Source: Aminomonas paucivorans DSM 12260 (lineage in GTDB: Bacteria; Synergistota; Synergistia; Synergistales; Synergistaceae). From it: a stretch of DNA of 64,000 nt. Numbering within the stretch: position 1 is the first letter of the stretch; each line of letters starts with the position of its first letter. The DNA lies in assembly GCF_000165795.1 (NCBI RefSeq), contig NZ_CM001022.1, positions 2,513,812 through 2,577,811 of the forward strand, in the 5' to 3' direction. The position numbers and the translations under genes are program-made. Under the pieces are notes generated by a model that worked only from the letters and a program-made list of their open reading frames with translations, did no database searches and was not told where the DNA came from. Below are positions 1 through 64,000 of this stretch, piece by piece.

Positions 1-1216
1 CCGGGTCCTGGAAGGGACCCGGGGCAAGGGCATCCGGGCGGACGCGGCCTCCCGCATGGGAGAGCTGCTGGAGCGGGAACGGCCCCAGGTGGCCATCGGC
101 CTCCTGCCCCCCCGGTTTCTGGTCCCCCTGGCGGAGCAATGCGTGAAGCACCGGGTCCACCTGGTGGCCCCTTCCTACGCCAAGGAGGAGCTTCGGGCCC
201 TGGACGGCCCGGCCCGGGAGGCGGGGGTGACCCTGCTGGCGGAACTGGGCCTGGACCCGGGGATCGACCACCTCTCCGCGGCCCGCACGGTGAGCCGCAT
301 CCACCACATGGGGGGGCGGGTGGACGCCTTCTGGTCCGTCTGCGGTGCCCTCCCCGCCCCGGAGTCCAACGACAACCCCCTGGGCTACAAGCTCTCCTGG
401 GCCCCGGGAAGTCTGGTGGGGGCCAGCCGGCGGGACGCCCGGATCCTGGAGGACGGGGCGGAGCGCCTCCTGCCCGACGGAGAGACCTTCCGCCGGGTGG
501 GGCTGACGGAGATCCGGGGGTTGGGGTGGTTCGAGCACTACGCCAACGCGGACTCCCTGCCCTACGTGAAGCTCTACGACATGCCGGAGGTCCGAAACGT
601 CTACCGGGGCACCCTGCGCTACCCCGGATGGTGCGAGACGGTGTGCGCCCTTCGGGAACTGGGGTTCTTCGACCTGGAGCGGGTCGACTTCCGGGGACGG
701 ACCTTCCCCTCCCTGCTGCGGGAACGGATGGGGATCAGCTCCTCCGCCTGCCTGAAGACGAAGGTCCTGGAACGGATCGGGGCCCGTCCCCACCACGCCG
801 TGGCCCTGCGCCTGGAGTGGCTTGGGGTCTTCGAGGACACCCCCCTGCCCCTGGAGGAGGGGACCATGCAGGACCTGACGGCGGCGCAGTACGAACAACG
901 TCTGCCCTTCCTCCCGGGGGAGCGGGACCTGGTGGCCATGGAGCACCGCTACGAGGCCACCTTCCCCGCCACGGGCAGGCGCTTCCGGTTCACCTCCACC
1001 CTGGTGGACCGGGGGACCGTGGGCTCCCCGGAGGGGACCTCCATCGCCCGCACCACCGGCCTGCCCCCCGCCATGGGGGCCCGGATGCTCCTGGAGGGCC
1101 GGGTGCGCCGCGCCGGTCTGGTGGTGCCCACCACCCCGGACCTGTACGAACCCCTCCTGGAAGAGCTGGAAGGGCACGGCATCCGCTTCCGGGAGCGGGA
1201 GGAGCTGCTGGACTAG
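1..1216 (+). CDS. Saccharopine dehydrogenase family protein, 5' end outside the window
   Basis: The frame is open from the left edge, so the Rossmann NAD(P)-binding N-terminus lies upstream of the window. The visible part holds the saccharopine dehydrogenase C-terminal fold. It includes the stretch ELGLDPGIDHLSA, which is diagnostic of saccharopine reductase/dehydrogenase proteins, and downstream substrate-domain sequence running to an end typical of the family. The family carries out NAD(P)-dependent interconversion of saccharopine with lysine or aminoadipate semialdehyde derivatives. In anaerobic amino-acid fermenters such proteins are often annotated by similarity only, so the true substrate is uncertain. 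An internal ATG at position 56 exists, but coding sequence of the same character continues upstream of it. No operon partner is visible; the next gene converges from the opposite strand. Confidence 0.85.
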   Translation, partial: RVLEGTRGKGIRADAASRMGELLERERPQVAIGLLPPRFLVPLAEQCVKHRVHLVAPSYAKEELRALDGPAREAGVTLLAELGLDPGIDHLSAARTVSRIHHMGGRVDAFWSVCGALPAPESNDNPLGYKLSWAPGSLVGASRRDARILEDGAERLLPDGETFRRVGLTEIRGLGWFEHYANADSLPYVKLYDMPEVRNVYRGTLRYPGWCETVCALRELGFFDLERVDFRGRTFPSLLRERMGISSSACLKTKVLERIGARPHHAVALRLEWLGVFEDTPLPLEEGTMQDLTAAQYEQRLPFLPGERDLVAMEHRYEATFPATGRRFRFTSTLVDRGTVGSPEGTSIARTTGLPPAMGARMLLEGRVRRAGLVVPTTPDLYEPLLEELEGHGIRFREREELLD

Positions 1217-1303
1217 ACGGAATCGGCGTCGGCACAAACGTCGCGGGGGCGGGGGACCTTCTCGGTCTCCCGCCCCCGCATCGTCTCTGTCCCCCGGGGT
1301 TGC

Positions 1304-1693
1304 CTATTCCACCACGGGAGGAGGCAGGCGATACCCCTCTCCGCCCTGCGCCAGCACGGGCAGGGAGAGCATGACCCGATCCTCGAAGGAGAAGGACACG
1401 GACCGCTCCACCGTCTTGGTCACGTTGCCGTTTCCGTCCAGGATCTCCAGCTTCACCTGGGCACGAAGACCCCGGGTCTGGACCACGTCCCGGTCGTCCG
1501 CGGCGAACTCCAGGGGTTCCCCCCCGTCCACGGTGACCCGTACCGACTCCAGGGCAGGAACCTCCGCCCCTCCCACGGCCAGGGCCTTGTTGTCCAGGAA
1601 CACCTGGTGCTCCTTGCCCAGGGCGAAGAGCACCACCCCGAGCCCCACGAGGAGCAGCACCAGAACGGTTCGGATGCCGTTGCGTCGCGTCAT
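1304..1693 (-). CDS. DUF6672-like small membrane-anchored protein, last gene of ABC operon
   Basis: A 129-residue protein with one N-terminal hydrophobic segment (about residues 9-26) after a short Arg-rich start, so a signal anchor with the rest outside the cytoplasm. The remainder is a compact beta-rich region ending in PPPVVE. It begins 16 bases after the second ABC permease on the same strand, so it is almost certainly part of that operon. The size, topology and position next to a DUF3798-associated ABC transporter fit the DUF6672 family, which I name from memory. Its function is unknown. A structural or accessory role in the transporter is inference from position only. Confidence 0.7.
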   Translation of the reverse strand: MTRRNGIRTVLVLLLVGLGVVLFALGKEHQVFLDNKALAVGGAEVPALESVRVTVDGGEPLEFAADDRDVVQTRGLRAQVKLEILDGNGNVTKTVERSVSFSFEDRVMLSLPVLAQGGEGYRLPPPVVE

Positions 1694-1709
1694 GGTCTGT
1701 CCTCCTCCC

Positions 1710-2813
1710 TCACGCCGTGTCCCCGCGCAGGCTGCGCCTCGCCCGCTCCCGGTCCTTCTGCCGCCTCCAGGCGTGCAGGGCCAGGGAGATGGCGATGATG
1801 CCGTAGGAGACGAACACCCGGAAGTACTCGCCCAACTGGGCCTGGCCGATGAGTTCCTTGCCCGCCATGGGGGAGACCACGAACATCAGGTGGAAGAGCA
1901 CCACCCCCACGAAGACGTTGGTGATGGTGGCCCGGGCCACCGTGGCACCTCCGATGAGCAGGGCGGCGATGGCGAACATCCCCGCCTGGTCATGGCTGTT
2001 GTAGGTGTTCATGGTACCGATGTTCTGGAGGAAGATGATCTGCCCGTAGCAGGCCAGCACCGTGGAGATGATGATGGCGATGATGCGGGTGCGCTCCACC
2101 GGGATGCCCGCGGAGTCCGCCACCGCCATGTCCTGCCCCAGGGCCCGCATGTCCTGTCCCAGCTTGGTCTTCTGGAACCACAGGATGAACAGGCAGAAGG
2201 CCCCGATGAGGAGGTACGTGGCCACGGGGACGTTCATGGTGCCGAACTTCAGGGGGATCAGGTCGTCCAGGCAGTGCCGGATCCCCTGGAGGTTCACGGC
2301 GTTGCGGATGCCGTACCCCCGGGAGAGCACCAAGGCGGCACTGCGGATGGGGATGAGGTTGCCCATGGTGTAGAGCACCGCCAGCTGGTAGAGGCCATTG
2401 ATGAAGAATCCCAGGATGTAGCTGGTCACCATCTCCCGGCCCTTGGCCCGGTTCAGCACGGAGCCGCAGATCCAGCCCAGGACGATGGCGATGGGGGTGG
2501 CGATGAGGGCCGCCAGGAGCATCCCCGGGATCCCCGAGACAGCCCAGTCCGTCACCAGGATCAGGCCGATCTGCCCCGCCATGGCCCCCAGGACCATCCC
2601 GAAGTTCAGCCCCATCCCCGCCAGGATGGGGATGATGAGGGAGAGCACCAGGAACGAGTTCCGGGCCACCCGGGTCATCATCTCCTGGACCAGGTACGTT
2701 CCCGAGAAGCCCGAGAGGGGGATGGCCACCGCCGAAAGGGCGATGAAGATGATGGGCACGGCGTAGCTGATCAGCAGACGCTGCACGTGGTCCTTCGTGG
2801 TGAGTTCTTTCAT
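1710..2813 (-). CDS. ABC transporter permease, sugar/nucleoside (BPD_transp_2) type
   Basis: A 367-residue polytopic inner-membrane protein with about nine hydrophobic segments and the BPD_transp_2 pattern seen in ribose/BmpA-type permeases. These include the Gly-rich membrane segment around GMGLNFGMVLGAMAGQIGL and the cytoplasmic loop with AVADSAGIPVERTRI that docks onto the ATPase. Its ATG overlaps the stop of the preceding permease gene in an ATGA arrangement, so the two are translationally coupled and probably form a heterodimeric channel. Together with the upstream ATPase and the DUF3798 binding proteins it makes a complete importer. The substrate is unknown. An organic solute such as a nucleoside, sugar or amino-acid derivative is possible, and no residue seen here decides it. 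Confidence 0.88.
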   Translation of the reverse strand: MKELTTKDHVQRLLISYAVPIIFIALSAVAIPLSGFSGTYLVQEMMTRVARNSFLVLSLIIPILAGMGLNFGMVLGAMAGQIGLILVTDWAVSGIPGMLLAALIATPIAIVLGWICGSVLNRAKGREMVTSYILGFFINGLYQLAVLYTMGNLIPIRSAALVLSRGYGIRNAVNLQGIRHCLDDLIPLKFGTMNVPVATYLLIGAFCLFILWFQKTKLGQDMRALGQDMAVADSAGIPVERTRIIAIIISTVLACYGQIIFLQNIGTMNTYNSHDQAGMFAIAALLIGGATVARATITNVFVGVVLFHLMFVVSPMAGKELIGQAQLGEYFRVFVSYGIIAISLALHAWRRQKDRERARRSLRGDTA

Positions 2814-3856
2814 CGTTTGACCTGCACCTTTCTGGTCAAGGCGTAGAGGATCATGCCGTTGCTGACGATGATCCGGATGACCTCGGACATGTCGGTCTGG
2901 ATGAGGCTATTGATGACCGACGGCGTCATGGTGAGGATCCCCTGGAAGAGGAAGGTCCCCACGACGACGTTGAGCATGGACGCCTTGTTCACCGAGGCTC
3001 CTCCCAGCAGGATGGCCGCCACCGCGGGGAAGGCCATGTAGAAGGGCCCCATGTAGAGCTGGATGAACCCGAAGCTCTGCTGGTACACCAGGATACCCAC
3101 CGCTCCCAGCACCGTGGACAGCACCACCGACACGATGCGCATCCGGTCCACGTTGATCCCCGAGGCCCGGGCGAACTCCGGGTTGGAGCCCACGGCGGTC
3201 ATGGCGGTTCCGGTCTTGGTGTGCAGGAAGCCCCACATGAGGAAGCACATGAGGGCGAAGAAGAGGAACATCCCCGTGGGGAAGTAGAAGAACTTCCCGA
3301 TCTGCACGTGCAGGAAATCGCTCAGGATGTGGAGCCAGAAACCCTCCACGCTGATGGTGGTCCGAAGCCCCGCGCCCCCGTAGCCCCAGATCATGGTGGG
3401 GCTCTTGTAGGGCAGCAGCAGCCAGGCCATGCACATGACCGCCACGGAGGAGAACCCCACGTAGGTGGCGATCATCATCTCGTCGCCCTTGACCCGGTTC
3501 AGGAGCAGGCCGTAGCCGTAGCCCAGGAGCACCGCCAGGGGGACGGAGATGAGCAGGGCGACGAAGAAGCCCATCATCCCGAGGGCGTTCATCTCGATGC
3601 TGGTCACCGCCCCCACCAGCCCGGCGATGATCCCCAGGGGCAGGCCGAAGTTGAGGCCGCAGCCCGACTGGACCATGGGCACCAGGGCCAGCACCATGAC
3701 CCCGTTCATGCCAACCCGGACCAGGGTGTCGCTCAGGGACGTGTCGATGCGCACCCCCACGAAGGGGGCGGCGACGAACAGGGACACCAGAAAGAGGCCG
3801 ATGATGATGCGGGGCCACCCGGCGGCCTCGATGAAGGATTGGATTCGACTATTCAC
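2810..3856 (-). CDS. ABC transporter permease, sugar/nucleoside (BPD_transp_2) type
   Basis: A 348-residue permease, the paired subunit of the adjacent 367-residue permease. It has about nine to ten hydrophobic segments, the family segment SGCGLNFGLPLGIIAGLVGA, and the ATPase-docking loop containing GSNPEFARASGINVDRMRI. The ATG lies inside the 3' end of the ATPase gene with an 8-base overlap, and its stop overlaps the start of the next permease by four bases, so ATPase, permease and permease are tightly coupled. The two permeases are only distantly similar to each other, as expected for a heterodimer. It acts in the cytoplasmic membrane. Substrate undetermined. Confidence 0.88.
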   Translation of the reverse strand: MNSRIQSFIEAAGWPRIIIGLFLVSLFVAAPFVGVRIDTSLSDTLVRVGMNGVMVLALVPMVQSGCGLNFGLPLGIIAGLVGAVTSIEMNALGMMGFFVALLISVPLAVLLGYGYGLLLNRVKGDEMMIATYVGFSSVAVMCMAWLLLPYKSPTMIWGYGGAGLRTTISVEGFWLHILSDFLHVQIGKFFYFPTGMFLFFALMCFLMWGFLHTKTGTAMTAVGSNPEFARASGINVDRMRIVSVVLSTVLGAVGILVYQQSFGFIQLYMGPFYMAFPAVAAILLGGASVNKASMLNVVVGTFLFQGILTMTPSVINSLIQTDMSEVIRIIVSNGMILYALTRKVQVKR

Positions 3857-5474
3857 AGGCTTTCACCCTCTCCGCGTCGACGTCCACCTGGCCCATCATG
3901 AGGAGGCCGAACTCCTCCGCCGGAGCGGTGGCGGGAAGCGTGCCGGAGATGCGCCCCTCGTCCACGATGGCGATGCGGTCACAGATGGCCCGCAGCTCCT
4001 CCAGTTCCGAGGAGGTCATGACGATGGTGGTGCCGTACTCCTCGTTGTAGCGCCGCAGGGTGTCCAGCACCAGCTTCTTGGCGCCCACGTCGATGCCCCG
4101 GGTGGGCTCGGAGACGAAGAGCACCTCCGGCCGCACCGCGAAGGCCTTGGCGAGGCACACCTTCTGCTGGTTCCCCCCGGAAAGCTCGATGGCCCGCTGC
4201 TGGGGTCCGGTACAGCGGATCTCCAGGGCCTGGATGTACTCCTTGGCGCAGGCCTCGATGGCCGAATCGTCCCGCCACTTCACCAGGCCTCCGGCGAGCT
4301 TCTTGATGAACTTCTCCTGGATCTGCATGGCCGTGAAGACGATGTTCCAGTCGATGCCCTCCTCCAGCAGGAGGCCCACCCCCCGCCGATCCTCGGAGAC
4401 GAAGGCCATGCCCATCTCCAGGGACTTCTGCGGGGCGTTGAGGACCACCTTCTGGCCCCTCAGGGCCGCGTGTCCCCCCGCGGGGTACAGGCCCATGATG
4501 CCGTTGGCGATGCCCAGCTTCCCCTGTCCCGCCAGGCCGCCGAAGCCGAAGATCTCCCCTTTGCGCACCTGGAAGGACACGTCCCGCACCGTCTCCCCGG
4601 GCATGTCCACCCACAGGTTCTCCACTTCCAGGACGGGTTCGCCGAAGGACCGGGAGGCCACCTCGTGGGCCGCCCCCTCCTCCATCTTCCGACCCACCAT
4701 CCAGTTGGCAATCTGGCGGACGTTGGTCTCGCAGGTCCGGGCCTCTTGGATCACGTGGCCGTCCCGGAGCACCACGATCTTGTCGCACAGGTCGATGATC
4801 TCCTGGAGACGGTGGGAGATGAAGATGATGGCAATGCCCTGGGAGGCCAGCTTGCGGAGGGCGGCGATGAGGATCTGGGCCTCCGACTCGGTGAGCACCG
4901 CCGTGGGCTCGTCCAGCACCAGCAGGCGGGTCTTGGTGCGGTCGATCTCCCGGGCGATCTCCGTGAACTGCTTGTGCCCCACGGGCATCTCCGTGCAGAG
5001 GGTGTCCGAATCGATCTCCACCCCCAGGGTGGAGATGGCCTTTTCCGCCCGAGCCTTCATCACCGGGCGGTCCAGGGTCTTCAGGCGCTGGTCGAAGACC
5101 TCCACCAGCAGGTTGTACTTGGTGGACTCCCGGTTCAGCAGGATGTTCTCCGCCGCGGAGAAGCCCGGGATCAGGGAGAACTCCTGGTGCACCATGCCGA
5201 TTCCCGCGTCCAGGGCGTCGAAGGGGGAGGCGAAGTGCACCTCTTCCCCCTCCAGGAGGATCTTTCCCTCAAACCCCCCGGTCTGCTGGATCACCGGCAT
5301 GCCGAAGAGGATGTTCATGAGGGTGGACTTGCCCGCCCCGTTCTCCCCCACGAACCCCATGACCTCCCCGGCGTTCAGGGAAAAGGACACGTCCGAGAGG
5401 ACCCGATTGCCGAAGTACTCCTTGCCCACGTGTTCGATGCGAAGCAGTGGCTCTTGAACTCCCAAACTCTTCAC
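3849..5474 (-). CDS. ABC transporter ATP-binding protein, duplicated sugar-type ATPase
   Basis: A protein of about 541 residues with two ABC ATPase domains in tandem, as in MglA/RbsA-type importers. Domain one has Walker A GENGAGKST near residue 43 and Walker B LLVLDEPTAVL. Domain two has a degenerate Walker A (GLAGQGKLG) but a good signature (LSGGNQQK) and Walker B-like region ending in EPTRGID, a pattern normal for this subfamily. The start is uncertain. A GTG seven codons upstream at 5495 is possible but has no clear ribosome site, whereas the GTG at 5474 sits about nine bases after GGGAAGG; a TTG a little further in also has a GAGGTG before it. The gene lies downstream of a strong terminator that ends the binding-protein gene, so the membrane complex may be transcribed separately. 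Confidence 0.9.
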   Translation of the reverse strand: MKSLGVQEPLLRIEHVGKEYFGNRVLSDVSFSLNAGEVMGFVGENGAGKSTLMNILFGMPVIQQTGGFEGKILLEGEEVHFASPFDALDAGIGMVHQEFSLIPGFSAAENILLNRESTKYNLLVEVFDQRLKTLDRPVMKARAEKAISTLGVEIDSDTLCTEMPVGHKQFTEIAREIDRTKTRLLVLDEPTAVLTESEAQILIAALRKLASQGIAIIFISHRLQEIIDLCDKIVVLRDGHVIQEARTCETNVRQIANWMVGRKMEEGAAHEVASRSFGEPVLEVENLWVDMPGETVRDVSFQVRKGEIFGFGGLAGQGKLGIANGIMGLYPAGGHAALRGQKVVLNAPQKSLEMGMAFVSEDRRGVGLLLEEGIDWNIVFTAMQIQEKFIKKLAGGLVKWRDDSAIEACAKEYIQALEIRCTGPQQRAIELSGGNQQKVCLAKAFAVRPEVLFVSEPTRGIDVGAKKLVLDTLRRYNEEYGTTIVMTSSELEELRAICDRIAIVDEGRISGTLPATAPAEEFGLLMMGQVDVDAERVKACE

Positions 5475-5727
5475 CTCACTGGACCTTCCCTTCACGAAAC
5501 GTACATTCCGCTACTTCGAGAGGGGAAAGGCATTGGATTCTTGGGGGAGGAATCCCGGAATCTAGTCATTTTACGGCACCCGACCCCCATCGGGCACCGG
5601 ATTTTCTCAAGAAAAAACGACCCTTCCCCGGGGCGAAAAAACGAAACTTCCGGTCTCCTGGGGAAGAACCCTCGGACCCCATGAACGGGGGGATCAAGCC
5701 TTCGCCTTCCGATGCCGGAGAAACCGC

Positions 5728-5758
5728 AAAAAAAAGGGAGGGGGAGAATCCCCCTCCC
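5728..5758 (-). terminator. Intrinsic terminator of DUF3798 gene
   Basis: Read on the minus strand, a GGGAGGGGG / CCCCCTCCC hairpin is followed by eight T residues, 14 bases past the stop of the binding-protein gene. This is a strong Rho-independent terminator. It separates the binding protein from the ABC ATPase/permease genes downstream. Confidence 0.88.
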
Positions 5759-5771
5759 CTCCACCGCAAAC

Positions 5772-6965
5772 CTACTTCACCTTGAAGTACTTCTCGGGCA
5801 CCTTCACCTTGGTCATGCCCAGGTAGCCCTTGCCGAACACGTAGGTGTCCTGGTAGACGAGGACGTGGTTCTTCTTCTTCACGCCCGTGCCCATGTCCGT
5901 GTAGTAGCTCCCGTTCCACGCCGCGCCGGGGGTGAACTTGGCGTAGCAGTCCATGAGGACCTTGAAGTCTCCCAGCTTGGCCTTCTTCTCGGTGATGCGC
6001 TTGCCGAACTCCGCCAGGGCCGCGGAGGTGGCGTAGCCGTAGCTGTAGGCCCAGGTGCCCATGCGGTCCTTGCCCCCCGCCTTGACCACCGCGCCCTCCA
6101 CCTTCTTCAGGATGGCGGGCCAGTTGCCCTTCTCCTTAGAGAGGTCGATGCCCAGTGCGCCGGGGTAGCCCATGAGGGGAGAGGGCAGGTCCGCCTCCAC
6201 GAAGTAGCCTCCAAGGGTGGCCACCTGCTTCAGCAGGGGCTCCGTCTGGGCGTCGTTGGTGCAGAAGAACGCCGCCCTCTTGCCGTACTTCTGGAGCCAC
6301 GCGGGGACCTTCTCCAGGATGAACTGCTGCGCCCCCGCCACGCCCACGTCGCTGGTGGGGTCCGGGGCGGTTTCAAAGGCGAACTTCAGGCCCAGGTCCT
6401 TGCAGGCCACCTCCATGATGTTCCGCCGCCGGGAGAGAAGCTCGTAGCTCATGTGCCGGGGGAAGGAGATGTGCACGAAGGCGTTGGCGCCCATCTTCTT
6501 GGCCGCCGCGATGATCAGGTAACCCCGGGCGATGTTGTCCGCGTTGATGGCCAGGTCCGCGGCGGACTCGATGACTCCGGGATCCTCGTGGGGCTCGCCG
6601 GCGAAGCAGAGGATGTCCTTGCGCTTCTCCTTGACCCGCCGGAAGGCCTCGGTGGTCCCCGGGATGGCCTGGTTCACCACGATGACCTTCATGAGGGGAT
6701 CGTCCGCCAGACCCACGATCTGGGAAATGGTGGTCTCCATCTCGGACATGAAGTTGTCCGGATAGGTGAGGTGCTTGATCATGCCGCCCTTGGCCACGTC
6801 GCCGTACTCCTTGATGAGCCGCTCCGCGCCCCGGAGGTCGTCCTCCGACTGGGACACCGTCCCCGTGACCACCCCGATGTGGAACTTCGCCGCCGCAAAG
6901 GCGGGGCACGCCAGAAGGACCGCCACCGCAACGCACACCAGACCCAGAACCAATCTCCTTCGCAT
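5772..6965 (-). CDS. DUF3798 family periplasmic solute-binding protein
   Basis: A 397-residue exported protein. A short Arg-rich N-terminus, a hydrophobic core and an A-x-A style cleavage site (CPAFAAAKF) indicate a Sec signal peptide; no lipobox is evident, so it is probably soluble in the periplasm. The mature protein begins KFHIGVVTGTVSQSEDD and runs in the DUF3798 family to YLGMTKVKVPEKYFKVK. The gene is immediately upstream of an ABC importer that otherwise lacks a binding protein, so it is probably the ligand receptor of that system. It is one of four paralogues in the window (also ending at 7249, 48494 and 49758). Its central part is nearly identical to the copy at 48562, suggesting recent duplication or gene conversion. 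Confidence 0.88.
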   Translation of the reverse strand: MRRRLVLGLVCVAVAVLLACPAFAAAKFHIGVVTGTVSQSEDDLRGAERLIKEYGDVAKGGMIKHLTYPDNFMSEMETTISQIVGLADDPLMKVIVVNQAIPGTTEAFRRVKEKRKDILCFAGEPHEDPGVIESAADLAINADNIARGYLIIAAAKKMGANAFVHISFPRHMSYELLSRRRNIMEVACKDLGLKFAFETAPDPTSDVGVAGAQQFILEKVPAWLQKYGKRAAFFCTNDAQTEPLLKQVATLGGYFVEADLPSPLMGYPGALGIDLSKEKGNWPAILKKVEGAVVKAGGKDRMGTWAYSYGYATSAALAEFGKRITEKKAKLGDFKVLMDCYAKFTPGAAWNGSYYTDMGTGVKKKNHVLVYQDTYVFGKGYLGMTKVKVPEKYFKVK

Positions 6966-7016
6966 GAACCGACCAACCTCCCTCTTTCAAGTCAGATTCT
7001 GCCCGAAAGCCCTTAC

Positions 7017-7045
7017 AGCTTAGAACCTGGGTAATGCAGCGTCAA
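7017..7045 (-). promoter_or_regulatory. Sigma70-type promoter for DUF3798 gene
   Basis: On the minus strand there is TTGACG, a 17-base spacer and TAAGCT, followed by about 50 bases to the ATG at 6965, with GGGAGG in the leader. The -35 and spacing are good and the -10 is moderate. Confidence 0.6.
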
Positions 7046-7185
7046 CGGAAGGGGGAGGGATGCCCCCTCCGCCCCGTAATAAAAATGATAAAAACAGAAA
7101 GCACGGGATTTCCTGCAAGGGGCCATCGTTCCGTTACATTTGACCTGCAAAAAACGCAAAACCGACGCCCATCCGCAGGGGAACC

Positions 7186-7226
7186 CCTAAAAACGAGGGC
7201 CCGGCGGGAACCCGCCGGGCCCTCGT
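7186..7226 (-). terminator. Intrinsic terminator of second DUF3798 gene
   Basis: A near-perfect 15-16 bp GC-rich stem (ACGAGGGCCCGGCGGG and its complement) lies just past the stop at 7249, with a T-run on the minus strand. It isolates this gene from the next binding-protein gene. Confidence 0.85.
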
Positions 7227-7248
7227 TGTTGTCGTAATGGCGCGATTC

Positions 7249-8445
7249 TTACTTTTTGATCTTAAAGAACTTCTCCGGAACCTTCACGTCCGTGGCCTTC
7301 ATGTAGCCCCGACCGAAGACGTAGGTGTCCTGGTACACCAGCACGAAGTTCTTCATCTTCACCCCGGTGTTGCTGTCGGTGTAGAACGCCCCGTTCCACT
7401 GGGCTCCGGGGGTGTACTTGGCGTAGCAGCTCCACAGGTCCTTGAGGTTCCCCAGCTTGGCCTTCTTTTCCGTGATGCGCTTGCCGTACTCCGTGAGGGC
7501 GCACACGGTGCTCCAGCCGTAGCTGTAGGCCCAGGTACCCATGTTGCCCTTGCCGCCCGCCTTGATGACCGCGCCCTCCACCTTCTTCAGGATGGCGGGC
7601 CAGTTGCCCTTCTCCTTGGAGAGGTCGATGCCGAAGGCCCCGGGGTAGCCCATGAGGGGAGAGGGAAGGTCGGGCTCCACGAAGAGGGCCCCCTGAGCGG
7701 CCACCTGCTTCAGCAGGGGCTCCGTCTGGGCGTCGTTGGTGCAGAAGAACGCCGTGGCCTTGCCGTACTTCTGGACCCACGCGGGGACCTTCTCCAGGAT
7801 GAACTGCTGGGCTCCCGCCACGCCCACGTCGCTGGTGGGGTCGGGGGCGGTCTCGAAGGCGAACTTCAGGCCCAGGTCCTTGCACGCCGCCTCCATGATG
7901 GACCGGCGCCGGGAGAGGAGCTCATAGCTCATGTGCCGGGGGAAGGAGATGTGCACGAAGGTCTTGGCCCCCAGCTTCTTGGCGGTGTGGATGATGAGGT
8001 AGCCCCGGGCGATGTTGTCCACCCCGATGGCGAAGTCCGCCGCGGTGGTGATGACCCCCGGGTCCTCCTGGGGCTCCCCGGCGAAGCAGAGGATGTCCTT
8101 GCGCTTCTCCTTGATGCGCCGGAAGGCCTCGGTGGTGCCGGGGATGGCGTCGTCCACCACCACGACCTTCATGAGGGGATCGTCGGCGAAGCTGACGATC
8201 TGGGAAATGGTGGTCTCCATCTCGGACATGAAGTTGTCCGGCATGGTGACGTGCTTGATCATGCCGCCCTTGGCCACGTCCCCGTATTCCTTCAGCATCC
8301 GCTCCGCACCCCGCAGGGTGTCCTCCGCCTGCGACACCGTCAGCGTGGCGATCCCGATGTGGAACTTGGGGGCAGCCAGAGCGACGGTGCAGCTGGTCAC
8401 CAGGGCAGTGACCAGTAGACCCAGTACGACGAACGCTTTTCTCAA
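7249..8445 (-). CDS. DUF3798 family periplasmic solute-binding protein
   Basis: A 398-residue exported protein, paralogous to its downstream neighbour: signal peptide followed by PKFHIGIATLTVSQAEDTL and the same conserved core (PDNFMSEMETTISQIV, FPRHMSYELLSRRR, DPTSDVGVAGAQQF). The frame stays open to an ATG at 8532, but that lies upstream of a strong promoter (8491-8519). The likely start is therefore the TTG at 8445, which gives a normal signal peptide (RKAFVVLGLLVTALV) and is preceded by a G-rich stretch. A Cys occurs within the signal region (VTSCTVALAA) but does not sit in a clear lipobox. It has its own promoter and terminator, so it is transcribed as a single gene. Ligand unknown; probably an alternative receptor for the ABC transporter downstream. 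Confidence 0.87.
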   Translation of the reverse strand: MRKAFVVLGLLVTALVTSCTVALAAPKFHIGIATLTVSQAEDTLRGAERMLKEYGDVAKGGMIKHVTMPDNFMSEMETTISQIVSFADDPLMKVVVVDDAIPGTTEAFRRIKEKRKDILCFAGEPQEDPGVITTAADFAIGVDNIARGYLIIHTAKKLGAKTFVHISFPRHMSYELLSRRRSIMEAACKDLGLKFAFETAPDPTSDVGVAGAQQFILEKVPAWVQKYGKATAFFCTNDAQTEPLLKQVAAQGALFVEPDLPSPLMGYPGAFGIDLSKEKGNWPAILKKVEGAVIKAGGKGNMGTWAYSYGWSTVCALTEYGKRITEKKAKLGNLKDLWSCYAKYTPGAQWNGAFYTDSNTGVKMKNFVLVYQDTYVFGRGYMKATDVKVPEKFFKIKK

Positions 8446-8490
8446 AAGAAAAACCCCCCCGAAACGAAAATTTAGGAAACCTGTGCCTGG

Positions 8491-8519
8491 AGAATAAGGA
8501 GCCAGGATATGTTTGTCAA
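8491..8519 (-). promoter_or_regulatory. Strong sigma70 promoter for second DUF3798 gene
   Basis: Minus-strand TTGACA, a 17-base spacer, then TATTCT. The start of transcription would fall near 8484, about 40 bases before the TTG codon at 8445. This argues against translation from the further-upstream ATG. Confidence 0.8.
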
Positions 8520-8555
8520 GCACTAGATGCATCAGTGATATTTTGCATCCTACCC

Positions 8556-8622
8556 TTGATCCCTCCGTAGCACCTCCGGAGGGATCAAGAAAAGGGGAGG
8601 CCCCCCGACGGGGGAGCCTCCC
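8556..8622 (-). terminator. Two hairpins ending the chemoreceptor gene
   Basis: Read on the minus strand after the stop at 8641, a GGGAGGC / GCCTCCC-type stem (8594-8622) is followed by TTTTCTT. It is followed by a second perfect 12-bp stem (TTGATCCCTCCG at 8556-8567 with its complement at 8577-8588). The first has the form of an intrinsic terminator; the second may add stability or serve readthrough in the other direction. Confidence 0.75.
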
Positions 8623-8640
8623 TGAAGCGTCCAGTCTCGA

Positions 8641-10488
8641 TCAGACCCCTTCTTCCCCCAGCCATTCCCGGCGGAGGGAAGGGCAGACCCGCTCCAGGAC
8701 CCGATCCACGAATTCCTTCCCCTCCCCGTCCACGTCCGGGGGCAGGGCGATGCCGTAGTGCTCCCGGGTCAGGGGAGCCTCCAGGAGGGCGAAGGCCGGG
8801 TCCTCCCGGCAAAGCTCCAGCAGCAGGGGGGCGTCCACCGCCGCCGCGTCCACCTCTTGCGACCGAAGGGCCTGGGGGATGCGGTCCCAGTGGTCGTAGG
8901 GGCAGGAGACGCAACGGGGAAGCCGCCGGCGCACCTCCTCCTCCCCCGATTCGCCCCGCACCACCGCCACCTTCCGCCCCTCCAGGTCCGCCAGAGCGTC
9001 GATCCCCTTCTCCCGCAGGGCCGCCACCCGCTGGCCGCTGGGGTAGTAGGACCGGGAGAAGGCCACGTGGGCCATCCGCTCGGGCAGCTTGGTGATCCCC
9101 GAGAGGATCACGTCGCAGACGTCGAAGGGCTGTCCGGAAAGGATGCCCGAGAGGCTCCCCCCCTCGCCCCTTCCCCAGGGCAGGGGGATGAAGACCGCGG
9201 CCACCCCCGCCTCCCGGGCCAGGGCCTCCGCCAGGGCGGGTTCGTAGCCCCGGGGACGCCCCCCCTCCCAGAAGACGAAGCGCCCCCAGTTGCGGTCTTC
9301 CAGCCCCACACGAAGGGCTCCCCGGCGGCGGATTCGCCCCAGAAACCCCTCCCCGGCGGCCTTTCCCGCCCCCCTCACCAGGGATGCCACTTCCCGGCGG
9401 AGGATCTCCAGCCTCTCCCCCAGGGTCTGCACCGCCCCCTGCTGGTCCCGAAGGGTGGCGTCCACCCGGACGAGCCGCTCCCCCTGTTCCAGAGACCCCC
9501 GGGCCATGCGCCCCACCAGGTCCGTCATCCGCTCCGCCCCCTGGGCCTGCTGGTCCGAACGAAGGACCGCGTCCTCCAGGTCCCCCAGGGTCTGGAGGAC
9601 CGCCCCGTGAACCCTCTCGATGCTCTCCCGGGTGCGGTTCGTCCGGGCCTGGGCTTCCTGGACCCGCCGACGGGCCTCGCCGATGCGGGACTGGGCTTCC
9701 TCCCCCATGCTACCGATGGCTTCCGCCAGCTCCCCGATGGAACCCGCCGCGGCCTGAGAGCGGGAGGCCAGCTTGCCCACCTCCTCCGCCACCACGGAGA
9801 ACCCCCGCCCCGCGTCCCCCGCCCGGGCCGCCTCGATGGAGGCGTTGAGGGCCAGGAGGTGGGTTTGCTTGGCGAGGTTGCGGATCCGGTCCACCGTCCC
9901 GGCGATGTCCCCGGAAACCCGCCGGATCTCCTCCACCGACAGGGCCACCCGCCCCGCCGCCTCGTCCACCCCCTCCACTCCCTCCACCACGCCCTGGACC
10001 AGCTCCCGGTCCTCCCGGGCCTCCCGTTCGATGAGGGCGTTCTGCTCCGCGGCGCGGCGCACCGCGGCGGAGGCATTCCGGGCCTCTTCCGCTCCCCCCT
10101 GAAGCTCCTCCTCCACCCGGGCGGCCAGGGCCTTCCCCTCCCGGGCGCTGGCGGACAGGCTTCCCGTGTGCTCCAGGACCCGAGCGAGGGAGGCGACGCA
10201 GTCCCCCGCCGCCGTGGACATGTCCTCCTGGACCCCCTCCAGGGTCCGGACCTCCCGAGGGAGGGACTCCGACGAAACCATGTCGGGGCGATCGATCCTT
10301 TTTCCCCCTTCTCTTCGGGAGGCCGCGACCCACCAGAGGACCGTCCAGCCGAGGGTCGTGGCTGCCATGATTCCTTGGTTACGAATGTCGATCGTCCCTT
10401 TTATGGAGAGAACGAAACCTGCGGTCTGGAGGATCAGGGCCGCTCCCAGATAGCGCCAGGATCCTTTCAAGGAAACCACCCCCAACAA
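8641..10488 (-). CDS. Methyl-accepting chemotaxis-type protein with C-terminal solute-binding domain
   Basis: 615 residues. Two hydrophobic segments lie at about 12-30 and 38-57. A long helical region follows with the chemoreceptor signalling hairpin ([20 protein letters not shown], about 205-224, then [15 protein letters not shown]). From about residue 385 to the end there is a family-3 extracellular solute-binding domain ([16 protein letters not shown], then [16 protein letters not shown] and [17 protein letters not shown]). With only two membrane segments both ends should be cytoplasmic, so the binding domain appears to sit inside the cell behind the signalling domain, the reverse of normal receptors. 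No classical periplasmic sensor or HAMP domain is evident. The start chosen is the TTG at 10488, preceded by AAGGAAAC. The gene stands alone between terminators. The N- and C-terminal domain calls are firm; topology is inference. Confidence 0.85.
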
Positions 10489-10556
10489 GTAGTTTCCTTA
10501 TTATGGGCACTTACATCTGAATGGGAAAGGGGGCACGAATTAGGGTTTCCCCGGAA

Positions 10557-11786
10557 TCAGGCCTCCCTTTGAGCCAGGGCGATCAGCCCCCGGGCCAGGA
10601 CCCGCACACCCCGGAGGAGGTCCGCCGCCTCCGTGTGCTCCTCCGGGCAGTGGCTCAGGCCGCCCCGGGAGGGGACGAAGATCATGGCGGTGGGACAGAG
10701 GAAGTGGAGGAACTGGGCATCGTGCCCCGCCCCGCTGGCCAGGCGCAGGACCCGGTCCGTCTCCCCCCGGGCGCAGGAGTCCACCAGGTCCGTCATCTCC
10801 CGGGGGAAGCGCACCGGGGGCGCGTCCGCCAGGGCTTCCGCCTCCAGCTCCAGGGCGTGACGGCCCGCCGCCTCCCGCAGAAGCCGGGGAACCTCCTCCT
10901 TGAGACGCCCGAAGGATTCCGGCGCCTCCGCCCGAACGTCCACGGTGAAGTCCACCCTCCCGGGCACCACGTTGATCGCCCCGGGCCGGACCTCCACCCG
11001 CCCCAGGGTGGCCACGGAAGAGGGGACCCGGGCCGCCAGCTCTCGCAGGGACCGGGAAAGGTCCGCCACCCCCGCGAAGGCGTCCCGGCGCCGGTCCATG
11101 GGGGTGGTGCCCGCGTGGTTCGCCTGCCCCCGGTAGGTGCAGCCCCACCAGGCGATGCCCTGGATGCCCTCCACCACGCCGATGCGGGCCCCCGCGTCCT
11201 CCAGACGGGGCCCCTGCTCGATGTGCAGCTCCAGGTAGGCCCCGGGGGTCACCCGGTCCGTCCCCCGAAAGCCCAGCCGCTCCAGCTCCTCCCCCGCCCG
11301 AAGCCCCTCCCGGTCTCGGGCGGCCAGGGCCTCCTCCAGGGGAAGGCGTCCCGAGAGGACCAGGCTGCCCATCATGTCCGGCTGGAAGCGGACCCCCTCT
11401 TCGTTGGTGAAGGCCGCCACCGCTAGGGCCCGACGCAGGCGCGTCCCCGACTCCCGCACCCCCCGGAGCACCGCCAGGGCCCCCAGGACCCCGTAGGCCC
11501 CGTCCAGGGCCCCCGCCCGGATCACCGTGTCCAGATGGGACCCCGCGGTCACCGGGGCCTCCGTCCCCTCCTCCCCCGGGAGGATCCCGAAGAGGTTCCC
11601 GATGCCGTCCACCCGGATCTCCAGGCCCAGCTCCTCCATCCGCCGGACCAGCCACCTCCGGGCCTCTCCGTCCTCGTCGGAGAGGGCCAGGCGGGTTCGC
11701 CCCTCCCCCGGCGCCGCCCCGATCCCCCCCAGTTCCTCCAGGTCCGCCAGAAACCGGCCCTCGTCCAGAACGATCCGCTCCTCCAT
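10557..11786 (-). CDS. M20-family Zn-dependent amidohydrolase (carbamoylase/allantoate amidohydrolase type)
   Basis: 409 residues, typical for the hydantoinase/carbamoylase branch of M20 peptidases. Metal-binding elements are visible: SHLDTV (His84, Asp86), DGAYG (Asp95), the FTNEEG glutamate pair near 129-130, HIEQGP near 196, and a late HCPEEHT. The family hydrolyses N-carbamoyl amino acids, allantoate or related amides in the cytoplasm using two metal ions. The exact substrate cannot be read from sequence. The ATG at 11786 is preceded by AAGGGAGGAAC. The reading frame stays open far upstream but that part overlaps the divergent transporter and is a shadow. The neighbouring MFS carrier is divergently oriented and could supply the substrate, which is only a guess. 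Confidence 0.88.
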   Translation of the reverse strand: MEERIVLDEGRFLADLEELGGIGAAPGEGRTRLALSDEDGEARRWLVRRMEELGLEIRVDGIGNLFGILPGEEGTEAPVTAGSHLDTVIRAGALDGAYGVLGALAVLRGVRESGTRLRRALAVAAFTNEEGVRFQPDMMGSLVLSGRLPLEEALAARDREGLRAGEELERLGFRGTDRVTPGAYLELHIEQGPRLEDAGARIGVVEGIQGIAWWGCTYRGQANHAGTTPMDRRRDAFAGVADLSRSLRELAARVPSSVATLGRVEVRPGAINVVPGRVDFTVDVRAEAPESFGRLKEEVPRLLREAAGRHALELEAEALADAPPVRFPREMTDLVDSCARGETDRVLRLASGAGHDAQFLHFLCPTAMIFVPSRGGLSHCPEEHTEAADLLRGVRVLARGLIALAQREA

Positions 11787-11945
11787 GCCCGTTCCTCCCT
11801 TCCCCCCGAAGGGGCCCTCCGATCCTACCTCTCCGGTTTGACGGGGCCCACCCCTTCGTGGTACACCCCGGATCGCGCCCCTCCGCACCTCACACCGCCC
11901 CTCCCGGGAGGGGCGTCCGTCCCCGCACCGGAAAGGAAGGTTCCC

Positions 11946-13121
11946 GTGAGCCACGGCAAGCAGCTTCTGCGCCTCTTCTTGGCGGTGTACGCGGTGCACT
12001 GCTTCTCCAACCTCTACTTCCTCTTCGGCCCCTTCTACGAGGGGCGGGGGGCCACCCCCCAGGCGGCGGGCTGGTTCCTGAGCATCTTCTACGTGGCCAC
12101 CACCCTCTGCCGCCCCCTGGGGAGCTTCGCCCTGGAACGCCTCGGGGTGCGCAAGACCCTCGTGGGGGCGGCGATCCTGTGCGCCGCGGGCAGCGCGGGG
12201 ATCGCCCTCTTCCTGAACTCCCCGCCCCTGCTCCTGGCCTTCCGGGCCCTGACGGGGATCGGTTTCTCCGCCTTCGTGGTGGGGGCCATGGCCTTCCAGT
12301 CCCTGGTGATCCCCCCGGAGGTCCGGGGGGCCTCCTTCGCCCTGGTCACCACGGGATCCATGGCTCCCCTGGCCACCATCGTCCCCCTTTCGGACTGGCT
12401 GATCCAGACCGGCCACCCCTACCTGTACCTCTGGAGCGCCCCCCTGCTGGGGACCCTCTGCATCGTCCTGGGCTACCTGGTGGAGGCCCCGGACCGGGCC
12501 CCCGCCCCGAAGCCCGTCTGGGGCAGCTACCGGGACCTGATGCGCCTCCCGGGCTTTCCCGTGCTGGCCTTCTCCTCCCTCTTCCTGGCCCTCTGCGACG
12601 CCACCACCATCTGCGTGGCCTCCCTGGCCCGGGAGCGGGGGGTGCTGGTCTCCAGCTTCATGGTGGCCAACGCGGTGGCGGCGGTGCTGGTGCGCACCGT
12701 GGGGTTCCGGTTCATGGACCGGTTCCCCCGAACCCTCCTGGCAGCCCCCGCCTTCGGGACCATGGCCGCGGCCCTGCTGGGCATGTCCTTCAGCTCCACC
12801 AACGGGGCCTTTCTGGTCTGGGGGCTCCTCTTCGGCCTGGGGATCGGCGTGGGCTTCCCCACCTACCTGTCCCTCATCGGGGACCTGGCCCCGGAACGGC
12901 TCCACCCCAAGGGGACGGCGGCGGTGCTCCTGTCCATCGACGTGGGCTGGACCCTCACCCCCCTGCTCTTCGGCTACCTCTCCCCGGGGCTGGGGGTCAG
13001 CGGGACCTTCCGCTTCTTCGCCGTCGCGGGGGGAGCGGCGGCCCTGCTGGCCCACCGGTTTCTCTGGCTTCCCCTGTACCGCCGCAACCGCAAGGCCGCC
13101 TGTCTCCTCCCGGAGGACTGA
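11946..13121 (+). CDS. MFS transporter
   Basis: 391 residues with about twelve hydrophobic segments and the major-facilitator loop 2-3 motif region (SFALERLGVRKTLVGAA). It begins at a GTG at 11946 after AAGGAAGG at good distance; the frame is open upstream but with non-coding character and no better start. The substrate is unknown; the general look (short loops, no long central cytoplasmic domain) resembles drug/metabolite MFS carriers. It is followed by an intrinsic terminator. It is divergent from the M20 amidohydrolase, with about 160 bases between the two starts, so the pair may share control. Confidence 0.85.
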   Translation: MSHGKQLLRLFLAVYAVHCFSNLYFLFGPFYEGRGATPQAAGWFLSIFYVATTLCRPLGSFALERLGVRKTLVGAAILCAAGSAGIALFLNSPPLLLAFRALTGIGFSAFVVGAMAFQSLVIPPEVRGASFALVTTGSMAPLATIVPLSDWLIQTGHPYLYLWSAPLLGTLCIVLGYLVEAPDRAPAPKPVWGSYRDLMRLPGFPVLAFSSLFLALCDATTICVASLARERGVLVSSFMVANAVAAVLVRTVGFRFMDRFPRTLLAAPAFGTMAAALLGMSFSSTNGAFLVWGLLFGLGIGVGFPTYLSLIGDLAPERLHPKGTAAVLLSIDVGWTLTPLLFGYLSPGLGVSGTFRFFAVAGGAAALLAHRFLWLPLYRRNRKAACLLPED

Positions 13122-13136
13122 TCCCCCCGCAGACCC

Positions 13137-13166
13137 GGGGGCCGGGGAGGACCGGCCCCCCTTTTC
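13137..13166 (+). terminator. Intrinsic terminator of MFS gene
   Basis: GGGGGCCGG stem with its complement and a short loop, followed by TTTT, 15 bases after the MFS stop codon. Confidence 0.75.
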
Positions 13167-13273
13167 CTTGCCCCCTCTCCATACCCCAGCTGGTACAATG
13201 AAGAAACTATCGAGTCTTTCCGATGGCCCGACACAGTAAGAGACCGCAACCGCATCGATAAGGAGGGATCCTC

Positions 13274-14140
13274 ATGCGGGCTTCCGACGATTCTCCGATC
13301 CTGGGCCCCCTGCGTCTGGGCGTGGCCTCCGTCGAACGTTCCCGGGACTTCTACCGGGCCGCCCTGGGCCTGGAAACCCGGGAGGTCCCCGGCGGGGCGG
13401 AGCTGTTCCTTCCCTCGGGAAACCTCCTGGCCACCCTGGAGGAGCGCCCCGGGGCCGTCCCCGAATCCCCCGCCGTCCCGGGGCTCTACCACCTGGCCCT
13501 TCGCGTTCCCCATCGCCCCGCCCTGGCTCGGACCTTCCTTCGCCTGAAGGAGGCAAGGCTTCCCACCGATGGCCCGGTGGACCACGGGGTAAGCGAAGCG
13601 ATCTACACCGAGGACCCCGACGAGACGGGCATCGAGATCTACCGGGACCGGTCCCGGGAAACCTGGCCCACCCGGGGGGGGCACCTGGCCATGGGCTCCC
13701 GGCTGGCGCCCCCGCAGGACCTTCTGGGCGCCCTGGCGGAGGAGATGGAGGGCCCCGGATCGACCCCCGAGATGACCCTGGGGCACCTGCACCTGCGGGT
13801 ATCGAACCTGAAGCGGTCCGTGGACTTCTACTCCTCCCTCCTGCCCCTGAAGGTCACCCAGGAAGACCTTCCCGGGGCGGCCTTCCTGGCCTTCGGGGAC
13901 TACCACCACCATCTGGGACTCAACGTCTGGTCCAGCCAGGGGGGCAAACCCCGGGACCCCCAAAGATCAGGCTTGATCGAGCTTTCCTTCCTCTTCCCCG
14001 TACCTTCGGCGTTCCAATCCTGGAAGGATCGCCTGCTTTCCCAAGGGTGCCCGGAGCTTCTCTCCGTCGCCCCGAACGAATCGTGGCTTCTCGTCCGGGA
14101 CCCGGACGGTTGGGACGTGCGGATCCGCCAGGCCTCCTGA
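13274..14140 (+). CDS. Two-domain VOC (glyoxalase/extradiol dioxygenase-fold) protein
   Basis: 288 residues with two vicinal-oxygen-chelate domains in tandem. The first starts PLRLGVASVERSRDFYRAALGL and carries the ligand-like LYHLALRVP. The second starts LGHLHLRVSNLKRSVDFYSSLLPL, with DYHHHLGLNVW and a final RDPDGWDVRIRQ. This CatE-like two-domain layout is shared by catechol 2,3-dioxygenase-related proteins in Bacillus and relatives. In an anaerobe an oxygen-using role is doubtful, and a thiol-transfer or isomerase role is equally possible. AAGGAGGGATCC precedes the ATG. It converges on the DJ-1/DUF2156 operon, with a terminator between them. Confidence 0.85.
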   Translation: MRASDDSPILGPLRLGVASVERSRDFYRAALGLETREVPGGAELFLPSGNLLATLEERPGAVPESPAVPGLYHLALRVPHRPALARTFLRLKEARLPTDGPVDHGVSEAIYTEDPDETGIEIYRDRSRETWPTRGGHLAMGSRLAPPQDLLGALAEEMEGPGSTPEMTLGHLHLRVSNLKRSVDFYSSLLPLKVTQEDLPGAAFLAFGDYHHHLGLNVWSSQGGKPRDPQRSGLIELSFLFPVPSAFQSWKDRLLSQGCPELLSVAPNESWLLVRDPDGWDVRIRQAS

Positions 14141-14149
14141 ATCCCCCCC

Positions 14150-14201
14150 AAAAAAAGAGGGGGCGTCGCGCGGGCCCACCGGCCCCTCCGCGACGCCCCC
14201 T
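14150..14201 (-). terminator. Terminator of DUF2156-DJ-1 operon, possibly bidirectional
   Basis: AGGGGGCGTCGCG (14158-14170) pairs with CGCGACGCCCCCT (14189-14201). On the minus strand it is followed by a run of seven T residues, which makes it a strong terminator for the leftward operon. The stem may also stop the rightward VOC gene. Confidence 0.85.
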
Positions 14202-14234
14202 TCCGTTCCCCCCCGACGACGGGCCTGCGCCCCC

Positions 14235-14771
14235 CTAGAGCTTCCTCTCCAGGACCTGCAGGCACCCCTGGAGGAACCAGGGGAGGTCGTCGGGCTTGCG
14301 GCTGGACACCATGTTGCGGTCCACCACCAGGGGCTCGTCCACCCAGGTGGCCCCGGCGTGGACCAGGTCGTCCTTGATCCCCGGGGTGGAGGTCATGCGG
14401 AACCCCGCCACGATCTCCGCGGAGGCGGGGATCCACCCTCCGTGGCAGATGTGGGCCACCAGCTTTCCCGCCGCCATGAACTGGCGGGTCAGGTCCAGGA
14501 CCTTGGGGATCCGGCGCAGTTTGTCCGGGGCGAACCCCCCGGGGATCACCAGGCCCTGGAAGTCCCGCTCCTGAAGGTCGTAGAAGGAGGCGTCGCTGCG
14601 ACAGGGGTAGGTGTGTTTGCCCACGTAGACCTTCCGGGCCTCCGGACCCGCCGTCACCACCTCCGCCCCTTCTTCCGCCAGACGCAGCTTGGGGTACCAG
14701 AGTTCCAGGTCCTCATAGGTATCCTCCACGAACACCAGGACGCGCATCCCTTCCAGCCTCTGCATCCTCAT
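14235..14771 (-). CDS. DJ-1/PfpI family protein
   Basis: 178 residues of the DJ-1/PfpI (type-1 glutamine amidotransferase-like) fold: MRVLVFVEDTYEDLELWYP at the start, LVIPGGFAPDKLR in the middle, and the nucleophile elbow AHICHGGWIPASA with its cysteine. Members act as glyoxalase III/deglycases, chaperones or proteases; the sequence does not decide which. The start codon forms an ATGA overlap with the stop of the DUF2156 gene, so the two are translationally coupled. An in-frame ATG two codons later (14765) is better spaced from GGGAGGG and could be the actual initiator. A terminator follows. Confidence 0.87.
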   Translation of the reverse strand: MRMQRLEGMRVLVFVEDTYEDLELWYPKLRLAEEGAEVVTAGPEARKVYVGKHTYPCRSDASFYDLQERDFQGLVIPGGFAPDKLRRIPKVLDLTRQFMAAGKLVAHICHGGWIPASAEIVAGFRMTSTPGIKDDLVHAGATWVDEPLVVDRNMVSSRKPDDLPWFLQGCLQVLERKL

Positions 14772-15715
14772 CCCTCCCCATCCGATCCTTCGTCTTCGTC
14801 GGGAAAACCCCGAACGTCCCATTCCACCCGGTATTTCCGCAAAAAACCGAAGGGGAGGTAGGACATCTTCGCCTCCCGCAAGCCCGGATCTCCCATGTCC
14901 TCCTCCCGGTTCACCACGTCGAAACGGTCCCGATGCTGGGCCAGGAAGTCCCGGTGGATCACCTGGTAGGAATCGGGGACCCCGGGGCATCCCTTCTCGA
15001 AATGGATCATGAGGTTGCGATCCCCCAGATCCTCTCCCAGGGTGTAGGCCACCAGGGATCCCTCCACCTCCAGGCACCCGCCGAAGAGCCCCTCCAGCCA
15101 GTCCAGATCCCCCAAGACCCTCAGGATGCCCCGGTGTTCCCCCCAGAGGAGGAAATCGTCCTGGCAGTCCCGCTTCCCGCACCACCGCACCTGAAGCTCC
15201 ATCACCCGGGGGACCAGGTCGTCCGTGAGGGGCAGGTAGCGGTACCGGTGGGTCCGAAGGAACCGGTTGATCCGGTTGCGCTTGCGCATGTACCGGTTTC
15301 CCTTCAGGTCCGCCAGGTCCTGGACCCGGTGGAGGTATTCGAAGGAGTCCCGGTCCTCCCGAAGACGAACCCGGTTTCCCAGCTGGTCCGCCCAAAGGCG
15401 CCCCAGGCTCTCGGGCACCGCAAGAAAGGTTCCCCTCTCGCCCACCGCCTCGGCCAGGAGGCGGTCCCAGTCGTCACGCCGCCACTCCCCCACGGGGGCC
15501 AGGCACACGGGCTCGGGGCGGAGCTGACGGATCCAGATCAGGTCGCGGAAGAGGGCGGTTTCGTAGCCCAACGCCTCGTCCCAGGCCCAGAGGACCGCGA
15601 AGCTGTGGTCCGAGGAACGCTCCAGACACCTGCCCCAGAGAGAACGATAGATCCCCTGAAGGTCTCGACGCAGCGGTTCGTAGTCTAAAGCCACAGGAAC
15701 GCCCCCCTTGTCCAC
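14768..15715 (-). CDS. DUF2156 (GNAT-fold, phosphatidylglycerol lysyltransferase C-terminal-like) protein
   Basis: 315 residues. It matches the DUF2156 / LPG-synthase C-terminal type of tandem GNAT fold, with the helix YMRKRNRINRFLRTHRYRYLPL, the core segment ECK-like EVEGSLVAYTLGEDL, and the C-terminal VNREEDMGDPGLREAKMSYLPFGFLRKYRVEW. That last block, ending in a K-x-SY-P-G-x-xxKY pattern, is characteristic. No membrane segments are present, so it is a soluble member. The family uses acyl- or aminoacyl-donors to modify small molecules; the substrate here is unknown. It is the first gene of a two-gene unit with the DJ-1 protein. The start at 15715 is the first of two possible; a second ATG-like codon is absent nearby. 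Confidence 0.82.
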   Translation of the reverse strand: MDKGGVPVALDYEPLRRDLQGIYRSLWGRCLERSSDHSFAVLWAWDEALGYETALFRDLIWIRQLRPEPVCLAPVGEWRRDDWDRLLAEAVGERGTFLAVPESLGRLWADQLGNRVRLREDRDSFEYLHRVQDLADLKGNRYMRKRNRINRFLRTHRYRYLPLTDDLVPRVMELQVRWCGKRDCQDDFLLWGEHRGILRVLGDLDWLEGLFGGCLEVEGSLVAYTLGEDLGDRNLMIHFEKGCPGVPDSYQVIHRDFLAQHRDRFDVVNREEDMGDPGLREAKMSYLPFGFLRKYRVEWDVRGFPDEDEGSDGEG

Positions 15716-15879
15716 CCTCCATCATACCGCAGGGGCAAAACCCCGGGCCTCGGGGCCCCCAGGACGAACCTAGGATCATTACATCTTCGTTTCCTAATTT
15801 TTCCTTTTTTCCGGCTTCCCTTTCCATCAAACTCCGTTGTTTTCAAAGCGAGTTGTCCTGTTTTGCAAGAAGTAGGCTG

Positions 15880-15908
15880 TTGACAGTCAATAAACCGCAG
15901 CGTATGAT
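15880..15908 (+). promoter_or_regulatory. Near-consensus sigma70 promoter
   Basis: TTGACA, a spacer of exactly 17 bases, then TATGAT. This is one of the best promoters in the window. The transcript would start near 15915 and run to the terminator at 16161-16196, about 280 nt, containing only the 34-codon ORF. Confidence 0.85.
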
Positions 15909-15984
15909 ATGGCCACAAAGGGCGGCAAGATCGAATACACAAAAATACCGGCCACCCTATCAAACCCACAAGGAGGGGACAGCC

Positions 15985-16089
15985 ATGTTGCGGAATCCCG
16001 AGAAGATCATCGAAATGGAGAAGCGCATCACCGGGGAGTCCAGGGTGGAAGATCCCGCCTATACCCTGATCCGTACCTTCGCCAACTAG
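15985..16089 (+). CDS. Small 34-residue protein, unrecognised
   Basis: A short ORF that begins ATG at 15985 after a strong ribosome site, AAGGAGGGG, at a seven-to-eight-base distance. It encodes 34 mostly charged residues (MLRNPEKIIEMEKRIT at the start, TLIRTFAN at the end) with no hydrophobic segment or Cys. Its own strong promoter, good ribosome site and downstream terminator make translation likely. I do not recognise a family. It could be a stand-alone small protein, or the RNA (about 280 nt with two hairpins after the stop) could be the functional product with the ORF as a secondary role. No neighbour is transcriptionally linked. Confidence 0.6.
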   Translation: MLRNPEKIIEMEKRITGESRVEDPAYTLIRTFAN

Positions 16090-16160
16090 AACCGCTTACC
16101 CTGCGCGGAAGGGCTGGAGGGCCTCCCCTCCCCGAGACCCTCGCCCTTCCGCTTCGTGCC

Positions 16161-16196
16161 AAAAGGAGACGCCATGAAACCGGCGTCTCCTTTTGG
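16161..16196 (+). terminator. Intrinsic terminator of small-ORF transcript
   Basis: A perfect 13-bp stem, AAAAGGAGACGCC and GGCGTCTCCTTTT, with an 8-base loop and a T-rich 3' side. A second weaker inverted repeat (GCGGAAGGGC ... GCCCTTCCGC) lies just before it at about 16117-16152. Confidence 0.85.
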
Positions 16197-16339
16197 TTTA
16201 TTTCAAAACGGATACAGAGTACACCCCTCACCCCTTCCCCCGGGCCCCCCTTCGGGGACAACCCCTTCGGAACAAGCTACAATCGCCCCTAAGGCCCCGC
16301 GAACCCCAAGGGACACCCATTCCCCCTGGAGGGATACCC

Positions 16340-17659
16340 GTGAACGACAGACCCCAAGACCCCAGCTCCCCCCACGAACCCGGCCCCCTTCCGGAGGATT
16401 CCTCCTGGGAGGTCCCCGGGGAACTCACGGGGATCACCCCGGAGGAGGAAGCCTTCACCCCGCCGCCGGAACCCCGGCCCCTGCCCCGAGGTCTCTTCGC
16501 GGGCCTGGGCCTTCTGCTCCTTCTGGCCTTCGTGGGAGGCGGGTTCTGGTACTACCGCCACACGGTGCTGCCGGAGAAGCACTTCCAGGAGGCCAGCCGC
16601 CTCTACGAGGCCCGGCGGTACGCTCCGGCACTGAAGCTCTTCCGCAAGGTCCTGAAGGAGCGGCCGGAGCGGAAGGACACCCTCTTCCAGATCGGCGTCT
16701 GCCTGGAAAGCCTGGGGCGTCCCGGAGAGGCCCTGGACGCCTTCGCCTCCCACCTGGAGAACCAGCCCCGGGACGAAGGGGCGTGGATCCGGACGGGACG
16801 CATCCTCCTTTCTCTGGGGCGGCCGGAAAGCGCCCTGGACCCCTTGGAGAAGGCGGTCCGGCTGGCTCCGAAGAACCCCGAGACCCAAAGGCTCCTGGGA
16901 GAGGTGTACCGTCGCCTGGGGAGCCGGGACCGGGCAGTGGAGCATCTGTCCCTGGCCCTGACCTGGAACCCCGACCAGGTGGACACCCTCCTGCGGGACG
17001 CCAAGGCACTCATGGGACTGAAGGCCTACGGGGAGGCCCTGCGGGGGTACCGCAAGGCGGCGGAGCTGGCCCCGGAGGACCCCCGACCCAAGCACGGCCT
17101 CTGGGCCGCCCGAGCCCAGCTGGGGCTGCCCAACGACGACCGGTTCTTCCTGGTTCCGGGAAAATCCCTGGGCCCCGTGACCCTGGGGCTCTCCAAGGAG
17201 GAGGTGCTGGCCCGGTTCGGGGACCCGGACTCCGCCGACGGCCTCCAGACCCCCGGAGGCAAGACCTTCGAGGTGTGGCGCTTCCCCCGCCTGACGGACC
17301 GGGATGCCCCGGGGAAGGCCTTCCCGGGGTGCCGGATGGTCTTCGACGAGGACGGCCGACTGGTGCAGGCCGAGAGCGCCTCTCCGGCCTACAAGACCGA
17401 GGACGGCCTGGGGGTGGCGAGCTTCCTCAACAAGCGCTACGCAAAGCGCTTCTCCGGCTGGCAGGAGACGGACCATCGTTCCGTGGGCTACCGATACGCC
17501 CTCAAGGAGGGCGGCCTCACCTTCTACGTCTCCGATCTGGGAGGGATCACCCCCGACGGGGAACGCCGGGCCGCGGTGGTCCACACGGGGCCCCTCCCCG
17601 CGGACGACCGAGACCAGCCGGAGCTGTGGCTTCCCCTGAAATCCCCTCGGGAGGACTGA
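16340..17659 (+). CDS. Membrane-anchored TPR-repeat protein
   Basis: 439 residues. A Pro/Glu-rich cytoplasmic N-terminus of about 50 residues precedes a single membrane segment (GLFAGLGLLLLLAFVGGGF, about 52-70). Four to five tetratricopeptide repeats then run to about residue 265 (first one HFQEASRLYEARRYAPALKL). The C-terminal 170 residues look like a BamE/SmpA-like small domain (GPVTLGLSKEEVLARFGDPD, then MVFDEDGRLVQAES). It is probably an inner-membrane scaffold with its repeats outside the cytoplasm. The partner is unknown. The start is the GTG at 16340 behind TGGAGGG; upstream in-frame sequence lacks coding character. It converges on glyA with a shared terminator. Confidence 0.8.
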   Translation: MNDRPQDPSSPHEPGPLPEDSSWEVPGELTGITPEEEAFTPPPEPRPLPRGLFAGLGLLLLLAFVGGGFWYYRHTVLPEKHFQEASRLYEARRYAPALKLFRKVLKERPERKDTLFQIGVCLESLGRPGEALDAFASHLENQPRDEGAWIRTGRILLSLGRPESALDPLEKAVRLAPKNPETQRLLGEVYRRLGSRDRAVEHLSLALTWNPDQVDTLLRDAKALMGLKAYGEALRGYRKAAELAPEDPRPKHGLWAARAQLGLPNDDRFFLVPGKSLGPVTLGLSKEEVLARFGDPDSADGLQTPGGKTFEVWRFPRLTDRDAPGKAFPGCRMVFDEDGRLVQAESASPAYKTEDGLGVASFLNKRYAKRFSGWQETDHRSVGYRYALKEGGLTFYVSDLGGITPDGERRAAVVHTGPLPADDRDQPELWLPLKSPRED

Positions 17660-17678
17660 CCCCCCGACGCACGTCGAA

Positions 17679-17716
17679 AGAGGGCCCCGGAGGCGGTACC
17701 GCCCCGGGGCCCTCTT
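17679..17716. terminator. Bidirectional terminator between TPR gene and glyA
   Basis: AGAGGGCCCCGG and its complement form a 12-bp stem between two converging genes. T-rich stretches (TCTTCGCCTTCC on plus, TCTTTCG on minus) follow in both directions, though neither is a clean T-run. Confidence 0.65.
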
Positions 17717-17753
17717 CGCCTTCCTTCGATCCTCCTCCCTCCAGGAAGGGGGA

Positions 17754-19019
17754 TCAGTCCAGAAGCCCGTCCCCTTCCCCGAAGCGGCAGTAGAGGGGAT
17801 GGGCGAGGCACAGGTCCAGGACCTGGCCCTTCACGTCCTTCAGGACCTTCTCGTCCCCCCGTCCCTGGAGGGCCCGGTCGAGGAGTTCTCCCAGAACGGG
17901 CATGTCCTTCTCCCCGAAACCCCGGGTGGTGAGGGCCCCCAGACCGATGCGGATGCCCGAGGTGACCGTGGGCTTCTCCGGATCGAAGGGGATGAGGTTC
18001 TTGTTCACCATGATGTCCACCGACTCCAGGGCACGCTCCGCCACGTCCCCCGTGAGGCCCTTGGGGCGCAGGTCCACCAGCAACAGGTGGTTGTCCGTCC
18101 CCCCGGAGACGATGCGGTAGCCCCGATCGGTCAGGTTCCGGGCCAGGGCGGCGGCATTCGCCACGGTGTTCCGGGCGTACCGGGCAAAGGATTCCGTTCC
18201 CGCCAGCTTGAAGGTGAGGGCCTTGGCGGCCACATTCTGGAGGATCGGGCCGCCCTGGGTCCCGGGGAAGATGGCCTTGTCCACCGCCGGGGCGAACTCC
18301 TCCCGGCAGAGGATGAAGCCCCCCCGAGCGCCCCGGAGGGTCTTGGTGGTGGTGGAGGTGACGAAGTGGCAGTGGGGCACGGGGCTGGGCAGCACTCCCG
18401 CGGCCACGAGGCCCGCGATGTGGGCCATGTCGGTGAGGAGCAGGGCCCCCACCTCGTCGGCGATCTCCCGGAAGGCGGGGTAGTCCAGGATCCGGGGGTA
18501 GGCGCTGGCGCCGGTCACCAGGAGCCGGGGACGGTGCTCCCGGGCCAGGGCCCGCACCTGGTCCAGGTCCACCCGTTCCGTGTCCGGACGCACCCCGTAG
18601 TGCACCCCCCGGTAGACCCGCCCCGTGAGGCTGGCCTTGGATCCGTGGGAGAGGTGCCCCCCGTGCTTGAGGTCCATGGCCAGGATGGTGTCCCCGGGCT
18701 GGAGGACCGCCTGGTAGACCGCCAGGTTGGCGTTCACCCCCGAATGGGGCTGCACATTGGCGTGCTCCGCCCCGAAGAGGGCCATCGCCCGCCCGATGGC
18801 CAGGCTCTCCAGGGCGTCGATGAACTGGCACCCCCCGTGGTAGCGCTGTCCGGGGTAGCCCTCGGCGTACTTGTTGGTGAGAAGGGAGCCCTGCACCTCC
18901 ATGATCGCCGGGGGGACAAAGCTCTCCGAGGCGATGAGTTCCAGGGTCAGCTCCTGCCTGGCCGCCTCCCGATCCAGAATGGCCCCCAGTTCCGGGTCCA
19001 CGATGCCCAACTGTCGCAT
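17754..19019 (-). CDS. glyA: Serine hydroxymethyltransferase
   Basis: 421 residues, the normal length for bacterial GlyA. PLP-enzyme landmarks are clear: [27 protein letters not shown] near the N-terminus, HGGHLSHG, the [17 protein letters not shown] aspartate region, and the PLP lysine in [15 protein letters not shown]. It interconverts serine and glycine with tetrahydrofolate in the cytoplasm. In an amino-acid fermenter it links glycine and serine degradation to one-carbon metabolism. A ribosome site GGAGGTG lies five bases before the ATG and a consensus promoter sits about 50 bases upstream. Single gene. Confidence 0.97.
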
Positions 19020-19067
19020 GCACCCACCTCCATGGCGGCGCCCTTCGGGGCGCCCTCGCTGGCGGCG

Positions 19068-19096
19068 ATTATCCCGACGGGAGAGGACCCTGTCAA
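19068..19096 (-). promoter_or_regulatory. Sigma70 promoter for glyA
   Basis: Minus-strand TTGACA, 17-base spacer, GATAAT; the start would fall near 19060, about 40 bases before the glyA ATG. Confidence 0.8.
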
Positions 19097-19171
19097 ACCC
19101 GAGGGAACACCCTTTTGGGGTTAAAATGAAGGAGAGTTCTTTTGCACGGTACAGGGAAGGAGGCCGCGATC

Positions 19172-19843
19172 ATGAAGAGGGACGAGTTCGCCCATACCCT
19201 GGAACAGGCCCTGCTGCGCCCGGATGTGGACCGGAGAAGCGTGGAGGAGGCCTGCGCCGCCGCGGTGCGGGACCATCTGGGAGCCCTGGTGGTGCTCCCC
19301 TGCTACGTCCGGATCGCCGCTCCCCTCCTGGCGAAATCGGGGGTCAAGACGGTCTCCGTGGTGGGGTTCCCCCTGGGAGCGACCCTTTCGGAGGTGAAGG
19401 CCCGGGAGGCCCGCCTCCTGTTCGACCAGGGGGCGGAGGAGCTGGACATGGTTCTCCACCTGCCCTGGTTCTTCTCGGGAGAGTACGACGCGGTTCGGGA
19501 GGACATCGCCGGGGTGGTGCAGGAGGCCCGGGGACACGTGGTGAAGGTGATCCTGGAGACGAGCCTTCTGGACGAAGGGGGCATCGTGAAGGCCTGTCAG
19601 CTGGCCCGAGATGCGGGGGCCTCCTTCGTGAAGACCTCCACGGGCTTCGGCGCGGGGGGAGCCACGGAGGAAGCGGTGGCCCTGATGCGCCGCACCCTGG
19701 GAAACCGCATGGGGATCAAGGCCTCCGGGGGGATCCGCACCCTGGACCAGGCTCTTTCCCTCCTGGAGGCGGGGGCGGATCGGCTGGGCACCAGCGGGGC
19801 GATGGACCTGCTGGCCCAGTGGGACCAGCGCTTCAGGGGCTAG
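19172..19843 (+). CDS. deoC: Deoxyribose-phosphate aldolase
   Basis: 223 residues, the size of the short bacterial DeoC type. The Schiff-base lysine lies in FVKTSTGFGAGGAT. Other family blocks are present: VSVVGFPLGATLSEVK, EELDMVLHLPW, and the final IKASGGIRTLDQALSLLEAGADRLGTS phosphate-binding region. It cleaves 2-deoxyribose-5-phosphate to glyceraldehyde-3-phosphate and acetaldehyde. The ATG at 19172 follows GGAAGGAGG; a TTG ten codons upstream is in frame but less likely. The 3' end overlaps the converging HAD gene by 11 bases. No other nucleoside-degradation gene is adjacent. Confidence 0.93.
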   Translation: MKRDEFAHTLEQALLRPDVDRRSVEEACAAAVRDHLGALVVLPCYVRIAAPLLAKSGVKTVSVVGFPLGATLSEVKAREARLLFDQGAEELDMVLHLPWFFSGEYDAVREDIAGVVQEARGHVVKVILETSLLDEGGIVKACQLARDAGASFVKTSTGFGAGGATEEAVALMRRTLGNRMGIKASGGIRTLDQALSLLEAGADRLGTSGAMDLLAQWDQRFRG

Positions 19844-20660
19844 GGAAACCCCGTCCCTCCAGGGCGAAGCGGCGCACCGCCCAGACCACCGGATCCTCCC
19901 CCTCCGGCGCCGTGAAGGCCGCCCCGGCCCGAGCCCGAGGGGAGCCCTGGGGTACCGCCACCCCCAAGGGCACCGAGGCCAGCATCTCCGCGTCGTTGTC
20001 CCCGTCCCCCAGAGCCAGGACCTGTCCCCGGGGGATGCCCAGGGCGTCCGCCAGCCAGAGCAGGGCGAGGCCCTTGTGGATCCCCCGGGGAACCACCTCC
20101 AGAAACCCCTTCTGCGATCCCGCCACGTGCACCCGGGAACCGAAGGCCTCCCGCAGGCTCGCCTCCAGGGGGGGGATCTCCCGGGGGTCCTGGATGACCA
20201 GCAGCTTGGTGGGAGGGGCCTGGAGGCGGTACAACGCCTCCCCCACCTCCAGGGGCTCCAGGCCGGTCAGGCGGGCATAGGCCCGGGCCCCCTCGTGGGA
20301 GGCCCGTTCCACCAGGAAGCGGTCGTCCACGTAGGCCTGCACGTACACCCCCCTCTCCCGGAGAAAACCCAGCACCTCCCGGGCCAGCCCCGCCTCCAGG
20401 GGCCGGTGGAACCAGGTGAGTTCCGTCCGGGGGTCCCGGATCAGGGCGCCGTTGTAGGAGATCAGGGGGGCGTTCAGGGGCGCCGTCTCCAGGAAGGAGC
20501 GGGCGGAGGCATACATCCGCCCCGTGGCCAGAGTGACCCGAACCCCTCGCCTCACCGCCTCCTCCAGCACGGCGATCCGGGCGGAGGGAACCCGTCCCGT
20601 CTCGTCCAGGAGGGTTCCGTCCAGGTCCAGGGCGATCAGGCGGGCCGGGGGGAGGTTCAT
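19833..20660 (-). CDS. Cof-type HAD-superfamily phosphatase
   Basis: 275 residues. HAD motif I is DLDGTLLDE, motif II sits in LATGRMYAS, and motif IV is LGDGDNDAEML; the long alpha/beta C2 cap between motifs II and III and the PPTKLLVI block place it in the Cof/YidA subfamily of sugar-phosphate or flavin-nucleotide phosphatases. Cytoplasmic. It starts with an ATGA overlap on the HD-GYP gene, so the two are translationally coupled. Its 3' end overlaps deoC from the other strand by 11 bases. The physiological substrate is unknown. Confidence 0.9.
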   Translation of the reverse strand: MNLPPARLIALDLDGTLLDETGRVPSARIAVLEEAVRRGVRVTLATGRMYASARSFLETAPLNAPLISYNGALIRDPRTELTWFHRPLEAGLAREVLGFLRERGVYVQAYVDDRFLVERASHEGARAYARLTGLEPLEVGEALYRLQAPPTKLLVIQDPREIPPLEASLREAFGSRVHVAGSQKGFLEVVPRGIHKGLALLWLADALGIPRGQVLALGDGDNDAEMLASVPLGVAVPQGSPRARAGAAFTAPEGEDPVVWAVRRFALEGRGFPSP

Positions 20661-21802
20661 CGGGGGGGATCGAAGGGGTCCGGGACCTCGTCCTCCAGAC
20701 GATGCAGGACCACGCTGTCCTCGTCCTCCAGGATCGCCCGGACCGAGGCGTCCCGATGGGCCGCCAGGTCCACCCGGAGGGGCTGGGGAAGGGGTCCCTT
20801 CCCCTCCAGACGCACCACCGAGAGCACCGGTCGATCCGGGGCCTCGGGGTGGATCTCCGTCACCAGGCCCACGTGTCCCGTGGAAAGGCGCAGCCAGGTC
20901 CCCACGGGGAAGGGACAGATGAGAGACGAGAAGGCCTCCACCACCCGGGGGTCGTACAGGCGTCCCGCTCCCAGTTGGAGGTGCCGAAGGGCCTTGAGGG
21001 GGGAGAAGGGAACGGGGCGATAGGGCCGGGGGGAGGTGAGGGCGTCGTACACGTCCGCCACCGCCACGATTCGGGCGGTGGCGGAGACCTGTTCCTCCCG
21101 CTTCCCGTCGGGGTAGCCGCTGCCGTCCAGGCGTTCGTGGTGGCTCAGGGCGGCCTCGGAGGCCAGGGGCCAGAGGTCCCGGTGCTCCTCCATCAGCCCC
21201 GCCCCCATCTCCGGGTGGCGGCGGATCTCCTTCCACTCCTCCTCCGAAAGGGGCTCCACTTTGCTCATGAGACCGGGGGAGAGGAAGACCTTCCCCAGGT
21301 CGTGGAGAAGCGCCCCCAGCCCCAGGATGCGGATCTCCTCCCGGGGCAACCCCAGGCGGTGGGCGCACAGGGCCGCCAGGACCAGGGTCTGCACCCCGTG
21401 CTGGACCTCGTAGCTCTGGCAGCTCTTCAGGTCCAACAGGTGGACCACCAGATCGGGCTGGGAGAGGACCTCGCAGATCAGCTCCTCCACCTGGGAACCC
21501 AGGACCTCCAGGGAGAGGGTGAGGGAGGAGGAGGCGTGGTCCTGGGCGGCCTGCACCAAAACCCCCCGCAGGTCCGCGGTGACCCGGCGGAGGCTCTGGG
21601 GGCTCACCAGGGGCTGGACCCGGTCCGTGGGGAAACGGTCGTCCCGGACGTAGACGAAGGGAACCCCCACCTCCACAAGGCGATGGATCAGGCTTTCCCC
21701 GAGGGGGACTCCCTCCGCGAGGAGCAACGTCCCCTCCTCGGAGACTAGGGGGCGCGCCAGAACCATGTCCGACTTCAGACGGTGGGTATAGACCAACCTC
21801 AT
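20657..21802 (-). CDS. HD-GYP domain protein, probable c-di-GMP phosphodiesterase
   Basis: 381 residues. An N-terminal region of about 130 residues resembles the DUF3391-like/regulatory domain of such proteins. An intact HD-GYP core follows: LGALLHDLGKV (HD motif), IRRHPEMGAGL, and HHERLDGSGYPDG (the HHExxDGxGYP signature), then RIVAVADVYDALTS. All metal ligands seen in active members appear present, so cyclic di-GMP hydrolysis is likely. The C-terminal 90 residues form an extra beta-rich domain. No receiver or membrane segment is evident, so it is a cytoplasmic stand-alone enzyme. It heads a two-gene unit with the HAD phosphatase. Confidence 0.9.
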   Translation of the reverse strand: MRLVYTHRLKSDMVLARPLVSEEGTLLLAEGVPLGESLIHRLVEVGVPFVYVRDDRFPTDRVQPLVSPQSLRRVTADLRGVLVQAAQDHASSSLTLSLEVLGSQVEELICEVLSQPDLVVHLLDLKSCQSYEVQHGVQTLVLAALCAHRLGLPREEIRILGLGALLHDLGKVFLSPGLMSKVEPLSEEEWKEIRRHPEMGAGLMEEHRDLWPLASEAALSHHERLDGSGYPDGKREEQVSATARIVAVADVYDALTSPRPYRPVPFSPLKALRHLQLGAGRLYDPRVVEAFSSLICPFPVGTWLRLSTGHVGLVTEIHPEAPDRPVLSVVRLEGKGPLPQPLRVDLAAHRDASVRAILEDEDSVVLHRLEDEVPDPFDPPR

Positions 21803-21905
21803 GGGGATGTCCTCCCTCCCTTCCCGCCCCGGGTCCTCCCGGAGGAGAAGGTTCCTTGTGCGTGTCCGTCACTTTGCTGTGTGCGTAATATATCATCCCC
21901 CGGGT

Positions 21906-22640
21906 TCAGGAGGCCAGGACCCCCAGGGCGATCAGCTCCCCCAGGACCTCCGTCCCCCCCAGGACGTCCCCGTTGACCCCTCCCATGCGACGGTTGAAGG
22001 CCCCCGCCATCCCCAGCCCCGCAAGCACCGCCCCGCACAGGGAAAGGGGCGTCCCTCCGGGGAAGGGGAGGAGGAAGGGCGCCGTCAGCAGCAGGGCCAG
22101 GGCCAGGTGGGCCCCCCGGTATTCCCGGACGAAGCACCTGCCCATGCCGGACTCCCAGGGATAGGCTCCCCGCCAGGCGGCGACGCACAGGGCAAACCGC
22201 CCCGTCGCCCCGGCGAAGGCCAGGGCCAGGGGCCAGCGGGACGCGGGGATCTGGGCCAGGAGGAGGCTCCACATCCCCACCCCCCACACCAGGGCCAGGG
22301 CCCCGAAGCCCCCGATGCGGCTGTCCTTCATGACCTCCCGGAGCGCCTCCCCCCGTCGGCCGGAGCCGAACCCGTCCGCCAGGTCGGACCAGCCGTCCAG
22401 GTGCAGGGCCCACCCCGCCAGGGCGTAGAGGCCGCAGGTTCCCCAGGCGGCGGGCAGGGGGGGAAGGGACCGGGCCAGAAGCCAGCCGCACGCCCCCGTC
22501 CCCAGCCCCAGAACGCCCCCCACCAGGGGAGCCCAGGAGAGGGAGGGGGCATCGTCCAGCCCCGGGGGAACCCAGGAGGCGGGGAGGGGGAGGCGGGTCA
22601 GCAGGGCCCACTGGAGGGCCAGTCGGCGCAGGAAGGTCAT
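21906..22640 (-). CDS. cobS: Adenosylcobinamide-GDP ribazoletransferase (cobalamin synthase)
   Basis: 244 residues with six or seven membrane segments. Family blocks are FLRRLALQWALLTRLPLPA, the acidic LHLDGWSDLADGFGSG and the nearby VMKDSRIGGFGALAL, and NRRMGGVNGDVLGGT towards the end. It joins adenosylcobinamide-GDP and alpha-ribazole (phosphate) at the membrane, the last step of the nucleotide loop of B12. It starts with an ATGA overlap at the end of cobU, an arrangement that matches their consecutive steps. No cobalamin riboswitch was recognised upstream of the pair. Confidence 0.93.
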   Translation of the reverse strand: MTFLRRLALQWALLTRLPLPASWVPPGLDDAPSLSWAPLVGGVLGLGTGACGWLLARSLPPLPAAWGTCGLYALAGWALHLDGWSDLADGFGSGRRGEALREVMKDSRIGGFGALALVWGVGMWSLLLAQIPASRWPLALAFAGATGRFALCVAAWRGAYPWESGMGRCFVREYRGAHLALALLLTAPFLLPFPGGTPLSLCGAVLAGLGMAGAFNRRMGGVNGDVLGGTEVLGELIALGVLAS

Positions 22641-23230
22641 GCCCTCCCCTCCTCCGGAGCCTCTCCCTTGATCCACAGGGGAAGGCCCGCCACCACCAGG
22701 GCCACCCGATCCGCCCCCTCCGCAGCCAGGCGGTTCAGCCGCCCCTGAAGCTCCTGGAACCGGCGACCCAGCCGGTTGGGAGGGATCAGGCAGCACCCCA
22801 CCTCGTTGGACACCAGGATCAGACGGACACCGGGGCCCGGGGCGGCCAGGAGGTCCCGCCCCAGGGCGAGGATCCTCCCCTGGGCCTCCTGCCAGGCCCC
22901 CTCGTCCTCCCCCTCCGACGAGGGCTCCCGAAACATGAGGCGGGAGGCCCAGAGGGTGAGGCAGTCCACCAGCAGGACCCCCTCCCGGGCCCGCACCGCC
23001 CCGGGAAGGTCCTCCGGGGCCCCCTCCCAGGTCTCCCAGGAAGCGGGGCGACGCTCCCGATGACGGCGGATCCGCAGGGCCATCTCCTCGTCCCGGGCCT
23101 CCCCGGTGGCCAGGTAGGCCACCGTCCCCCGGTCCCAGGCACGGGCAAGCCTTTCCGCCAACTCGCTCTTCCCGCTGCGCACCCCTCCCAGGATCAACGT
23201 CCTCTCCCCCACTCCGGATCCCCCCCTCAT
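22637..23230 (-). CDS. cobU: Adenosylcobinamide kinase / guanylyltransferase
   Basis: 197 residues. It opens with the P-loop LILGGVRSGKSELAERLA and continues with the family sequence VAYLATGEARDEEMALRIRRHRERRPASWETWE, then LLVDCLTLWASRL and LILVSNEVGCCLIPPNRLGRRFQELQG. It is bifunctional: it phosphorylates adenosylcobinamide and then transfers GMP, supplying the substrate of CobS. It precedes cobS with overlapping stop/start. The start at 23230 has only a weak ribosome site, and the ATG could be replaced by the GTG six codons inside. It is divergent from the threonine dehydratase, with 69 bases between them. Confidence 0.93.
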   Translation of the reverse strand: MRGGSGVGERTLILGGVRSGKSELAERLARAWDRGTVAYLATGEARDEEMALRIRRHRERRPASWETWEGAPEDLPGAVRAREGVLLVDCLTLWASRLMFREPSSEGEDEGAWQEAQGRILALGRDLLAAPGPGVRLILVSNEVGCCLIPPNRLGRRFQELQGRLNRLAAEGADRVALVVAGLPLWIKGEAPEEGRA

Positions 23231-23299
23231 GAGCTTTCCCCGATTATACTGTGGGGATCCGTCCCCCTCGGGGGACCGTACAGACAGGAGGAAAACGCC

Positions 23300-24283
23300 A
23301 TGACCCACCTTCCCATCAACCCGTCCTTCACGGACGCCCTGCTGGCGTACCGGTTTCTGCGCCCCCGGGTGCGCCACACCCCCCTGGAGCACTCCGCCCC
23401 CTTGAGCGAACGCCTGGGTACCCCCGTCTTCGTGAAGTGGGAAAACCAACAGTTCTGCGGCTCCTTCAAGATTCGCGGGGCCCTGTTCAAGATGTCCCGC
23501 CTCACGGAGGCCCAGCAAAAGCGCGGGGTGGTCACCGCCTCCAGCGGAAACCACGGTCAGGGGGTGGCCCTGGCGGCGGCACAGATGCGGGTGAAGGCGA
23601 CGATCTGCGTGCCCGCCTCCTGCCCCCGGACGAAGCAGGAGGCCATCCGACGCCTCGGCGGCCCCTGGGTGGACCTGCAGTGCATCGAGGGAACCTACGA
23701 CGACGCGGAGGCGGAGGCCCACCGCCGGGGAGAGGCGGGGCTCACCTACGTCTCCTCCTTCGAGGATCCGGACATCCTCTGCGGCGCCTCCACCCTGGGG
23801 ATCGAAATGCTCCTGGACGAGCCGGACCTGGACCTGATCGTGATGCCCGCGGGGGGAGGAGGGCTGATGAACGGGGTCTCCCTGGCCGCCTCGACCCTGA
23901 GACCCCGCATCGAGCTGTGGGGGGTTCAGTCGGAAGCGTCGAACCCCTACGTGGTCTCCTGGGATTCCGGGGTGGTGAGGGACGTGGAGTACGGGGACAC
24001 CCTGGCGGACGGTCTGGCGGGCTACATCCCCCAGAGCCTCCTGGACCTCGCCAAGACGCGCATGAAGGGGGTGGTGGAGGTGCGGGAGGAGGACATCGCC
24101 CGGGCCATCGCCACGCTGCACCGGACCCACCACCAGGTGGTGGAAGGTGCCGGGGCGGTGGGGGTGGCGGCCCTCCTGACGGGCCGGCCGGAGGTGCGGG
24201 GGAAAAAAGTGGGGGTGGTGATCTCCGGGGGCAACATCGACGAATCCCGTCTCCTGGAGGTGCTGCGCTCCCAGGAGGGCTGA
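23300..24283 (+). CDS. Threonine dehydratase, catabolic (regulatory-domain-less) type
   Basis: 327 residues, fold-type II PLP enzyme. The PLP lysine is in GSFKIRGALFK, the carboxylate-binding loop is SSGNHGQGVA, and the phosphate loop is AGGGGLMNG. The late VVEGAGAVGVAALL and VISGGNID complete the family pattern. The protein stops after the catalytic domain with no ACT domain, so it resembles the degradative TdcB type rather than biosynthetic IlvA. It deaminates threonine (and possibly serine) to 2-oxobutyrate and ammonia, an entry to fermentation. AGGAGGAAA precedes the ATG. Serine dehydratase or racemase activity is a realistic alternative. Confidence 0.9.
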   Translation: MTHLPINPSFTDALLAYRFLRPRVRHTPLEHSAPLSERLGTPVFVKWENQQFCGSFKIRGALFKMSRLTEAQQKRGVVTASSGNHGQGVALAAAQMRVKATICVPASCPRTKQEAIRRLGGPWVDLQCIEGTYDDAEAEAHRRGEAGLTYVSSFEDPDILCGASTLGIEMLLDEPDLDLIVMPAGGGGLMNGVSLAASTLRPRIELWGVQSEASNPYVVSWDSGVVRDVEYGDTLADGLAGYIPQSLLDLAKTRMKGVVEVREEDIARAIATLHRTHHQVVEGAGAVGVAALLTGRPEVRGKKVGVVISGGNIDESRLLEVLRSQEG

Positions 24284-24292
24284 GGCCCGAGG

Positions 24293-27200
24293 CTATTCCT
24301 GGTCCCCCGGCCGGAGGATCATGCGCACCGCGTTCTGCAGGATCTGATCCTGGATCTGCGACCCCAGGCTGTCGTCGCTCACCAGTCCCTCCCCCAGGGG
24401 GATCTCGATGCGGATGCGGATGCCGTCTTCCTGCTTGGGTTTGTTCTTCTGCCCCGGAGACTCGGGGATGGGGGAGGTCTTCTGGGGGCGGGCGATCTTC
24501 AGCTCCGAGAGCTTCGGATCGTCCAGGGTCCCCCGGATCCGGAAGGACACGTCCCGGAAGTCCTTGCGCGTGAACCCGCCCACGGCGCCCCCCAGAAAGT
24601 TCCCCAGCAGGCCGGTCCCGTCGATCCCCGACTGGACCAGCCCCTGGAGGACCCCCACCGCCACGTTGAGGGCCCGGATGTTCACGTTCCCCAGGCAGGA
24701 GACGTCCAGACGCCCCTTGTCGTCCAGGCTTCCGTCCGCCATGAGGTACCGATACGCCCCATCCCCCGGGGGTGCGGAGATGCGGCTTCCCGGGAGCAGA
24801 AACAGGCTCTTCCCGTCCACGTTGAAGCTCCCCGCCAGGGAGCGGAAGCGCACGGGCTTGCCCCCGGTGACGGAAGACACCGCCTTGGCTCCGTCGAACT
24901 CGGAGATCTCCCCGTCCACCACGGAGAAACGTCCCTCCCCATCCTGGAGGCTGGTGCGGCTCACGTCCCCCTGGAGGCGCAGGATGAAGTCCGCCTTCCC
25001 GGAGACGGTCCCCTTGCTCTGGGGGAACCCGTCCTTCAGGGCCTTGGCCAGGTCGGCCCCCCGAATTTCCAGGCGTCCCCCGTAGCGGCTGGAGTTCAGG
25101 TCCCGGGCCAGCTGGCCCTTCAGGGTGCCCCCGTAGGCCTTCCCCGTGGCCTCTTCCACCGTCACGAAACCCTCCCCCACGAACAGGGGGGCCTTCAGGT
25201 CTGTACCCCGGAAGCCCAGGAACCGAAGCTCCGGAAACGCCACCTCCCCCGTCCCCGTGAGGCCCTGGCCGTTTCCCTTCCCGGCGAAATGGAAACCCAC
25301 CCGCCCCGCCAGGTTCTTGCGCAGGGAGGCGGGGAAAGCCTGCCCCAGGAGGGCCAGGTCCAGGTTCTCCCCGGAGGCGGAGAAATCCAGCGCCCATCCC
25401 TTTTCCCTCCGGGCGAGGACTCCCTGGCCGCGGGCGGAGCCGTCCCCCAAGAGGGCCTTCACCTCCTGGAACTCCAGCCGGTCCTCTTTCCCCTGCACCC
25501 GGAAGAGGAGGGACGAGAAGGCCAGACCCTGCACCACCGGCTGGGTCACGCTTCCCTCCGCCGCCACCTGAAAATCCCCCTCCGTCCCCTTCAGGTGGAA
25601 CGTCCCCCCCAGGAGCCCCTTGATGCGGAGGTCCCCCAGGTGCTGCTTCGCCCATCCGCCGATGAGGAGGTCCTTCACGGTTCCCTTCAGGTCCAGCCGC
25701 ACCGGATCCGCCTGCCGGGAAGGAAGGACGAGGGAGCCGTCCAGGAAGGCGGTCCCCTCCAGGGTCCGGCCTCCCAGGCGCGTCAGCGTGATCTTCTCCC
25801 CGTCGTAGGCAGCCTTGCCCGAAAGGCCCTCCACCTCCAGGGACTTCCAGACCACCCGGGGGGTGCGCAGGTCCGCCTCCCCCGTCACCCGATCCCCGTC
25901 TCCCCGAAGCGTCAGGGTGCCCGCCAGGGTCCCCTGGAAGGGCAGCGCCTCCTTGCGAGCCATCCACCGGGAGGTGAACCCGGTGAAGGGACCGGAAAGG
26001 GAGAAGGGACCGGGAACTCCCTCCTTGAGGGTTCCCTTGCCGGAAAGGGACAGGGTCCCCCCGGGAGGGCGGAGGGAAAGGCGGTCCACCCGCCAGGAAT
26101 CGGGGGCCCAGGCTCCCAGAAGGCGCACGTCCCGCACCGGCGCCAGGTCACGCAGGGCGAGGGCGGGCATCGTCGCATCCACCCGCACCAGGGGCTTTTT
26201 CGTGGTTCCCTCCACCCGGAAGCTGCCTCCCGCCAGGCCCTTCACCCCCCATTTCTCCGTGGGGATCAGGTCGCGCCAGCGGGCCAGGTCCGCTCCCTGC
26301 ACCCGCCCCGTCACGGCCAGGGGAAGGTCCTTCCCTCCCAAGGCAACACGCCCCGACCCGGTAACCCGGGCGCCCCGGATCCGGGAGGCAAAGGACAGAA
26401 GGTGCAGTTCCTTGGGGGAAAAGGCGAAGTGGACCTCCGTTTCGGGAAGGGGCTCCCGGCCCTTCCCTCGGGCCACCGAAAGGGCGGCGAGGCTTGCCCG
26501 GACGGTGAAGCGCAGCGCCTTGGCAGGCCCTTCCACCAGGAGGGTTCCCTGGGCGGTACCCTGGGGGGCAAGGCCCTTCAGGTCCGGGAAACGCTCCCCC
26601 AGACGGGGCAGCTCCAGCTTGCGAAAGGCCCCCGCCAGGCGCACCCCCACGTCTCCCCGGGGGTTCACCTCCCCCTTCCCCTCGAAGGAAGCCCCGGTCC
26701 ATTGCCCGGAGCAACGAAGGGTCAGGGGACGGGACCCCCGGAGGATCGCCTCCGCCGCCAGATCCTGGAGCGTCTCCCCCCACAGACGAACCTCCGGAGC
26801 CCGCACCGACACCGGACCCGCCAGCTCCTCCACCGGCCCTCGCAGGTCCAGGGAGACCACCGACAGGACCCCCTCCACCCCCTCCAGCCAGGTGAAGTAG
26901 CCCTTCCACTTCTTCGGGTCCAGCTCCTTCCCCCGAAGCCGCAGCCCCAGGCGGGTCTCCTTTCGGAAATCCAGGTCTACCGATCCCTCCACGGGGGTCT
27001 CCATCACCCCTCCCGAGGTGACGCGGAGGGCCAGCTTCCCGTCCCCGTAGCTCCAGGAGCCTTTCAAATCCTTTACGGAGAGGCCTGTCACCGTCCCGGT
27101 CCAGGAACCCTCCCCCTCCGCCGCCAGGGCACGAGGCGGACCGTGGACCTCGAAGCGCGTGGACACCACGCCTCCCAGACTCGCCTTGCGCACCTCGGGG

Positions 27201-27901
27201 AGAAACCGTTCCAGCTCTCCCAGTTTGAACCGGGAAAGCTCCCCCGTCAGGTCGTACCGATCCCCCAGGGTTCCCTCCACATCCAGCTCCTGGTCCTCCA
27301 GGGTTCCCCGAAGATCCAGCTCCGGGACCCTTCCGTCCAGAAAACGGCCGTGGGCCTCCGCCTTCCGCCCCTCCCAATCCCCCTGGAGACGGAACCGGTA
27401 CTCCAGGCCATCCACCCGTAGGACCCCCTTCTCCACGTGCAGGGGCCCCCAGGGGGTAGACAGGGCCAGATCACGAAGGACGAACCGGTCCACGGGAACT
27501 TCCTCAGGGGGGGCGGAGGGGTCTCGTCCCGGAGCCAGGGAGCGCAGGCCCTCCAGGTCCGCGCTCGTCCCGATCAGGTCCACCCGGCTCAGGCGAGGAG
27601 AACCCTGCAGAAGGCTGGGAAGGGAGAGGAAGGCCCGAATCTCCTGGGCTCTCAGCACCACGTCCCCCGACGAGGTGCTGAGGGCCAGCTCCCCCCCCCG
27701 GTAGCCCATCAGGGGGTTGCCGGTAAAGCTCCGGTAGGTCAGTTCCGCCTGCAGGGACTCCCGGAGGGCCTGCGCAAACAGGACCCCCACCTGGCGACTG
27801 TACAGGTCCCGGTCACGAAAGAAAAACGCCGCAGCGAAAAGAGCAAGCACCACGGCGAACAGCAACCCGATCACAAGACGAATCCAGAAAAACCGACCCA
27901 T
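24293..27901 (-). CDS. Large AsmA/TamB-like envelope protein
   Basis: 1202 residues with one N-terminal membrane anchor (about 9-28, IRLVIGLLFAVVLALFAAAFF). The rest is a very long beta-rich, repeat-like exterior region with many G-x-hydrophobic-x-hydrophobic strands. The C-terminal part (AFDGFPQSKGTVSGKADFILRLQGDVSRTSLQDGEGRF in outline, then RDVSFRIRGTLDDPKLSEL) matches AsmA-family C-termini. Such bridge-like proteins (AsmA, YhdP, TamB) are thought to move phospholipids between inner and outer membranes, which fits a diderm Synergistota cell. The gene stands alone, ending 10 bases from the converging threonine dehydratase. The ATG chosen begins the membrane anchor; GGTGAAGG sits directly before it, so spacing is short. 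Confidence 0.8.
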   Translation of the reverse strand: MGRFFWIRLVIGLLFAVVLALFAAAFFFRDRDLYSRQVGVLFAQALRESLQAELTYRSFTGNPLMGYRGGELALSTSSGDVVLRAQEIRAFLSLPSLLQGSPRLSRVDLIGTSADLEGLRSLAPGRDPSAPPEEVPVDRFVLRDLALSTPWGPLHVEKGVLRVDGLEYRFRLQGDWEGRKAEAHGRFLDGRVPELDLRGTLEDQELDVEGTLGDRYDLTGELSRFKLGELERFLPEVRKASLGGVVSTRFEVHGPPRALAAEGEGSWTGTVTGLSVKDLKGSWSYGDGKLALRVTSGGVMETPVEGSVDLDFRKETRLGLRLRGKELDPKKWKGYFTWLEGVEGVLSVVSLDLRGPVEELAGPVSVRAPEVRLWGETLQDLAAEAILRGSRPLTLRCSGQWTGASFEGKGEVNPRGDVGVRLAGAFRKLELPRLGERFPDLKGLAPQGTAQGTLLVEGPAKALRFTVRASLAALSVARGKGREPLPETEVHFAFSPKELHLLSFASRIRGARVTGSGRVALGGKDLPLAVTGRVQGADLARWRDLIPTEKWGVKGLAGGSFRVEGTTKKPLVRVDATMPALALRDLAPVRDVRLLGAWAPDSWRVDRLSLRPPGGTLSLSGKGTLKEGVPGPFSLSGPFTGFTSRWMARKEALPFQGTLAGTLTLRGDGDRVTGEADLRTPRVVWKSLEVEGLSGKAAYDGEKITLTRLGGRTLEGTAFLDGSLVLPSRQADPVRLDLKGTVKDLLIGGWAKQHLGDLRIKGLLGGTFHLKGTEGDFQVAAEGSVTQPVVQGLAFSSLLFRVQGKEDRLEFQEVKALLGDGSARGQGVLARREKGWALDFSASGENLDLALLGQAFPASLRKNLAGRVGFHFAGKGNGQGLTGTGEVAFPELRFLGFRGTDLKAPLFVGEGFVTVEEATGKAYGGTLKGQLARDLNSSRYGGRLEIRGADLAKALKDGFPQSKGTVSGKADFILRLQGDVSRTSLQDGEGRFSVVDGEISEFDGAKAVSSVTGGKPVRFRSLAGSFNVDGKSLFLLPGSRISAPPGDGAYRYLMADGSLDDKGRLDVSCLGNVNIRALNVAVGVLQGLVQSGIDGTGLLGNFLGGAVGGFTRKDFRDVSFRIRGTLDDPKLSELKIARPQKTSPIPESPGQKNKPKQEDGIRIRIEIPLGEGLVSDDSLGSQIQDQILQNAVRMILRPGDQE

Positions 27902-27955
27902 TCCTTCACCTCGCCCGCCCCATCCGGGGCGGAACACGTTAGAATGGATTCTAGC

Positions 27956-28849
27956 ATGAACCCGCAGAGGAGGCGGAGAACCCTGAACCCGGACCTCGAG
28001 TCCCTCTGGTGTGACCTTCTCCGTTGGCTCCGAAAGACGGCCCACCTGGGAATCCTCTTCTCCGGGGGAGGGGACAGCGTGCTCCTTGCCCAGGCCGCAG
28101 CGGAAGCGCTGGATTGTCATGACTATATCCTATTCTTCATCGACTCCGAGCTGGATCCTCCCGCGTCTCGTCGACGAGCAACTGCGGAAGCGGCACGCCT
28201 CGGCGCCTCCCTCCAGATCATCCCAGGGATCGAAACGGAGCACCCCGCCGTCTCCGCCAACCTCCCAGACCGCTGCTACCACTGTCGCAAACTCCGCCAT
28301 GGACAGGTCCGACAGCACCCGGCCCTGCCCTTTCACTGGCCCTTGGCGGATGGCACCCACCTTGACGACCTGGAGGAACGGAGACCGGGGCTGCAGGCAG
28401 CCAGAGAGGACCAGATCCTCCATCCCCTGGCGGAGACGGGCTGGACAAAATCGACGATACGTCAGGCTCTGGAGGCTCTCGGCCTGGAGGCCGCCTCCGT
28501 GGCTCCCTCCCCCTGCCTGGCCACCCGGATCCCCTATGGGCAGCCGGTCCGCAGGGAGAACCTCCGTCGGATCGCCCAGGCCGAGGCGCTGATACAAGGC
28601 TTGGGGTTCTCCTGCAATCGCGTCCGCCTCTACACGCCTCAAGCAGCTATCCTGGAGGTCCCCCCCCAGGACTTGCCACAAGCCTTCGCCCTGCGGGAAA
28701 CCCTACTGGAAGGAATCCGCCCTCTGGGTTTTGCCTCCCTCGCACTAGACCTGGAGGGTTATTTCCCGGGGAAAATGGACCGAACCCTCTCTCCCGAGCC
28801 AGACCTCTTCCCGGTGGTCCATTTTCGGGAGGGAACACCTTTCGAGTAA
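27956..28849 (+). CDS. larE: ATP-dependent sacrificial sulfur transferase LarE
   Basis: 297 residues of the PP-loop ATP pyrophosphatase fold. The PP-loop is SGGGDS (36-41). Other LarE blocks are DRCYHCR (105-111), DGTHLDD (132-138) and PSPCLATRIPYG, which carries the expected sacrificial cysteine (Cys187). LarE adenylates the pyridinium dicarboxylate precursor and donates sulfur from its own cysteine, building the nickel-pincer cofactor. The next gene is larC, the nickel-insertion protein, which supports the call. LarB and a LarA-type racemase are not in the window. No clear ribosome site is visible before the ATG; an in-frame ATG four codons upstream (27944) is also possible. Codon use is less GC-biased than in the gene to the left. 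Confidence 0.85.
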   Translation: MNPQRRRRTLNPDLESLWCDLLRWLRKTAHLGILFSGGGDSVLLAQAAAEALDCHDYILFFIDSELDPPASRRRATAEAARLGASLQIIPGIETEHPAVSANLPDRCYHCRKLRHGQVRQHPALPFHWPLADGTHLDDLEERRPGLQAAREDQILHPLAETGWTKSTIRQALEALGLEAASVAPSPCLATRIPYGQPVRRENLRRIAQAEALIQGLGFSCNRVRLYTPQAAILEVPPQDLPQAFALRETLLEGIRPLGFASLALDLEGYFPGKMDRTLSPEPDLFPVVHFREGTPFE

Positions 28850-28905
28850 ATGCCCTTCCACGGAGAAGGGCCGCACCTCACTCAGACCCATCAGGAGGCC
28901 TTTTC

Positions 28906-30039
28906 ATGATTCTGTTTCAACCCCATCTCTCCGGCGTCAGCGGCGACATGCTCCTGGGAGCCCTTCTTGGACTCGGAGCCCGAGAGGAACTCCTGCAACG
29001 GTTCACGGGATTGGAAGCTCCCGGAGTCCGGGACGTTCGCGTCCAGCTCCTCCCCCAAAACGACGGAACCCTTCCCTGCACTTCCGTCCTCGCCACCTGC
29101 GAGGAGACGGCGGCTCACCGCCACCCTGAAGAGCTGCGCCAGCTTCTCCACACCGCAGGGTTCCACACGGGAGCCTCGGCATCCGTTCTGGCTCAGGCAG
29201 AAGGCACCCTGGACATACTGGTGCAGGCGGAGGCGGAGGCGCACGGACAGGACGTCTCCCGGGTCCACCTCCACGAAGTAGGCCGCTTCGACACGATCTT
29301 CGACGTTCTGGGGTTCTTTCTGCTTCTGGAAGACCTGGGTGACCCGGAAATCCAAAGCACCCCCCCCCGAACGGGTACGGGGTTCGTCCAGATCGAGCAC
29401 GGTTCTATCCCCGTCCCCGTCCCCGCCGTTCGGGCCATCGCTTCCAGGCACTCCGTTCCCCTCCAGCTGGATGGACCCGACCAGGAACTGACCACTCCCA
29501 CAGGCATCGCCCTCTTGGCCTCCTGCGCTGCCTTTACCGACACCCCCGCACCTGCTGTCATACTGCATACAGGGTATGGGAGAGGGACTAGGCCCGTCTT
29601 CGGCCATCCCAACGTCCTTCCCGCCCATCTCCTGGAGGAGACGGAAAAGGGACGGCTTCTTCAAATGGAGACGGTGCTGGACGACATCACGGGGGAGGAG
29701 TTGTCCCGAGCCATCTCCCGTCTCTCCACCCTGGCCCGCGAGGTGGCCTGTCACCCCGGAACAGGGAAGAAGGGGAGGCCCCTGTGGACCCTTCGCATCC
29801 TGACCACCCCGGAGGACTTTCAACCGCTGCTCCACCTTCTCTTTTCCTCCACCCCCACACGGGGCGTGCGGTACTGGCCCGTGGGACGTCTAGCTCTTTC
29901 CCGGCGCACCCGGGTGTTCCAGGTGGAAACGCCAGAAGGCTCTCGCCCCATTCGCTGGAAGATCTCTAGAAGGGGCTTTCATGTCCTCTCCAAACCCGAA
30001 TCGGACGATCTGTCCATGCCCTTTGACCCCTACGTCTGA
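28906..30039 (+). CDS. larC: Nickel-pincer cofactor nickel-insertion protein LarC
   Basis: 377 residues spanning both LarC1 and LarC2 in one continuous frame. LarC1 landmarks: SGVSGDMLLGALLGLG near the start, VHLHEVGRFDTIFDVLG, TGTGFVQIEHGSIPVPVPA, ELTTPTGIALL, and HTGYGRGTRP. LarC2 begins near METVLDDITGEELSRA and includes the TPTRGVRYWPVGR block. The protein is a CTP-dependent nickel insertase. In Lactiplantibacillus the two halves are joined by a programmed frameshift; here no shift is needed. AGGAGG lies seven bases before the ATG, and the gene follows larE by 56 bases, so the two form an operon. Confidence 0.87.
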   Translation: MILFQPHLSGVSGDMLLGALLGLGAREELLQRFTGLEAPGVRDVRVQLLPQNDGTLPCTSVLATCEETAAHRHPEELRQLLHTAGFHTGASASVLAQAEGTLDILVQAEAEAHGQDVSRVHLHEVGRFDTIFDVLGFFLLLEDLGDPEIQSTPPRTGTGFVQIEHGSIPVPVPAVRAIASRHSVPLQLDGPDQELTTPTGIALLASCAAFTDTPAPAVILHTGYGRGTRPVFGHPNVLPAHLLEETEKGRLLQMETVLDDITGEELSRAISRLSTLAREVACHPGTGKKGRPLWTLRILTTPEDFQPLLHLLFSSTPTRGVRYWPVGRLALSRRTRVFQVETPEGSRPIRWKISRRGFHVLSKPESDDLSMPFDPYV

Positions 30040-30063
30040 TTGTGGGCACTCCGGAGGAGGCCG

Positions 30064-30876
30064 CTACGGGACCGACGGACCCTCCCACCTTTGCCCCGGA
30101 TCCACCCAGCGCATCCGCCAGCCTTGGGAACCTCCTGCGAGGTTCCCAAGGAGGACCAGTCGATCTCCCCTCCGGAGATCGAGCCTCCCCAGGACGTTGG
30201 GGTACGTGTCGATTCGGATTCGTCCCTTCTGTCCCCAGATACGAACCCCCTTCCCTTTGCGGTTCACCTTCTTCACGTCCAGGGCCAGCAGGATCCAACG
30301 CCCCCTCAACGTTTCCGCCTCGGACCAGGCCTGCTCCTCACTGTAGCGTCGCTTTCCCTGCCCCACGAGGCCCCAGATCCCCCGGGCCTCCCTGCGGGCA
30401 AGGTCGCAGGCGCGGCGAATCTGATCGCTTCTCTTTCTGTTTTTCCCCACTTCCAGATACAGACACAACCCGGAGCGGGCCATCCGCTCGTTCACCAGAA
30501 TCCAGCCACTCTTATCCTGAAACCACACGTAAGCAAGCAACCGGCCATAGGCATCCCGCTGTTCCACGTCGTATTCCAAATAGACGGCCCTTCCACCCAC
30601 CAGGCTCTGGTTCAATCTACGAGCCTGCCCTCCCAGTTCCTCCTCCCCCCTCTGAGGGTGGTGCACCTCCGGGGAATCCACGAGGAGGTAGCGCACCATC
30701 TCCGTCCTCCCGTTCTTCGTCCTCACCCTCACGGTGTCTCCATCCGCCACGCTCTCCACGAATACGGGTTGCGCAGAAACCGGCCCTCCCTCATCGGCCA
30801 GGGCAGAAACGGGGATACGACAGAGGGCTACCCCAAGGAGGAGGGCTAAGGCAATTCCACAAGGAAGCCGCTTCAT
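30064..30876 (-). CDS. Secreted thermonuclease-like (SNase-fold) protein
   Basis: 270 residues. A signal peptide (about 1-27, LPCGIALALLLGVALC) is followed by a staphylococcal nuclease-type OB fold at about 37-170, with VESVADGDTVRV, VRYLLVDSPEVHHP and QRDAYGRLLAYVWF, which carry the usual catalytic Arg/Asp/Glu region in modified form. After it comes a basic linker and a second beta-rich domain (about 190-270). Members degrade extracellular nucleic acids or have been adapted to binding. The start is an ATGA overlap on the unknown gene before it, so the two are coupled. It converges on larC with 24 bases between stops. Confidence 0.82.
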   Translation of the reverse strand: MKRLPCGIALALLLGVALCRIPVSALADEGGPVSAQPVFVESVADGDTVRVRTKNGRTEMVRYLLVDSPEVHHPQRGEEELGGQARRLNQSLVGGRAVYLEYDVEQRDAYGRLLAYVWFQDKSGWILVNERMARSGLCLYLEVGKNRKRSDQIRRACDLARREARGIWGLVGQGKRRYSEEQAWSEAETLRGRWILLALDVKKVNRKGKGVRIWGQKGRIRIDTYPNVLGRLDLRRGDRLVLLGNLAGGSQGWRMRWVDPGQRWEGPSVP

Positions 30877-31556
30877 ACGTCCGTGCCGTGGACACACAAC
30901 TCATAACCCGGGAAGTCCACCGCATGCCCCCCCTTCAAGACCCAGTCCTTCAGCCCGCCCCAATCGGCCCAATGCCCCCCTACCCAGTGCGTGATGCCCC
31001 AGGTCCTGTAAAGCCCGACCAAGGGAGGGACAGGCTCCGGCCCCAGGATGACTTCTTCGAAGTCCTGCAACACCCCTTCCCCCAGCGCATGAGGCATGCT
31101 CTGGAGTGATTCGGGGGTCAGCCAGATCTGGCGCCCCTCATTCCGCAAAAAGGCCCCTACCCAAGCGGGGACATCGTCATCCCGTTCCTTTCTCTTGACC
31201 AAAGAACAGGCAACCGAAAGATGGCTCCGCAGGAGAGGGGACAGCTCTTCAGAGCGTCCCACCACCATGGCCGAAGAACCCTCCCGAGACTCGAGGAACT
31301 GCTCCAAAGGCATGCCCGAGCCGCACCACTCGCACCCACACTCCAGAGCTGCAAGCGACACGGCAAACCGCGCCGGCTCCTCCAGGCCAATGCCGCGAAC
31401 CAACTCTCGGAGGTCTACAGAACCCAGGAGTTCCCGCATCCACTTCCGGTTTTGCGTCTTTCGTCGTTCCGGGATCCACCCACACCCGGAACGCCCACTG
31501 GTCGACTCCACCAATGCTTGGTAGCGACCCACCCAGAAAACCCCCATAGGATCCAT
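30873..31556 (-). CDS. Unrecognised cytoplasmic protein upstream of nuclease gene
   Basis: About 227 residues, no signal peptide or membrane segment. It has a Trp-rich composition, especially at the C-terminus (near GITHWVGGHWADWGGLKDW), and a CGCEWCG cluster near residue 75. I do not recognise a family. The 3' end overlaps the start of the secreted nuclease by four bases, so the two are coupled. The start is uncertain: a GTG at 31610 adds 18 residues but overlaps the -35 box of the divergent parA promoter, and the ATG at 31556 has only a weak ribosome site. Its position beside parAB suggests shared promoter space, not shared function. Confidence 0.65.
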   Translation of the reverse strand: MDPMGVFWVGRYQALVESTSGRSGCGWIPERRKTQNRKWMRELLGSVDLRELVRGIGLEEPARFAVSLAALECGCEWCGSGMPLEQFLESREGSSAMVVGRSEELSPLLRSHLSVACSLVKRKERDDDVPAWVGAFLRNEGRQIWLTPESLQSMPHALGEGVLQDFEEVILGPEPVPPLVGLYRTWGITHWVGGHWADWGGLKDWVLKGGHAVDFPGYELCVHGTDV

Positions 31557-31600
31557 CTCGCTTCGTTTCCACGAACTCAGGATCTCTTCACTCCATAGGA

Positions 31601-31629
31601 TTGGAAACACCCCCTTGTTCCACTATAAT
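31601..31629 (+). promoter_or_regulatory. Promoter of parAB
   Basis: TTGGAA, 17-base spacer, perfect TATAAT. The predicted start (about 31636) coincides with the first parS palindrome, so ParB bound there would cover the start of transcription. Confidence 0.82.
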
Positions 31630-31635
31630 CTCCCT

Positions 31636-31651
31636 AGTTTCACGTGAAACC
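31636..31651. promoter_or_regulatory. parS: parS site at the parA transcription start
   Basis: A perfect 14-base palindrome GTTTCACGTGAAAC (31637-31650), the core of the bacterial ParB/Spo0J recognition site, placed directly after the -10 box and about 38 bases before parA. It should nucleate ParB and may give autorepression. Confidence 0.92.
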
Positions 31652-31687
31652 CTCGGGTATTTCCCGGGGAATAAGAGGAGGGATTCG

Positions 31688-32458
31688 ATGCCCGTCTTTG
31701 CCTTCGCAAACCAAAAAGGGGGAGTGGGGAAGACATCGTCTTGTGTCAACATCTCCGCCGCTCTTGCGCTCGCAGGCCACAAGGTACTCCTGGCGGATAT
31801 GGACCCCCAGGGGAATGCCACCTCAGGATTGGGGGTCGACCGAGGGACACTCAGCTCCAGTATATATGATCTCTTACTGGATGCAGTGGACGTGGATTCC
31901 GTATGTTGCCCCACCCCTATTGAAGGCCTGGACCTCCTCCCTGCAACCATTGATCTGGCGGGGGCGGAGATTGAACTTACCTCGGCCATCAGCAGAGAGA
32001 CGCGTCTGCGTCGATCCAGAGACTTCTTTTCCCGATACGACCACGTCATGATCGACTGCCCACCCTCCTTAGGGCTCTTGACCCTGAATTCCCTCGTGGC
32101 GGCAGACTACTACATGGTTCCCATCCAATGCGAGTATTATGCCCTCGAGGGGCTCTCCCAGCTCCTCAAAACCATCGAACTGGTGCAACAGTACCTGAAC
32201 AAGGATCTGCAACTCTTCGGGATCCTCCTGACCATGTACGATGGTCGCACTCGCCTCTCCAGAGATGTGGTCGACCAAGTCAAGGAGCGTTTCCCCAAGG
32301 AAATGTTCGAGACCCTGATTCCCCGAAACGTGCGGGTCAGCGAATCTCCCAGCTACGGGATGCCCGTGGTGACCTACGACCCCACAAGCCAAGGAGCGCA
32401 AGCCTACACGACACTAACCAAGGAGGTCATCAAGAGATGGCAAGAGCTGCAGGACTAG
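31688..32458 (+). CDS. parA: Chromosome partitioning ATPase ParA (Soj)
   Basis: 256 residues with the deviant Walker A KGGVGKTSS (10-18), the Walker A' region ADMDPQGNATSGLG, and the Walker B-like VMIDCPPSLGLLTLN. It ends in the ESPSYGMPVVTYDPTSQGAQAY block usual for chromosomal ParA/Soj. It is a DNA-binding ATPase whose hydrolysis is stimulated by ParB, moving and separating the origin region. AAGAGGAGGG precedes the ATG. Its 3' end overlaps parB by 22 bases. Presence of parS sites around the operon marks it as the chromosomal system and suggests that this part of the chromosome is close to the origin. Confidence 0.95.
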   Translation: MPVFAFANQKGGVGKTSSCVNISAALALAGHKVLLADMDPQGNATSGLGVDRGTLSSSIYDLLLDAVDVDSVCCPTPIEGLDLLPATIDLAGAEIELTSAISRETRLRRSRDFFSRYDHVMIDCPPSLGLLTLNSLVAADYYMVPIQCEYYALEGLSQLLKTIELVQQYLNKDLQLFGILLTMYDGRTRLSRDVVDQVKERFPKEMFETLIPRNVRVSESPSYGMPVVTYDPTSQGAQAYTTLTKEVIKRWQELQD

Positions 32459-33303
32459 GGAAGGGTCTCGCCTCCCTCATTCCCACGGAAACAGAACAGG
32501 CCGTATCGGCGCCCCAGACGGTACCCTGCTCCGACCTGACGCCCAATCCCTTCCAGCCCAGGCAGACCATGGACGACGGCTCCCTGGAAAGCCTCGCCCA
32601 GTCTATCCGCACACACGGGGTCTTACAACCGCTGCTTGTACGCCAATCGACCGGAGGCTACGAGATCGTAGCCGGAGAACGTCGCTGGAGGGCGGCCACC
32701 ATGGCCGGCATCGCAGAGGTGCCGGTGCGCATCGTTGACTTTGACGACCGCACCATGCGAGAGGTGGCCTTGGTAGAAAACCTCCAACGCGAGGATCTCC
32801 CTGCCCTCGACATTGCGGAAAGCCTCAATGAGCTGGTACTCCAGTTCTCCATGACCCACGATGCCCTGGCGGAACGTCTTGGCTGGAGTCGCTCCGCCGT
32901 GACTAACAAGCTCCGCCTTCTTCAACTTCCCACTGCGGTACGCCAACTGCTCTCTGCGGGCGACCTGACGGAAGGACACGGGAGGGCACTATTGGGGCTC
33001 CAGGATCTTTCTCGCATGGAGGACATGGCCCAGGAGGCGGTAGAAAGAGGATGGAACGTGCGCCAACTGGAAGACGCCGTGCGCCGCTCCAACGCACCAC
33101 AGACAGGGAACGCCCCGAAGGCCAAACGAGGTGGAATCTCCACCCTGCCCTATGGCTTTGCGGAGGAGCATCAGATCGAGATTGCCTTCTCCGGAAAACC
33201 GGAGCAGCTCTCGCTGCATCTCCGGAACCTGACGCAATCTGAGGCTCATCGCATCCTGTCTCTTGTGGATCAGAACAAGGGCCTCATATTCCCCGGGAAA
33301 TAG
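32437..33303 (+). CDS. parB: Chromosome partitioning protein ParB (Spo0J), CTP-dependent clamp
   Basis: 288 residues. The N-terminus holds the ParA-activating GLGKGLASLIP tail, the CTP-binding ParB/sulfiredoxin domain with VAGERRWRAA (residues 79-87) and VALVENLQREDL, then the parS-reading helix-turn-helix (AERLGWSRSAVTNKLRLL), and a C-terminal dimerisation region. The ATG at 32437 lies within the end of parA and follows AAGGAGG at somewhat long spacing, so translation is coupled. The stop codon TAG shares its last base with a second parS palindrome. Confidence 0.95.
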   Translation: MARAAGLGKGLASLIPTETEQAVSAPQTVPCSDLTPNPFQPRQTMDDGSLESLAQSIRTHGVLQPLLVRQSTGGYEIVAGERRWRAATMAGIAEVPVRIVDFDDRTMREVALVENLQREDLPALDIAESLNELVLQFSMTHDALAERLGWSRSAVTNKLRLLQLPTAVRQLLSAGDLTEGHGRALLGLQDLSRMEDMAQEAVERGWNVRQLEDAVRRSNAPQTGNAPKAKRGGISTLPYGFAEEHQIEIAFSGKPEQLSLHLRNLTQSEAHRILSLVDQNKGLIFPGK

Positions 33304-33317
33304 TTTCACGTGAAACC
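33302..33317. promoter_or_regulatory. parS: parS site overlapping the parB stop codon
   Basis: GTTTCACGTGAAAC (33303-33316), identical to the copy before parA. Its first G is the last base of the parB stop, and it fills the space normally used by a ribosome site for the next gene. Confidence 0.92.
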
Positions 33318-33318
33318 T

Positions 33319-33825
33319 ATGCCGGACAAGCAGATCCTCTTCGCGCCCTGGAGAATGGCCTACATCGAGAACTCGGAAAAGGAAGAATCGCCCTGCTTTC
33401 TGTGCCGTCTGGACCCTGCCCAGCCCTTGGCCGAGTCCCTTTTGATCCACAAGGACGAGCGTACCTTGCTCCTTCTGAATCGTTATCCCTATAACCCGGG
33501 GCACCTTCTGGTCGCCCCGGTCAGGCATGTGGCCCTCATGGGGGATTTGAGTCCCGAAGAGGCGATGGATCTATGGAAGCTTCAATGCAAAGCCGTGACT
33601 CTGCTCGAGAAGGCAATGTCGCCGCAGGGGTTCAACTTAGGCATCAACTTGGGGAAGGTGGCGGGAGCGGGGCTTCCGGGTCATCTGCATATCCACATTG
33701 TGCCGCGTTGGAATGGGGATTGCAATTTCATGCCCGTTCTGGGGGAAACCAAAGTGATCCCTCAGTCCCTGGAGGAGACCTGTCGGGCCCTCCGAACCTG
33801 TTGGGAGGAATCCTCTTCTTGGTGA
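33319..33825 (+). CDS. HIT-family hydrolase/phosphorylase
   Basis: 168 residues. The histidine triad is HLHIHIVPRW, and the family segments NRYPYNPGHLLVAPVRHV and GFNLGINLGKVAGAG are present; a CFLC pair near residue 27 is common in members of the AP4A phosphorylase-like branch. It splits dinucleoside polyphosphates or AMP conjugates. The ATG lies two bases after the parS palindrome and no ribosome site is visible; a GTG inside parS (33310) could add three residues. Expression is therefore probably coupled to parB. Its stop overlaps the start of the YigZ-like gene. Confidence 0.87.
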   Translation: MPDKQILFAPWRMAYIENSEKEESPCFLCRLDPAQPLAESLLIHKDERTLLLLNRYPYNPGHLLVAPVRHVALMGDLSPEEAMDLWKLQCKAVTLLEKAMSPQGFNLGINLGKVAGAGLPGHLHIHIVPRWNGDCNFMPVLGETKVIPQSLEETCRALRTCWEESSSW

Positions 33826-34463
33826 TGAGGGCGCCCTCGGCGCGGGTAATCCGAGAGCAGACCATTCGGCGATCCCGATTCGTTGGGATCGTGTGCCCCT
33901 TTTCCTTCCAGATGGATATCAAGGGACTAGTCCGCGAGCTAGAGGAAGCCTACCCGCGGGCAAATCATTACTGTTGGGCCTGGCGGATTTCTCACCCTCG
34001 AGAGGATGGGAACGCCTCCGACGCCGGGGAACCGTCGGGCACCGCGGGCAGACCGATCCAGCACGCTCTGGCGGGATCCGGGCTGACCCAGGCGGCGGTG
34101 GTGGTGGTCCGATACTTCGGGGGCATCAAGCTGGGTGTGCGCGGCTTGATCGAAGCCTACGGAGGCACCGCTGCCCTGGCGCTTGAGGGGGTGGAGCCGG
34201 AGCTTCTGGAAGTATGCGGACTCCTTCACTTGGAGCTTCCCTATGATCGTGCGGACGTCTTTCGGCACTGGTGGACCAAACAGGGCTACTCCCCGGAAGT
34301 CCTCCTTTGGGAATATTCGGAAAGCATCACTCTCCAGGCCCCTTTGCCGGTGACGGACTATACTGCATGGGAGGCCTTTCGGGAAACCCTCGCCCCCCAT
34401 GGATCGCTGACGTGGTCCCTGGGGGAGGAACGGCTTCGGCGAACCCCCCGCATGGACGGATAA
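33825..34463 (+). CDS. YigZ/IMPACT family protein
   Basis: 212 residues. The N-terminal domain has the diagnostic DAGEPSGTAGRPIQHAL and VVVVRYFGGIKLGVRGLIEAYG; a smaller ferredoxin-like C-terminal domain follows. The family is conserved and linked to translation/stress control by analogy with eukaryotic IMPACT; its bacterial role is unsettled. The ATG at 33825 shares its first base with the HIT stop codon (TGATG); a GTG immediately before it gives a GTGA overlap instead. GGGAGGA lies about 11 bases upstream. Confidence 0.88.
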   Translation: MRAPSARVIREQTIRRSRFVGIVCPFSFQMDIKGLVRELEEAYPRANHYCWAWRISHPREDGNASDAGEPSGTAGRPIQHALAGSGLTQAAVVVVRYFGGIKLGVRGLIEAYGGTAALALEGVEPELLEVCGLLHLELPYDRADVFRHWWTKQGYSPEVLLWEYSESITLQAPLPVTDYTAWEAFRETLAPHGSLTWSLGEERLRRTPRMDG

Positions 34464-34486
34464 CCCAAAGAGAGGATGAGGCGAAG

Positions 34487-35989
34487 ATGATGCTTCAGGA
34501 CGAGGACAACCTCCAGGATCTGCTTCGGAAACCCGTTTGTCGCAGTCTGCTCCGAGATCTGACGGACGAGGAACTTCGCGCCTTGGCACAGCATGAGGCG
34601 GTTCCGAACCAACAGGGGGCCTCCCTGTACGTGACCCGCATCCGCTCCCGAAGCGCCGCCTTTACGGAAACCCATTACGAGCTGAACGAGGATACTCTTT
34701 CCCTGCTCCAGCAGGTCTGGGGGTACCTACGCTGGCAGCAGATGATCCGCGTCTCCTGCCGCATCGGCTCACCCCAGGTGGCTCCCCTACAGGCCAACCT
34801 TTACGTGACACGAAGGTACGCTCGTCTTGCCCAGATGTTCGGGGCCAACTTCTTCCCCGAGGCGGACGACGACTACGCCGACATCACCACGGTGGTGGTC
34901 CCGGAGTGGCACCAGCGGAAGATCCTGGTCTTCCCGCGGGCAAAGGTGACCTACATCCTGGGGAGCGACTACTACGGTGAGACGAAGATGGCCACCCTTC
35001 GCATGGCCATGCACGTGGCCAGAGAGGAGATGCGTGGCCTGGGGCTCCACGCGGGAAGCAAACTGGTGCGGATCCAACAGGGTGACCAGTTGGTGGAGAA
35101 GGGGCTTTTGGTCTTCGGTCTCTCCGGAACGGGAAAGACCACCATCACCACCGACGATTTTCACCTGGAGCCCCCGGAGGGGGTGGAAGTGCTTCAGGAC
35201 GACATCAACTTCCTCCTCCCCGACGGGAAGAGCCTGGGGACGGAGCGCAACTTCTACATCAAAACGGACAACGTCTCCAAACAGCCCCCCCTCCTGGCTG
35301 CCGCCACAGACCCCCAGGCCATCCTGGAGAACGTCTGGGTGAACGATGACGGGGAGGTCAACTTCGACAACCACGCCATCAGCACCAACGGGCGGGCCGT
35401 GGTTCCCCGATCCGCCATCCCCAACACCTCCGGGCGGATCGACCTGAGTCGGGTGGATGTGATGTTCTTCAACATGCGCCGCTACGACATCCCCCCCGTG
35501 GGGCGGCTGGTCAGTCCGGAGCAGGCGGCGGCGTTCTTCATGCTGGGGGAGTCCACCATCACCAGCGCGGACGACCCTTCCCGGGTGGGACAGGCCAAGA
35601 GGGTCGTGGGCTTCGACCCCTTCGTGGTGGACAACCCCCACCGGAACGGGAACCGAATCCTTCAGATCCTTCGGGAAAACCCCCACATCCGATGCTACGT
35701 CCTGAGCACGGGGCGGGTAGGAGGCAAGGACGGAGCCAACATCACCCCCCAGGTCACCTTCGCCTGCATCGAGGGCATCCTTCGGGACACCCTGAAGTGG
35801 ACCTACGACGACGTGTTGGGATACGAGGTTCCCGAAGCCCTTCCCCTTCCCGATCCGGAGCAATACCAGCCCAGGACACACCTTACACAAGAAGAGTATG
35901 TAGCCACCATCACTGCGCTCCGTAAGGAACGAAAGACCCATCTGGAGAAGTTCTCTGGACTGGCTCCGGAGATTCTGGCGGCCCTTTAG
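34487..35989 (+). CDS. Divergent ATP-type phosphoenolpyruvate carboxykinase
   Basis: 500 residues. The kinase P-loop FGLSGTGKTTITTD (about 210-223) is diagnostic of ATP-PEPCK, and further family-like blocks are ILGSDYYGETKMATLR (substrate/metal region), FDNHAIS and SRVDVMFFNMRR. Some canonical elements differ: the metal-binding region reads LQDDINFLL rather than GDDEHGW, and the adenine region around FMLGESTITSADDPSRVGQ departs from the Enterobacterial form. The normal reaction is oxaloacetate + ATP to PEP + CO2 + ADP. Either this is a distant clade of true PEPCK or a related kinase. It follows the YigZ gene by 23 bases, and GAGGATGAGG precedes the ATG. A terminator lies about 130 bases past the stop. 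Confidence 0.8.
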   Translation: MMLQDEDNLQDLLRKPVCRSLLRDLTDEELRALAQHEAVPNQQGASLYVTRIRSRSAAFTETHYELNEDTLSLLQQVWGYLRWQQMIRVSCRIGSPQVAPLQANLYVTRRYARLAQMFGANFFPEADDDYADITTVVVPEWHQRKILVFPRAKVTYILGSDYYGETKMATLRMAMHVAREEMRGLGLHAGSKLVRIQQGDQLVEKGLLVFGLSGTGKTTITTDDFHLEPPEGVEVLQDDINFLLPDGKSLGTERNFYIKTDNVSKQPPLLAAATDPQAILENVWVNDDGEVNFDNHAISTNGRAVVPRSAIPNTSGRIDLSRVDVMFFNMRRYDIPPVGRLVSPEQAAAFFMLGESTITSADDPSRVGQAKRVVGFDPFVVDNPHRNGNRILQILRENPHIRCYVLSTGRVGGKDGANITPQVTFACIEGILRDTLKWTYDDVLGYEVPEALPLPDPEQYQPRTHLTQEEYVATITALRKERKTHLEKFSGLAPEILAAL

Positions 35990-36123
35990 ACCCGGTTTTC
36001 TCTCCGTGGGAGCCCGTTGATCAGGATAGAGCAACCTCTTCCTTCTCTTTTTCGCTGCTTGACCAGGGGGCTTTTCTGGCTGGTTGAGAAGAACAGACGA
36101 AAACAGGCCTTTCTTGAAACAAC

Positions 36124-36168
36124 GGAGAGGGGGCGACGTCCTCGCGACGTCGCCCCCTCTCTCCTTTT
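36124..36168. terminator. Bidirectional terminator after PEPCK gene
   Basis: GGAGAGGGGGCGACGTC pairs with GACGTCGCCCCCTCTCTCC across a small loop, with TTTTCT on the plus strand. It lies between two converging genes. Confidence 0.8.
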
Positions 36169-36193
36169 CTGCCCCTTTCGCTACCTCCCTCTT

Positions 36194-36685
36194 CTATTCC
36201 GGAGGCAGCGGTTGCTCGTAGGCGGACCCCATGAGCTTCCTCCAGTCCACATCGTCCCCCAGCAGGTTCGGGCAGGTGGCCTCGGGATAGAACCAGTGCC
36301 GCCCCAACCCCATGAGGACGTTGTACCACTCGTGCACGTCCGGGGGTGCCACGTTCCCCTCCCGTCCGATCTGGCGAAGCTCGCGATAGACCAGGGCGAC
36401 CATCTGGTTTTCGTCCAGGCAGGCGGTGGTCTTCTCGAAAAACTCCATGATGTAGGTAAAATCCATGGCCCCCAGCTGGTAGAGGATCTCCTGCCATTTG
36501 GGAGGAACCTTGCTCGTCCGGGCCAGGATCACCCGTTTCTTGCTCCCCACGGACTTCCGGTTGAGGAGGAAGAGGATGTGGTCCACCTCGATGTGCCTCA
36601 GTTCCTCGTATTTCTGGATGAGTTTCTCCGCGATGGGCTTGATACGACTGGAACAGATCTCGTAGGTCCCTTCCAAGGGCTCCAT
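36194..36685 (-). CDS. Putative metallopeptidase-fold protein lacking the HExxH histidines
   Basis: 163 residues, soluble. The order of segments (an N-terminal helix, HILFLLNRKSVGSKKRVIL, a WQEILYQLGAMDFTYIMEFF block, then VALVYRELRQIG and DVHEWYNVLMGLG) follows the small putative metallopeptidase family often called phage metallopeptidase. In that family the block corresponding to VYRELRQIG reads HELxH. Here both zinc histidines are replaced (His to Arg and His to Gln) while the glutamate stays. The protein is therefore probably not a zinc peptidase. The ATG at 36685 follows GGGGGATGAAAGG. Single gene; nothing phage-like lies around it. Confidence 0.6.
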   Translation of the reverse strand: MEPLEGTYEICSSRIKPIAEKLIQKYEELRHIEVDHILFLLNRKSVGSKKRVILARTSKVPPKWQEILYQLGAMDFTYIMEFFEKTTACLDENQMVALVYRELRQIGREGNVAPPDVHEWYNVLMGLGRHWFYPEATCPNLLGDDVDWRKLMGSAYEQPLPPE

Positions 36686-36824
36686 CCTTTCATCCCCCTT
36701 TGCGTGGAAAAGTATAGCATCCCCATCCCCTTGAGCCCCCATGGTCAGCTTTGGTCTAGCCCTTGGTGCATTTTCCGGGCCTCCCAAAGCCCTTCCTAGA
36801 CCTGTTTTGATAGGATCTGTTCGC

Positions 36825-36856
36825 ATGTCAAGGCATGAGTTATACTCGGTTGACAT
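36825..36856 (+). promoter_or_regulatory. Inverted repeat around the bioY promoter, candidate biotin operator
   Basis: ATGTCAA (36825-36831) and TTGACAT (36850-36856) form an inverted repeat that encloses a TATACT -10 box at 36841-36846. The -35 region is poor. BirA operators in other bacteria are also spaced inverted repeats at biotin-gene promoters, so BirA control of bioY is a reasonable guess but the half-site differs from the classic TTGTAAACC. Confidence 0.45.
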
Positions 36857-36874
36857 CACAAGGAGGTGCATGCC

Positions 36875-37456
36875 TTGTTCCTTCGACCCCGCGTGGCTGT
36901 CCTGGCCGCGCTGTTTGCCGCCCTGACGGCGGTGGGCGCCCAGATCCGCATTCCCTTTCCCCTCGTCCCCCTGACCCTCCAGACGCCCTTCGTCCTGGCG
37001 GCAGGGCTCGTCCTGGGCCCCCGTGGAGGCATGTGGGCCATGGGGCTTTATCTCCTCATGGGACTGTTCGGCCTCCCGGTCTTCGCGGGAGCGGGAGGTC
37101 CCCAGGTGGTGCTGCTGCCCACCTTCGGCTTCCTTCTGGGCTTCGTGGGGGCCGCCGGGGCGGCGGGATGGGTGGCTCGATGGGATGCCCCGGACCTTTC
37201 CCCGGGGCATCGGTTTCGGCTCCACCTCCTGGCCTGCCTCTGCGGGACGGGGGTGCTCTACGCCCTGGGGCTGACGGGACTTTGGGCGAACCTGCATTGG
37301 GTGGCGGGAAAGGACGTATCTTGGACCGCGGTCCTGGAGATGGGGCTCTTCCCCTTCCTGCTGGGGGATGGGGTGAAGATTCTGGGCACGTCGGTTCTGG
37401 TCTCCCTCTCCCTGCAACGGGTTCCGGGGTTGCTCTCGGGAAGGGCACCGGGCTAG
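36875..37456 (+). CDS. bioY: Biotin transporter S-component BioY
   Basis: 193 residues, six hydrophobic segments. The family signature LTAVGAQIRIPFPLVPLTLQ followed by LGPRGGMWAMGLYLLMGLFGLPVFAGAGG is clear, and the C-terminal FPFLLGDGVKIL is typical. BioY binds biotin and works with an energy-coupling factor module (not in this window) or alone. The start chosen is TTG at 36875, eight bases after AGGAGG. A GTG at 36866 overlaps the ribosome site itself and an ATG at 36870 is out of frame. It is followed by a strong terminator, so it is a single-gene unit. Confidence 0.93.
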   Translation: MFLRPRVAVLAALFAALTAVGAQIRIPFPLVPLTLQTPFVLAAGLVLGPRGGMWAMGLYLLMGLFGLPVFAGAGGPQVVLLPTFGFLLGFVGAAGAAGWVARWDAPDLSPGHRFRLHLLACLCGTGVLYALGLTGLWANLHWVAGKDVSWTAVLEMGLFPFLLGDGVKILGTSVLVSLSLQRVPGLLSGRAPG

Positions 37457-37502
37457 TCCCTGCGCCACGTGAAACAATACCCATAGGCCGTTTAGGAAAC
37501 CC

Positions 37503-37540
37503 CGAGGGAGGGAGCCAGTTGGCTCCCCCCCTCGTTTTTT
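37503..37540 (+). terminator. Intrinsic terminator of bioY
   Basis: GAGGGAGGGAGCC pairs with GGCTCCCCCCCTC across AGTT, followed by GTTTTTT. Confidence 0.88.
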
Positions 37541-37837
37541 ACCCCCCTTCCCTCCTGGTGCCCCCTTGTCCCTCCTGCTGCCCTTCAGCCCCCTGCCCCC
37601 CTCTCCGGGTGTTCTCGTCCCCTTCACACCGAGACCTTCCGATTCCTGGTCTCTGTGGGAAGAGTGGAACACGCCTTGAGCGACGGGGAGCGCGCAGAGA
37701 CCCCCGTTAGGAGTGGCGAAAGGGGATGCGAGGGGAGCGGGAGCGTCAAAACCCAGGCTTTGGAGAGAACGAAGAGGTTGATCTTTACTAACCTATTTTC
37801 TCTCCTGGCTCCCCCCTTATCCTCCCGGGATCCTCAA
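37541..37837. other. Intergenic stretch without a recognisable gene
   Basis: About 300 bases between two terminators. The left half is a strongly pyrimidine-rich plus strand; the right half contains an inverted GGTCTCTG ... CAGAGACC pair (about 37650-37707) and a less GC-rich tail. I see no ORF with a ribosome site, no tRNA and no known RNA motif. A small RNA encoded here cannot be excluded. Confidence 0.4.
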
Positions 37838-37879
37838 GACGACGAGAGGGCGGCCCCGAAGGGCCGCCCTCTCGTCGTC
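37838..37879 (-). terminator. Terminator of ftsZ
   Basis: A perfect 18-bp stem (GACGACGAGAGGGCGGCC and its complement) with a 5-6 base loop about 29 bases past the ftsZ stop. The minus-strand T-run is short (CTTGAGG follows), so it may work partly as a stabilising hairpin. Confidence 0.7.
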
Positions 37880-37907
37880 CGACCTTGTAAGGATGAGGCT
37901 TTGGGCG

Positions 37908-39107
37908 TTACTCCCGGCGTCGCCACACCGAGGGGGTGTCCAAGCCCGTGGTGGGAGTCTGAAGGAAGAGGCCGTCCTCCTCCGCCCCCTCCCGGGGAGC
38001 CTCCGCCTCGGGACGTTCCGGAGCCTTGGGGCCTCGGGCCGAGGCGGACTGAAGGTGCAGCCCCGGGGTCTCCCGTTCCCGACGGGCAGGGGAGGTGCCG
38101 GGCTCGAAGCCCGTGGCGATGACCACCATCTGCACAGAACCCTCCATGGCAGCATCGGGGACGTAGCCCCAGACGAAGTTGGCGTCCTCGTCCAGGTGCT
38201 CCCGAAGGAGTTCCGCCGCCTCGTAGACCTCGTGGATCCCCAAATCCATGCCGCCGGTGACGTTGAGGAGCACTCCCTTGGCCCGGCGCATGGGGGTTTC
38301 CATGAGGGGGCTCTCCAGCGCCTTCTGGACCGCCTCCTTGGCCCGGTTCTCTCCCTTGCCCACGCCGATGCCCATGACCGCCGCTCCGGCGTTGGACATG
38401 ACGGTGCGTAGGTCCGCGAAGTCCACGTTCACCAGGCCGGGGCGCACCACCAGATCCGTGACGCCCTGGACGGCCTGGCGCAGCACGTCGTCCGCCAGGC
38501 GGAAGGAGTCCTGCAGGGGCATGTTGCGATCCGCCATCTCCAGGAGCTTGTCGTTGGGCACCACGATGAGGGCGTCCACGGACTCCCGAAGCTGGTCGAT
38601 GCCCTCCTGGGCCTGGCGGCAGCGTTTCTTGCCCTCGAAACCGAAGGGACGGGTCACCACCGCCACGGAGAGGATCCCCATCTCCTTGGCCATCTGGGCG
38701 ATCACCGGCAGGGCCCCGGTACCGGTGCCCCCGCCCATGCCCGCGGTGAGGTAGACCATGTCGGAACCCTTCAGGGCCTGGCGGATCTCCTCCCGGGACT
38801 CCAGGGCGGCATCCCGTCCCACCTCCGGGCAGGCGCCGGCCCCCAGGCCGCGGGTGAGCTTCGCCCCCAGGACCACCTTCCAGTCCGAGGAGGATTGGTC
38901 CAGGCTGCCCAGGTCCGTGTTGGCGGCGATGTAGTCCACCCCCTGCACGCCGCTGCGGATGATGTGGTTGAGGGCATTGTTCCCCCCTCCGCCGACGCCG
39001 ATGACCTTGATGACCTCCCGGCGGCATTCGTCGCGCTCCAGCCTGATGGTTCCCTGGTCCTGGACGCGCTCGTCCCCGGGAATCACGCTGAGCAGGTGAT
39101 TTGGCAT
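37908..39107 (-). CDS. ftsZ: Cell division GTPase FtsZ
   Basis: 399 residues. FtsZ/tubulin landmarks: VIKVIGVGGGGNNALN (32-46), the GTP signature AGMGGGTGTGA (122-132), and the T7 loop region NVDFADLRTVMSNAG. The C-terminal tail is Pro/Glu-rich and ends LDTPSVWRRRE, which resembles the conserved FtsZ C-terminal peptide that binds FtsA/ZipA-like partners. It polymerises into the cytokinetic ring. GGAGGAAAAAGG lies before the ATG. It is not next to ftsA or other dcw genes but alone, about 5 kb from parB. An N-terminal extension of some 30 residues precedes the GTPase core. A second FtsZ elsewhere in the genome cannot be excluded. Confidence 0.92.
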   Translation of the reverse strand: MPNHLLSVIPGDERVQDQGTIRLERDECRREVIKVIGVGGGGNNALNHIIRSGVQGVDYIAANTDLGSLDQSSSDWKVVLGAKLTRGLGAGACPEVGRDAALESREEIRQALKGSDMVYLTAGMGGGTGTGALPVIAQMAKEMGILSVAVVTRPFGFEGKKRCRQAQEGIDQLRESVDALIVVPNDKLLEMADRNMPLQDSFRLADDVLRQAVQGVTDLVVRPGLVNVDFADLRTVMSNAGAAVMGIGVGKGENRAKEAVQKALESPLMETPMRRAKGVLLNVTGGMDLGIHEVYEAAELLREHLDEDANFVWGYVPDAAMEGSVQMVVIATGFEPGTSPARRERETPGLHLQSASARGPKAPERPEAEAPREGAEEDGLFLQTPTTGLDTPSVWRRRE

Positions 39108-39305
39108 CCTTTTTCCTCCTTCTCTGGCATCTCCTCTCCGCCTCTTGGGACCTGGATGATCGGGAAGTAAGGAATGGGTCTTCGGGAGGAGGGAGGGAGG
39201 TCTCTGGTATTATAAACTGGTTTAACCCTTTGCCGTTATCATAGCCACCGGGCGCTCCCATCGTCAAGACGCCCGAGCCCGATTTCCCAGAGGAGGCCTC
39301 TGTCC

Positions 39306-40418
39306 GTGAGCCCGAACCTTCCTCCCGACGCATCCCCCAAGAACCCCGCCGTCCCCACCCTGCCCTTTCTCCTGTTCTTGGGCATCCTGGGGCTCGGGGC
39401 CCTGGAGGTGACCCGCCCCCTGGTGCGCCCCCTGGCCTGGGGGGCCGTGGCGGCCTTCCTGACCCACCCTCTCTTCGCCGCCCTGAACCGGCGCACCCGG
39501 GGGCACTGTCCCGGCCTGTGCGCCACCCTCACCCTCCTGGCCGCCCTGTGCTTCGTCCTGGCCCCGGTGTCCTACCTGGTGACCTTCCTGGGGCAGGAGA
39601 CCTCCGCCCTGGTTGCGGCCATCGCCCGGTTCAACGCCCAGATCCAGGGAGGAACCCCGGAGCTGTGGTTCTCCAAGCTGCCCCCCCGGATCCAGGAGAC
39701 CCTGGGCCCCCTGCTTCAGGACCGACGCCTCTGGGGGGAGCTGGTCCAGAAGGCGGGGCTCTGGGTGGGGGGGCTGGTGGCGGCGGGATCCTCGGGGCTC
39801 CTCCAGGGCACCGCCACCTTCCTCTACGAGGCCTCCTTGGCCCTGGTGTCCACCTTCTTCCTGGTGCGGGACGGGGCCTCCATGGTGGCCTACCTGGGGT
39901 CCGCCCTCCCCCTGCCGGGGGAGCAGAAGCGGGCCTTTCTGGAGCGCAGCCGGGACCTGCTCCGGTCGGTGCTCTTCGGGGTGCTGCTCACCGTGGCCCT
40001 CCAGGCGGTGCTGGGGGGGCTGGGGTGGTGGGTCGCGGGGCTGCCTAACCCGGTGTTCTCCGGGTTCCTCATGTTCCTCTTCGGCATGGTGCCGTTGGTG
40101 GGCACCGCCCTGATCTGGGTCCCCGGGGGGGTCTACCTGCTGATCGCCGGACACATCAAGGCGGGGGTCCTGCTGCTCCTCTGGGGAGCCTTGGTGGTGG
40201 GGTCGGTGGACCAGTTCCTCCGCCCCCTGTTCATCTCCGGCCGGGGGGGCGCCCCCACCTTCCTGGTGCTGTTGGGAATCCTGGGGGGGCTTTCCGCCTG
40301 GGGCTTTCTGGGGATCTTCCTGGGCCCCCTGGCGCTGGCGCTGTTCCTGGTGGTGTTCGACACCTACCGCCGCCAGTGGGCGACGGAGGATGCCCCCGAG
40401 GGGACCCTTCCCTTCTGA
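39306..40418 (+). CDS. AI-2E family (PerM/YdiK-like) membrane transporter
   Basis: 370 residues with about seven to eight hydrophobic segments. The family blocks are the N-terminal pair (RPLAWGAVAAFLTHPLFAAL), the central FLYEASLALVSTFFLVRDG and the C-terminal VPLVGTALIWVPGGVYLLIAGHIKAGVL plus DQFLRPLFISGRGGAPTFLVLLGILGGLSAWGFLGIFLGPLALAL. Members include putative autoinducer-2 exporters and Na+/H+ antiporter-like proteins, so the transported species is open. The GTG at 39306 follows AGAGGAGG. The next gene starts 44 bases later and may be co-transcribed. Confidence 0.88.
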   Translation: MSPNLPPDASPKNPAVPTLPFLLFLGILGLGALEVTRPLVRPLAWGAVAAFLTHPLFAALNRRTRGHCPGLCATLTLLAALCFVLAPVSYLVTFLGQETSALVAAIARFNAQIQGGTPELWFSKLPPRIQETLGPLLQDRRLWGELVQKAGLWVGGLVAAGSSGLLQGTATFLYEASLALVSTFFLVRDGASMVAYLGSALPLPGEQKRAFLERSRDLLRSVLFGVLLTVALQAVLGGLGWWVAGLPNPVFSGFLMFLFGMVPLVGTALIWVPGGVYLLIAGHIKAGVLLLLWGALVVGSVDQFLRPLFISGRGGAPTFLVLLGILGGLSAWGFLGIFLGPLALALFLVVFDTYRRQWATEDAPEGTLPF

Positions 40419-40462
40419 AGGGACTCCCCGACCCGGGCCGGAGGGCCGAAAGGAGAGCGATC

Positions 40463-42106
40463 ATGGGTAGACCGCGACGCGGCGGCGGGATGCGGGGGTG
40501 GGCCCTGGGGGTGACCCTCCTTCTGGGTTTGGCGGGCTCCGCGCCGGGGGCGACGATCCATCTGTCCGTCCCCTCGGAGGGGGAAACGGTCCTGGCGCCC
40601 CTGCGGGATTTCTACGTCCTGGGCTCCTTCGACCGGCAGGGAAAGACCCCGGAACAGGAACCCCTTTCCCTCCGGGCGGACCTGTTCCGGGAGGGAGAGG
40701 TCGCACCCCTGCGCACCCTGTGGGCCTCCGTGGACGCCACGGGCCTCACCCCCCGGGAGGCTCTCCGGGTGGACTACCTGAGGGACCTGGCCGCCCGAAG
40801 GCTGGGGAACCTCTACGCCGATTCCGACGCCCCGGTGCTCCGGTGCCCCCCGCCGGACATCCGCTGGGACCCCGGCGTCCCCGGAAGCCTGGAGGACCCC
40901 CGACTCAAGGGCGTGGTGGGGGAGCGGGCCTTCGCCTTCCTCTTCCAGGGAGGAGTCACCGGGGACTTCGACACCGCCTACCGCCGGGTCTACTCCCGGG
41001 ACCTGGAGGCGGGGGCCTACCGCCTGGTGGTGCAAGCCCTGGACCGGACCGGGGCTGTCGCGGCCGCGGCGGAGCGCCGCCTTCTCCTGGAGACGGTTCC
41101 GGACAAGGTGCTGTCCCGGTTCAGCCCCCCGGCGCACCTGGAGGCGGTGACCGCCTTCGCCGCCCCTCGAGGCTACCGGGTGTACCGGGACCCCTTCCCG
41201 GGATACTGGGACTGCGGCTCTCCCGGCTCCCCCCCGGCCCTCCGGGAGGAGGCGACGTACTTCGCGGAGATCCTGCCCCGCTGGCGGGCCAACGACGCCC
41301 TGGAGTACCGGGGAGGGCGGGTCCACGGGGTGATTTACAACATCAGCCCGAACTGCGCGACCCAGAACGTGGAGATCGGCAGCCTGGCCGCGGCGGGACG
41401 CCTGGAGACCGCCCTGATCCCCTACCGGTACGACATCGGAGAACCCGCGGTGAGCTATGACCGGGGGGACGGGGTCCCGGCCCTGCGGGTGGGGGTCCTG
41501 GTACCCTTCGCCCCGGGGGATCGGCTGGCTCTGGCCCGAGCGGAGATCCGAGGGGACGGCATCACCCCCCTCCCGGAATCCGACGGGGTCTGCTCCCCCG
41601 ACGACGGGGCGAAGCGGGTGGACTGGGGGGTGGCCGACGGGGTTTCCCTGCGGCCCCGGCAGCTTTTGAGCCTCTTCGGGGTGGTGACGCCCCTGCAGCC
41701 GGCCCCGAAGGACGTGACCCTCTCCGCCGACGCCTCCTACCGGGTGGACAACCGGATCGCGACGCTGCGGGTGGGGGTCTTCGACGGCCCCCGGGAGGTG
41801 CTCTCCCGGGACCTGGAGATCCGCCTCCTCCGGTTCGTGGAGGGACGGGCCCTGACCTCCCTCTACGAGTTCCGCAAGGACCTCTGCCTCCCCGACTCCC
41901 TGGACGGGAGGGTCCTGACGGTGCGCCTCTCCGCCCTGGACGCCCGGGGGACCCCCGTTTCCGGCACGGAGGAGGTCTTTCCCCTCCGTGTGGGGGGCGC
42001 AGGGGCAACCGGCGGATGCAGCACCGGCGGCACCGGGGGGATCCTGGGGCTGGCCCTCCTGGTGGCCCTGATCCCGGGGTCTCTGCGGCACCGGAGCCGC
42101 CCCTAG
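40463..42106 (+). CDS. Exported protein with Synergist-CTERM sorting tail
   Basis: 547 residues. A signal peptide (about 10-30, GWALGVTLLLGLAGSAPGA) precedes a long beta-rich body without a family I recognise; it contains scattered Cys pairs and a stretch on cash-like phrases (YDIGEPAVSYDRGDG). The C-terminus ends GGCSTGGTGG, a hydrophobic segment, then RHRSRP. This is the small-residue/Cys, membrane segment, Arg cluster layout of the Synergist-CTERM sorting signal, known only from this phylum, and implies processing near the Cys and surface anchoring. The ATG at 40463 follows AAAGGAG. A terminator follows. Function unknown. Confidence 0.72.
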   Translation: MGRPRRGGGMRGWALGVTLLLGLAGSAPGATIHLSVPSEGETVLAPLRDFYVLGSFDRQGKTPEQEPLSLRADLFREGEVAPLRTLWASVDATGLTPREALRVDYLRDLAARRLGNLYADSDAPVLRCPPPDIRWDPGVPGSLEDPRLKGVVGERAFAFLFQGGVTGDFDTAYRRVYSRDLEAGAYRLVVQALDRTGAVAAAAERRLLLETVPDKVLSRFSPPAHLEAVTAFAAPRGYRVYRDPFPGYWDCGSPGSPPALREEATYFAEILPRWRANDALEYRGGRVHGVIYNISPNCATQNVEIGSLAAAGRLETALIPYRYDIGEPAVSYDRGDGVPALRVGVLVPFAPGDRLALARAEIRGDGITPLPESDGVCSPDDGAKRVDWGVADGVSLRPRQLLSLFGVVTPLQPAPKDVTLSADASYRVDNRIATLRVGVFDGPREVLSRDLEIRLLRFVEGRALTSLYEFRKDLCLPDSLDGRVLTVRLSALDARGTPVSGTEEVFPLRVGGAGATGGCSTGGTGGILGLALLVALIPGSLRHRSRP

Positions 42107-42120
42107 GCCCTCCCTCTCGC

Positions 42121-42157
42121 AAGGAAGAACCCGGCGGATCCCCGGGTTCTTCCTTTT
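42121..42157 (+). terminator. Intrinsic terminator of Synergist-CTERM gene
   Basis: AAGGAAGAACCCGG pairs with CCGGGTTCTTCCTT, followed by TTCC; located 15 bases past the stop. Confidence 0.82.
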
Positions 42158-42287
42158 CCGCCCCTCCCCCGTTGCCCTCCCGGCCCGAAGCCAGTAGGGT
42201 ATTCTGGCACGTTTCCCACAGACTTTCCCGGCTCGGCGCGGCCGATGAGGCTCGGTCGCCGAAACGGTCATCGGAGGAGGAAACCCC

Positions 42288-43454
42288 ATGGTGTCGCTCA
42301 TGAAGAGAACGAAGGGGAAGGCCCGGATGCTGCTGTGGATCGGCCTGATCGTGGCGGGCATCGGCCTGGTGGCCTACCGGATCGCCTTCCCCAAGCCGGA
42401 GCCCCGAACCCCCTCGGTGGCGGCCATCCGGGCGGAGAAGGGCCTGCCCGTGCGGGTACGCACCGTGACCTCCGGCACCTGGGAGCTGCGGCGCAGCTAC
42501 TACGGCCAGGTGGCCGCCTCGGCCACCCAGGAGGTGACGGCGGTGCTTCGGGAACGCATCCTCCGGGTTCTGGTGGAGGAGGGGCAACGGGTCCGGGCGG
42601 GACAGCCCCTGCTGGTTCTGGAGTCCACGGAGCAGGCGGCCAACCTGGGGGCCGACCGGGCGGCGGTGGAGGAGGCCCGTAGGGATTACCGCCGGGCGAA
42701 GGTCCTCTTCCAGGAGGGGGGGCTTTCCCGGGCGGACGTGGACAAGGCCTACGTGCGCCTCCGGGCGGAGGAGGCCAAGCTGGCGGCCTCCCGGTCCACC
42801 CTGGGTCAGACCACGGTGCGCGCCGCCGTGGACGGGGTGGTGGCGGTGCGGGACGCGGAGCCCGGAGAGGTGGCGGAACCGGGGAAGCTGCTCCTGTCCG
42901 TCCTGGACCCCTCCCGCCTGGAGGCCCAGATCCCCCTGCCCTCCTCGGAGCTGGGACAGGTGCGTCCGGGCACGGAGGTGGCCTTCTCCCTGGAGGGTCG
43001 CACCCTGAACGGACGGGTCAAGCGGGTGAACCCCAAGGCGGACCCCGCCACGGGGCTGTTCACCGCCGTGGTGGCCCTGCCTCCGGACCGGGGGGTGCGG
43101 CCGGGGGTCTTCCTGGAGGGGCAGTTCCTCATCCGCCGGAAGGAAGGGGTCATCGCCCTGCCCTCCACGGTGTTCCTCCGGGAGGGGGACCAGATGGCGG
43201 TGTACCTGGTCTCCGGGGACCGGGCGGTGCGCCGACCCGTGAAGGTGGGGGAGGGGCAGGGAGATACCCTGGAGGTGCTCTCCGGCCTCGCCCCGGGGGA
43301 TGCGGTGGTGGAGGAGGGGGTGGGCACCCTGAGCGACGGGGCGAAGCTCTGGATCCAGGACCCCGCTTCCCGGGACCGGACGCCCTCCCCGGCGACCTCT
43401 CCTGAACCCCGATCCTCCCGTCCCGCAGAGGGAGAGGGCGCCCCATGGGCCTGA
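42288..43454 (+). CDS. RND efflux membrane-fusion (periplasmic adaptor) protein
   Basis: 388 residues. A signal anchor (about 14-31) precedes the adaptor domains: lipoyl/biotinyl halves (ITRVLVEEGQRVRAGQPLLVLE in outline and TTVRAAVDGVVAVRDAEPGEVAEPG), a short helical hairpin between them (about 125-170), then beta-barrel and membrane-proximal domains (VFLEGQFLIRRKEGVIALPSTV). GGAGGAAA precedes the ATG. It overlaps the RND pump gene by ten bases. No outer-membrane TolC-type gene is adjacent. The helical hairpin is short compared with AcrA, suggesting a smaller reach to the outer-membrane channel. Confidence 0.92.
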   Translation: MVSLMKRTKGKARMLLWIGLIVAGIGLVAYRIAFPKPEPRTPSVAAIRAEKGLPVRVRTVTSGTWELRRSYYGQVAASATQEVTAVLRERILRVLVEEGQRVRAGQPLLVLESTEQAANLGADRAAVEEARRDYRRAKVLFQEGGLSRADVDKAYVRLRAEEAKLAASRSTLGQTTVRAAVDGVVAVRDAEPGEVAEPGKLLLSVLDPSRLEAQIPLPSSELGQVRPGTEVAFSLEGRTLNGRVKRVNPKADPATGLFTAVVALPPDRGVRPGVFLEGQFLIRRKEGVIALPSTVFLREGDQMAVYLVSGDRAVRRPVKVGEGQGDTLEVLSGLAPGDAVVEEGVGTLSDGAKLWIQDPASRDRTPSPATSPEPRSSRPAEGEGAPWA

Positions 43455-46400
43455 TCCGCTTCTGCGTCCGCCGCCCCGTCTTCACCTGGGTGACGGTGCT
43501 ATTGGCCTGCTTCCTGGGGGTCTACAGCTATTTCAAGCTGGGGGTGGCCCTGTACCCCAAGGTGGACATCCCCGTGGTGGTGGTCTACGCCGCCTACCGG
43601 GGGGCCAGCCCCGGAGAGATCGAACAGCTGGTGGCCAAGCCCCTGGAGGACGCGGTCTCCAAGGTGGAGGGCGTCAAGAAGATCGAGAGCTACTCCCTGG
43701 AGGGGTTCTGCTACGTGGTGGCGGAGCTGTTCTACGAGGTGGACCTGAACCAGGCCACCCTGGACGTGTCCAACAAGGTCAAGGAGACCCGGGAGAAGCT
43801 CCCCAAGGACGCCGACGAGCCCACGGTGGAGAAGGTGGACATCAACGCAGACTCCTTCATGAAGGTGGTCTTCACCTCCCCCCTCCCCCCCAAGCAAGCC
43901 CGGGACATCCTGGACGACCAGGTGGTGCGGCAGCTCACCCGGGTGACGGGGGTGGCGGAGGTAGACCTGGCGGGGGGACAGGAGCGGGAGATCCACCTCC
44001 TCCTGGACCCCCGGGCGCTGAAGAGCTACGGCGTCTCCATCCAGCGCGTCGCCGCCCTCATCGCCGCCAACAACGTCACCAACCCCTCGGGGTACATCGC
44101 CCAGGGGGACCGGGAGATCACCCTCCGCTTCAAGGGAGAGGCCCCGGCGGTGCAGGCCCTGGGGGAGATCCGGGTGCCCCTGCAAAACGGCGCTTCCGTG
44201 CGCCTCTCCGCTCTGGGGCGCATCGAGGACGGCATCAAGGACGTGCGGCGCCTCACCCGGTACGACGGGGAAGACGCCTTCCTGATCTACGTGAAGGCCC
44301 GACCCAACGCCAACGTGGTGAACGTGGGGCGGGACGTGCGCAAGGCCCTGGACCGGATCCTCCCCACCCTTCCGGGAGGGTTCAAGATGGACGTGGCCTT
44401 CGACGACTCGGAGTTCATCCGGGATGCGGTGAAGAACGTCCTGCGGGACATGGTGGTGGGGACCCTCCTCACGGGGCTGGTGCTCTATCTCTTCCTGCGC
44501 CGCCTCTCCGCCACCCTGGTGGTGGCCCTGGCCATGCCCGCCGCCGTCCTGGCCACCTTCGTCCCCATGGTGGGGCAGGGCTTCACCCTCAACGTCATGA
44601 GCACCCTGGGGCTGGCCATCACCATGGGGGTGCTGGTGAACAACTCCATCCTGGTGCTGGAGAACGTCTACCGCTACCGGGACCTGGGGTACGAACCCCT
44701 GGACGCGGCGGAGAAGGGCACCGGAGAGATCGCCATCTCCGTGCTGGCCACCACCGCCACGAACCTGGGGGTGTTCCTGCCCGTGGCCTTCGTCCCCGGG
44801 GTGGCGGGACAGTTCCTGGAACAGTACGCCCTGACCATCGTCTACTCCACGGTCTTCTCCCTCTGGGTTTCCCTCACCGTCACCCCCATGGTGGCGGCCC
44901 GCATCATGGGAGCGAAGGAACCCTCCAGGGTCAGCCGCTTCCTCTGCGGCTGGTGGACCTGGCTGTACCAGGGCTTCGAGGACCTGCACCACGTCCTCAT
45001 CACCCGAACCGTGCTGCACCCCTGGAAGACGGTGCTCTTCTTCCTGGCCCTCACGGGGGGGTGCTTCGCCCTGGCCTCCCGGATCGGCACGGAGTTCCTT
45101 CCCCGGGCGGACGACGGCACCGTGACCCTCCAGATGGAGCTGCCCGCGGAAAGCTCCCTGGCCCGCACGGACCGGCTGGTGCGGGTGGCGGAGGAGCACG
45201 CCCGCCAGCTTCCCCACGTGCGCCACGTCACCGCCGTGACGGGCAGCACCGGGAGCCGTTCGGGCACCCACATGGGGAAGGTGGAACTCGCCCTGGACAA
45301 GGACAAGACCGCCCGCCCCAGCTCCTTCCGCATCGCCTCGGACCTGCGGCCCTTCGCCGCCTCTCTCCCCGACGCCACGGTAAGCGTCCAGGCGGCCCGG
45401 GCGGACTTCCACAGCGGCAAACCCCTGAAGATCGTGGTGGCGGGGGAGGACACGGGCACCCTGCTTCGGGTGGCGGAGCAGGTGAAGGAGATCATGCGGG
45501 ACGTCCCCGGGGTGGTGGACGTGGACCTGGACTGGAAGCTGGGCCGTCCGGAGCTGCGCCTGGATCCCCTCCGCTGGCGCCTGGGACAGCTGGACCTGGA
45601 CGTGGCGTCCCTCTCCGAGGCCGTGCGGGGCTACATCACCGGACTCAAGGCGGGGACCTACCGGGAGGGGGGCCTGGAATACGACATCCTGGCCAAACTG
45701 GACCCGGGGAAGACGGAGAGCATCTTCCAGACCCCGGAGCTGCCCATCCTCACCCCCTCGGGGATGGTGCCCCTGAAGGAGCTGGCCACCTTCTCCACCG
45801 AGGCGGGACCCACCCGGGTGGTCCGCAAGGACCGGCTGCGCACCGTGACGGTGGAGGGAGACGTGGTGGGCCGCTCCGTGGGGGAGGCCTTCGGGGACAT
45901 CCAGAAGGGCATCGCGGACATCCCCCTGCCCCCGGGCTACCGCTTCCTCTTCGAAGGGGAGGCGGAGGACATGAGGGAGACCTTCACCGACATGGGCATC
46001 GCCTTCGCCCTGGCGGTGGCCATCACCTTCCTCATGATCGCCGCCATCCTGGAGTCCTGGGCCTTCGCGGCCATCATCATGCTCACCGTGCCCCTCTCCG
46101 CCATCGGGGTCATCCCCGCCCTGGTGATGACGGACACCACCATGTCCCTCTACGGCCTCATGGGCATGGTCATGCTGGTGGGGCTGGTGGTGAACAACGC
46201 CATCGTGGTGATCGACTACGCGGAGGTGCTCCGCAAGGGGGGCATGACCCCCTCCAAGGCCATCGTGGAGGCCTGCGGGGTGCGGCTTCGGTCCATCGTC
46301 ATGGCCGACGCCACCTCCATCATCGCCATGATCCCCCTGGCCATCGGCTCCGGGGACGGGGGGGAGATGCGGGCTCCCATGGCCATCGTGGCCATCGGCG

Positions 46401-46552
46401 GCCTGGTGGCGGGGGGTACCCTGGCGCTCTTCGCCATCCCCCCGGTGTACAAGCTCTACTGGGCCGTGCGGATCCGCCTGGCCCGCCGGCGGCAGCGGGG
46501 ACTCCGGGGCCTGCGCACCCGGGAGGACGTGCTGAAGGACCGGTTCGTGTAG
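43445..46552 (+). CDS. RND-superfamily efflux pump (HAE1/AcrB-like)
   Basis: 1035 residues, full length, with the twelve-segment RND layout and two large periplasmic loops. It starts FCVRRPVFTWVTVLLACFLGV and has the usual PKVDIPVVVVYAAYRGASP porter block. TM4 reads LGLAITMGVLVNNSILVLENVYR and TM10 reads LVGLVVNNAIVVIDYAEVLR. Typical proton-driven pumps carry one or two Asp in TM4 (VDD or VDN), and these are Asn399-Asn400 here. The gene overlaps the adaptor by ten bases, so the two form one complex. Likely substrates are hydrophobic toxins or lipids. A terminator follows the stop. Confidence 0.93.
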   Translation: MGLIRFCVRRPVFTWVTVLLACFLGVYSYFKLGVALYPKVDIPVVVVYAAYRGASPGEIEQLVAKPLEDAVSKVEGVKKIESYSLEGFCYVVAELFYEVDLNQATLDVSNKVKETREKLPKDADEPTVEKVDINADSFMKVVFTSPLPPKQARDILDDQVVRQLTRVTGVAEVDLAGGQEREIHLLLDPRALKSYGVSIQRVAALIAANNVTNPSGYIAQGDREITLRFKGEAPAVQALGEIRVPLQNGASVRLSALGRIEDGIKDVRRLTRYDGEDAFLIYVKARPNANVVNVGRDVRKALDRILPTLPGGFKMDVAFDDSEFIRDAVKNVLRDMVVGTLLTGLVLYLFLRRLSATLVVALAMPAAVLATFVPMVGQGFTLNVMSTLGLAITMGVLVNNSILVLENVYRYRDLGYEPLDAAEKGTGEIAISVLATTATNLGVFLPVAFVPGVAGQFLEQYALTIVYSTVFSLWVSLTVTPMVAARIMGAKEPSRVSRFLCGWWTWLYQGFEDLHHVLITRTVLHPWKTVLFFLALTGGCFALASRIGTEFLPRADDGTVTLQMELPAESSLARTDRLVRVAEEHARQLPHVRHVTAVTGSTGSRSGTHMGKVELALDKDKTARPSSFRIASDLRPFAASLPDATVSVQAARADFHSGKPLKIVVAGEDTGTLLRVAEQVKEIMRDVPGVVDVDLDWKLGRPELRLDPLRWRLGQLDLDVASLSEAVRGYITGLKAGTYREGGLEYDILAKLDPGKTESIFQTPELPILTPSGMVPLKELATFSTEAGPTRVVRKDRLRTVTVEGDVVGRSVGEAFGDIQKGIADIPLPPGYRFLFEGEAEDMRETFTDMGIAFALAVAITFLMIAAILESWAFAAIIMLTVPLSAIGVIPALVMTDTTMSLYGLMGMVMLVGLVVNNAIVVIDYAEVLRKGGMTPSKAIVEACGVRLRSIVMADATSIIAMIPLAIGSGDGGEMRAPMAIVAIGGLVAGGTLALFAIPPVYKLYWAVRIRLARRRQRGLRGLRTREDVLKDRFV

Positions 46553-46566
46553 CCCCCTTCGGACCC

Positions 46567-46599
46567 GCCGGGGCCTCCGCTTCCTCCCGAGGCCCCGGC
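46567..46599. terminator. Bidirectional terminator between RND and Lrp genes
   Basis: GCCGGGGCCTC (46567-46577) pairs with GAGGCCCCGGC (46589-46599) between two converging genes; no strong T-run in either direction. Confidence 0.6.
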
Positions 46600-46604
46600 G
46601 GCCT

Positions 46605-47084
46605 TCACTCCCCCTCCGTCCCCGCGTGCACCACCCCCACCGGGGGAAGCTGGGGGAACTCCTTGTAGAGCACCAGATGGGTCTTGGTGAGACCGATCTT
46701 CTCCAGCACCCGGATCACCTCCTCCAGGCGCTTGCGGCTGCACACCGCCACCTCCACCAGGTAGTCCATCTCCCCGGTGACCACCCAATACTGGATCACC
46801 TCGGGCACCCGGGCCTGCACGTCGTTGATCAGGGATCGATCCTTGGCCCCGTGGATCTCCACGAGGATGTGCACGGGACAGCCGATCTTGTCGTAGTCCA
46901 GCTTGGCCTCGTACCCCCGGATGATCCCCTCCTCCTCCATGCGCTGCACCCGCTCCGCCACCGCGGGCACGGAAAGGCTCACCCGCTCCCCGATCTCCTT
47001 GAGGGGCATCCGGGCATCCTTCACCAGGTGCCCCAGGATCTTCCTCCCCGTCGCGTCCAGCAGGTTCAGCTTCTTCCTCGGCAT
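46605..47084 (-). CDS. Lrp/AsnC family transcription regulator
   Basis: 159 residues. An N-terminal winged helix-turn-helix (LDATGRKILGHLVKDARMPLKEIGERVSLSVPAVAERVQRME) is followed by the RAM/AsnC effector domain (VHILVEIHG, YWVVTGEMDYLVEVAVCS, KTHLVLYKEFPQL). Family members sense amino acids and control their transport and breakdown. It is divergent from two DUF3798 binding-protein genes followed by an AGCS symporter, so it is a good candidate regulator of that cluster. GGGGAGGG precedes the ATG. The 216-base divergent region contains a TATATT box on the minus strand. Confidence 0.92.
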   Translation of the reverse strand: MPRKKLNLLDATGRKILGHLVKDARMPLKEIGERVSLSVPAVAERVQRMEEEGIIRGYEAKLDYDKIGCPVHILVEIHGAKDRSLINDVQARVPEVIQYWVVTGEMDYLVEVAVCSRKRLEEVIRVLEKIGLTKTHLVLYKEFPQLPPVGVVHAGTEGE

Positions 47085-47300
47085 GACCTTCCCTCCCCGG
47101 GATCCCTGTCTTTCCATTGCGAATTTCGGCGAAAGGCACAATATACCGAAAAAAGGCTCCCTTTGCCCCCGCAAAGGAAGAAGCAAGTCCTTCTTCCCCC
47201 GGGGCTTCGTTGTTACAGTAGGGTAGCCCTGGGTTTGTACATTATAGCCATCACATACGGACGAGGTCGGCGCGCGCCTCGGTCGGGGAGGACGAAGTTC

Positions 47301-48494
47301 ATGAATGGGAAGGGATTCCACAGGATCCTTGCTGGTGCGGCATTGTCTTTGCTTTTGGTCTGTCCCGCCTTCGGGGCGGCGAAGTTCCACATCGGGGTCA
47401 TGACCCCCACGGTGTCCCAGGCGGAGGACAACGTGCGGGGGGCGGAGACCCTCATGGCCAAGTACGGCAACGCGGACAAGGGCGGCATGATCAAGCACAT
47501 CACCCACCCGGACAACTTCATGTCCGAGATGGAGACGGTGATCTCCCAGATCGTGGGCCTGGCGGACGACCCCCTCATGAAGGTCATCGTGGTGAACCAG
47601 GCCATCCCGGGCACCACCGAGGCCTTCCGGCGGGTGAAGGAGAAGCGTAAGGACATCCTCTGCATCGCCGGGGAACCCCACGAGGACCCGGGGGTCATCG
47701 ACTCCGCGGCGGATGTGGCGGTGAACGTGGACAACATCGCCCGGGGCTACCTGATCATCGCCGCGGCCAAGAAACTGGGGGCAGACACCTTCGTGCACAT
47801 CTCCTTCCCCCGGCACATGAGCTACGAGCTTCTCTCCCGGCGGCGGAACATCATGGAGGTGGCCTGCAAGGACCTGGGGATGAAGTTCGTCTTCGAGACC
47901 GCCCCGGACCCCACCAGCGACGTGGGCGTGGCGGGAGCGCAGCAGTTCATCCTGGAGAAGGTCCCCGCGTGGCTCCAGAAGTACGGCAAGAAGTCCGCCT
48001 TCTTCTGCACCAACGACGCCCAGGCGGAGCCCCTGATCAAGCAGGTGGCGGCCCTGGGGGGCTACTTCGTGGAGGCGGACTTGCCCTCCCCCCTGAGCTA
48101 CGCCGGAGCCCTGAGCCTGGATCTGTCCAAGGAAAAGGGCAACTGGACGGCCATCCTGAAGAAGGTGGAACAGGCGGTGATCAAGGCGGGGGGCAAGGGC
48201 CGCCTGGGCACCTGGGTGTACAGCAACGGCTACGTCACCACCGCCGCCCTGGCGGAGTTCGGCAAGCTGGTGGCGGAGAAGAAGGCCAAGGTCCACGACT
48301 TCAAGACCCTCATGGCCTGCCTGAACCGGTACTCCCCCGGGGGCTCCTGGAGCGGCAACCCCTACGTGGACCTGGGCACGGGGGTCAAGCAGAAGAACCA
48401 CTTCCTCATCTACCAGGACACCTACATCTTCGGCCGGGGCTACCTGGGCATGACCAAGGTGAAGGTGCCGGAGAAGTACTTCCAGATCCGCTGA
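47301..48494 (+). CDS. DUF3798 family periplasmic solute-binding protein
   Basis: 397 residues. The signal peptide (AGAALSLLLVCPAFGAAKF) leads to KFHIGVMTPTVSQAEDN. The conserved core is shared with the other three copies, but this is the most divergent in the last third (SYAGALSLDLSKEKGNW and NPYVDLGTGVKQKN), where it lacks the LMGYPGA segment present in the others. It probably binds a related but different ligand. The ATG follows GGGGAGGACG. It is separated from the next copy by 67 bases with no clear terminator, so the two are likely co-transcribed. There is no ABC gene on this side of the window, so it must work with permeases elsewhere, perhaps those at 1.7-5.5 kb. Confidence 0.88.
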   Translation: MNGKGFHRILAGAALSLLLVCPAFGAAKFHIGVMTPTVSQAEDNVRGAETLMAKYGNADKGGMIKHITHPDNFMSEMETVISQIVGLADDPLMKVIVVNQAIPGTTEAFRRVKEKRKDILCIAGEPHEDPGVIDSAADVAVNVDNIARGYLIIAAAKKLGADTFVHISFPRHMSYELLSRRRNIMEVACKDLGMKFVFETAPDPTSDVGVAGAQQFILEKVPAWLQKYGKKSAFFCTNDAQAEPLIKQVAALGGYFVEADLPSPLSYAGALSLDLSKEKGNWTAILKKVEQAVIKAGGKGRLGTWVYSNGYVTTAALAEFGKLVAEKKAKVHDFKTLMACLNRYSPGGSWSGNPYVDLGTGVKQKNHFLIYQDTYIFGRGYLGMTKVKVPEKYFQIR

Positions 48495-48561
48495 CGTCAC
48501 GCCCCGACGCATGTCGGGAACAGTCCTGCGGGGACAACCCCCGCAAAGGAGGGCAAACCAG

Positions 48562-49758
48562 ATGGGCTCGAAGGCGATCCATCGGATCCTGGTAGGCGCA
48601 GCGCTCTGCTGCCTCTTCGCGTGCCCCGCCCTGGGGGCGGCGAAGTTCCACATCGGCGTGGTCACGGGGACGGTGTCCCAGTCGGAAGACGACCTCCGGG
48701 GGGCGGAGCGGCTCATCAAGGAGTACGGCGACGTGAGCAAGGGCGGCATGATCAAGCACCTCACCTATCCGGACAACTTCATGTCCGAGATGGAGACCTC
48801 CATCTCCCAGATCGTGGGCCTGGCGGACGACCCCCTCATGAAGGTCATCGTGGTGAACCAGGCCATCCCGGGGACCACCGAGGCCTTCCGACGGGTGAAG
48901 GAGAAGCGCAAGGACATCCTCTGCTTCTCCGGGGAACCCCACGAGGACCCCAACGTCATCGATTCCATCTCCGACCTCTCCTGCGGCTCCGACACCATCA
49001 CCCGGGGCTACCTGATCGTGGCGGCGGCCAAGAAGCTGGGGGCAGACACCCTGGTGCACATCTCCTTCCCCCGGCACATGAGCTACGAGATGCTCTCCCG
49101 GCGGCGCAACATCATGGAGGTGGCCTGCAAGGACCTGGGGCTGAAGTTCGTCTTCGAGACCGCCCCGGACCCCACCAGCGACGTGGGCGTGGCGGGGGCG
49201 CAGCAGTTCATCCTGGAAAAGGTCCCCGCGTGGCTTGCCAAGTACGGCAAGAAGGCGGCGTTCTTCTGCACCAACGACGCCCAGACGGAGCCCCTGCTGA
49301 AGCAGGTGGCCGCCCACGGAGGCTTCTTCGTGGAGGCGGACCTGCCTTCTCCCCTCATGGGCTACCCCGGGGCCTTCGGCATCGACCTCTCCAAGGAGAA
49401 GGGCAACTGGCCCGCCATCCTGAAGAAGGTGGAGGGCGCGGTGGTCAAGGCAGGGGGCAAGGGCCGCATGGGCACCTGGGCCTACAGCTTCGGCTTCGCC
49501 AACTCCGCCGCCCTGGCGGAGTTCGGCAAGCGCATCGTGGAGAAGAAGACCAAGCTGGGGGACTTCAAGACCCTCATGGAGTGCTTCGCCAAGTACACTC
49601 CCGGCGCCCGGTGGAACGGGGGCTACTACACCGACCTGAGCACCGGAACGAAGCGTAAGAACCACGTGCTCATCTATCAGGACACCTACATCCTGGGCCG
49701 GGGTTACCTGGACATGACCAAGGTCCAGGTCCCGGAGAAGTACTTCAAGATCCGTTGA
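48562..49758 (+). CDS. DUF3798 family periplasmic solute-binding protein
   Basis: 398 residues, closely similar to the copy at 5772-6965: KFHIGVVTGTVSQSEDDLRGAERLIKEYGDV is shared almost to the residue, as are LSRRRNIMEVACKDLGLKF and PSPLMGYPGAFGIDLSKEKGNWPAILKKVEGA in outline. The signal peptide is ALCCLFACPALGAAKF. AAAGGAGGG precedes the ATG. It is the second gene of the pair downstream of the Lrp regulator and is followed, after about 200 bases holding a GC-rich hairpin, by the AGCS symporter. The near-identity with a copy 42 kb away in inverted orientation suggests duplication and ongoing homogenisation. Confidence 0.88.
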   Translation: MGSKAIHRILVGAALCCLFACPALGAAKFHIGVVTGTVSQSEDDLRGAERLIKEYGDVSKGGMIKHLTYPDNFMSEMETSISQIVGLADDPLMKVIVVNQAIPGTTEAFRRVKEKRKDILCFSGEPHEDPNVIDSISDLSCGSDTITRGYLIVAAAKKLGADTLVHISFPRHMSYEMLSRRRNIMEVACKDLGLKFVFETAPDPTSDVGVAGAQQFILEKVPAWLAKYGKKAAFFCTNDAQTEPLLKQVAAHGGFFVEADLPSPLMGYPGAFGIDLSKEKGNWPAILKKVEGAVVKAGGKGRMGTWAYSFGFANSAALAEFGKRIVEKKTKLGDFKTLMECFAKYTPGARWNGGYYTDLSTGTKRKNHVLIYQDTYILGRGYLDMTKVQVPEKYFKIR

Positions 49759-49960
49759 TCCGCCTTCGGGGGGAGGGGCGGCGCGTCCCTCCCCTCTCCG
49801 CTCTTGCCCTCCCGAGGGCGAGGCGGGTCCCATTCGGCTCCGCAAGGCATCGGACAAACCGGTCTTCCCGCCCGGCGCGAGGGGCTCTTCGCGCCCCTGA
49901 TGTTCTGTGCCCCGGGCGATCAAGCAAGGCAACCCATTCGGACAGAGGAGGCAAGGTCAC

Positions 49961-51409
49961 ATGGATAAGATCCTGGAAACCCTGGTGGGGTGGGCCTGGG
50001 GAACCCCGCTTCTGGTGGCGGTGTTCTCCGTGGGCATCCTGTTCACGGTGGGAACGGGCTTCTGGCAGTTCCGGCGATTCGGTTTCATCCTCAAGAACAC
50101 CCTCTGCAAGATGTTCGAGAAGACGGAGACGGGCAAGGGCATCCTCACCCCCTTCCAGGCGGTGGCCATCGCCATGGCCAGCACCGTGGGGGTGGGCAAC
50201 ATCGCCGGCGTGGCCAGCGCCATCGCCTTCGGGGGCCCCGGCGCGGTGTTCTGGATGTGGATCTGCGCCTTCCTGGGCATGATCACCAAGATGGCGGAGT
50301 GCACCCTGGCGGTGTACTTCCGGGACGTGGACGATTCCGGGGAGGCCTACGGCGGCCCCACCTACTACATGGAGAAGGGCCTAGGGCGCATGAAGGGCTG
50401 GCCCAAGGCCGTGTGGATCCCCATGGCGGCGGTGTTCGGCGGGGGCATCTGGTTCACCTTCTTCATCACCATGCAGAACTACACCGTATCGGAGGCCATC
50501 AGTTCCGTCTTCGGCGTGCCCATGGTGGGGGTCAGCCTCTTCTACGCCGCGGCGTGCTACGCCGTGGTCCTTGGGGGTATCCGGCGCATCGGCAAGGTGG
50601 CGGCCACCCTGGTGCCCTTCATGGCAGCCTTCTATCTGGGAGGCGGCCTGCTCATCCTCCTGAAGAACGCCTCTCAGGTGATCCCCGCCTTCGGGCTCAT
50701 CTTTCACTCCGCCTTCAACCCCACCGCCGCTGCGGGGGGCTTCGGGGGCGCCGCGGTGGCGGTGGCCCTGCGCACCGGGGTGGCCCGGTCCATCTACTCC
50801 AACGAGGCAGGCTGGGGGACGGCGCCCCACGCCCACTCCACCGCCCAGGTGGACCACCCGATCCGCCAGGGCATGTGGGGGGTCTTCGAGGTCTTCGTGG
50901 ACACCATCCTGGTGTGCACCATGACCGCCCTCATCGTCCTGGTAACCGGTGAGTGGACCTCCGGCAAGGGCGGGGCGACCCTGGCCCTGGCGGCATTCCG
51001 CCACGGCTTCGGGAACCTGGGGGTGACGGTCTTCACCCTGGGGCTCTTCCTCTTCGGATGGACCACCTCCACGGGCTACTGCGCCTACTACGAGATCCTG
51101 GCCCGCCACGTGGGGCACTGGAACAAGGGGTTGGCCAAGGCCTTGACCCTCCTGTGCAAGTGGGGTTACCCCATCCCCGGGGTGGCCATCGTGCTGTGGG
51201 CCACCAAGTACGAGGTGGGAAGCGGCACGGTGTGGCTCCTGGCGGACCTTTCCACCGCCGTCCCCACCTTCATCAACCTGGTGGCCATCGCGGTGCTCTC
51301 CCCGGTGTTCTTCCGCCTGCTGAAGGACTTCGACGCCCGGGAGTTCGGCAAGTCCGGCGGGAAGATGAATCACCTGTTCTACGAGGACGACCCGGCCAAC
51401 CGCCGCTAG
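49961..51409 (+). CDS. Sodium:alanine symporter family (AGCS) transporter
   Basis: 482 residues, about eleven membrane segments. Family blocks are MASTVGVGNIAGVASAIAFGGPGAVFWMW, TKMAECTLAVYFR, the central GVARSIYSNEAGWGTAPHAHS and the late FGWTTSTGYCAYYEI. These proteins use the Na+ gradient to import alanine, glycine or D-amino acids, a fitting uptake step for an amino-acid fermenter. AGAGGAGG precedes the ATG. It follows the DUF3798 pair by 200 bases that carry hairpins, so it may have its own promoter. A strong terminator lies after it. Confidence 0.94.
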   Translation: MDKILETLVGWAWGTPLLVAVFSVGILFTVGTGFWQFRRFGFILKNTLCKMFEKTETGKGILTPFQAVAIAMASTVGVGNIAGVASAIAFGGPGAVFWMWICAFLGMITKMAECTLAVYFRDVDDSGEAYGGPTYYMEKGLGRMKGWPKAVWIPMAAVFGGGIWFTFFITMQNYTVSEAISSVFGVPMVGVSLFYAAACYAVVLGGIRRIGKVAATLVPFMAAFYLGGGLLILLKNASQVIPAFGLIFHSAFNPTAAAGGFGGAAVAVALRTGVARSIYSNEAGWGTAPHAHSTAQVDHPIRQGMWGVFEVFVDTILVCTMTALIVLVTGEWTSGKGGATLALAAFRHGFGNLGVTVFTLGLFLFGWTTSTGYCAYYEILARHVGHWNKGLAKALTLLCKWGYPIPGVAIVLWATKYEVGSGTVWLLADLSTAVPTFINLVAIAVLSPVFFRLLKDFDAREFGKSGGKMNHLFYEDDPANRR

Positions 51410-51435
51410 ACCCGACGACGACGGTCCTTTGCTTG

Positions 51436-51463
51436 GGGCGGGGAGGTTTCCCCGCCCTTTTTT
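51436..51463 (+). terminator. Intrinsic terminator of AGCS gene
   Basis: GGGCGGGGA and TCCCCGCCC with a four-base loop, followed by six T residues. Confidence 0.9.
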
Positions 51464-51491
51464 CCCGCTAGAAGGGAAGGATGACCTCTCC

Positions 51492-53132
51492 ATGCACTCC
51501 AGCCTGGCACTGCACCACGGCCACATCCGCACTCTGGACCCCCGCCACCCCGTGGCCGAGGCCCTCCTGATCCGGGGCGAGACCCTGACGGCGGTGGGGT
51601 CCGACGAGGAGATCCGCAGCCTCGACCGGAACGCCGAATCCATCGACCTGCAAGGGAGGACGGTGCTGCCGGGCTTCAACGACAGCCACCTCCACACCCT
51701 GGGCTACGGGCGCTTCCTGGGGGTGACGGACCTCCGGGGCTGCGCCTCCGTGGAAGAAATGCTCCTGCGCCTTCGCCCCGCCCTGGGAGATCCGGAGGAC
51801 CCGGACTCCTGGCTCACCGGCCGGGGATGGGATCAGGAGCGGTTCCACGCCCTCCCCCAGGGACCCTCCCGTCCCTTCTTCGACCGCTCCTGTCTGGACG
51901 GGCTCCCCACCCGTCGGCCCCTGCTGCTGGAACGGAACTGCGGCCACGTGGGGGTGGCCAACACCCGGGGCCTCCAGGTACTGGGGCTGTTTCGGGAGGA
52001 CCCCTTCGGCCCGACGCAGGTGGACCGGGACGAGAAGGGGGAACCCACGGGGGTGCTCCGGGAGGACGCCCTGGAGTGGGTCCGGGGACAGGTGTACCGC
52101 ATCGACTTCGACTCCGCCCTGCGCTTCTTCGCCCGGGCGGGGGAGGCCTTCGCCCGACGGGGCATCACCTCCGTCCAGTCCGACGACCTGGGCCCCCTGG
52201 GGACGGACCTGGACATGCTGCTTCGCCTCTTCGGGGCCCTGCGGGAGAAGGACCTCTTTCCCGTCCGGCTGAACGAGCAGTTCCTCCTGCCCCGCCGGGA
52301 GGACCTGGAGACCTTCCTGGAGGGGGGCTACCGCACGGGGCAGGGGGACGGGCACTTTCGCTTCGGCCCCCTGAAGATGCTGCTGGACGGATCCCTGGGG
52401 GCCCGCACCGCGGCGCTGCGCCGCGACTATGCCGACGATCCGGGCAACCGGGGGCTTCTGCTCTACGGGCCCGAGGCCCTGAAGGAGCGGGTGGCCCGAG
52501 CCCACGGGGCGGGGATGCAGGTGGCCATCCACTGCATCGGGGACCGGAGCCTCCAGACCGCCCTGGAGGCCTACGAGGCCGCCCTGGCGGAGGTTCCCCG
52601 GGACGCCCGGCACACCATCGTGCACTGCCAGGTGGGGGACGGGGAGCTGTACGACCGCATGGCCCGCCTGGGGGTGGTGGCGGCGGTGCAGCCCCCCTTC
52701 GTGGCCTCGGACCAGTCCATCGCCCCCCCGCGACTGGGGGCGGACCGCCTCGCCGGGGCCTATCCCGTCAAGGGGCTTCTGGATCGGGGCATCCTGACGA
52801 CCGGGGGCTCCGACGCGCCCGTGGAGGACCCCGCCCCCCTTCGAGGCCTCTGGGCCGCCGTCACCCGGCAGCGGGAACCGGGAGACCCGGCGGAGGGGTG
52901 GCTCCCGGGGGAACGCATCTCCTTCCCCGAGGCCCTGGACCTGTACACCCGGGCGGGGGCGCGGCTGTCCTTCGAGGAACACGTGAAGGGCGCCCTGATC
53001 CCGGGCTTCTACGGAGATCTGACGGTCCTCCGGGAGGACCCCTTCCGGGTGAACCCGGAGGCCCTCCCGGACCTGCCCGTGGACCTCACGGTGTGCGGCG
53101 GACGGATCACCTGGAGGAGCCCGGACCTCTAG
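51492..53132 (+). CDS. Amidohydrolase (type 3, YtcJ-like) family protein
   Basis: 546 residues. The composite-barrel amidohydrolase pattern is present: LPGFNDSHLHTLGYG with metal-binding histidines near the N-terminus, QVAIHCIGDRSLQTALEAYEAAL, a HTIVHCQVG motif and TTGGSDAPVEDPAP near the end, where the catalytic Asp lies. YtcJ-type enzymes hydrolyse amide or carbamate-like bonds, but the substrate is open. No signal peptide. GAAGGGAAGG precedes the ATG. It is separated from the AGCS gene by a terminator and is followed by one of its own, so it is a single unit; its placement beside amino-acid uptake genes hints at peptide or amide use. Confidence 0.9.
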   Translation: MHSSLALHHGHIRTLDPRHPVAEALLIRGETLTAVGSDEEIRSLDRNAESIDLQGRTVLPGFNDSHLHTLGYGRFLGVTDLRGCASVEEMLLRLRPALGDPEDPDSWLTGRGWDQERFHALPQGPSRPFFDRSCLDGLPTRRPLLLERNCGHVGVANTRGLQVLGLFREDPFGPTQVDRDEKGEPTGVLREDALEWVRGQVYRIDFDSALRFFARAGEAFARRGITSVQSDDLGPLGTDLDMLLRLFGALREKDLFPVRLNEQFLLPRREDLETFLEGGYRTGQGDGHFRFGPLKMLLDGSLGARTAALRRDYADDPGNRGLLLYGPEALKERVARAHGAGMQVAIHCIGDRSLQTALEAYEAALAEVPRDARHTIVHCQVGDGELYDRMARLGVVAAVQPPFVASDQSIAPPRLGADRLAGAYPVKGLLDRGILTTGGSDAPVEDPAPLRGLWAAVTRQREPGDPAEGWLPGERISFPEALDLYTRAGARLSFEEHVKGALIPGFYGDLTVLREDPFRVNPEALPDLPVDLTVCGGRITWRSPDL

Positions 53133-53157
53133 GGGCAGCGGGATCCGAAGCAAAACG

Positions 53158-53192
53158 CAGAGGAGGGAGCCCCCAGGGGCTCCCTCCTCCGC
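53158..53192 (+). terminator. Intrinsic terminator-like hairpin after amidohydrolase
   Basis: GAGGAGGGAGCCCC pairs with GGGGCTCCCTCCTC. The 3' flank GCATTCTTCC is only moderately T-rich. The transposase remnant starts immediately after. Confidence 0.7.
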
Positions 53193-53193
53193 A

Positions 53194-53343
53194 TTCTTCC
53201 AGCACCTGGTCCAACACGGCAAGCCCAAGCAAGCCGCCCTCCTGGCCTGTGTTCGCAAGCTGGCTCACATCGCCTGCGGGGTCCTCAAGCACCAGACCCC
53301 CTTCTGCCGGCCCCAGGAAACTCCTGGGATCTCCTGTCCCTGA
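53194..53343 (+). pseudogene. IS110-family transposase C-terminal remnant
   Basis: Fifty codons without an initiator, reading FFQHLVQHGKPKQAALLA and then CVRKLAHIACGVLKHQTPF before a stop. This is the C-terminal tail typical of IS110-type (Transposase_20) proteins, where a Y-x-R-L-x-x-x-G-K-x-K-x-A-L-V-A pattern precedes M-R-K-L-L. The upstream 250+ residues, including the DEDD domain, are missing, and no insertion-sequence ends were seen. It marks an old, mostly deleted insertion between the amidohydrolase and the surface-protein gene. Confidence 0.72.
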
Positions 53344-53457
53344 ACGAAAGCATCTCTTGGGTTTCGAGGAATTTCGGGACAACCCCATGACGGGCATCAC
53401 GGTATCTTCCTTGATGTCCGGGGCATATTCTCCCTCCGCCCGGTTCTCCAAGAGAAG

Positions 53458-53490
53458 GACCCCGCGGAGAGGTCTCGTCCCGCGGGGTCC
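53458..53490 (-). terminator. Intrinsic terminator of large surface-protein gene
   Basis: Read on the minus strand, GGACCCCGCGG and CCGCGGGGTCC form an 11-bp stem about 12 bases after the stop, followed by TTCTCTT. Confidence 0.78.
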
Positions 53491-53501
53491 CGTTCCTGAA
53501 C

Positions 53502-56500
53502 CTACTGCCTGCGCCGGGCCACCAGGGGGAGCAGCAGCAGAAGCCCCCACCAGCCGAGACCCGCAGCGTCGCAACCGCCGCCCCCGCCGCTCCCGCTTCC
53601 TCCGCCGCCGCCCCCGGAAACCTGGACGGAGACGGAAGCGGTCTGGCCGCTCTTGCGGTTCCCCACCTCCGACAGGACTTTGGCGTAGAGGACGTGGGTC
53701 CCCGACGTGGTGGGATGGAAGACCGCCTGCACCCCGTAGGGCACGTTCGGGGTCAGCAGGGGGATGCGGCGCAGGTCGAAGAGCTTGCCGCCCCGATCCG
53801 GGTCGCCGTCGTAGAAGCCCACCCGCACCAGGGGCCGCTTCCGGTCGGTGCCGGAAAGGAGCACCGAGGCGTTCACCAGCACCTGGTCCCCCGCCGCGGC
53901 CTCGGTCTTGGAGACGGACAGGGAATCCTGGGGCACCACGATGTCGCAGGAAGGAATCTGGATGGCCCCCACACCCTTCTGGGTTCCCGAAACCGCGGAG
54001 GAGGAGAGGTCCAGGTCCGCAGGATCCACCAGGGCCACCTCGTAGCGCCCCGTGTTGTTCTCCGCCGGGTCTCCGTCGTCGTGGATCTCGGCGATCTCAC
54101 CCTCCGGGTCGATGCGCACCCGCACCATGTAGGTGTCCGTGGGGGAGACGGAGGACAGGGAGGCGGTGTTCCAGAGCACCTGGGCCCAGGCCCAGTTGGG
54201 GTCCCCCGCGGCGGTCCACCCGGGGATCTGGGGCACCGTCACCGTCCCGATCTCCACCGGGCTGCCCTCGCCGGTCTGACCCGGCTGGGGGTTGTAGGGA
54301 GCGTAGTAGAACCGCACCTTCACGTTCGAGACGGGCAGGAAGCTGTAGTTGTAAATCCGGCAGTTCACGTAGAGGGACTGCCCCTTGGGGAGGTCCACCC
54401 CCAGGTTGCTGGTGCTGGAATCGGGCAGCACGGACCCCGGAGTCCCGGCGGTGGTGGTGAAGTAGATCCCCCGGATGTCGTGGGAGGCGGAGGCGTCGCT
54501 CAGGAGCCACTTGTGCCGGTCGAAGCCGTTGGAGTCCCGGTAGGGGGTGGAGACGTACTTCCGGGGCAGGTTCAGCGCCGGGTCGGGCTTCTCGTAGTAG
54601 GGCATATCGTAGGTCTGGTCCCGACCGGTCCAGAAGTCCCCCGCCCCGTTGCCCGTGAGGTTCGGCGCGAAGCCCATGGTCAGGTAGCCCTTCTGGGCCT
54701 GGAAGACCTGGGCGGTGACCCCGTAGACCAGGTGGTTCCAGGGGATGGGCCCCGCCAGGACCGCGTCGTTGGTGTTGGGCTTCTGCACCTTCAGCCCCGT
54801 GGAGTTGGAGAAGTCCGATTTGGTGGTCACGGCGTGGGAGTAGGCCCCATCCCCGGTGACCCCGATGGAGGCGTTCCATCCGTTGGGGTCACCCTTCTTC
54901 TTGGGGCGGCTCGCCACGCCGAAGGTGAGGGAAGCCCCCAGGTTGCCCCCCAGGGTGTTCCCGCTTTCGGTGAACTGGCTGTTGGTCCAGGTCCAGTTCT
55001 GGCTCACCTCGTTGTACCCCGTGTCGAAGGCGGCGGCGCTGGTCAGGTCCCCCGTGTTCCCCGAGGGGTGGTCGGAGATCCGGGCGATGCTGTTGGGGTA
55101 GGAGAGCAGGTTGCCGTTCTCGTGGACCGGCTGGTACCACTCCAGGTTGGTGCCGCACACCGAGGCGTTCACCGGCGCGTCTCCCGGAATGGGGACCACG
55201 ATCTGGTACCAGGCCGGGCCGACGTTGCCGCTTGCGTCCGTGGCGGTTTCGTTGAGGATGGGGTAGCGCCACACGTCCAGGTCCTGGACGGTGAAGTAGA
55301 CCTGGTCGTCGTTCTCCGCGGCGGCCACGCTGGTGGTGCTCTGCTGGGCCACCTGCTTGTCCAGGTCGGTCTTCTTCCCGTTCATGGCGGCGCTCAAGGT
55401 GGAGGTGAGGTTCCACTTGAACAGATGCCCCCAGGTCAGGGACCCCTGGGTCTGAGCGCCCACGGACCAGTCGGTGACGTTGGTGGTGGCGGTGGTGGCG
55501 GAGCTGGTGTTGTTCAGCTGGAACTGGGACTGGAACCCGCTCAGGGAGCGGAAGGCGTCGATGCTCACCCCGTCCACCAGGTCGAAGTGCTTCGGCGGCT
55601 CCTGGAGCACCACGATGGGGCTGATGGACCCGTAGGCGGTGTAGTGCACCGGGTCGCCCAGGGCGAAGCTCTGGTCGTTCCAGTCCCCCAGAGCCAGGTA
55701 GAGCCCCTTCACCCCGCTCATGTCGTCGAGCTTGAAGGAGTTCTTCACGTTCCCGTCCACGAAGTCGCTCCCCGTCCAGGTGATGCCCCGGAGGGCCAGG
55801 CAGTTGTCGTTGTCCCCGCTGCGCCAGGCCAGGATCACCTGCCGCTTCACCAGGTTCCCGTTGGTCGCGTTGGGCAGGGCGTAGGCGCTGGAGATGGGGC
55901 CCACCGTCAGGTCGAACTCGATGCCGTCGGACATGGGGGGACCGGTCCAGTTGCCGTCATACTCGTCGTTGTAGCTGTAACTCAGGGAGGAGCTGCTGCC
56001 TTCCACCATCCGGAAGACGAAACAGCCGTAGTTGTCGTCCTTCATGTTGCCCGAGGAGACCCAGACCAGTTCGTCCTTCCCGTCCCCGTCGATGTCCCCG
56101 GCACCGCAGCGCACCGGGGCCCACATGGGGAAGTCGTGGGCCGTGCCGTGGGCGTCCTGGCCCCCGATCCGGTGGGTGTCGGAGTTGTGGGCCAACTTGG
56201 TAAGGGCCCCCGAAGCGAAGCGGTAGGAGTAGACGTCCGACAAGGCACTGTAGCTATGGACGCCGTAACCGTCCACGTCGTCCTGAACCCGACCCGCGGT
56301 CACGGGGAGGATCTCGTCGGTCCCGTCCCCGTCCAGGTCCCCCGCCGCCAGGTCACACTCCCCGGTCAGGTTCTTGCTGAAACCCTTGTCCAGGATCTGG
56401 GGTGAGGATAGGGTCTTGGTCCCGTTGGTGAAGAAATCTCTCCCGAAGGAACAGGCCCAGAGGACGTAGGAACCGTCCTTCTCCGTAGGCTGGTGGGTGT

Positions 56501-57305
56501 CGTTCTGCTCCGCCGCCAGCCAGGCCACCGCCGGGGTGCCGTCCCCCAGGAAGTCCCCCGCCACGGCCCGGACATTGGGCACCAGGTGGACGTTCCCGTC
56601 GCTGCTGGTCCAGCCGGTGACCTCCTTCACGGCGAGGCCTCCGCTGCCGGTCAGGTTGCCGTTGATGGCCACCGCCTTGAGTTTCCCCCCGGAGGCAGTG
56701 CTGCCGTAGACCACCACGAAGTCCCGGATTCCGTCCCCATCGATGTCCAGGGCCGCCATGTCCACGCACCGGCTCTGTTCCACCCGGTTGTCGTCGGTCT
56801 TGGCGGGAGGGGAGGGGGTGTCGAAGCGCTTGAGGGTATAGGCGGGGGAGGATTCCCCCACGTAGGTGGCCACCAGGGAGATGGCCCCGGTCTTGTCTTC
56901 CCCCTTGTCGTGGAAGACCCGGGCCTCCAGGACAAAGTCCCCGCGACCGTCCCGCCCCCAGGCCAGGGCATGGCTGTAGGTGTCGTCGGCGTTGGAGTCG
57001 AAGGCGGAAAGCGGCGCCCCGATGGACCCGCCGGACTGGAAGGAGAAGGGCAGATTCAGGTCCGTCTGGTCCTGGCTCGCCAGGTAGCCCTTGCTGTTGC
57101 TCTGGGCGATGAGGGAGTAGATGAGAAACTCCCGGTGTCCCTCCAGGGGGTCCGTGCTGGTGGTGTCCCCCGTCAGGAGCCCCGGCCGGGGCAGCAGGGC
57201 CAGGAGGGGAATCGCCAGAAGGAGAAGGACCCCGGGCCAGCTCCTGCGAAGGACCTGGAGCAGGGAAAGAGAAAACAGGGGGTTGCGTCTTTTGTCTTCG
57301 TGCAC
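53502..57305 (-). CDS. Large FG-GAP/CARDB surface protein with Synergist-CTERM tail
   Basis: 1267 residues. A hydrophobic export segment (about 20-38, GVLLLLAIPLLALLP) follows a basic N-terminus. Between about 185 and 460 there are FG-GAP/VCBS-like repeats with calcium-binding style D-x-D-x-D loops (ALDIDGDGIRDFVVVYG, AAGDLDGDGTDEILPV, AGDIDGDGKDELVWVS). A long middle domain has no match I know. Two CARDB-like domains follow (around 985-1080 and 1140-1240; KVRFYYAPYNPQPG and PLVRVGFYDGDPDRGG). The end is Gly-rich, then CDAAGLGWWGLLLLLPLVARRRQ in outline, a Synergist-CTERM sorting tail. It is probably anchored on the cell surface, with an adhesive or binding role. The start is a GTG after GAGGTGAAC. 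It is divergent from the LAL regulator. Confidence 0.82.
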   Translation of the reverse strand: MHEDKRRNPLFSLSLLQVLRRSWPGVLLLLAIPLLALLPRPGLLTGDTTSTDPLEGHREFLIYSLIAQSNSKGYLASQDQTDLNLPFSFQSGGSIGAPLSAFDSNADDTYSHALAWGRDGRGDFVLEARVFHDKGEDKTGAISLVATYVGESSPAYTLKRFDTPSPPAKTDDNRVEQSRCVDMAALDIDGDGIRDFVVVYGSTASGGKLKAVAINGNLTGSGGLAVKEVTGWTSSDGNVHLVPNVRAVAGDFLGDGTPAVAWLAAEQNDTHQPTEKDGSYVLWACSFGRDFFTNGTKTLSSPQILDKGFSKNLTGECDLAAGDLDGDGTDEILPVTAGRVQDDVDGYGVHSYSALSDVYSYRFASGALTKLAHNSDTHRIGGQDAHGTAHDFPMWAPVRCGAGDIDGDGKDELVWVSSGNMKDDNYGCFVFRMVEGSSSSLSYSYNDEYDGNWTGPPMSDGIEFDLTVGPISSAYALPNATNGNLVKRQVILAWRSGDNDNCLALRGITWTGSDFVDGNVKNSFKLDDMSGVKGLYLALGDWNDQSFALGDPVHYTAYGSISPIVVLQEPPKHFDLVDGVSIDAFRSLSGFQSQFQLNNTSSATTATTNVTDWSVGAQTQGSLTWGHLFKWNLTSTLSAAMNGKKTDLDKQVAQQSTTSVAAAENDDQVYFTVQDLDVWRYPILNETATDASGNVGPAWYQIVVPIPGDAPVNASVCGTNLEWYQPVHENGNLLSYPNSIARISDHPSGNTGDLTSAAAFDTGYNEVSQNWTWTNSQFTESGNTLGGNLGASLTFGVASRPKKKGDPNGWNASIGVTGDGAYSHAVTTKSDFSNSTGLKVQKPNTNDAVLAGPIPWNHLVYGVTAQVFQAQKGYLTMGFAPNLTGNGAGDFWTGRDQTYDMPYYEKPDPALNLPRKYVSTPYRDSNGFDRHKWLLSDASASHDIRGIYFTTTAGTPGSVLPDSSTSNLGVDLPKGQSLYVNCRIYNYSFLPVSNVKVRFYYAPYNPQPGQTGEGSPVEIGTVTVPQIPGWTAAGDPNWAWAQVLWNTASLSSVSPTDTYMVRVRIDPEGEIAEIHDDGDPAENNTGRYEVALVDPADLDLSSSAVSGTQKGVGAIQIPSCDIVVPQDSLSVSKTEAAAGDQVLVNASVLLSGTDRKRPLVRVGFYDGDPDRGGKLFDLRRIPLLTPNVPYGVQAVFHPTTSGTHVLYAKVLSEVGNRKSGQTASVSVQVSGGGGGGSGSGGGGGCDAAGLGWWGLLLLLPLVARRRQ

Positions 57306-57687
57306 GGTCGTTCACCTCGGTTCCATCGGTCGGGCAGGTCTCCTCAGGGAGTCCTCGCCCACGACGCCGCCCTCTGGGGCGACGGGGCTTCGACGGCGTC
57401 ATGAACGGCGCGGTCTCGGCTCATCGGTTCTCTGCTTGGGACCTGTTTCCCTCCGCCGCAGCTCCCACTCCCCATCCTTTCGCCCGACGCCTCCAGGCAT
57501 GGTACCCTGTGAATGCACCGCGAAGAGGGCAATCCGCTGAAAAAACTGCGGCGTCCCCTCTTTCCGTAGTTACGTTATAGAATCAACCCCGAACCCTTGT
57601 CTATGACCCGAGGTCAGCATCCCGGGGACTTGGGGGGACTTTGTTTCGCAAAATACCCGAGGGAGACCGGAGGAAGGGGGTGAGGAA
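57306..57687. promoter_or_regulatory. Divergent intergenic region between surface protein and LAL regulator
   Basis: 382 bases with no gene. A TATAGA/TTATAGAAT-like box lies near 57575-57585 on the plus strand, about 100 bases before the regulator ATG, and the segment is less GC-rich there. No clear repeat suitable as a LuxR operator was recognised. Because the two genes point away from each other, this region should hold both promoters and is where the regulator would be expected to bind. Confidence 0.45.
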
Positions 57688-60210
57688 ATGAGACAGGGGG
57701 AGGACTTTTCCCCTCCCCGCGGAGGGGCGAAGCAGCTGTACCGCGGCGCGATCCTCCGAAGGCTGGACGCGGCGGTGGAGGAGGGAATCCGGCAGTTCTA
57801 CCTCGTCGCCCCGGGGGGCTTCGGGAAGACCGTGGTCCTGTCCCAGTGGCTTCACCCCCGGCGCAACGGGGTAGCGTGGCTTGCCCTGGACGAGCACGAC
57901 AACAACGAGGAGCGCCTGACCGCCCGGCTCCTGCGGGCCCTGGCCTTCGCCCAGAAGCAGAACCGCCGTCTGGCCGCCCGGCTACGCCGCATCGAGGCCC
58001 CCTCCTTCCAGGACCTTCGGGAGGCCCTGGACCTGCTGGTCCGGGACGGCCCCAGGGACTGGGTGCTGGTGTTGGACGACCTCCACCGCCTCACCGACCA
58101 GGACCGATTGCGGGACCTCGCCCGGACCGTCGCCCTCCTGCCCCCTTCCTTCCTGGTGTGCCTGGCGGGACGCACCGAGCCGGACGGGGCCTTCGGGGAG
58201 GGGATCCTCAAGGGGACGATGCAGGTCCTCCCCGGATCCCTCCTGGCCTTCACCCGGGAGGAGGTGGCGGAACTCCTCCGCCTGCGCAAGGGCGACCCCC
58301 GGGACGGGGACGCCCTCTTCGCCCGGACGGGGGGCTGGCCCATCGCCGTGGGAGCCTTCCTGCTGGGCCCCCGGACGGGGCCGACCGCCGGGGCCCCGGG
58401 GGAAGAGCTGCTCTTTCCCTATCTCCAGGCCCACGTGTGGGATCTCCTGGACGAAGGGACGCGCGCCTTCCTGGTACAGGTCTCCCTGGCCCCCTTCCTC
58501 ACCCCGGAGCTGTGCTCCCGCCTCACCGGCCTCCCCCGATGCGGCGGGATCCTCCAGGACCTCCACCGACGGAACCTGTTCCTCTCCCGCTCCGACGACG
58601 GGACCTACCGCCTCCACGACCTGTTCCGGGAGTTCCTCCTCCGCCGTCTGGAAGAACTCCGGCGCCCCGAGGAGCGGGAGGCGCTCTGCCGGGTCCTGGC
58701 GGAGGCCCTCTTCGAGGGGGGGCACTACTACGCCGCGGCGTCCTTCTACATCCGGTGCTCCGACGGGAAGAGCGTCTCCGCCTGCTGCCGGGCCCTGCGG
58801 CAGTACGCCCCCCAGCACCCCCTGGAGGAGCGCATCGCCTTCACCAAGCGCTACCTCCTGGGCGGCCCCGACCCCCTGGGGAAGCGCCACCCCGACGCGG
58901 CAGCACAGTGCGCCGTGGCCCACTACCTGGACGGGGACGTGGAGGGTTTCTTCTCCTCCCTGGACTTCGTGCTGGAGGCGGCCCGGGAACGGGACGACGA
59001 AGACTTCCGTCGCCTGGCGGGGATCCTGCGGCTTCTGGACTGCCGCCGCCCCCTGGGGGCATACCTGGAGGAGCTGCTGCACCTCCCCGGTTCCGAGGAG
59101 AACCGCCCCGGCCCGGGGACGGAGGCCCTGCCCCCGGGGACCCTCACGGCCTACCTGCCCCTGATGCACCGCTCCTTCACGGATCGGACCGATCGGCTCC
59201 CCGGGCTGGACACCTTTCCCGACACCTTCTGTCGGGCCTGCCGACCCCTCCTGGGGGACGACGTGGACCTCATCGGCCTCTGCGCCCAGGGGGGAGGCCT
59301 CTACGAGCAGAACCGACTGGAGGAGGCCTGCGAGCTGGCGGTGCGGGCAGAGGCTCGGGCGGCGGGGTGCCGGGAGGACCTGCGGTTCTGCGCGGACCTG
59401 CTCTTCCTGACCGTCCTGACGGCCCTGGGGAGGCGGGACGAGGCGCAGCGTCTGGAGGGGGAGATCGCCCGGCGCATGGGTGAGGAGGACCTGCGAGCCC
59501 TGCTGCCCAACTTCCGGGCGTGGCGGTACGGGAGGCGCCTGGCGGAGGGAGACCGGGAGGCCGCGGCGGAATGGCTGGCAAGACACGCCGTCCCCGTCAC
59601 GGAGAAACCGGCCCTCCACCGGATCACCCAGCACTTCGTGACCCTCCGGGCCCTCCTGGCGGAGGGAAGCCCGGACCTGGCCCTCCTCCTGGGGGAAAAG
59701 CTCCGCAAGCTGGCGGAGGACTACCGTCGCCCCCTGGACCGCCTCCAGGCCCTCATCCTCCTGACCCGGGCCCAGTGGCAGCGGGGGGAGAGGGGACGGG
59801 CCCTGGACCGGCTGGAGGAGGCCCTCGCGGCGGCGGCCCCCCAGGGCCTGATCCGGGGGTTCCTGGACGAGGCCCCGGGCCTGCGGCCGATCTTCCCGGC
59901 CTTCCTGAAGAGCCGCCGGGGAGGGGACGAGGCCCTTCGCCGGTTCGCCGTGAACGTGCACCTCCTCGTCCTGGAGGCCTGCGGCCCTTCAGAAAGCGCC
60001 CATGACCTGGAGGAACCCGCAGCCCCGTTACGCCTCTCCCCCCGACAGGAGGCGCTTCTGGGGCTGCTGGAACGAAACGCCACCTACCGGGACGTGGCGG
60101 AGGCCCTGGGGGTCAGCCACTCCACCGCCAAGTACCACGTCCTGAAGCTCTACCGGACTCTGGGGGTCACCTCCGCCGCGGAGGCCCTGAGGAAGGCCCG
60201 GAGACCCTGA
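57688..60210 (+). CDS. LuxR-family LAL (MalT-like) ATP-binding transcription regulator
   Basis: 840 residues. The STAND-type ATPase has Walker A APGGFGKTVV (41-50) and Walker B WVLVLDDLH (125-132), followed by the winged-helix and helical sensor region (about 200-770, with the LHDLFREFLLRRL helix common in MalT proteins). A LuxR-type helix-turn-helix closes the protein (LSPRQEALLGLLERNATYRDVAEALGVSHSTAKYHV in outline, about 780-838). Such proteins are inactive until an inducer and ATP cause them to oligomerise. Divergent orientation to the 1267-residue surface protein makes that gene the likely target. GGGGGTGAGGA precedes the ATG. The inducer is unknown. Confidence 0.9.
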   Translation: MRQGEDFSPPRGGAKQLYRGAILRRLDAAVEEGIRQFYLVAPGGFGKTVVLSQWLHPRRNGVAWLALDEHDNNEERLTARLLRALAFAQKQNRRLAARLRRIEAPSFQDLREALDLLVRDGPRDWVLVLDDLHRLTDQDRLRDLARTVALLPPSFLVCLAGRTEPDGAFGEGILKGTMQVLPGSLLAFTREEVAELLRLRKGDPRDGDALFARTGGWPIAVGAFLLGPRTGPTAGAPGEELLFPYLQAHVWDLLDEGTRAFLVQVSLAPFLTPELCSRLTGLPRCGGILQDLHRRNLFLSRSDDGTYRLHDLFREFLLRRLEELRRPEEREALCRVLAEALFEGGHYYAAASFYIRCSDGKSVSACCRALRQYAPQHPLEERIAFTKRYLLGGPDPLGKRHPDAAAQCAVAHYLDGDVEGFFSSLDFVLEAARERDDEDFRRLAGILRLLDCRRPLGAYLEELLHLPGSEENRPGPGTEALPPGTLTAYLPLMHRSFTDRTDRLPGLDTFPDTFCRACRPLLGDDVDLIGLCAQGGGLYEQNRLEEACELAVRAEARAAGCREDLRFCADLLFLTVLTALGRRDEAQRLEGEIARRMGEEDLRALLPNFRAWRYGRRLAEGDREAAAEWLARHAVPVTEKPALHRITQHFVTLRALLAEGSPDLALLLGEKLRKLAEDYRRPLDRLQALILLTRAQWQRGERGRALDRLEEALAAAAPQGLIRGFLDEAPGLRPIFPAFLKSRRGGDEALRRFAVNVHLLVLEACGPSESAHDLEEPAAPLRLSPRQEALLGLLERNATYRDVAEALGVSHSTAKYHVLKLYRTLGVTSAAEALRKARRP

Positions 60211-60285
60211 CCCTTCCCGGGGCGTTCCCCTCGTCGGGACGCCCCCACCGAAACCCCCGAGACCATCCCCGAAGGAGGCAATCCC

Positions 60286-60714
60286 ATGTTCCGTTCCCTG
60301 GTCCCCGACCTGCCCTGCGCCGACGTGGCCGCCACCCTGGAGTTCTACCGGGAACTCCTGGGCTTTGTCCCCTCCCTGACCCTCCCCGCCGACCCTCCCT
60401 ATCACTGGGCCCTGGCCCGGTGCGGGGAGGTGACCCTCATGTTCCAAACCCTCTCCAGCCTGACCGCGGAATTCCCCTCCCTTCACGCCGGAGCTGCGGG
60501 GGGACCCTTGGCCCTCTACCTGGAGACGGACCGGGCACTGGACCTCTACGAGCACCTCCGGAACCGCCCCGAGCTGACCCAGCCCCTGAAGGAGACGGGG
60601 CAGGGGAAGGTGGAATTCGCCCTGACGGACCCGGACGGGCGGGTGGTGGTGCTGGTGGGAGACCGGAACCCCTCTTGCCAGGGGGCCTGTCCTCCGGTAC
60701 AATCCGCCCCATGA
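60286..60714 (+). CDS. Single-domain VOC (glyoxalase/bleomycin-resistance-like) protein
   Basis: 142 residues. It reads VPDLPCADVAATLEFYRELLGF at the start and has an LALYLETDRALDLYEHL middle and VEFALTDPDGRVVVLVG end, the usual betaalphabetabetabeta repeats of a VOC domain. Metal ligands are not certain: the first position, usually His, is not clearly conserved, so the protein may bind rather than catalyse. AAGGAGGC precedes the ATG. The 3' end carries the promoter of the cysE leader, and its TGA overlaps the leader ATG by three bases, so readthrough from this gene could also enter the cys operon. Confidence 0.82.
   Translation: MFRSLVPDLPCADVAATLEFYRELLGFVPSLTLPADPPYHWALARCGEVTLMFQTLSSLTAEFPSLHAGAAGGPLALYLETDRALDLYEHLRNRPELTQPLKETGQGKVEFALTDPDGRVVVLVGDRNPSCQGACPPVQSAP
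60675..60703 (+). promoter_or_regulatory. Promoter of the cysteine leader / cysE operon
   Basis: TTGCCA, 17-base spacer, TACAAT, lying inside the end of the VOC gene. The expected transcription start is 7-8 bases past the -10, at 60710-60711, which is the A of the leader ATG, so the leader mRNA would begin at its own start codon. Confidence 0.8.
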
Positions 60715-60782
60715 GACAGTCGAAGGTTCTTCGCGGGGTGTTTTTCCTGTGCGCGTGTTGTCCTCGGGGGCGTTCTCGCTGA
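60711..60782 (+). CDS. Cysteine-codon leader peptide, predicted leaderless
   Basis: A 23-codon ORF that begins ATG at the expected transcription start. It begins MRQSKVLRG, and the centre is FFLCACCPRGR, with three Cys codons (TGC at 60750, TGT at 60756 and TGT at 60759) in four positions, then a basic end and TGA. No ribosome site can exist if transcription begins at the ATG, so translation would be leaderless. The next coding genes, cysE and cysK, make cysteine, and the RNA after the stop can fold into alternative hairpins including a terminator. This is the layout of an amino-acid attenuator whose peptide senses Cys-tRNA. The peptide itself probably has no other function. Confidence 0.78.
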   Translation: MRQSKVLRGVFFLCACCPRGRSR

Positions 60783-60898
60783 CCCGACGGACGGCTCGCG
60801 TCCGCTTGGGTCCGACCTAGGCGGACCCGCCATCGGCCCTTCGGGGCTTACCCATCGAATCGATCCGGGGATCCGCCGTCGGCGGGTCCCCCTTTTTT
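60781..60898 (+). promoter_or_regulatory. Attenuator with antiterminator and terminator before cysE
   Basis: Segment 1, GACCC (60781-60785), pairs with GGGTC (60808-60812), with CGGACG/CGTCCG (60788-60793/60799-60804) inside. Segment 2, GGGTCCG (60808-60814), pairs with segment 3, CGGACCC (60822-60828). Segment 3 extended, GGACCCGCC (60823-60831), pairs with segment 4, GGCGGGTCC (60881-60889), followed by CCC and seven T. The pairings exclude one another, and the last is an intrinsic terminator upstream of cysE. Which state is favoured by a ribosome stalled at the Cys codons is not settled by the sequence. Confidence 0.75.
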
Positions 60899-60912
60899 TG
60901 TCCCACAGGGCA

Positions 60913-61635
60913 ATGACCGAGAACGGGAGGGATGGTTTCCATGGGGTGTGGAGGACGATCGTAGAGGACTATCGGGCGGTTCGGAGGAACGACCCGGCGA
61001 TCCCGGGAGGCCTGCGGGGCTCCCTGGAGACGCTGCTGTGCACCCCGGGCTTTCAGGCCCTGCTGGTCCACCGGCTGGTGCATCCGCTGCACGTCTCCCT
61101 GAAGGTGCCCGTGCTGCCCCGGCTGCTGTCCCTGGTGGCCCGGTGGTGGACGGGCATCGAGATCCACCCGGGGGCGCGCATCGCCCCGGGGGTGTTCATC
61201 GACCACGGTTCCGGGGTGGTGGTGGGGGAGTCCGCCGTGGTGGGCCGGGGCTGCGTGCTCTTCCAGGGGGTCACCCTGGGGGCCACGGGAAACGAGCGGA
61301 CCTGGCAGCGCCACCCCATCCTGGAGGAGGGGGTCTTCGTGGGCAGCGGAGCCCGGGTGCTGGGCCCCGTGACCCTGGGGAAGGGGGCCCGCATCGGGGC
61401 CAACGCGGTGGTGCTGGAGGACGTACCTCCGGACACCACCATGGTGGGACCCAAGGCCCGGGCGGTGAAGGTGGGGCGGGCCCGCATCGGGAACCTGCCC
61501 GAAGGGGTCTGCCGCCAGGGGATGGAGGACCTGACCGCCCGGATGGAGTCCCTGGAGCGGGAGGTCCGGTCCCTGCGCCGTCAGCTGGAGGCGGCCCGGG
61601 GTCTGGAGGAGCGGGGAATGGAGGCGACGGGATGA
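60913..61635 (+). CDS. cysE: Serine O-acetyltransferase
   Basis: 240 residues of the short, EpsC-like CysE type. The hexapeptide-repeat left-handed helix carries IEIHPGARIAPGVFIDHGSGVVVGESAVVG with the catalytic His, then LFQGVTLGATG and the late repeats GARIGANAVVLEDVPPDTT. It makes O-acetylserine from serine and acetyl-CoA, the substrate of CysK. The ATG at 60913 has only a weak ribosome site (CAGGGC); a GTG at 60946 is an alternative, 13 bases past GGGAGGG. It follows the attenuator by 15 bases and overlaps cysK by four. Confidence 0.93.
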   Translation: MTENGRDGFHGVWRTIVEDYRAVRRNDPAIPGGLRGSLETLLCTPGFQALLVHRLVHPLHVSLKVPVLPRLLSLVARWWTGIEIHPGARIAPGVFIDHGSGVVVGESAVVGRGCVLFQGVTLGATGNERTWQRHPILEEGVFVGSGARVLGPVTLGKGARIGANAVVLEDVPPDTTMVGPKARAVKVGRARIGNLPEGVCRQGMEDLTARMESLEREVRSLRRQLEAARGLEERGMEATG

Positions 61636-62546
61636 GGCGCGTGGCGGACCTGGAGATCCTGCGGCACGTGGGGAACACTCCCCTGTACCGCCTGGAGGAC
61701 ACCGGGGGGGCTCCGGTGTGGATCAAGCTGGAGGGGAACAACCCCGGGGGTTCCGTGAAGGACCGGGCGGCCTGGGGGATGCTGCTTCGGGCGGAGCGGG
61801 AGGGCCTTCTGGTCCCGGGGGCCGCGGTGGTGGAACCCACCAGCGGCAACACGGGCATCGGCCTGGCCCTGCTGGGGTCCGCCCTGGGACTGCGGGTGGT
61901 GCTGGCCATGCCCGAGTCCATGTCCCTGGAGCGTCGGGGGCTGCTGCGGGCCTACGGGGCGGAGCTGGTGCTGACCCCCGCGGGGGAGGGGATGCAGGGG
62001 GCGGTGGAGGCGGTGGGGGAGCTGCTGGCCCAGATCCCCGGGAGCTTCACGGTGGACCAGTTCTCCAACCCCGGAAACCCCTGGGCCCATCGGGTCACCA
62101 CCGCCCCGGAGATCGCCGCGGGCCTGCGGGGGGCATCCCCGGCGGCCTTCGTGGCGGGGGTGGGCACGGGGGGCACCTTCACGGGGGTGACGGGGGTCCT
62201 CAAGGCCCTCTTCCCGGACCTGCTGGGGGTGGCGGTGGAACCCGCCTCAAGCCCCCTTCTCTCCCAGGGGAGGGCGGGGAGTCACGGGATCCAGGGCATC
62301 GGGGCCAACTTCGTCCCGGCGAACCTGGACCGCTCCCTGGCGGACCGCGTCGTGACCGTGGAGGACGAGGCGGCCCGGGAGGCATCCCGCTGGCTGGCCC
62401 GGACCCACGGCATCTTTTCGGGCCTCTCCACGGGGGCCAACCTCCGGGCGGCCCTGGACCTGGCGGCCACCCTGCCCCCGGACCGGCCGGTGGTGACGAT
62501 CCAGTGCGACCGGGGGGACCGATACTTGAGCGTCCTGGCCTCCTGA
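61632..62546 (+). CDS. cysK: Cysteine synthase (O-acetylserine sulfhydrylase)
   Basis: 304 residues, fold-type II PLP enzyme. The PLP lysine sits in NPGGSVKDRAAWGML, the substrate loop is EPTSGNTGIGLALLG, the phosphate loop is GVGTGGTFTGVTG, and HGIQGIGANFVP precedes the late FSGLSTGAN. It combines O-acetylserine with sulfide to make cysteine. It is coupled to cysE by an ATGA overlap, which fits the shared attenuator. Length and motifs match CysK/CysM; a cystathionine beta-synthase function is less likely because of the cysE partner. Confidence 0.93.
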   Translation: MRRVADLEILRHVGNTPLYRLEDTGGAPVWIKLEGNNPGGSVKDRAAWGMLLRAEREGLLVPGAAVVEPTSGNTGIGLALLGSALGLRVVLAMPESMSLERRGLLRAYGAELVLTPAGEGMQGAVEAVGELLAQIPGSFTVDQFSNPGNPWAHRVTTAPEIAAGLRGASPAAFVAGVGTGGTFTGVTGVLKALFPDLLGVAVEPASSPLLSQGRAGSHGIQGIGANFVPANLDRSLADRVVTVEDEAAREASRWLARTHGIFSGLSTGANLRAALDLAATLPPDRPVVTIQCDRGDRYLSVLAS

Positions 62547-62566
62547 ACCGAGAGGAGGAGGAAACC

Positions 62567-62905
62567 ATGACGGAACGCGCCGAACCGCCCCGCTCCCCAC
62601 GGAAGCGGGGTGCCCCGGACCCCCTGCAGACCCTGCCCTCCGTGGGGCCCAGCCTGGCGGCGGACCTGAGGCTTCTGGGGGTGCGGACTCCCGAGGACCT
62701 GCGGGGCCAAGACCCCCAGGACCTCTACGACCGCCTCTGCGCCCTCACGGGGACGAGACAGGACCGATGCGTGCTCTACTGCTTCCGCTGCGCCGTCCAC
62801 GCCGCCTCCGTCCCGAATCCGACCCCGGAGGAACAGCTCTGGTGGAACTGGAAGGATCCCCTTCCCCCGAAACGAAGGAGTCCCGGGAGGGTTACACGTT
62901 CCTGA
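62567..62905 (+). CDS. Cdd1 (pathogenicity-locus) helix-hairpin-helix protein
   Basis: 112 residues. The core LQTLPSVGPSLAADLRLLGVRTPEDLRGQDPQDLYDRLCALTG in outline, then DRCVLYCFRCAVHAA, matches the Cdd1 family, a small helix-hairpin-helix protein of unknown function that is widely distributed. It is soluble, with three cysteines near the end of the core. GAGGAGGAAA precedes the ATG. It lies 20 bases after cysK and is probably the last gene of the cys operon, with the terminator at 63055. A role in cysteine metabolism is only suggested by position. Confidence 0.83.
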   Translation: MTERAEPPRSPRKRGAPDPLQTLPSVGPSLAADLRLLGVRTPEDLRGQDPQDLYDRLCALTGTRQDRCVLYCFRCAVHAASVPNPTPEEQLWWNWKDPLPPKRRSPGRVTRS

Positions 62906-63054
62906 CGAAGCCTTGCCACCCCCTTCGCCAAGGGTCTAGAATCCCCTCAGGAACGCTTCCATTCCCGGCGAAAGGGGCTGGTTTGTTTGGCTCGAAAATC
63001 TCCGGAACACCCGTTCCCCCCTTCCTGTTCCCGCAAACCCCGCGGCCACTCCTC

Positions 63055-63090
63055 GGGCGGCAGACCCTCTGACGGGTCTGCCGCCCTTTC
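63055..63090 (+). terminator. Intrinsic terminator of cysE-cysK-cdd1 operon
   Basis: GGGCGGCAGACCC (63055-63067) and GGGTCTGCCGCCC (63074-63086) form a perfect 13-bp stem followed by TTTCGTTTCG. Coding similarity of the TnpB-related gene begins directly after it. Confidence 0.85.
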
Positions 63091-63118
63091 GTTTCGCCGC
63101 CCCCAGGCGGCCATCGAC

Positions 63119-63859
63119 ATGGGGGACACGGTGCTCTTCGCCCTGGTCTCCGACGCCCCCCGGTCCCACCCCCTGCTGGTGCGCAACTTCCTGGGCCGGG
63201 AGAGGCTGGACCGCCTCCGCAGGCTGGCCCGGAAGGACCGGGACCGCTTCCGCAAGGAGGTGGCGGCGGTGGACCGATACGTGGAGGAGGCCTGCCACCT
63301 GGTGGTGCGCAAGTGCCTGGACCTGGGGGTGGCGGAGGTGGCGGTGGGGGGCCGGTCGGTGAAGAACCCCTACACCGTGAAGCCCCGGTCCCTTTGGGAG
63401 AACCCCCTCCTGAACCTGAGCCTCCAGCTCCTCCAGACCCTGCGGTTTCAGTGCATCCTGGGGGGCATCGACCTGCAGGTGGTGGACGAGGCCTTCACCA
63501 GCCGGGTGGATTCCCTGTGTCTCCAGCCCCTGGCGGGGGAAGGGAACCTCAAGCCCGGGCGGATGGGGCACTGCAACCGTCGGCAGTTCCTCTCCTCCTG
63601 CGGCGAGGTGATCCACCGGGACCTGAACGGGGCCATCAACATCGGGCGCCGGGCCTTCGGGGACGAGTTCGCCCGCCCCATCCTGGAGGACCAGCGCTGG
63701 CAGGACCCGGAGCTGGCGGTGGTGTTCCCCGAGGGTCCCTCGGACCCGGAACCCCTCTGGCGCTTCTCCCTGGCCGAACCCTGGGAACCCCGGACCGAGC
63801 CCTTCCGGGAGTCCCCCGAACGGCCCTGGCTGCGCCCCCAGGGGCGCCTGGTGAACTGA
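63119..63859 (+). CDS. TnpB-related RuvC-like protein, N-terminally truncated
   Basis: 246 residues from the ATG at 63119. It corresponds to the RuvC-like catalytic half of the IS200/IS605 accessory TnpB family without the Zn-ribbon cysteines: VVDEAFTSRVDSLCLQPL and then DLNGAINIGRRAFGDEF match the family's E-x-YTS-x-x-S-x-x-D and DVNGAxNI-R-K blocks. The codons just before the ATG read AAID, giving the RuvC-I aspartate in AIDMGDTVLF, so the initiator would cut it off. Upstream in-frame sequence crosses a terminator and looks non-coding, though a TTG at 62987 keeps the frame. The N-terminal nucleic-acid-binding half is missing. It may be a relic or a domesticated fragment. No transposase or IS ends seen. 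Confidence 0.65.
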   Translation: MGDTVLFALVSDAPRSHPLLVRNFLGRERLDRLRRLARKDRDRFRKEVAAVDRYVEEACHLVVRKCLDLGVAEVAVGGRSVKNPYTVKPRSLWENPLLNLSLQLLQTLRFQCILGGIDLQVVDEAFTSRVDSLCLQPLAGEGNLKPGRMGHCNRRQFLSSCGEVIHRDLNGAINIGRRAFGDEFARPILEDQRWQDPELAVVFPEGPSDPEPLWRFSLAEPWEPRTEPFRESPERPWLRPQGRLVN

Positions 63860-63863
63860 CCCC

Positions 63864-64000
63864 TCAGGCCGCCCTGCGCTCTCTCCGCCGAGGCTTCAGA
63901 TTTGCCAGGAACTGATCCGCCGACCGGTCCCAGGACCGGTCCAGGGCCGCCTTTCGGCAGGCCAGGGGGTCCAGCTCCCGGGCCTTTCGGCAGGCTCGCC
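63864..64000 (-). CDS. C-terminal end of a probable glycosyltransferase, cut by window edge
   Basis: About 45 codons enter from the right edge and stop at 63864. The visible residues read ACRKARELDPLACRKAALDRSWDRSADQF in outline and end PRRRERRAA. The ARRxALxxSWDxSxDxFLxNL type of tail is common at the end of family-4 glycosyltransferases. Too little is visible for a firm call. It converges on the TnpB-related gene with only four bases between stops. Confidence 0.45.
   Translation of the reverse strand, partial: RACRKARELDPLACRKAALDRSWDRSADQFLANLKPRRRERRAA

Follow-up and report, generated by a model that had tools for sequence, protein, structure and literature searches.

A probable ribosome-mediated cysteine attenuator before cysE-cysK of Aminomonas paucivorans and its conservation in Synergistota

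RESULTS

Genes and signals at the cysE-cysK locus

The DNA analyzed here (the window) is a 64,000-nt stretch of the genome of Aminomonas paucivorans DSM 12260, which consists of one 2.63-Mb contig. Positions are counted from the first nucleotide of the window; the promoter, leader, RNA segments, and operon genes described below are on the forward strand. The cysE gene (60913 to 61635; serine O-acetyltransferase of the EpsC/CysE type; NF041874, 5e-55; TIGR01172, 2e-54) is followed by cysK, the second gene of the operon (61632 to 62546; cysteine synthase A; TIGR01139 above cut-off, PF00291). Upstream of cysE lies a promoter, TTGCCA-17-TACAAT (60675 to 60703), with a predicted transcription start at ~60710 to 60711. 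It is the only sigma-70–like site within 800 bases (shuffled sequences: mean 0.0, SD 0.1). The ATG of a 23-codon open reading frame (ORF), MRQSKVLRGVFFLCACCPRGRSR (60711 to 60782), is located 7 nt past the −10 box, and the encoded leader peptide is predicted to be leaderless. The leader contains a Cys-Ala-Cys-Cys cluster, CACC, with Cys codons at 60750 to 60752, 60756 to 60758, and 60759 to 60761, and ends with a TGA at 60780 to 60782. The promoter, the leader ORF with its Cys cluster, and the position of both before cysE-cysK are as described in an earlier note on this DNA. The note had also placed the transcription start at the leader ATG, and the location of the promoter agrees with this prediction. 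With cysE and cysK downstream, the Cys run encodes the amino acid that the operon serves to make, as in attenuators of the trp/his type.

The leader ATG shares bases with the stop codon of a glyoxalase-like gene upstream (ATGA, 60711 to 60714), so leader translation may also be coupled on readthrough transcripts. A gene for a large MalT/LuxR-type regulator (57688 to 60210; TPR_MalT, AAA_16, GerE) is located upstream of the glyoxalase-like gene.

A chain of mutually exclusive pairings ends in an intrinsic terminator

Six RNA segments form a chain of pairings, 1:2, 2:3, 3:4, 4:5, and 5:6, in the leader. Segment 1 (TCGGG, 60764 to 60768) begins 3 bases past the last Cys codon, at the same position as the strongly conserved CGGTGGATC strand of relatives. 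It pairs with CCCGA (60783 to 60787) within segment 2 (GACCCGACGGACG, 60781 to 60793), and the fold extends to 60772/60777. The whole of segment 2 can instead pair with segment 3 (CGTCCGCTTGGGTC, 60799 to 60812) in a 13-pair helix, predicted for the starved state. As 60800 to 60811, segment 3 forms an alternative 12-pair helix with 60815 to 60826 of segment 4 (60815 to 60831). Segment 4 can in turn pair through 60820 to 60828 with segment 5 as an antiterminator, starting with 60820 to 60825/60872 to 60877, and a pairing of its 60823 to 60831 with segment 6 is possible. Segments 5 (GGGGATCCGCC, 60867 to 60877) and 6 (60881 to 60899) include the two halves of the intrinsic terminator, a local 11-bp hairpin with a 3-base loop, in which the 3′ half GGCGGGTCCCC (60881 to 60891) is followed by a C and seven Ts (60893 to 60899). 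The fold of the whole leader has a z score of −3.65, equaled by none of 200 shuffled sequences, and the helix chain was matched or beaten by 2 of 100 shuffles.

The earlier note had listed three complementarities followed by the T-run, and all of these exist in the sequence, with roles that partly change. GGGTCCG/CGGACCC overlaps the 12-pair 3:4 helix. GACCC/GGGTC is present inside the 2:3 helix, so what had been called segment 1 is actually segment 2; the true segment 1 had been overlooked. The third pairing, GGACCCGCC/GGCGGGTCC (60823 to 60831/60881 to 60889), can also form, but it is not the terminator: It joins segment 4 to the 3′ half of the real local hairpin and is thus an alternative, 4:6 fold that competes with it.

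The Cys leader and the terminator are conserved in Synergistota

When the leader DNA was used as a query against 41 relatives, it matched its own genome alone; relatives were therefore reached via CysE. Among 188 genomes of the phylum Synergistota, 131 had a CysE match, and about 59 loci were close orthologues. Upstream DNA was examined at 58 of the latter, and a Cys-run leader ORF preceded cysE at 55 of them; relatives in the window’s own order include Acetomicrobium and other Synergistota. The Cys codons of these leaders, two to five in a cluster that often reads CCC and continues with Arg-Trp, are the most constant leader element. In most sequences, the leader stop codon is located 12 to 18 nt past the last Cys codon. 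An intrinsic terminator, a hairpin with a U-run, was found 83 to 147 nt past the Cys codons in all 55 leaders. The order of segments is conserved as well: Segment 1 comes right after the Cys codons, segment 2 lies over or just after the leader stop, and segments 3, 4, and the two terminator halves follow.

The three close CysE loci with no recognisable Cys leader are L042, L050, and L052, two of them in a family outside the window’s order. No such leader was found at 12 distant CysE paralogue loci (L060 to L071), and among 75 CysE loci scanned in other phyla, chiefly Firmicutes, a single Cys-rich ORF turned up, which was judged spurious. A covariance model, R1, built from leaders with Shine-Dalgarno sites, had matches in 29 of the 188 genomes. 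It did not recognise the window leader, the divergence of the leaderless group being too great to be covered by one model; a covariance search match elsewhere in the window (1997 to 2052, E = 0.72) was taken as chance. In one genome (G047), a second, partial cysE copy has a Cys leader of its own (MARLSVRENCCCRWIVN and stop) and a terminator (L155, 289 to 365, reverse strand).

Covariation was assessed in an alignment of 22 leaders that had been built without structure; pair-count windows slid by one to three columns and shuffles of the 3′ letters served as controls. Cells were paired in 85 to 91% of cases for helix 1:2, in 86% for 3:4, and in 92% for the competing 2:3. Double-sided changes supporting both mutually exclusive helix sets exceeded column shuffles and slid controls (43 versus 21.7, SD 4.2, and 19 versus 7.1, SD 3.3; 0 of 500 shuffles in each case). 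Compensatory changes are thus present in pairings of the antiterminator and terminator states that exclude each other, and the weakest is 4:5, which shows the lowest conservation of the aligned helices (63% of cells paired). When the best 1:2, 2:3, 3:4, 4:5 chain was sought automatically in 50 sequences, it surpassed at least 95 of 100 dinucleotide shuffles in 37 of them. The comparison of cysE upstream regions across Synergistota that the earlier note had proposed thus reveals both a shared Cys cluster and covarying, mutually exclusive helices, and we conclude from this sequence record that the device is real, conserved, and very probably functional.

Ribosome position selects between the folds in models

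The effect of the ribosome was modeled by blocking the RNA up to 12 bases past the start of the A-site codon; the calculations describe equilibrium thermodynamics with a blocked footprint, not kinetics. In the window, the terminator had a probability of 0.94 to 0.99 with the ribosome before the Cys cluster, and a stall on the first Cys codon alone did not flip the switch (0.94). The probability was 0.14 with the ribosome at the second Cys codon and 0.05 with it at the third, stayed below 0.06 at the three codons after the Cys run, and returned to 0.99 from there to the stop codon. The decrease (to 0.14 to 0.03) occurred solely with the A site at 60756 to 60768, i.e., at the tandem Cys codons and just after. 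The local hairpin had a probability of 0.99 with the stop codon occupied or with no ribosome. Footprints of 10 and 14 gave the same picture with at most one codon’s shift, and equally strong ribosome-dependent switching arose in 6 of 400 shuffled versions of the region.

For most relatives, the favored fold in every state is still the full-length terminator; the test there therefore used transcripts cut before segment 6. In 22 of 25 genera, segment 5 was sequestered more with the block at the last Cys codon than at the stop codon (mean difference 0.20, shuffled 0.01; p = 5e-5; p = 6e-5 against shuffles); the remaining three lacked the expected sign. In these folding models, the position of the ribosome at the regulatory codons thus selects the antiterminator.

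The earlier note had cautioned that a ribosome paused at the Cys codons would stop short of segment 1, that trp-type logic might not apply, and that the direction of the switch was open. Since a ribosome stalled at either of the last two Cys codons covers the overlooked segment 1, this caution disappears and trp-type logic applies. The predicted direction is the ordinary one, with low cysteine leading to readthrough by antitermination.

Parts, conservation, covariation, and position-specific switching in folding models were established by sequence analysis and comparison. They make it highly likely that the cysE-cysK leader works as a ribosome-mediated transcription attenuator responsive to charged tRNA-Cys, in strong support of the core proposal of the earlier note, a cysteine-responsive attenuator with a leaderless Cys leader and an intrinsic terminator before cysE-cysK. 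From these data, we infer ribosome stalling, termination, and the response to cysteine as follows. RNA polymerase would start at the leader AUG, and a ribosome would load directly on this 5′-terminal codon. When cysteine is sufficient, the ribosome would pass the Cys codons and reach the stop codon; segment 1 would pair with segment 2, or the ribosome at the stop codon would cover segment 2, allowing 3:4 and then the 5:6 terminator to form before cysE. When Cys-tRNA is short, the ribosome would stall on the second or third Cys codon and cover segment 1. Helix 2:3 would then form, segment 4 would be available to sequester segment 5 (together with segment 6 in this genome), and transcription would continue into cysE-cysK. 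Compared with a trp-type 1-2-3-4 attenuator, the switch gains two alternating segments and keeps the same parity.

Predicted leaderless leaders in one family

In each of the 26 leaders from the window’s family (f1) and at two loci of another family, the −10 box ends 6 to 9 nt before the ATG. These 28 leaders have −10 boxes of the TANNAT/TANNNT type, usually with a −35 box TTGCCA or TTGCNN 16 to 18 bases upstream, and no Shine-Dalgarno site. Among the remaining 27 leaders, which belong to other families, a GGAG/GAGG-like site is present in most, and some start with GTG. Because the sequence upstream of the promoter differs among genera, the promoter is conserved in its own right. We infer that transcription starts at the leader AUG and that initiation is leaderless; the recurrence of the same promoter-ATG spacing across the family supports the leaderless leader predicted in the earlier note.

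Alternative readings of the leader

The leader could instead control translation of cysE through access to its ribosome site, with the hairpin and U-run being incidental. Leaderless polycysteine ORFs are described as acting at the translational level in Mycobacterium smegmatis in two papers (PMC9031893 and PMC13236596, citing Canestrari et al. 2020), and in some relatives another Cys-rich stretch lies next to the start of cysE. Such control is nevertheless improbable here, given that a hairpin with a U-run follows all 55 leaders and that the terminator strand, rather than the cysE Shine-Dalgarno site, takes part in the alternative pairings that are conserved; in the window, seven Us come directly after the hairpin, and the Shine-Dalgarno site (60925 to 60931) is outside the switch. 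As for the Cys-rich stretches themselves, at L036, L038, L051, and L057, the cysE frame extends upstream, between the terminator and cysE, into a Cys-rich N terminus (MESGCGCC..., MEIDCPCTCKC...) with its own Shine-Dalgarno site and start. At L054, a Cys-rich ORF overlaps cysE out of frame.

The arrangement first suggested for the window, with the long-range 60823 to 60831/60881 to 60889 pairing as the terminator and the direction of the switch left open, is very improbable. The pairing is possible, the seven Ts follow it, and it appears in the model when the ribosome stalls; the local hairpin, however, shares its 3′ strand and T-run, has equivalents in all 55 leaders, and dominates the fold with the stop codon occupied or no ribosome present. 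Least probable, and rejected on the basis of Rfam scans, is control of cysE by a small-molecule riboswitch or a tRNA-binding leader (T-box) with a fortuitous Cys ORF: A T-box precedes cysE at one of the Firmicutes loci checked (L106, RF00230, 104 bits), but in the window region no Rfam family attained its gathering score (best match, 21.9 bits versus a cut-off of 41) and RF00230 had no match up to E = 10. At the leaders of 20 relatives, neither RF00230 nor any other Rfam family passed this threshold (the one hit was a molybdenum riboswitch), and a riboswitch would need neither constant Cys codons nor a leader stop kept, in most sequences, at its distance of 12 to 18 nt.

A possible second cysteine-sensing step at the start of cysE

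Ribosome-mediated attenuation may not be the only point at which the operon senses cysteine. The in-frame candidates for the cysE start are ATG 60913, which has a poor Shine-Dalgarno site, and GTG 60946. The best Shine-Dalgarno site before cysE, GGGAGGG (60925 to 60931), points at ATG 60941, 10 bases away and out of frame. This codon opens a mini-ORF, ATG GGG TGT GGA GGA CGA TCG TAG (60941 to 60964), also out of the cysE frame, with a candidate −1 frameshift site, G_GGG_UGU. The same arrangement, NTG GGG TGT ... TAG, is found in six genomes, those of the window, L004, L006, L007, L021, and L026, which span three CysE lineages with 51 to 64% identity between lineages. At the five loci besides the window, GGAGG is 8 to 10 bases from the NTG and 13 to 15 from the in-frame GTG; spacings at the remaining loci are 3 to 12, mostly 7 to 9. 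L004, L021, and L026 have no other in-frame cysE start nearby.

In all six genomes, the CysE frame is open after a −1 shift at NUG GGG UGU, a sequence of the kind expected of a slippery site with a hungry codon. The product of a −1 slip, M/L-G-V-(W/F), lines up with the N terminus of in-frame orthologues (MGVWRTIVEDY in the window, MGAWRTLVEDF at L003). The glycine tRNA may slip from GGG to the overlapping GGG while the UGU in the A site waits for Cys-tRNA, restoring the CysE frame. On this sequence pattern, we tentatively suggest, as the less likely of the outcomes, that the operon senses cysteine twice, by the attenuator and by a −1 frameshift at cysE promoted by an empty Cys codon. Plain initiation of cysE at the GTG with its long spacing or, in the window, at ATG 60913 is possible. 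According to a 2016 review of recoding, no natural starvation-specific trans-frame expression by hungry-codon frameshifting was known (PMC5009743). If real, the frameshift would be a natural case in which shortage of an amino acid sets the frame read in a gene whose product helps make it.

DISCUSSION

Amino acid leader-peptide attenuators have been described mainly from Proteobacteria, Actinobacteria, and some Firmicutes. The analysis presented here adds a conserved and very probable cysteine attenuator of cysE, absent from Rfam, in most Synergistota families with close CysE, and with it a longer chain of alternating helices that obeys trp logic. Like the trp and his attenuators of Escherichia coli, it has a leader peptide with regulatory codons just before the competing strand, a leader stop codon in the 1:2 loop, mutually exclusive helices, and a terminator before the first biosynthetic gene. 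In contrast to these systems, cysteine is sensed, the target is cysE-cysK, there are five pairings instead of three, and, in the clade of the window, the leader is predicted to have neither a 5′ untranslated region (UTR) nor a ribosome site. Because one family is predicted to be leaderless and others keep a Shine-Dalgarno site, the effect of a 5′ UTR can be studied on one and the same switch.

Each of the closest published elements shares part of this design. The uORFC-8-2 motif, which precedes cysS in Rhodobacterales and is a ribosome-mediated attenuator predicted from comparative evidence only, also has tandem Cys codons in a short leader ORF and a structured RNA with a U-run (PMC8632094). 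It differs in its gene (cysS encodes cysteinyl-tRNA synthetase), in its phylum, and in its two-stem structure with the Cys codons in the first stem, and no leaderless start is mentioned in its description. The Synergistota leaders, which precede cysE and whose stem starts after the Cys codons, do not belong to this motif in a comparison made by description rather than by covariance model. The polycysteine leaders of mycobacteria are likewise leaderless Cys-run ORFs before cysteine genes and respond to cysteine; they have no conserved terminator hairpin (Seliverstov et al. 2005, PMC1262725). Here, in contrast, an intrinsic terminator and a chain of helices are conserved, which sets the Synergistota leaders apart from the mycobacterial type, a Cys-run ORF that acts on translation and has no terminator. 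The transcript of the Sinorhizobium meliloti trpL attenuator starts at the ATG of the leader ORF (PMC7298713) and thus provides a precedent for leaderless attenuators, with tryptophan and Proteobacteria there and cysteine here. None of the open-licence papers found describes a leaderless Cys leader together with an intrinsic terminator before cysE. The main text of a 2019 survey that included Thermovirga lienii (Synergistetes) contains neither cysteine nor cysE; its supplement may hold an unnamed entry (PMC6429828).

Leaders of a related kind occur before another gene. At two loci of genus g32 (L152, 399 to 480, and L153, 379 to 460), a Trp-run leader ORF (MTRSFANNSMLFWWWWT and stop in L152) has a similar hairpin layout and a terminator, and the gene right after it, named from sequence, resembles trpB. 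Synergistota therefore probably use attenuators for tryptophan too.
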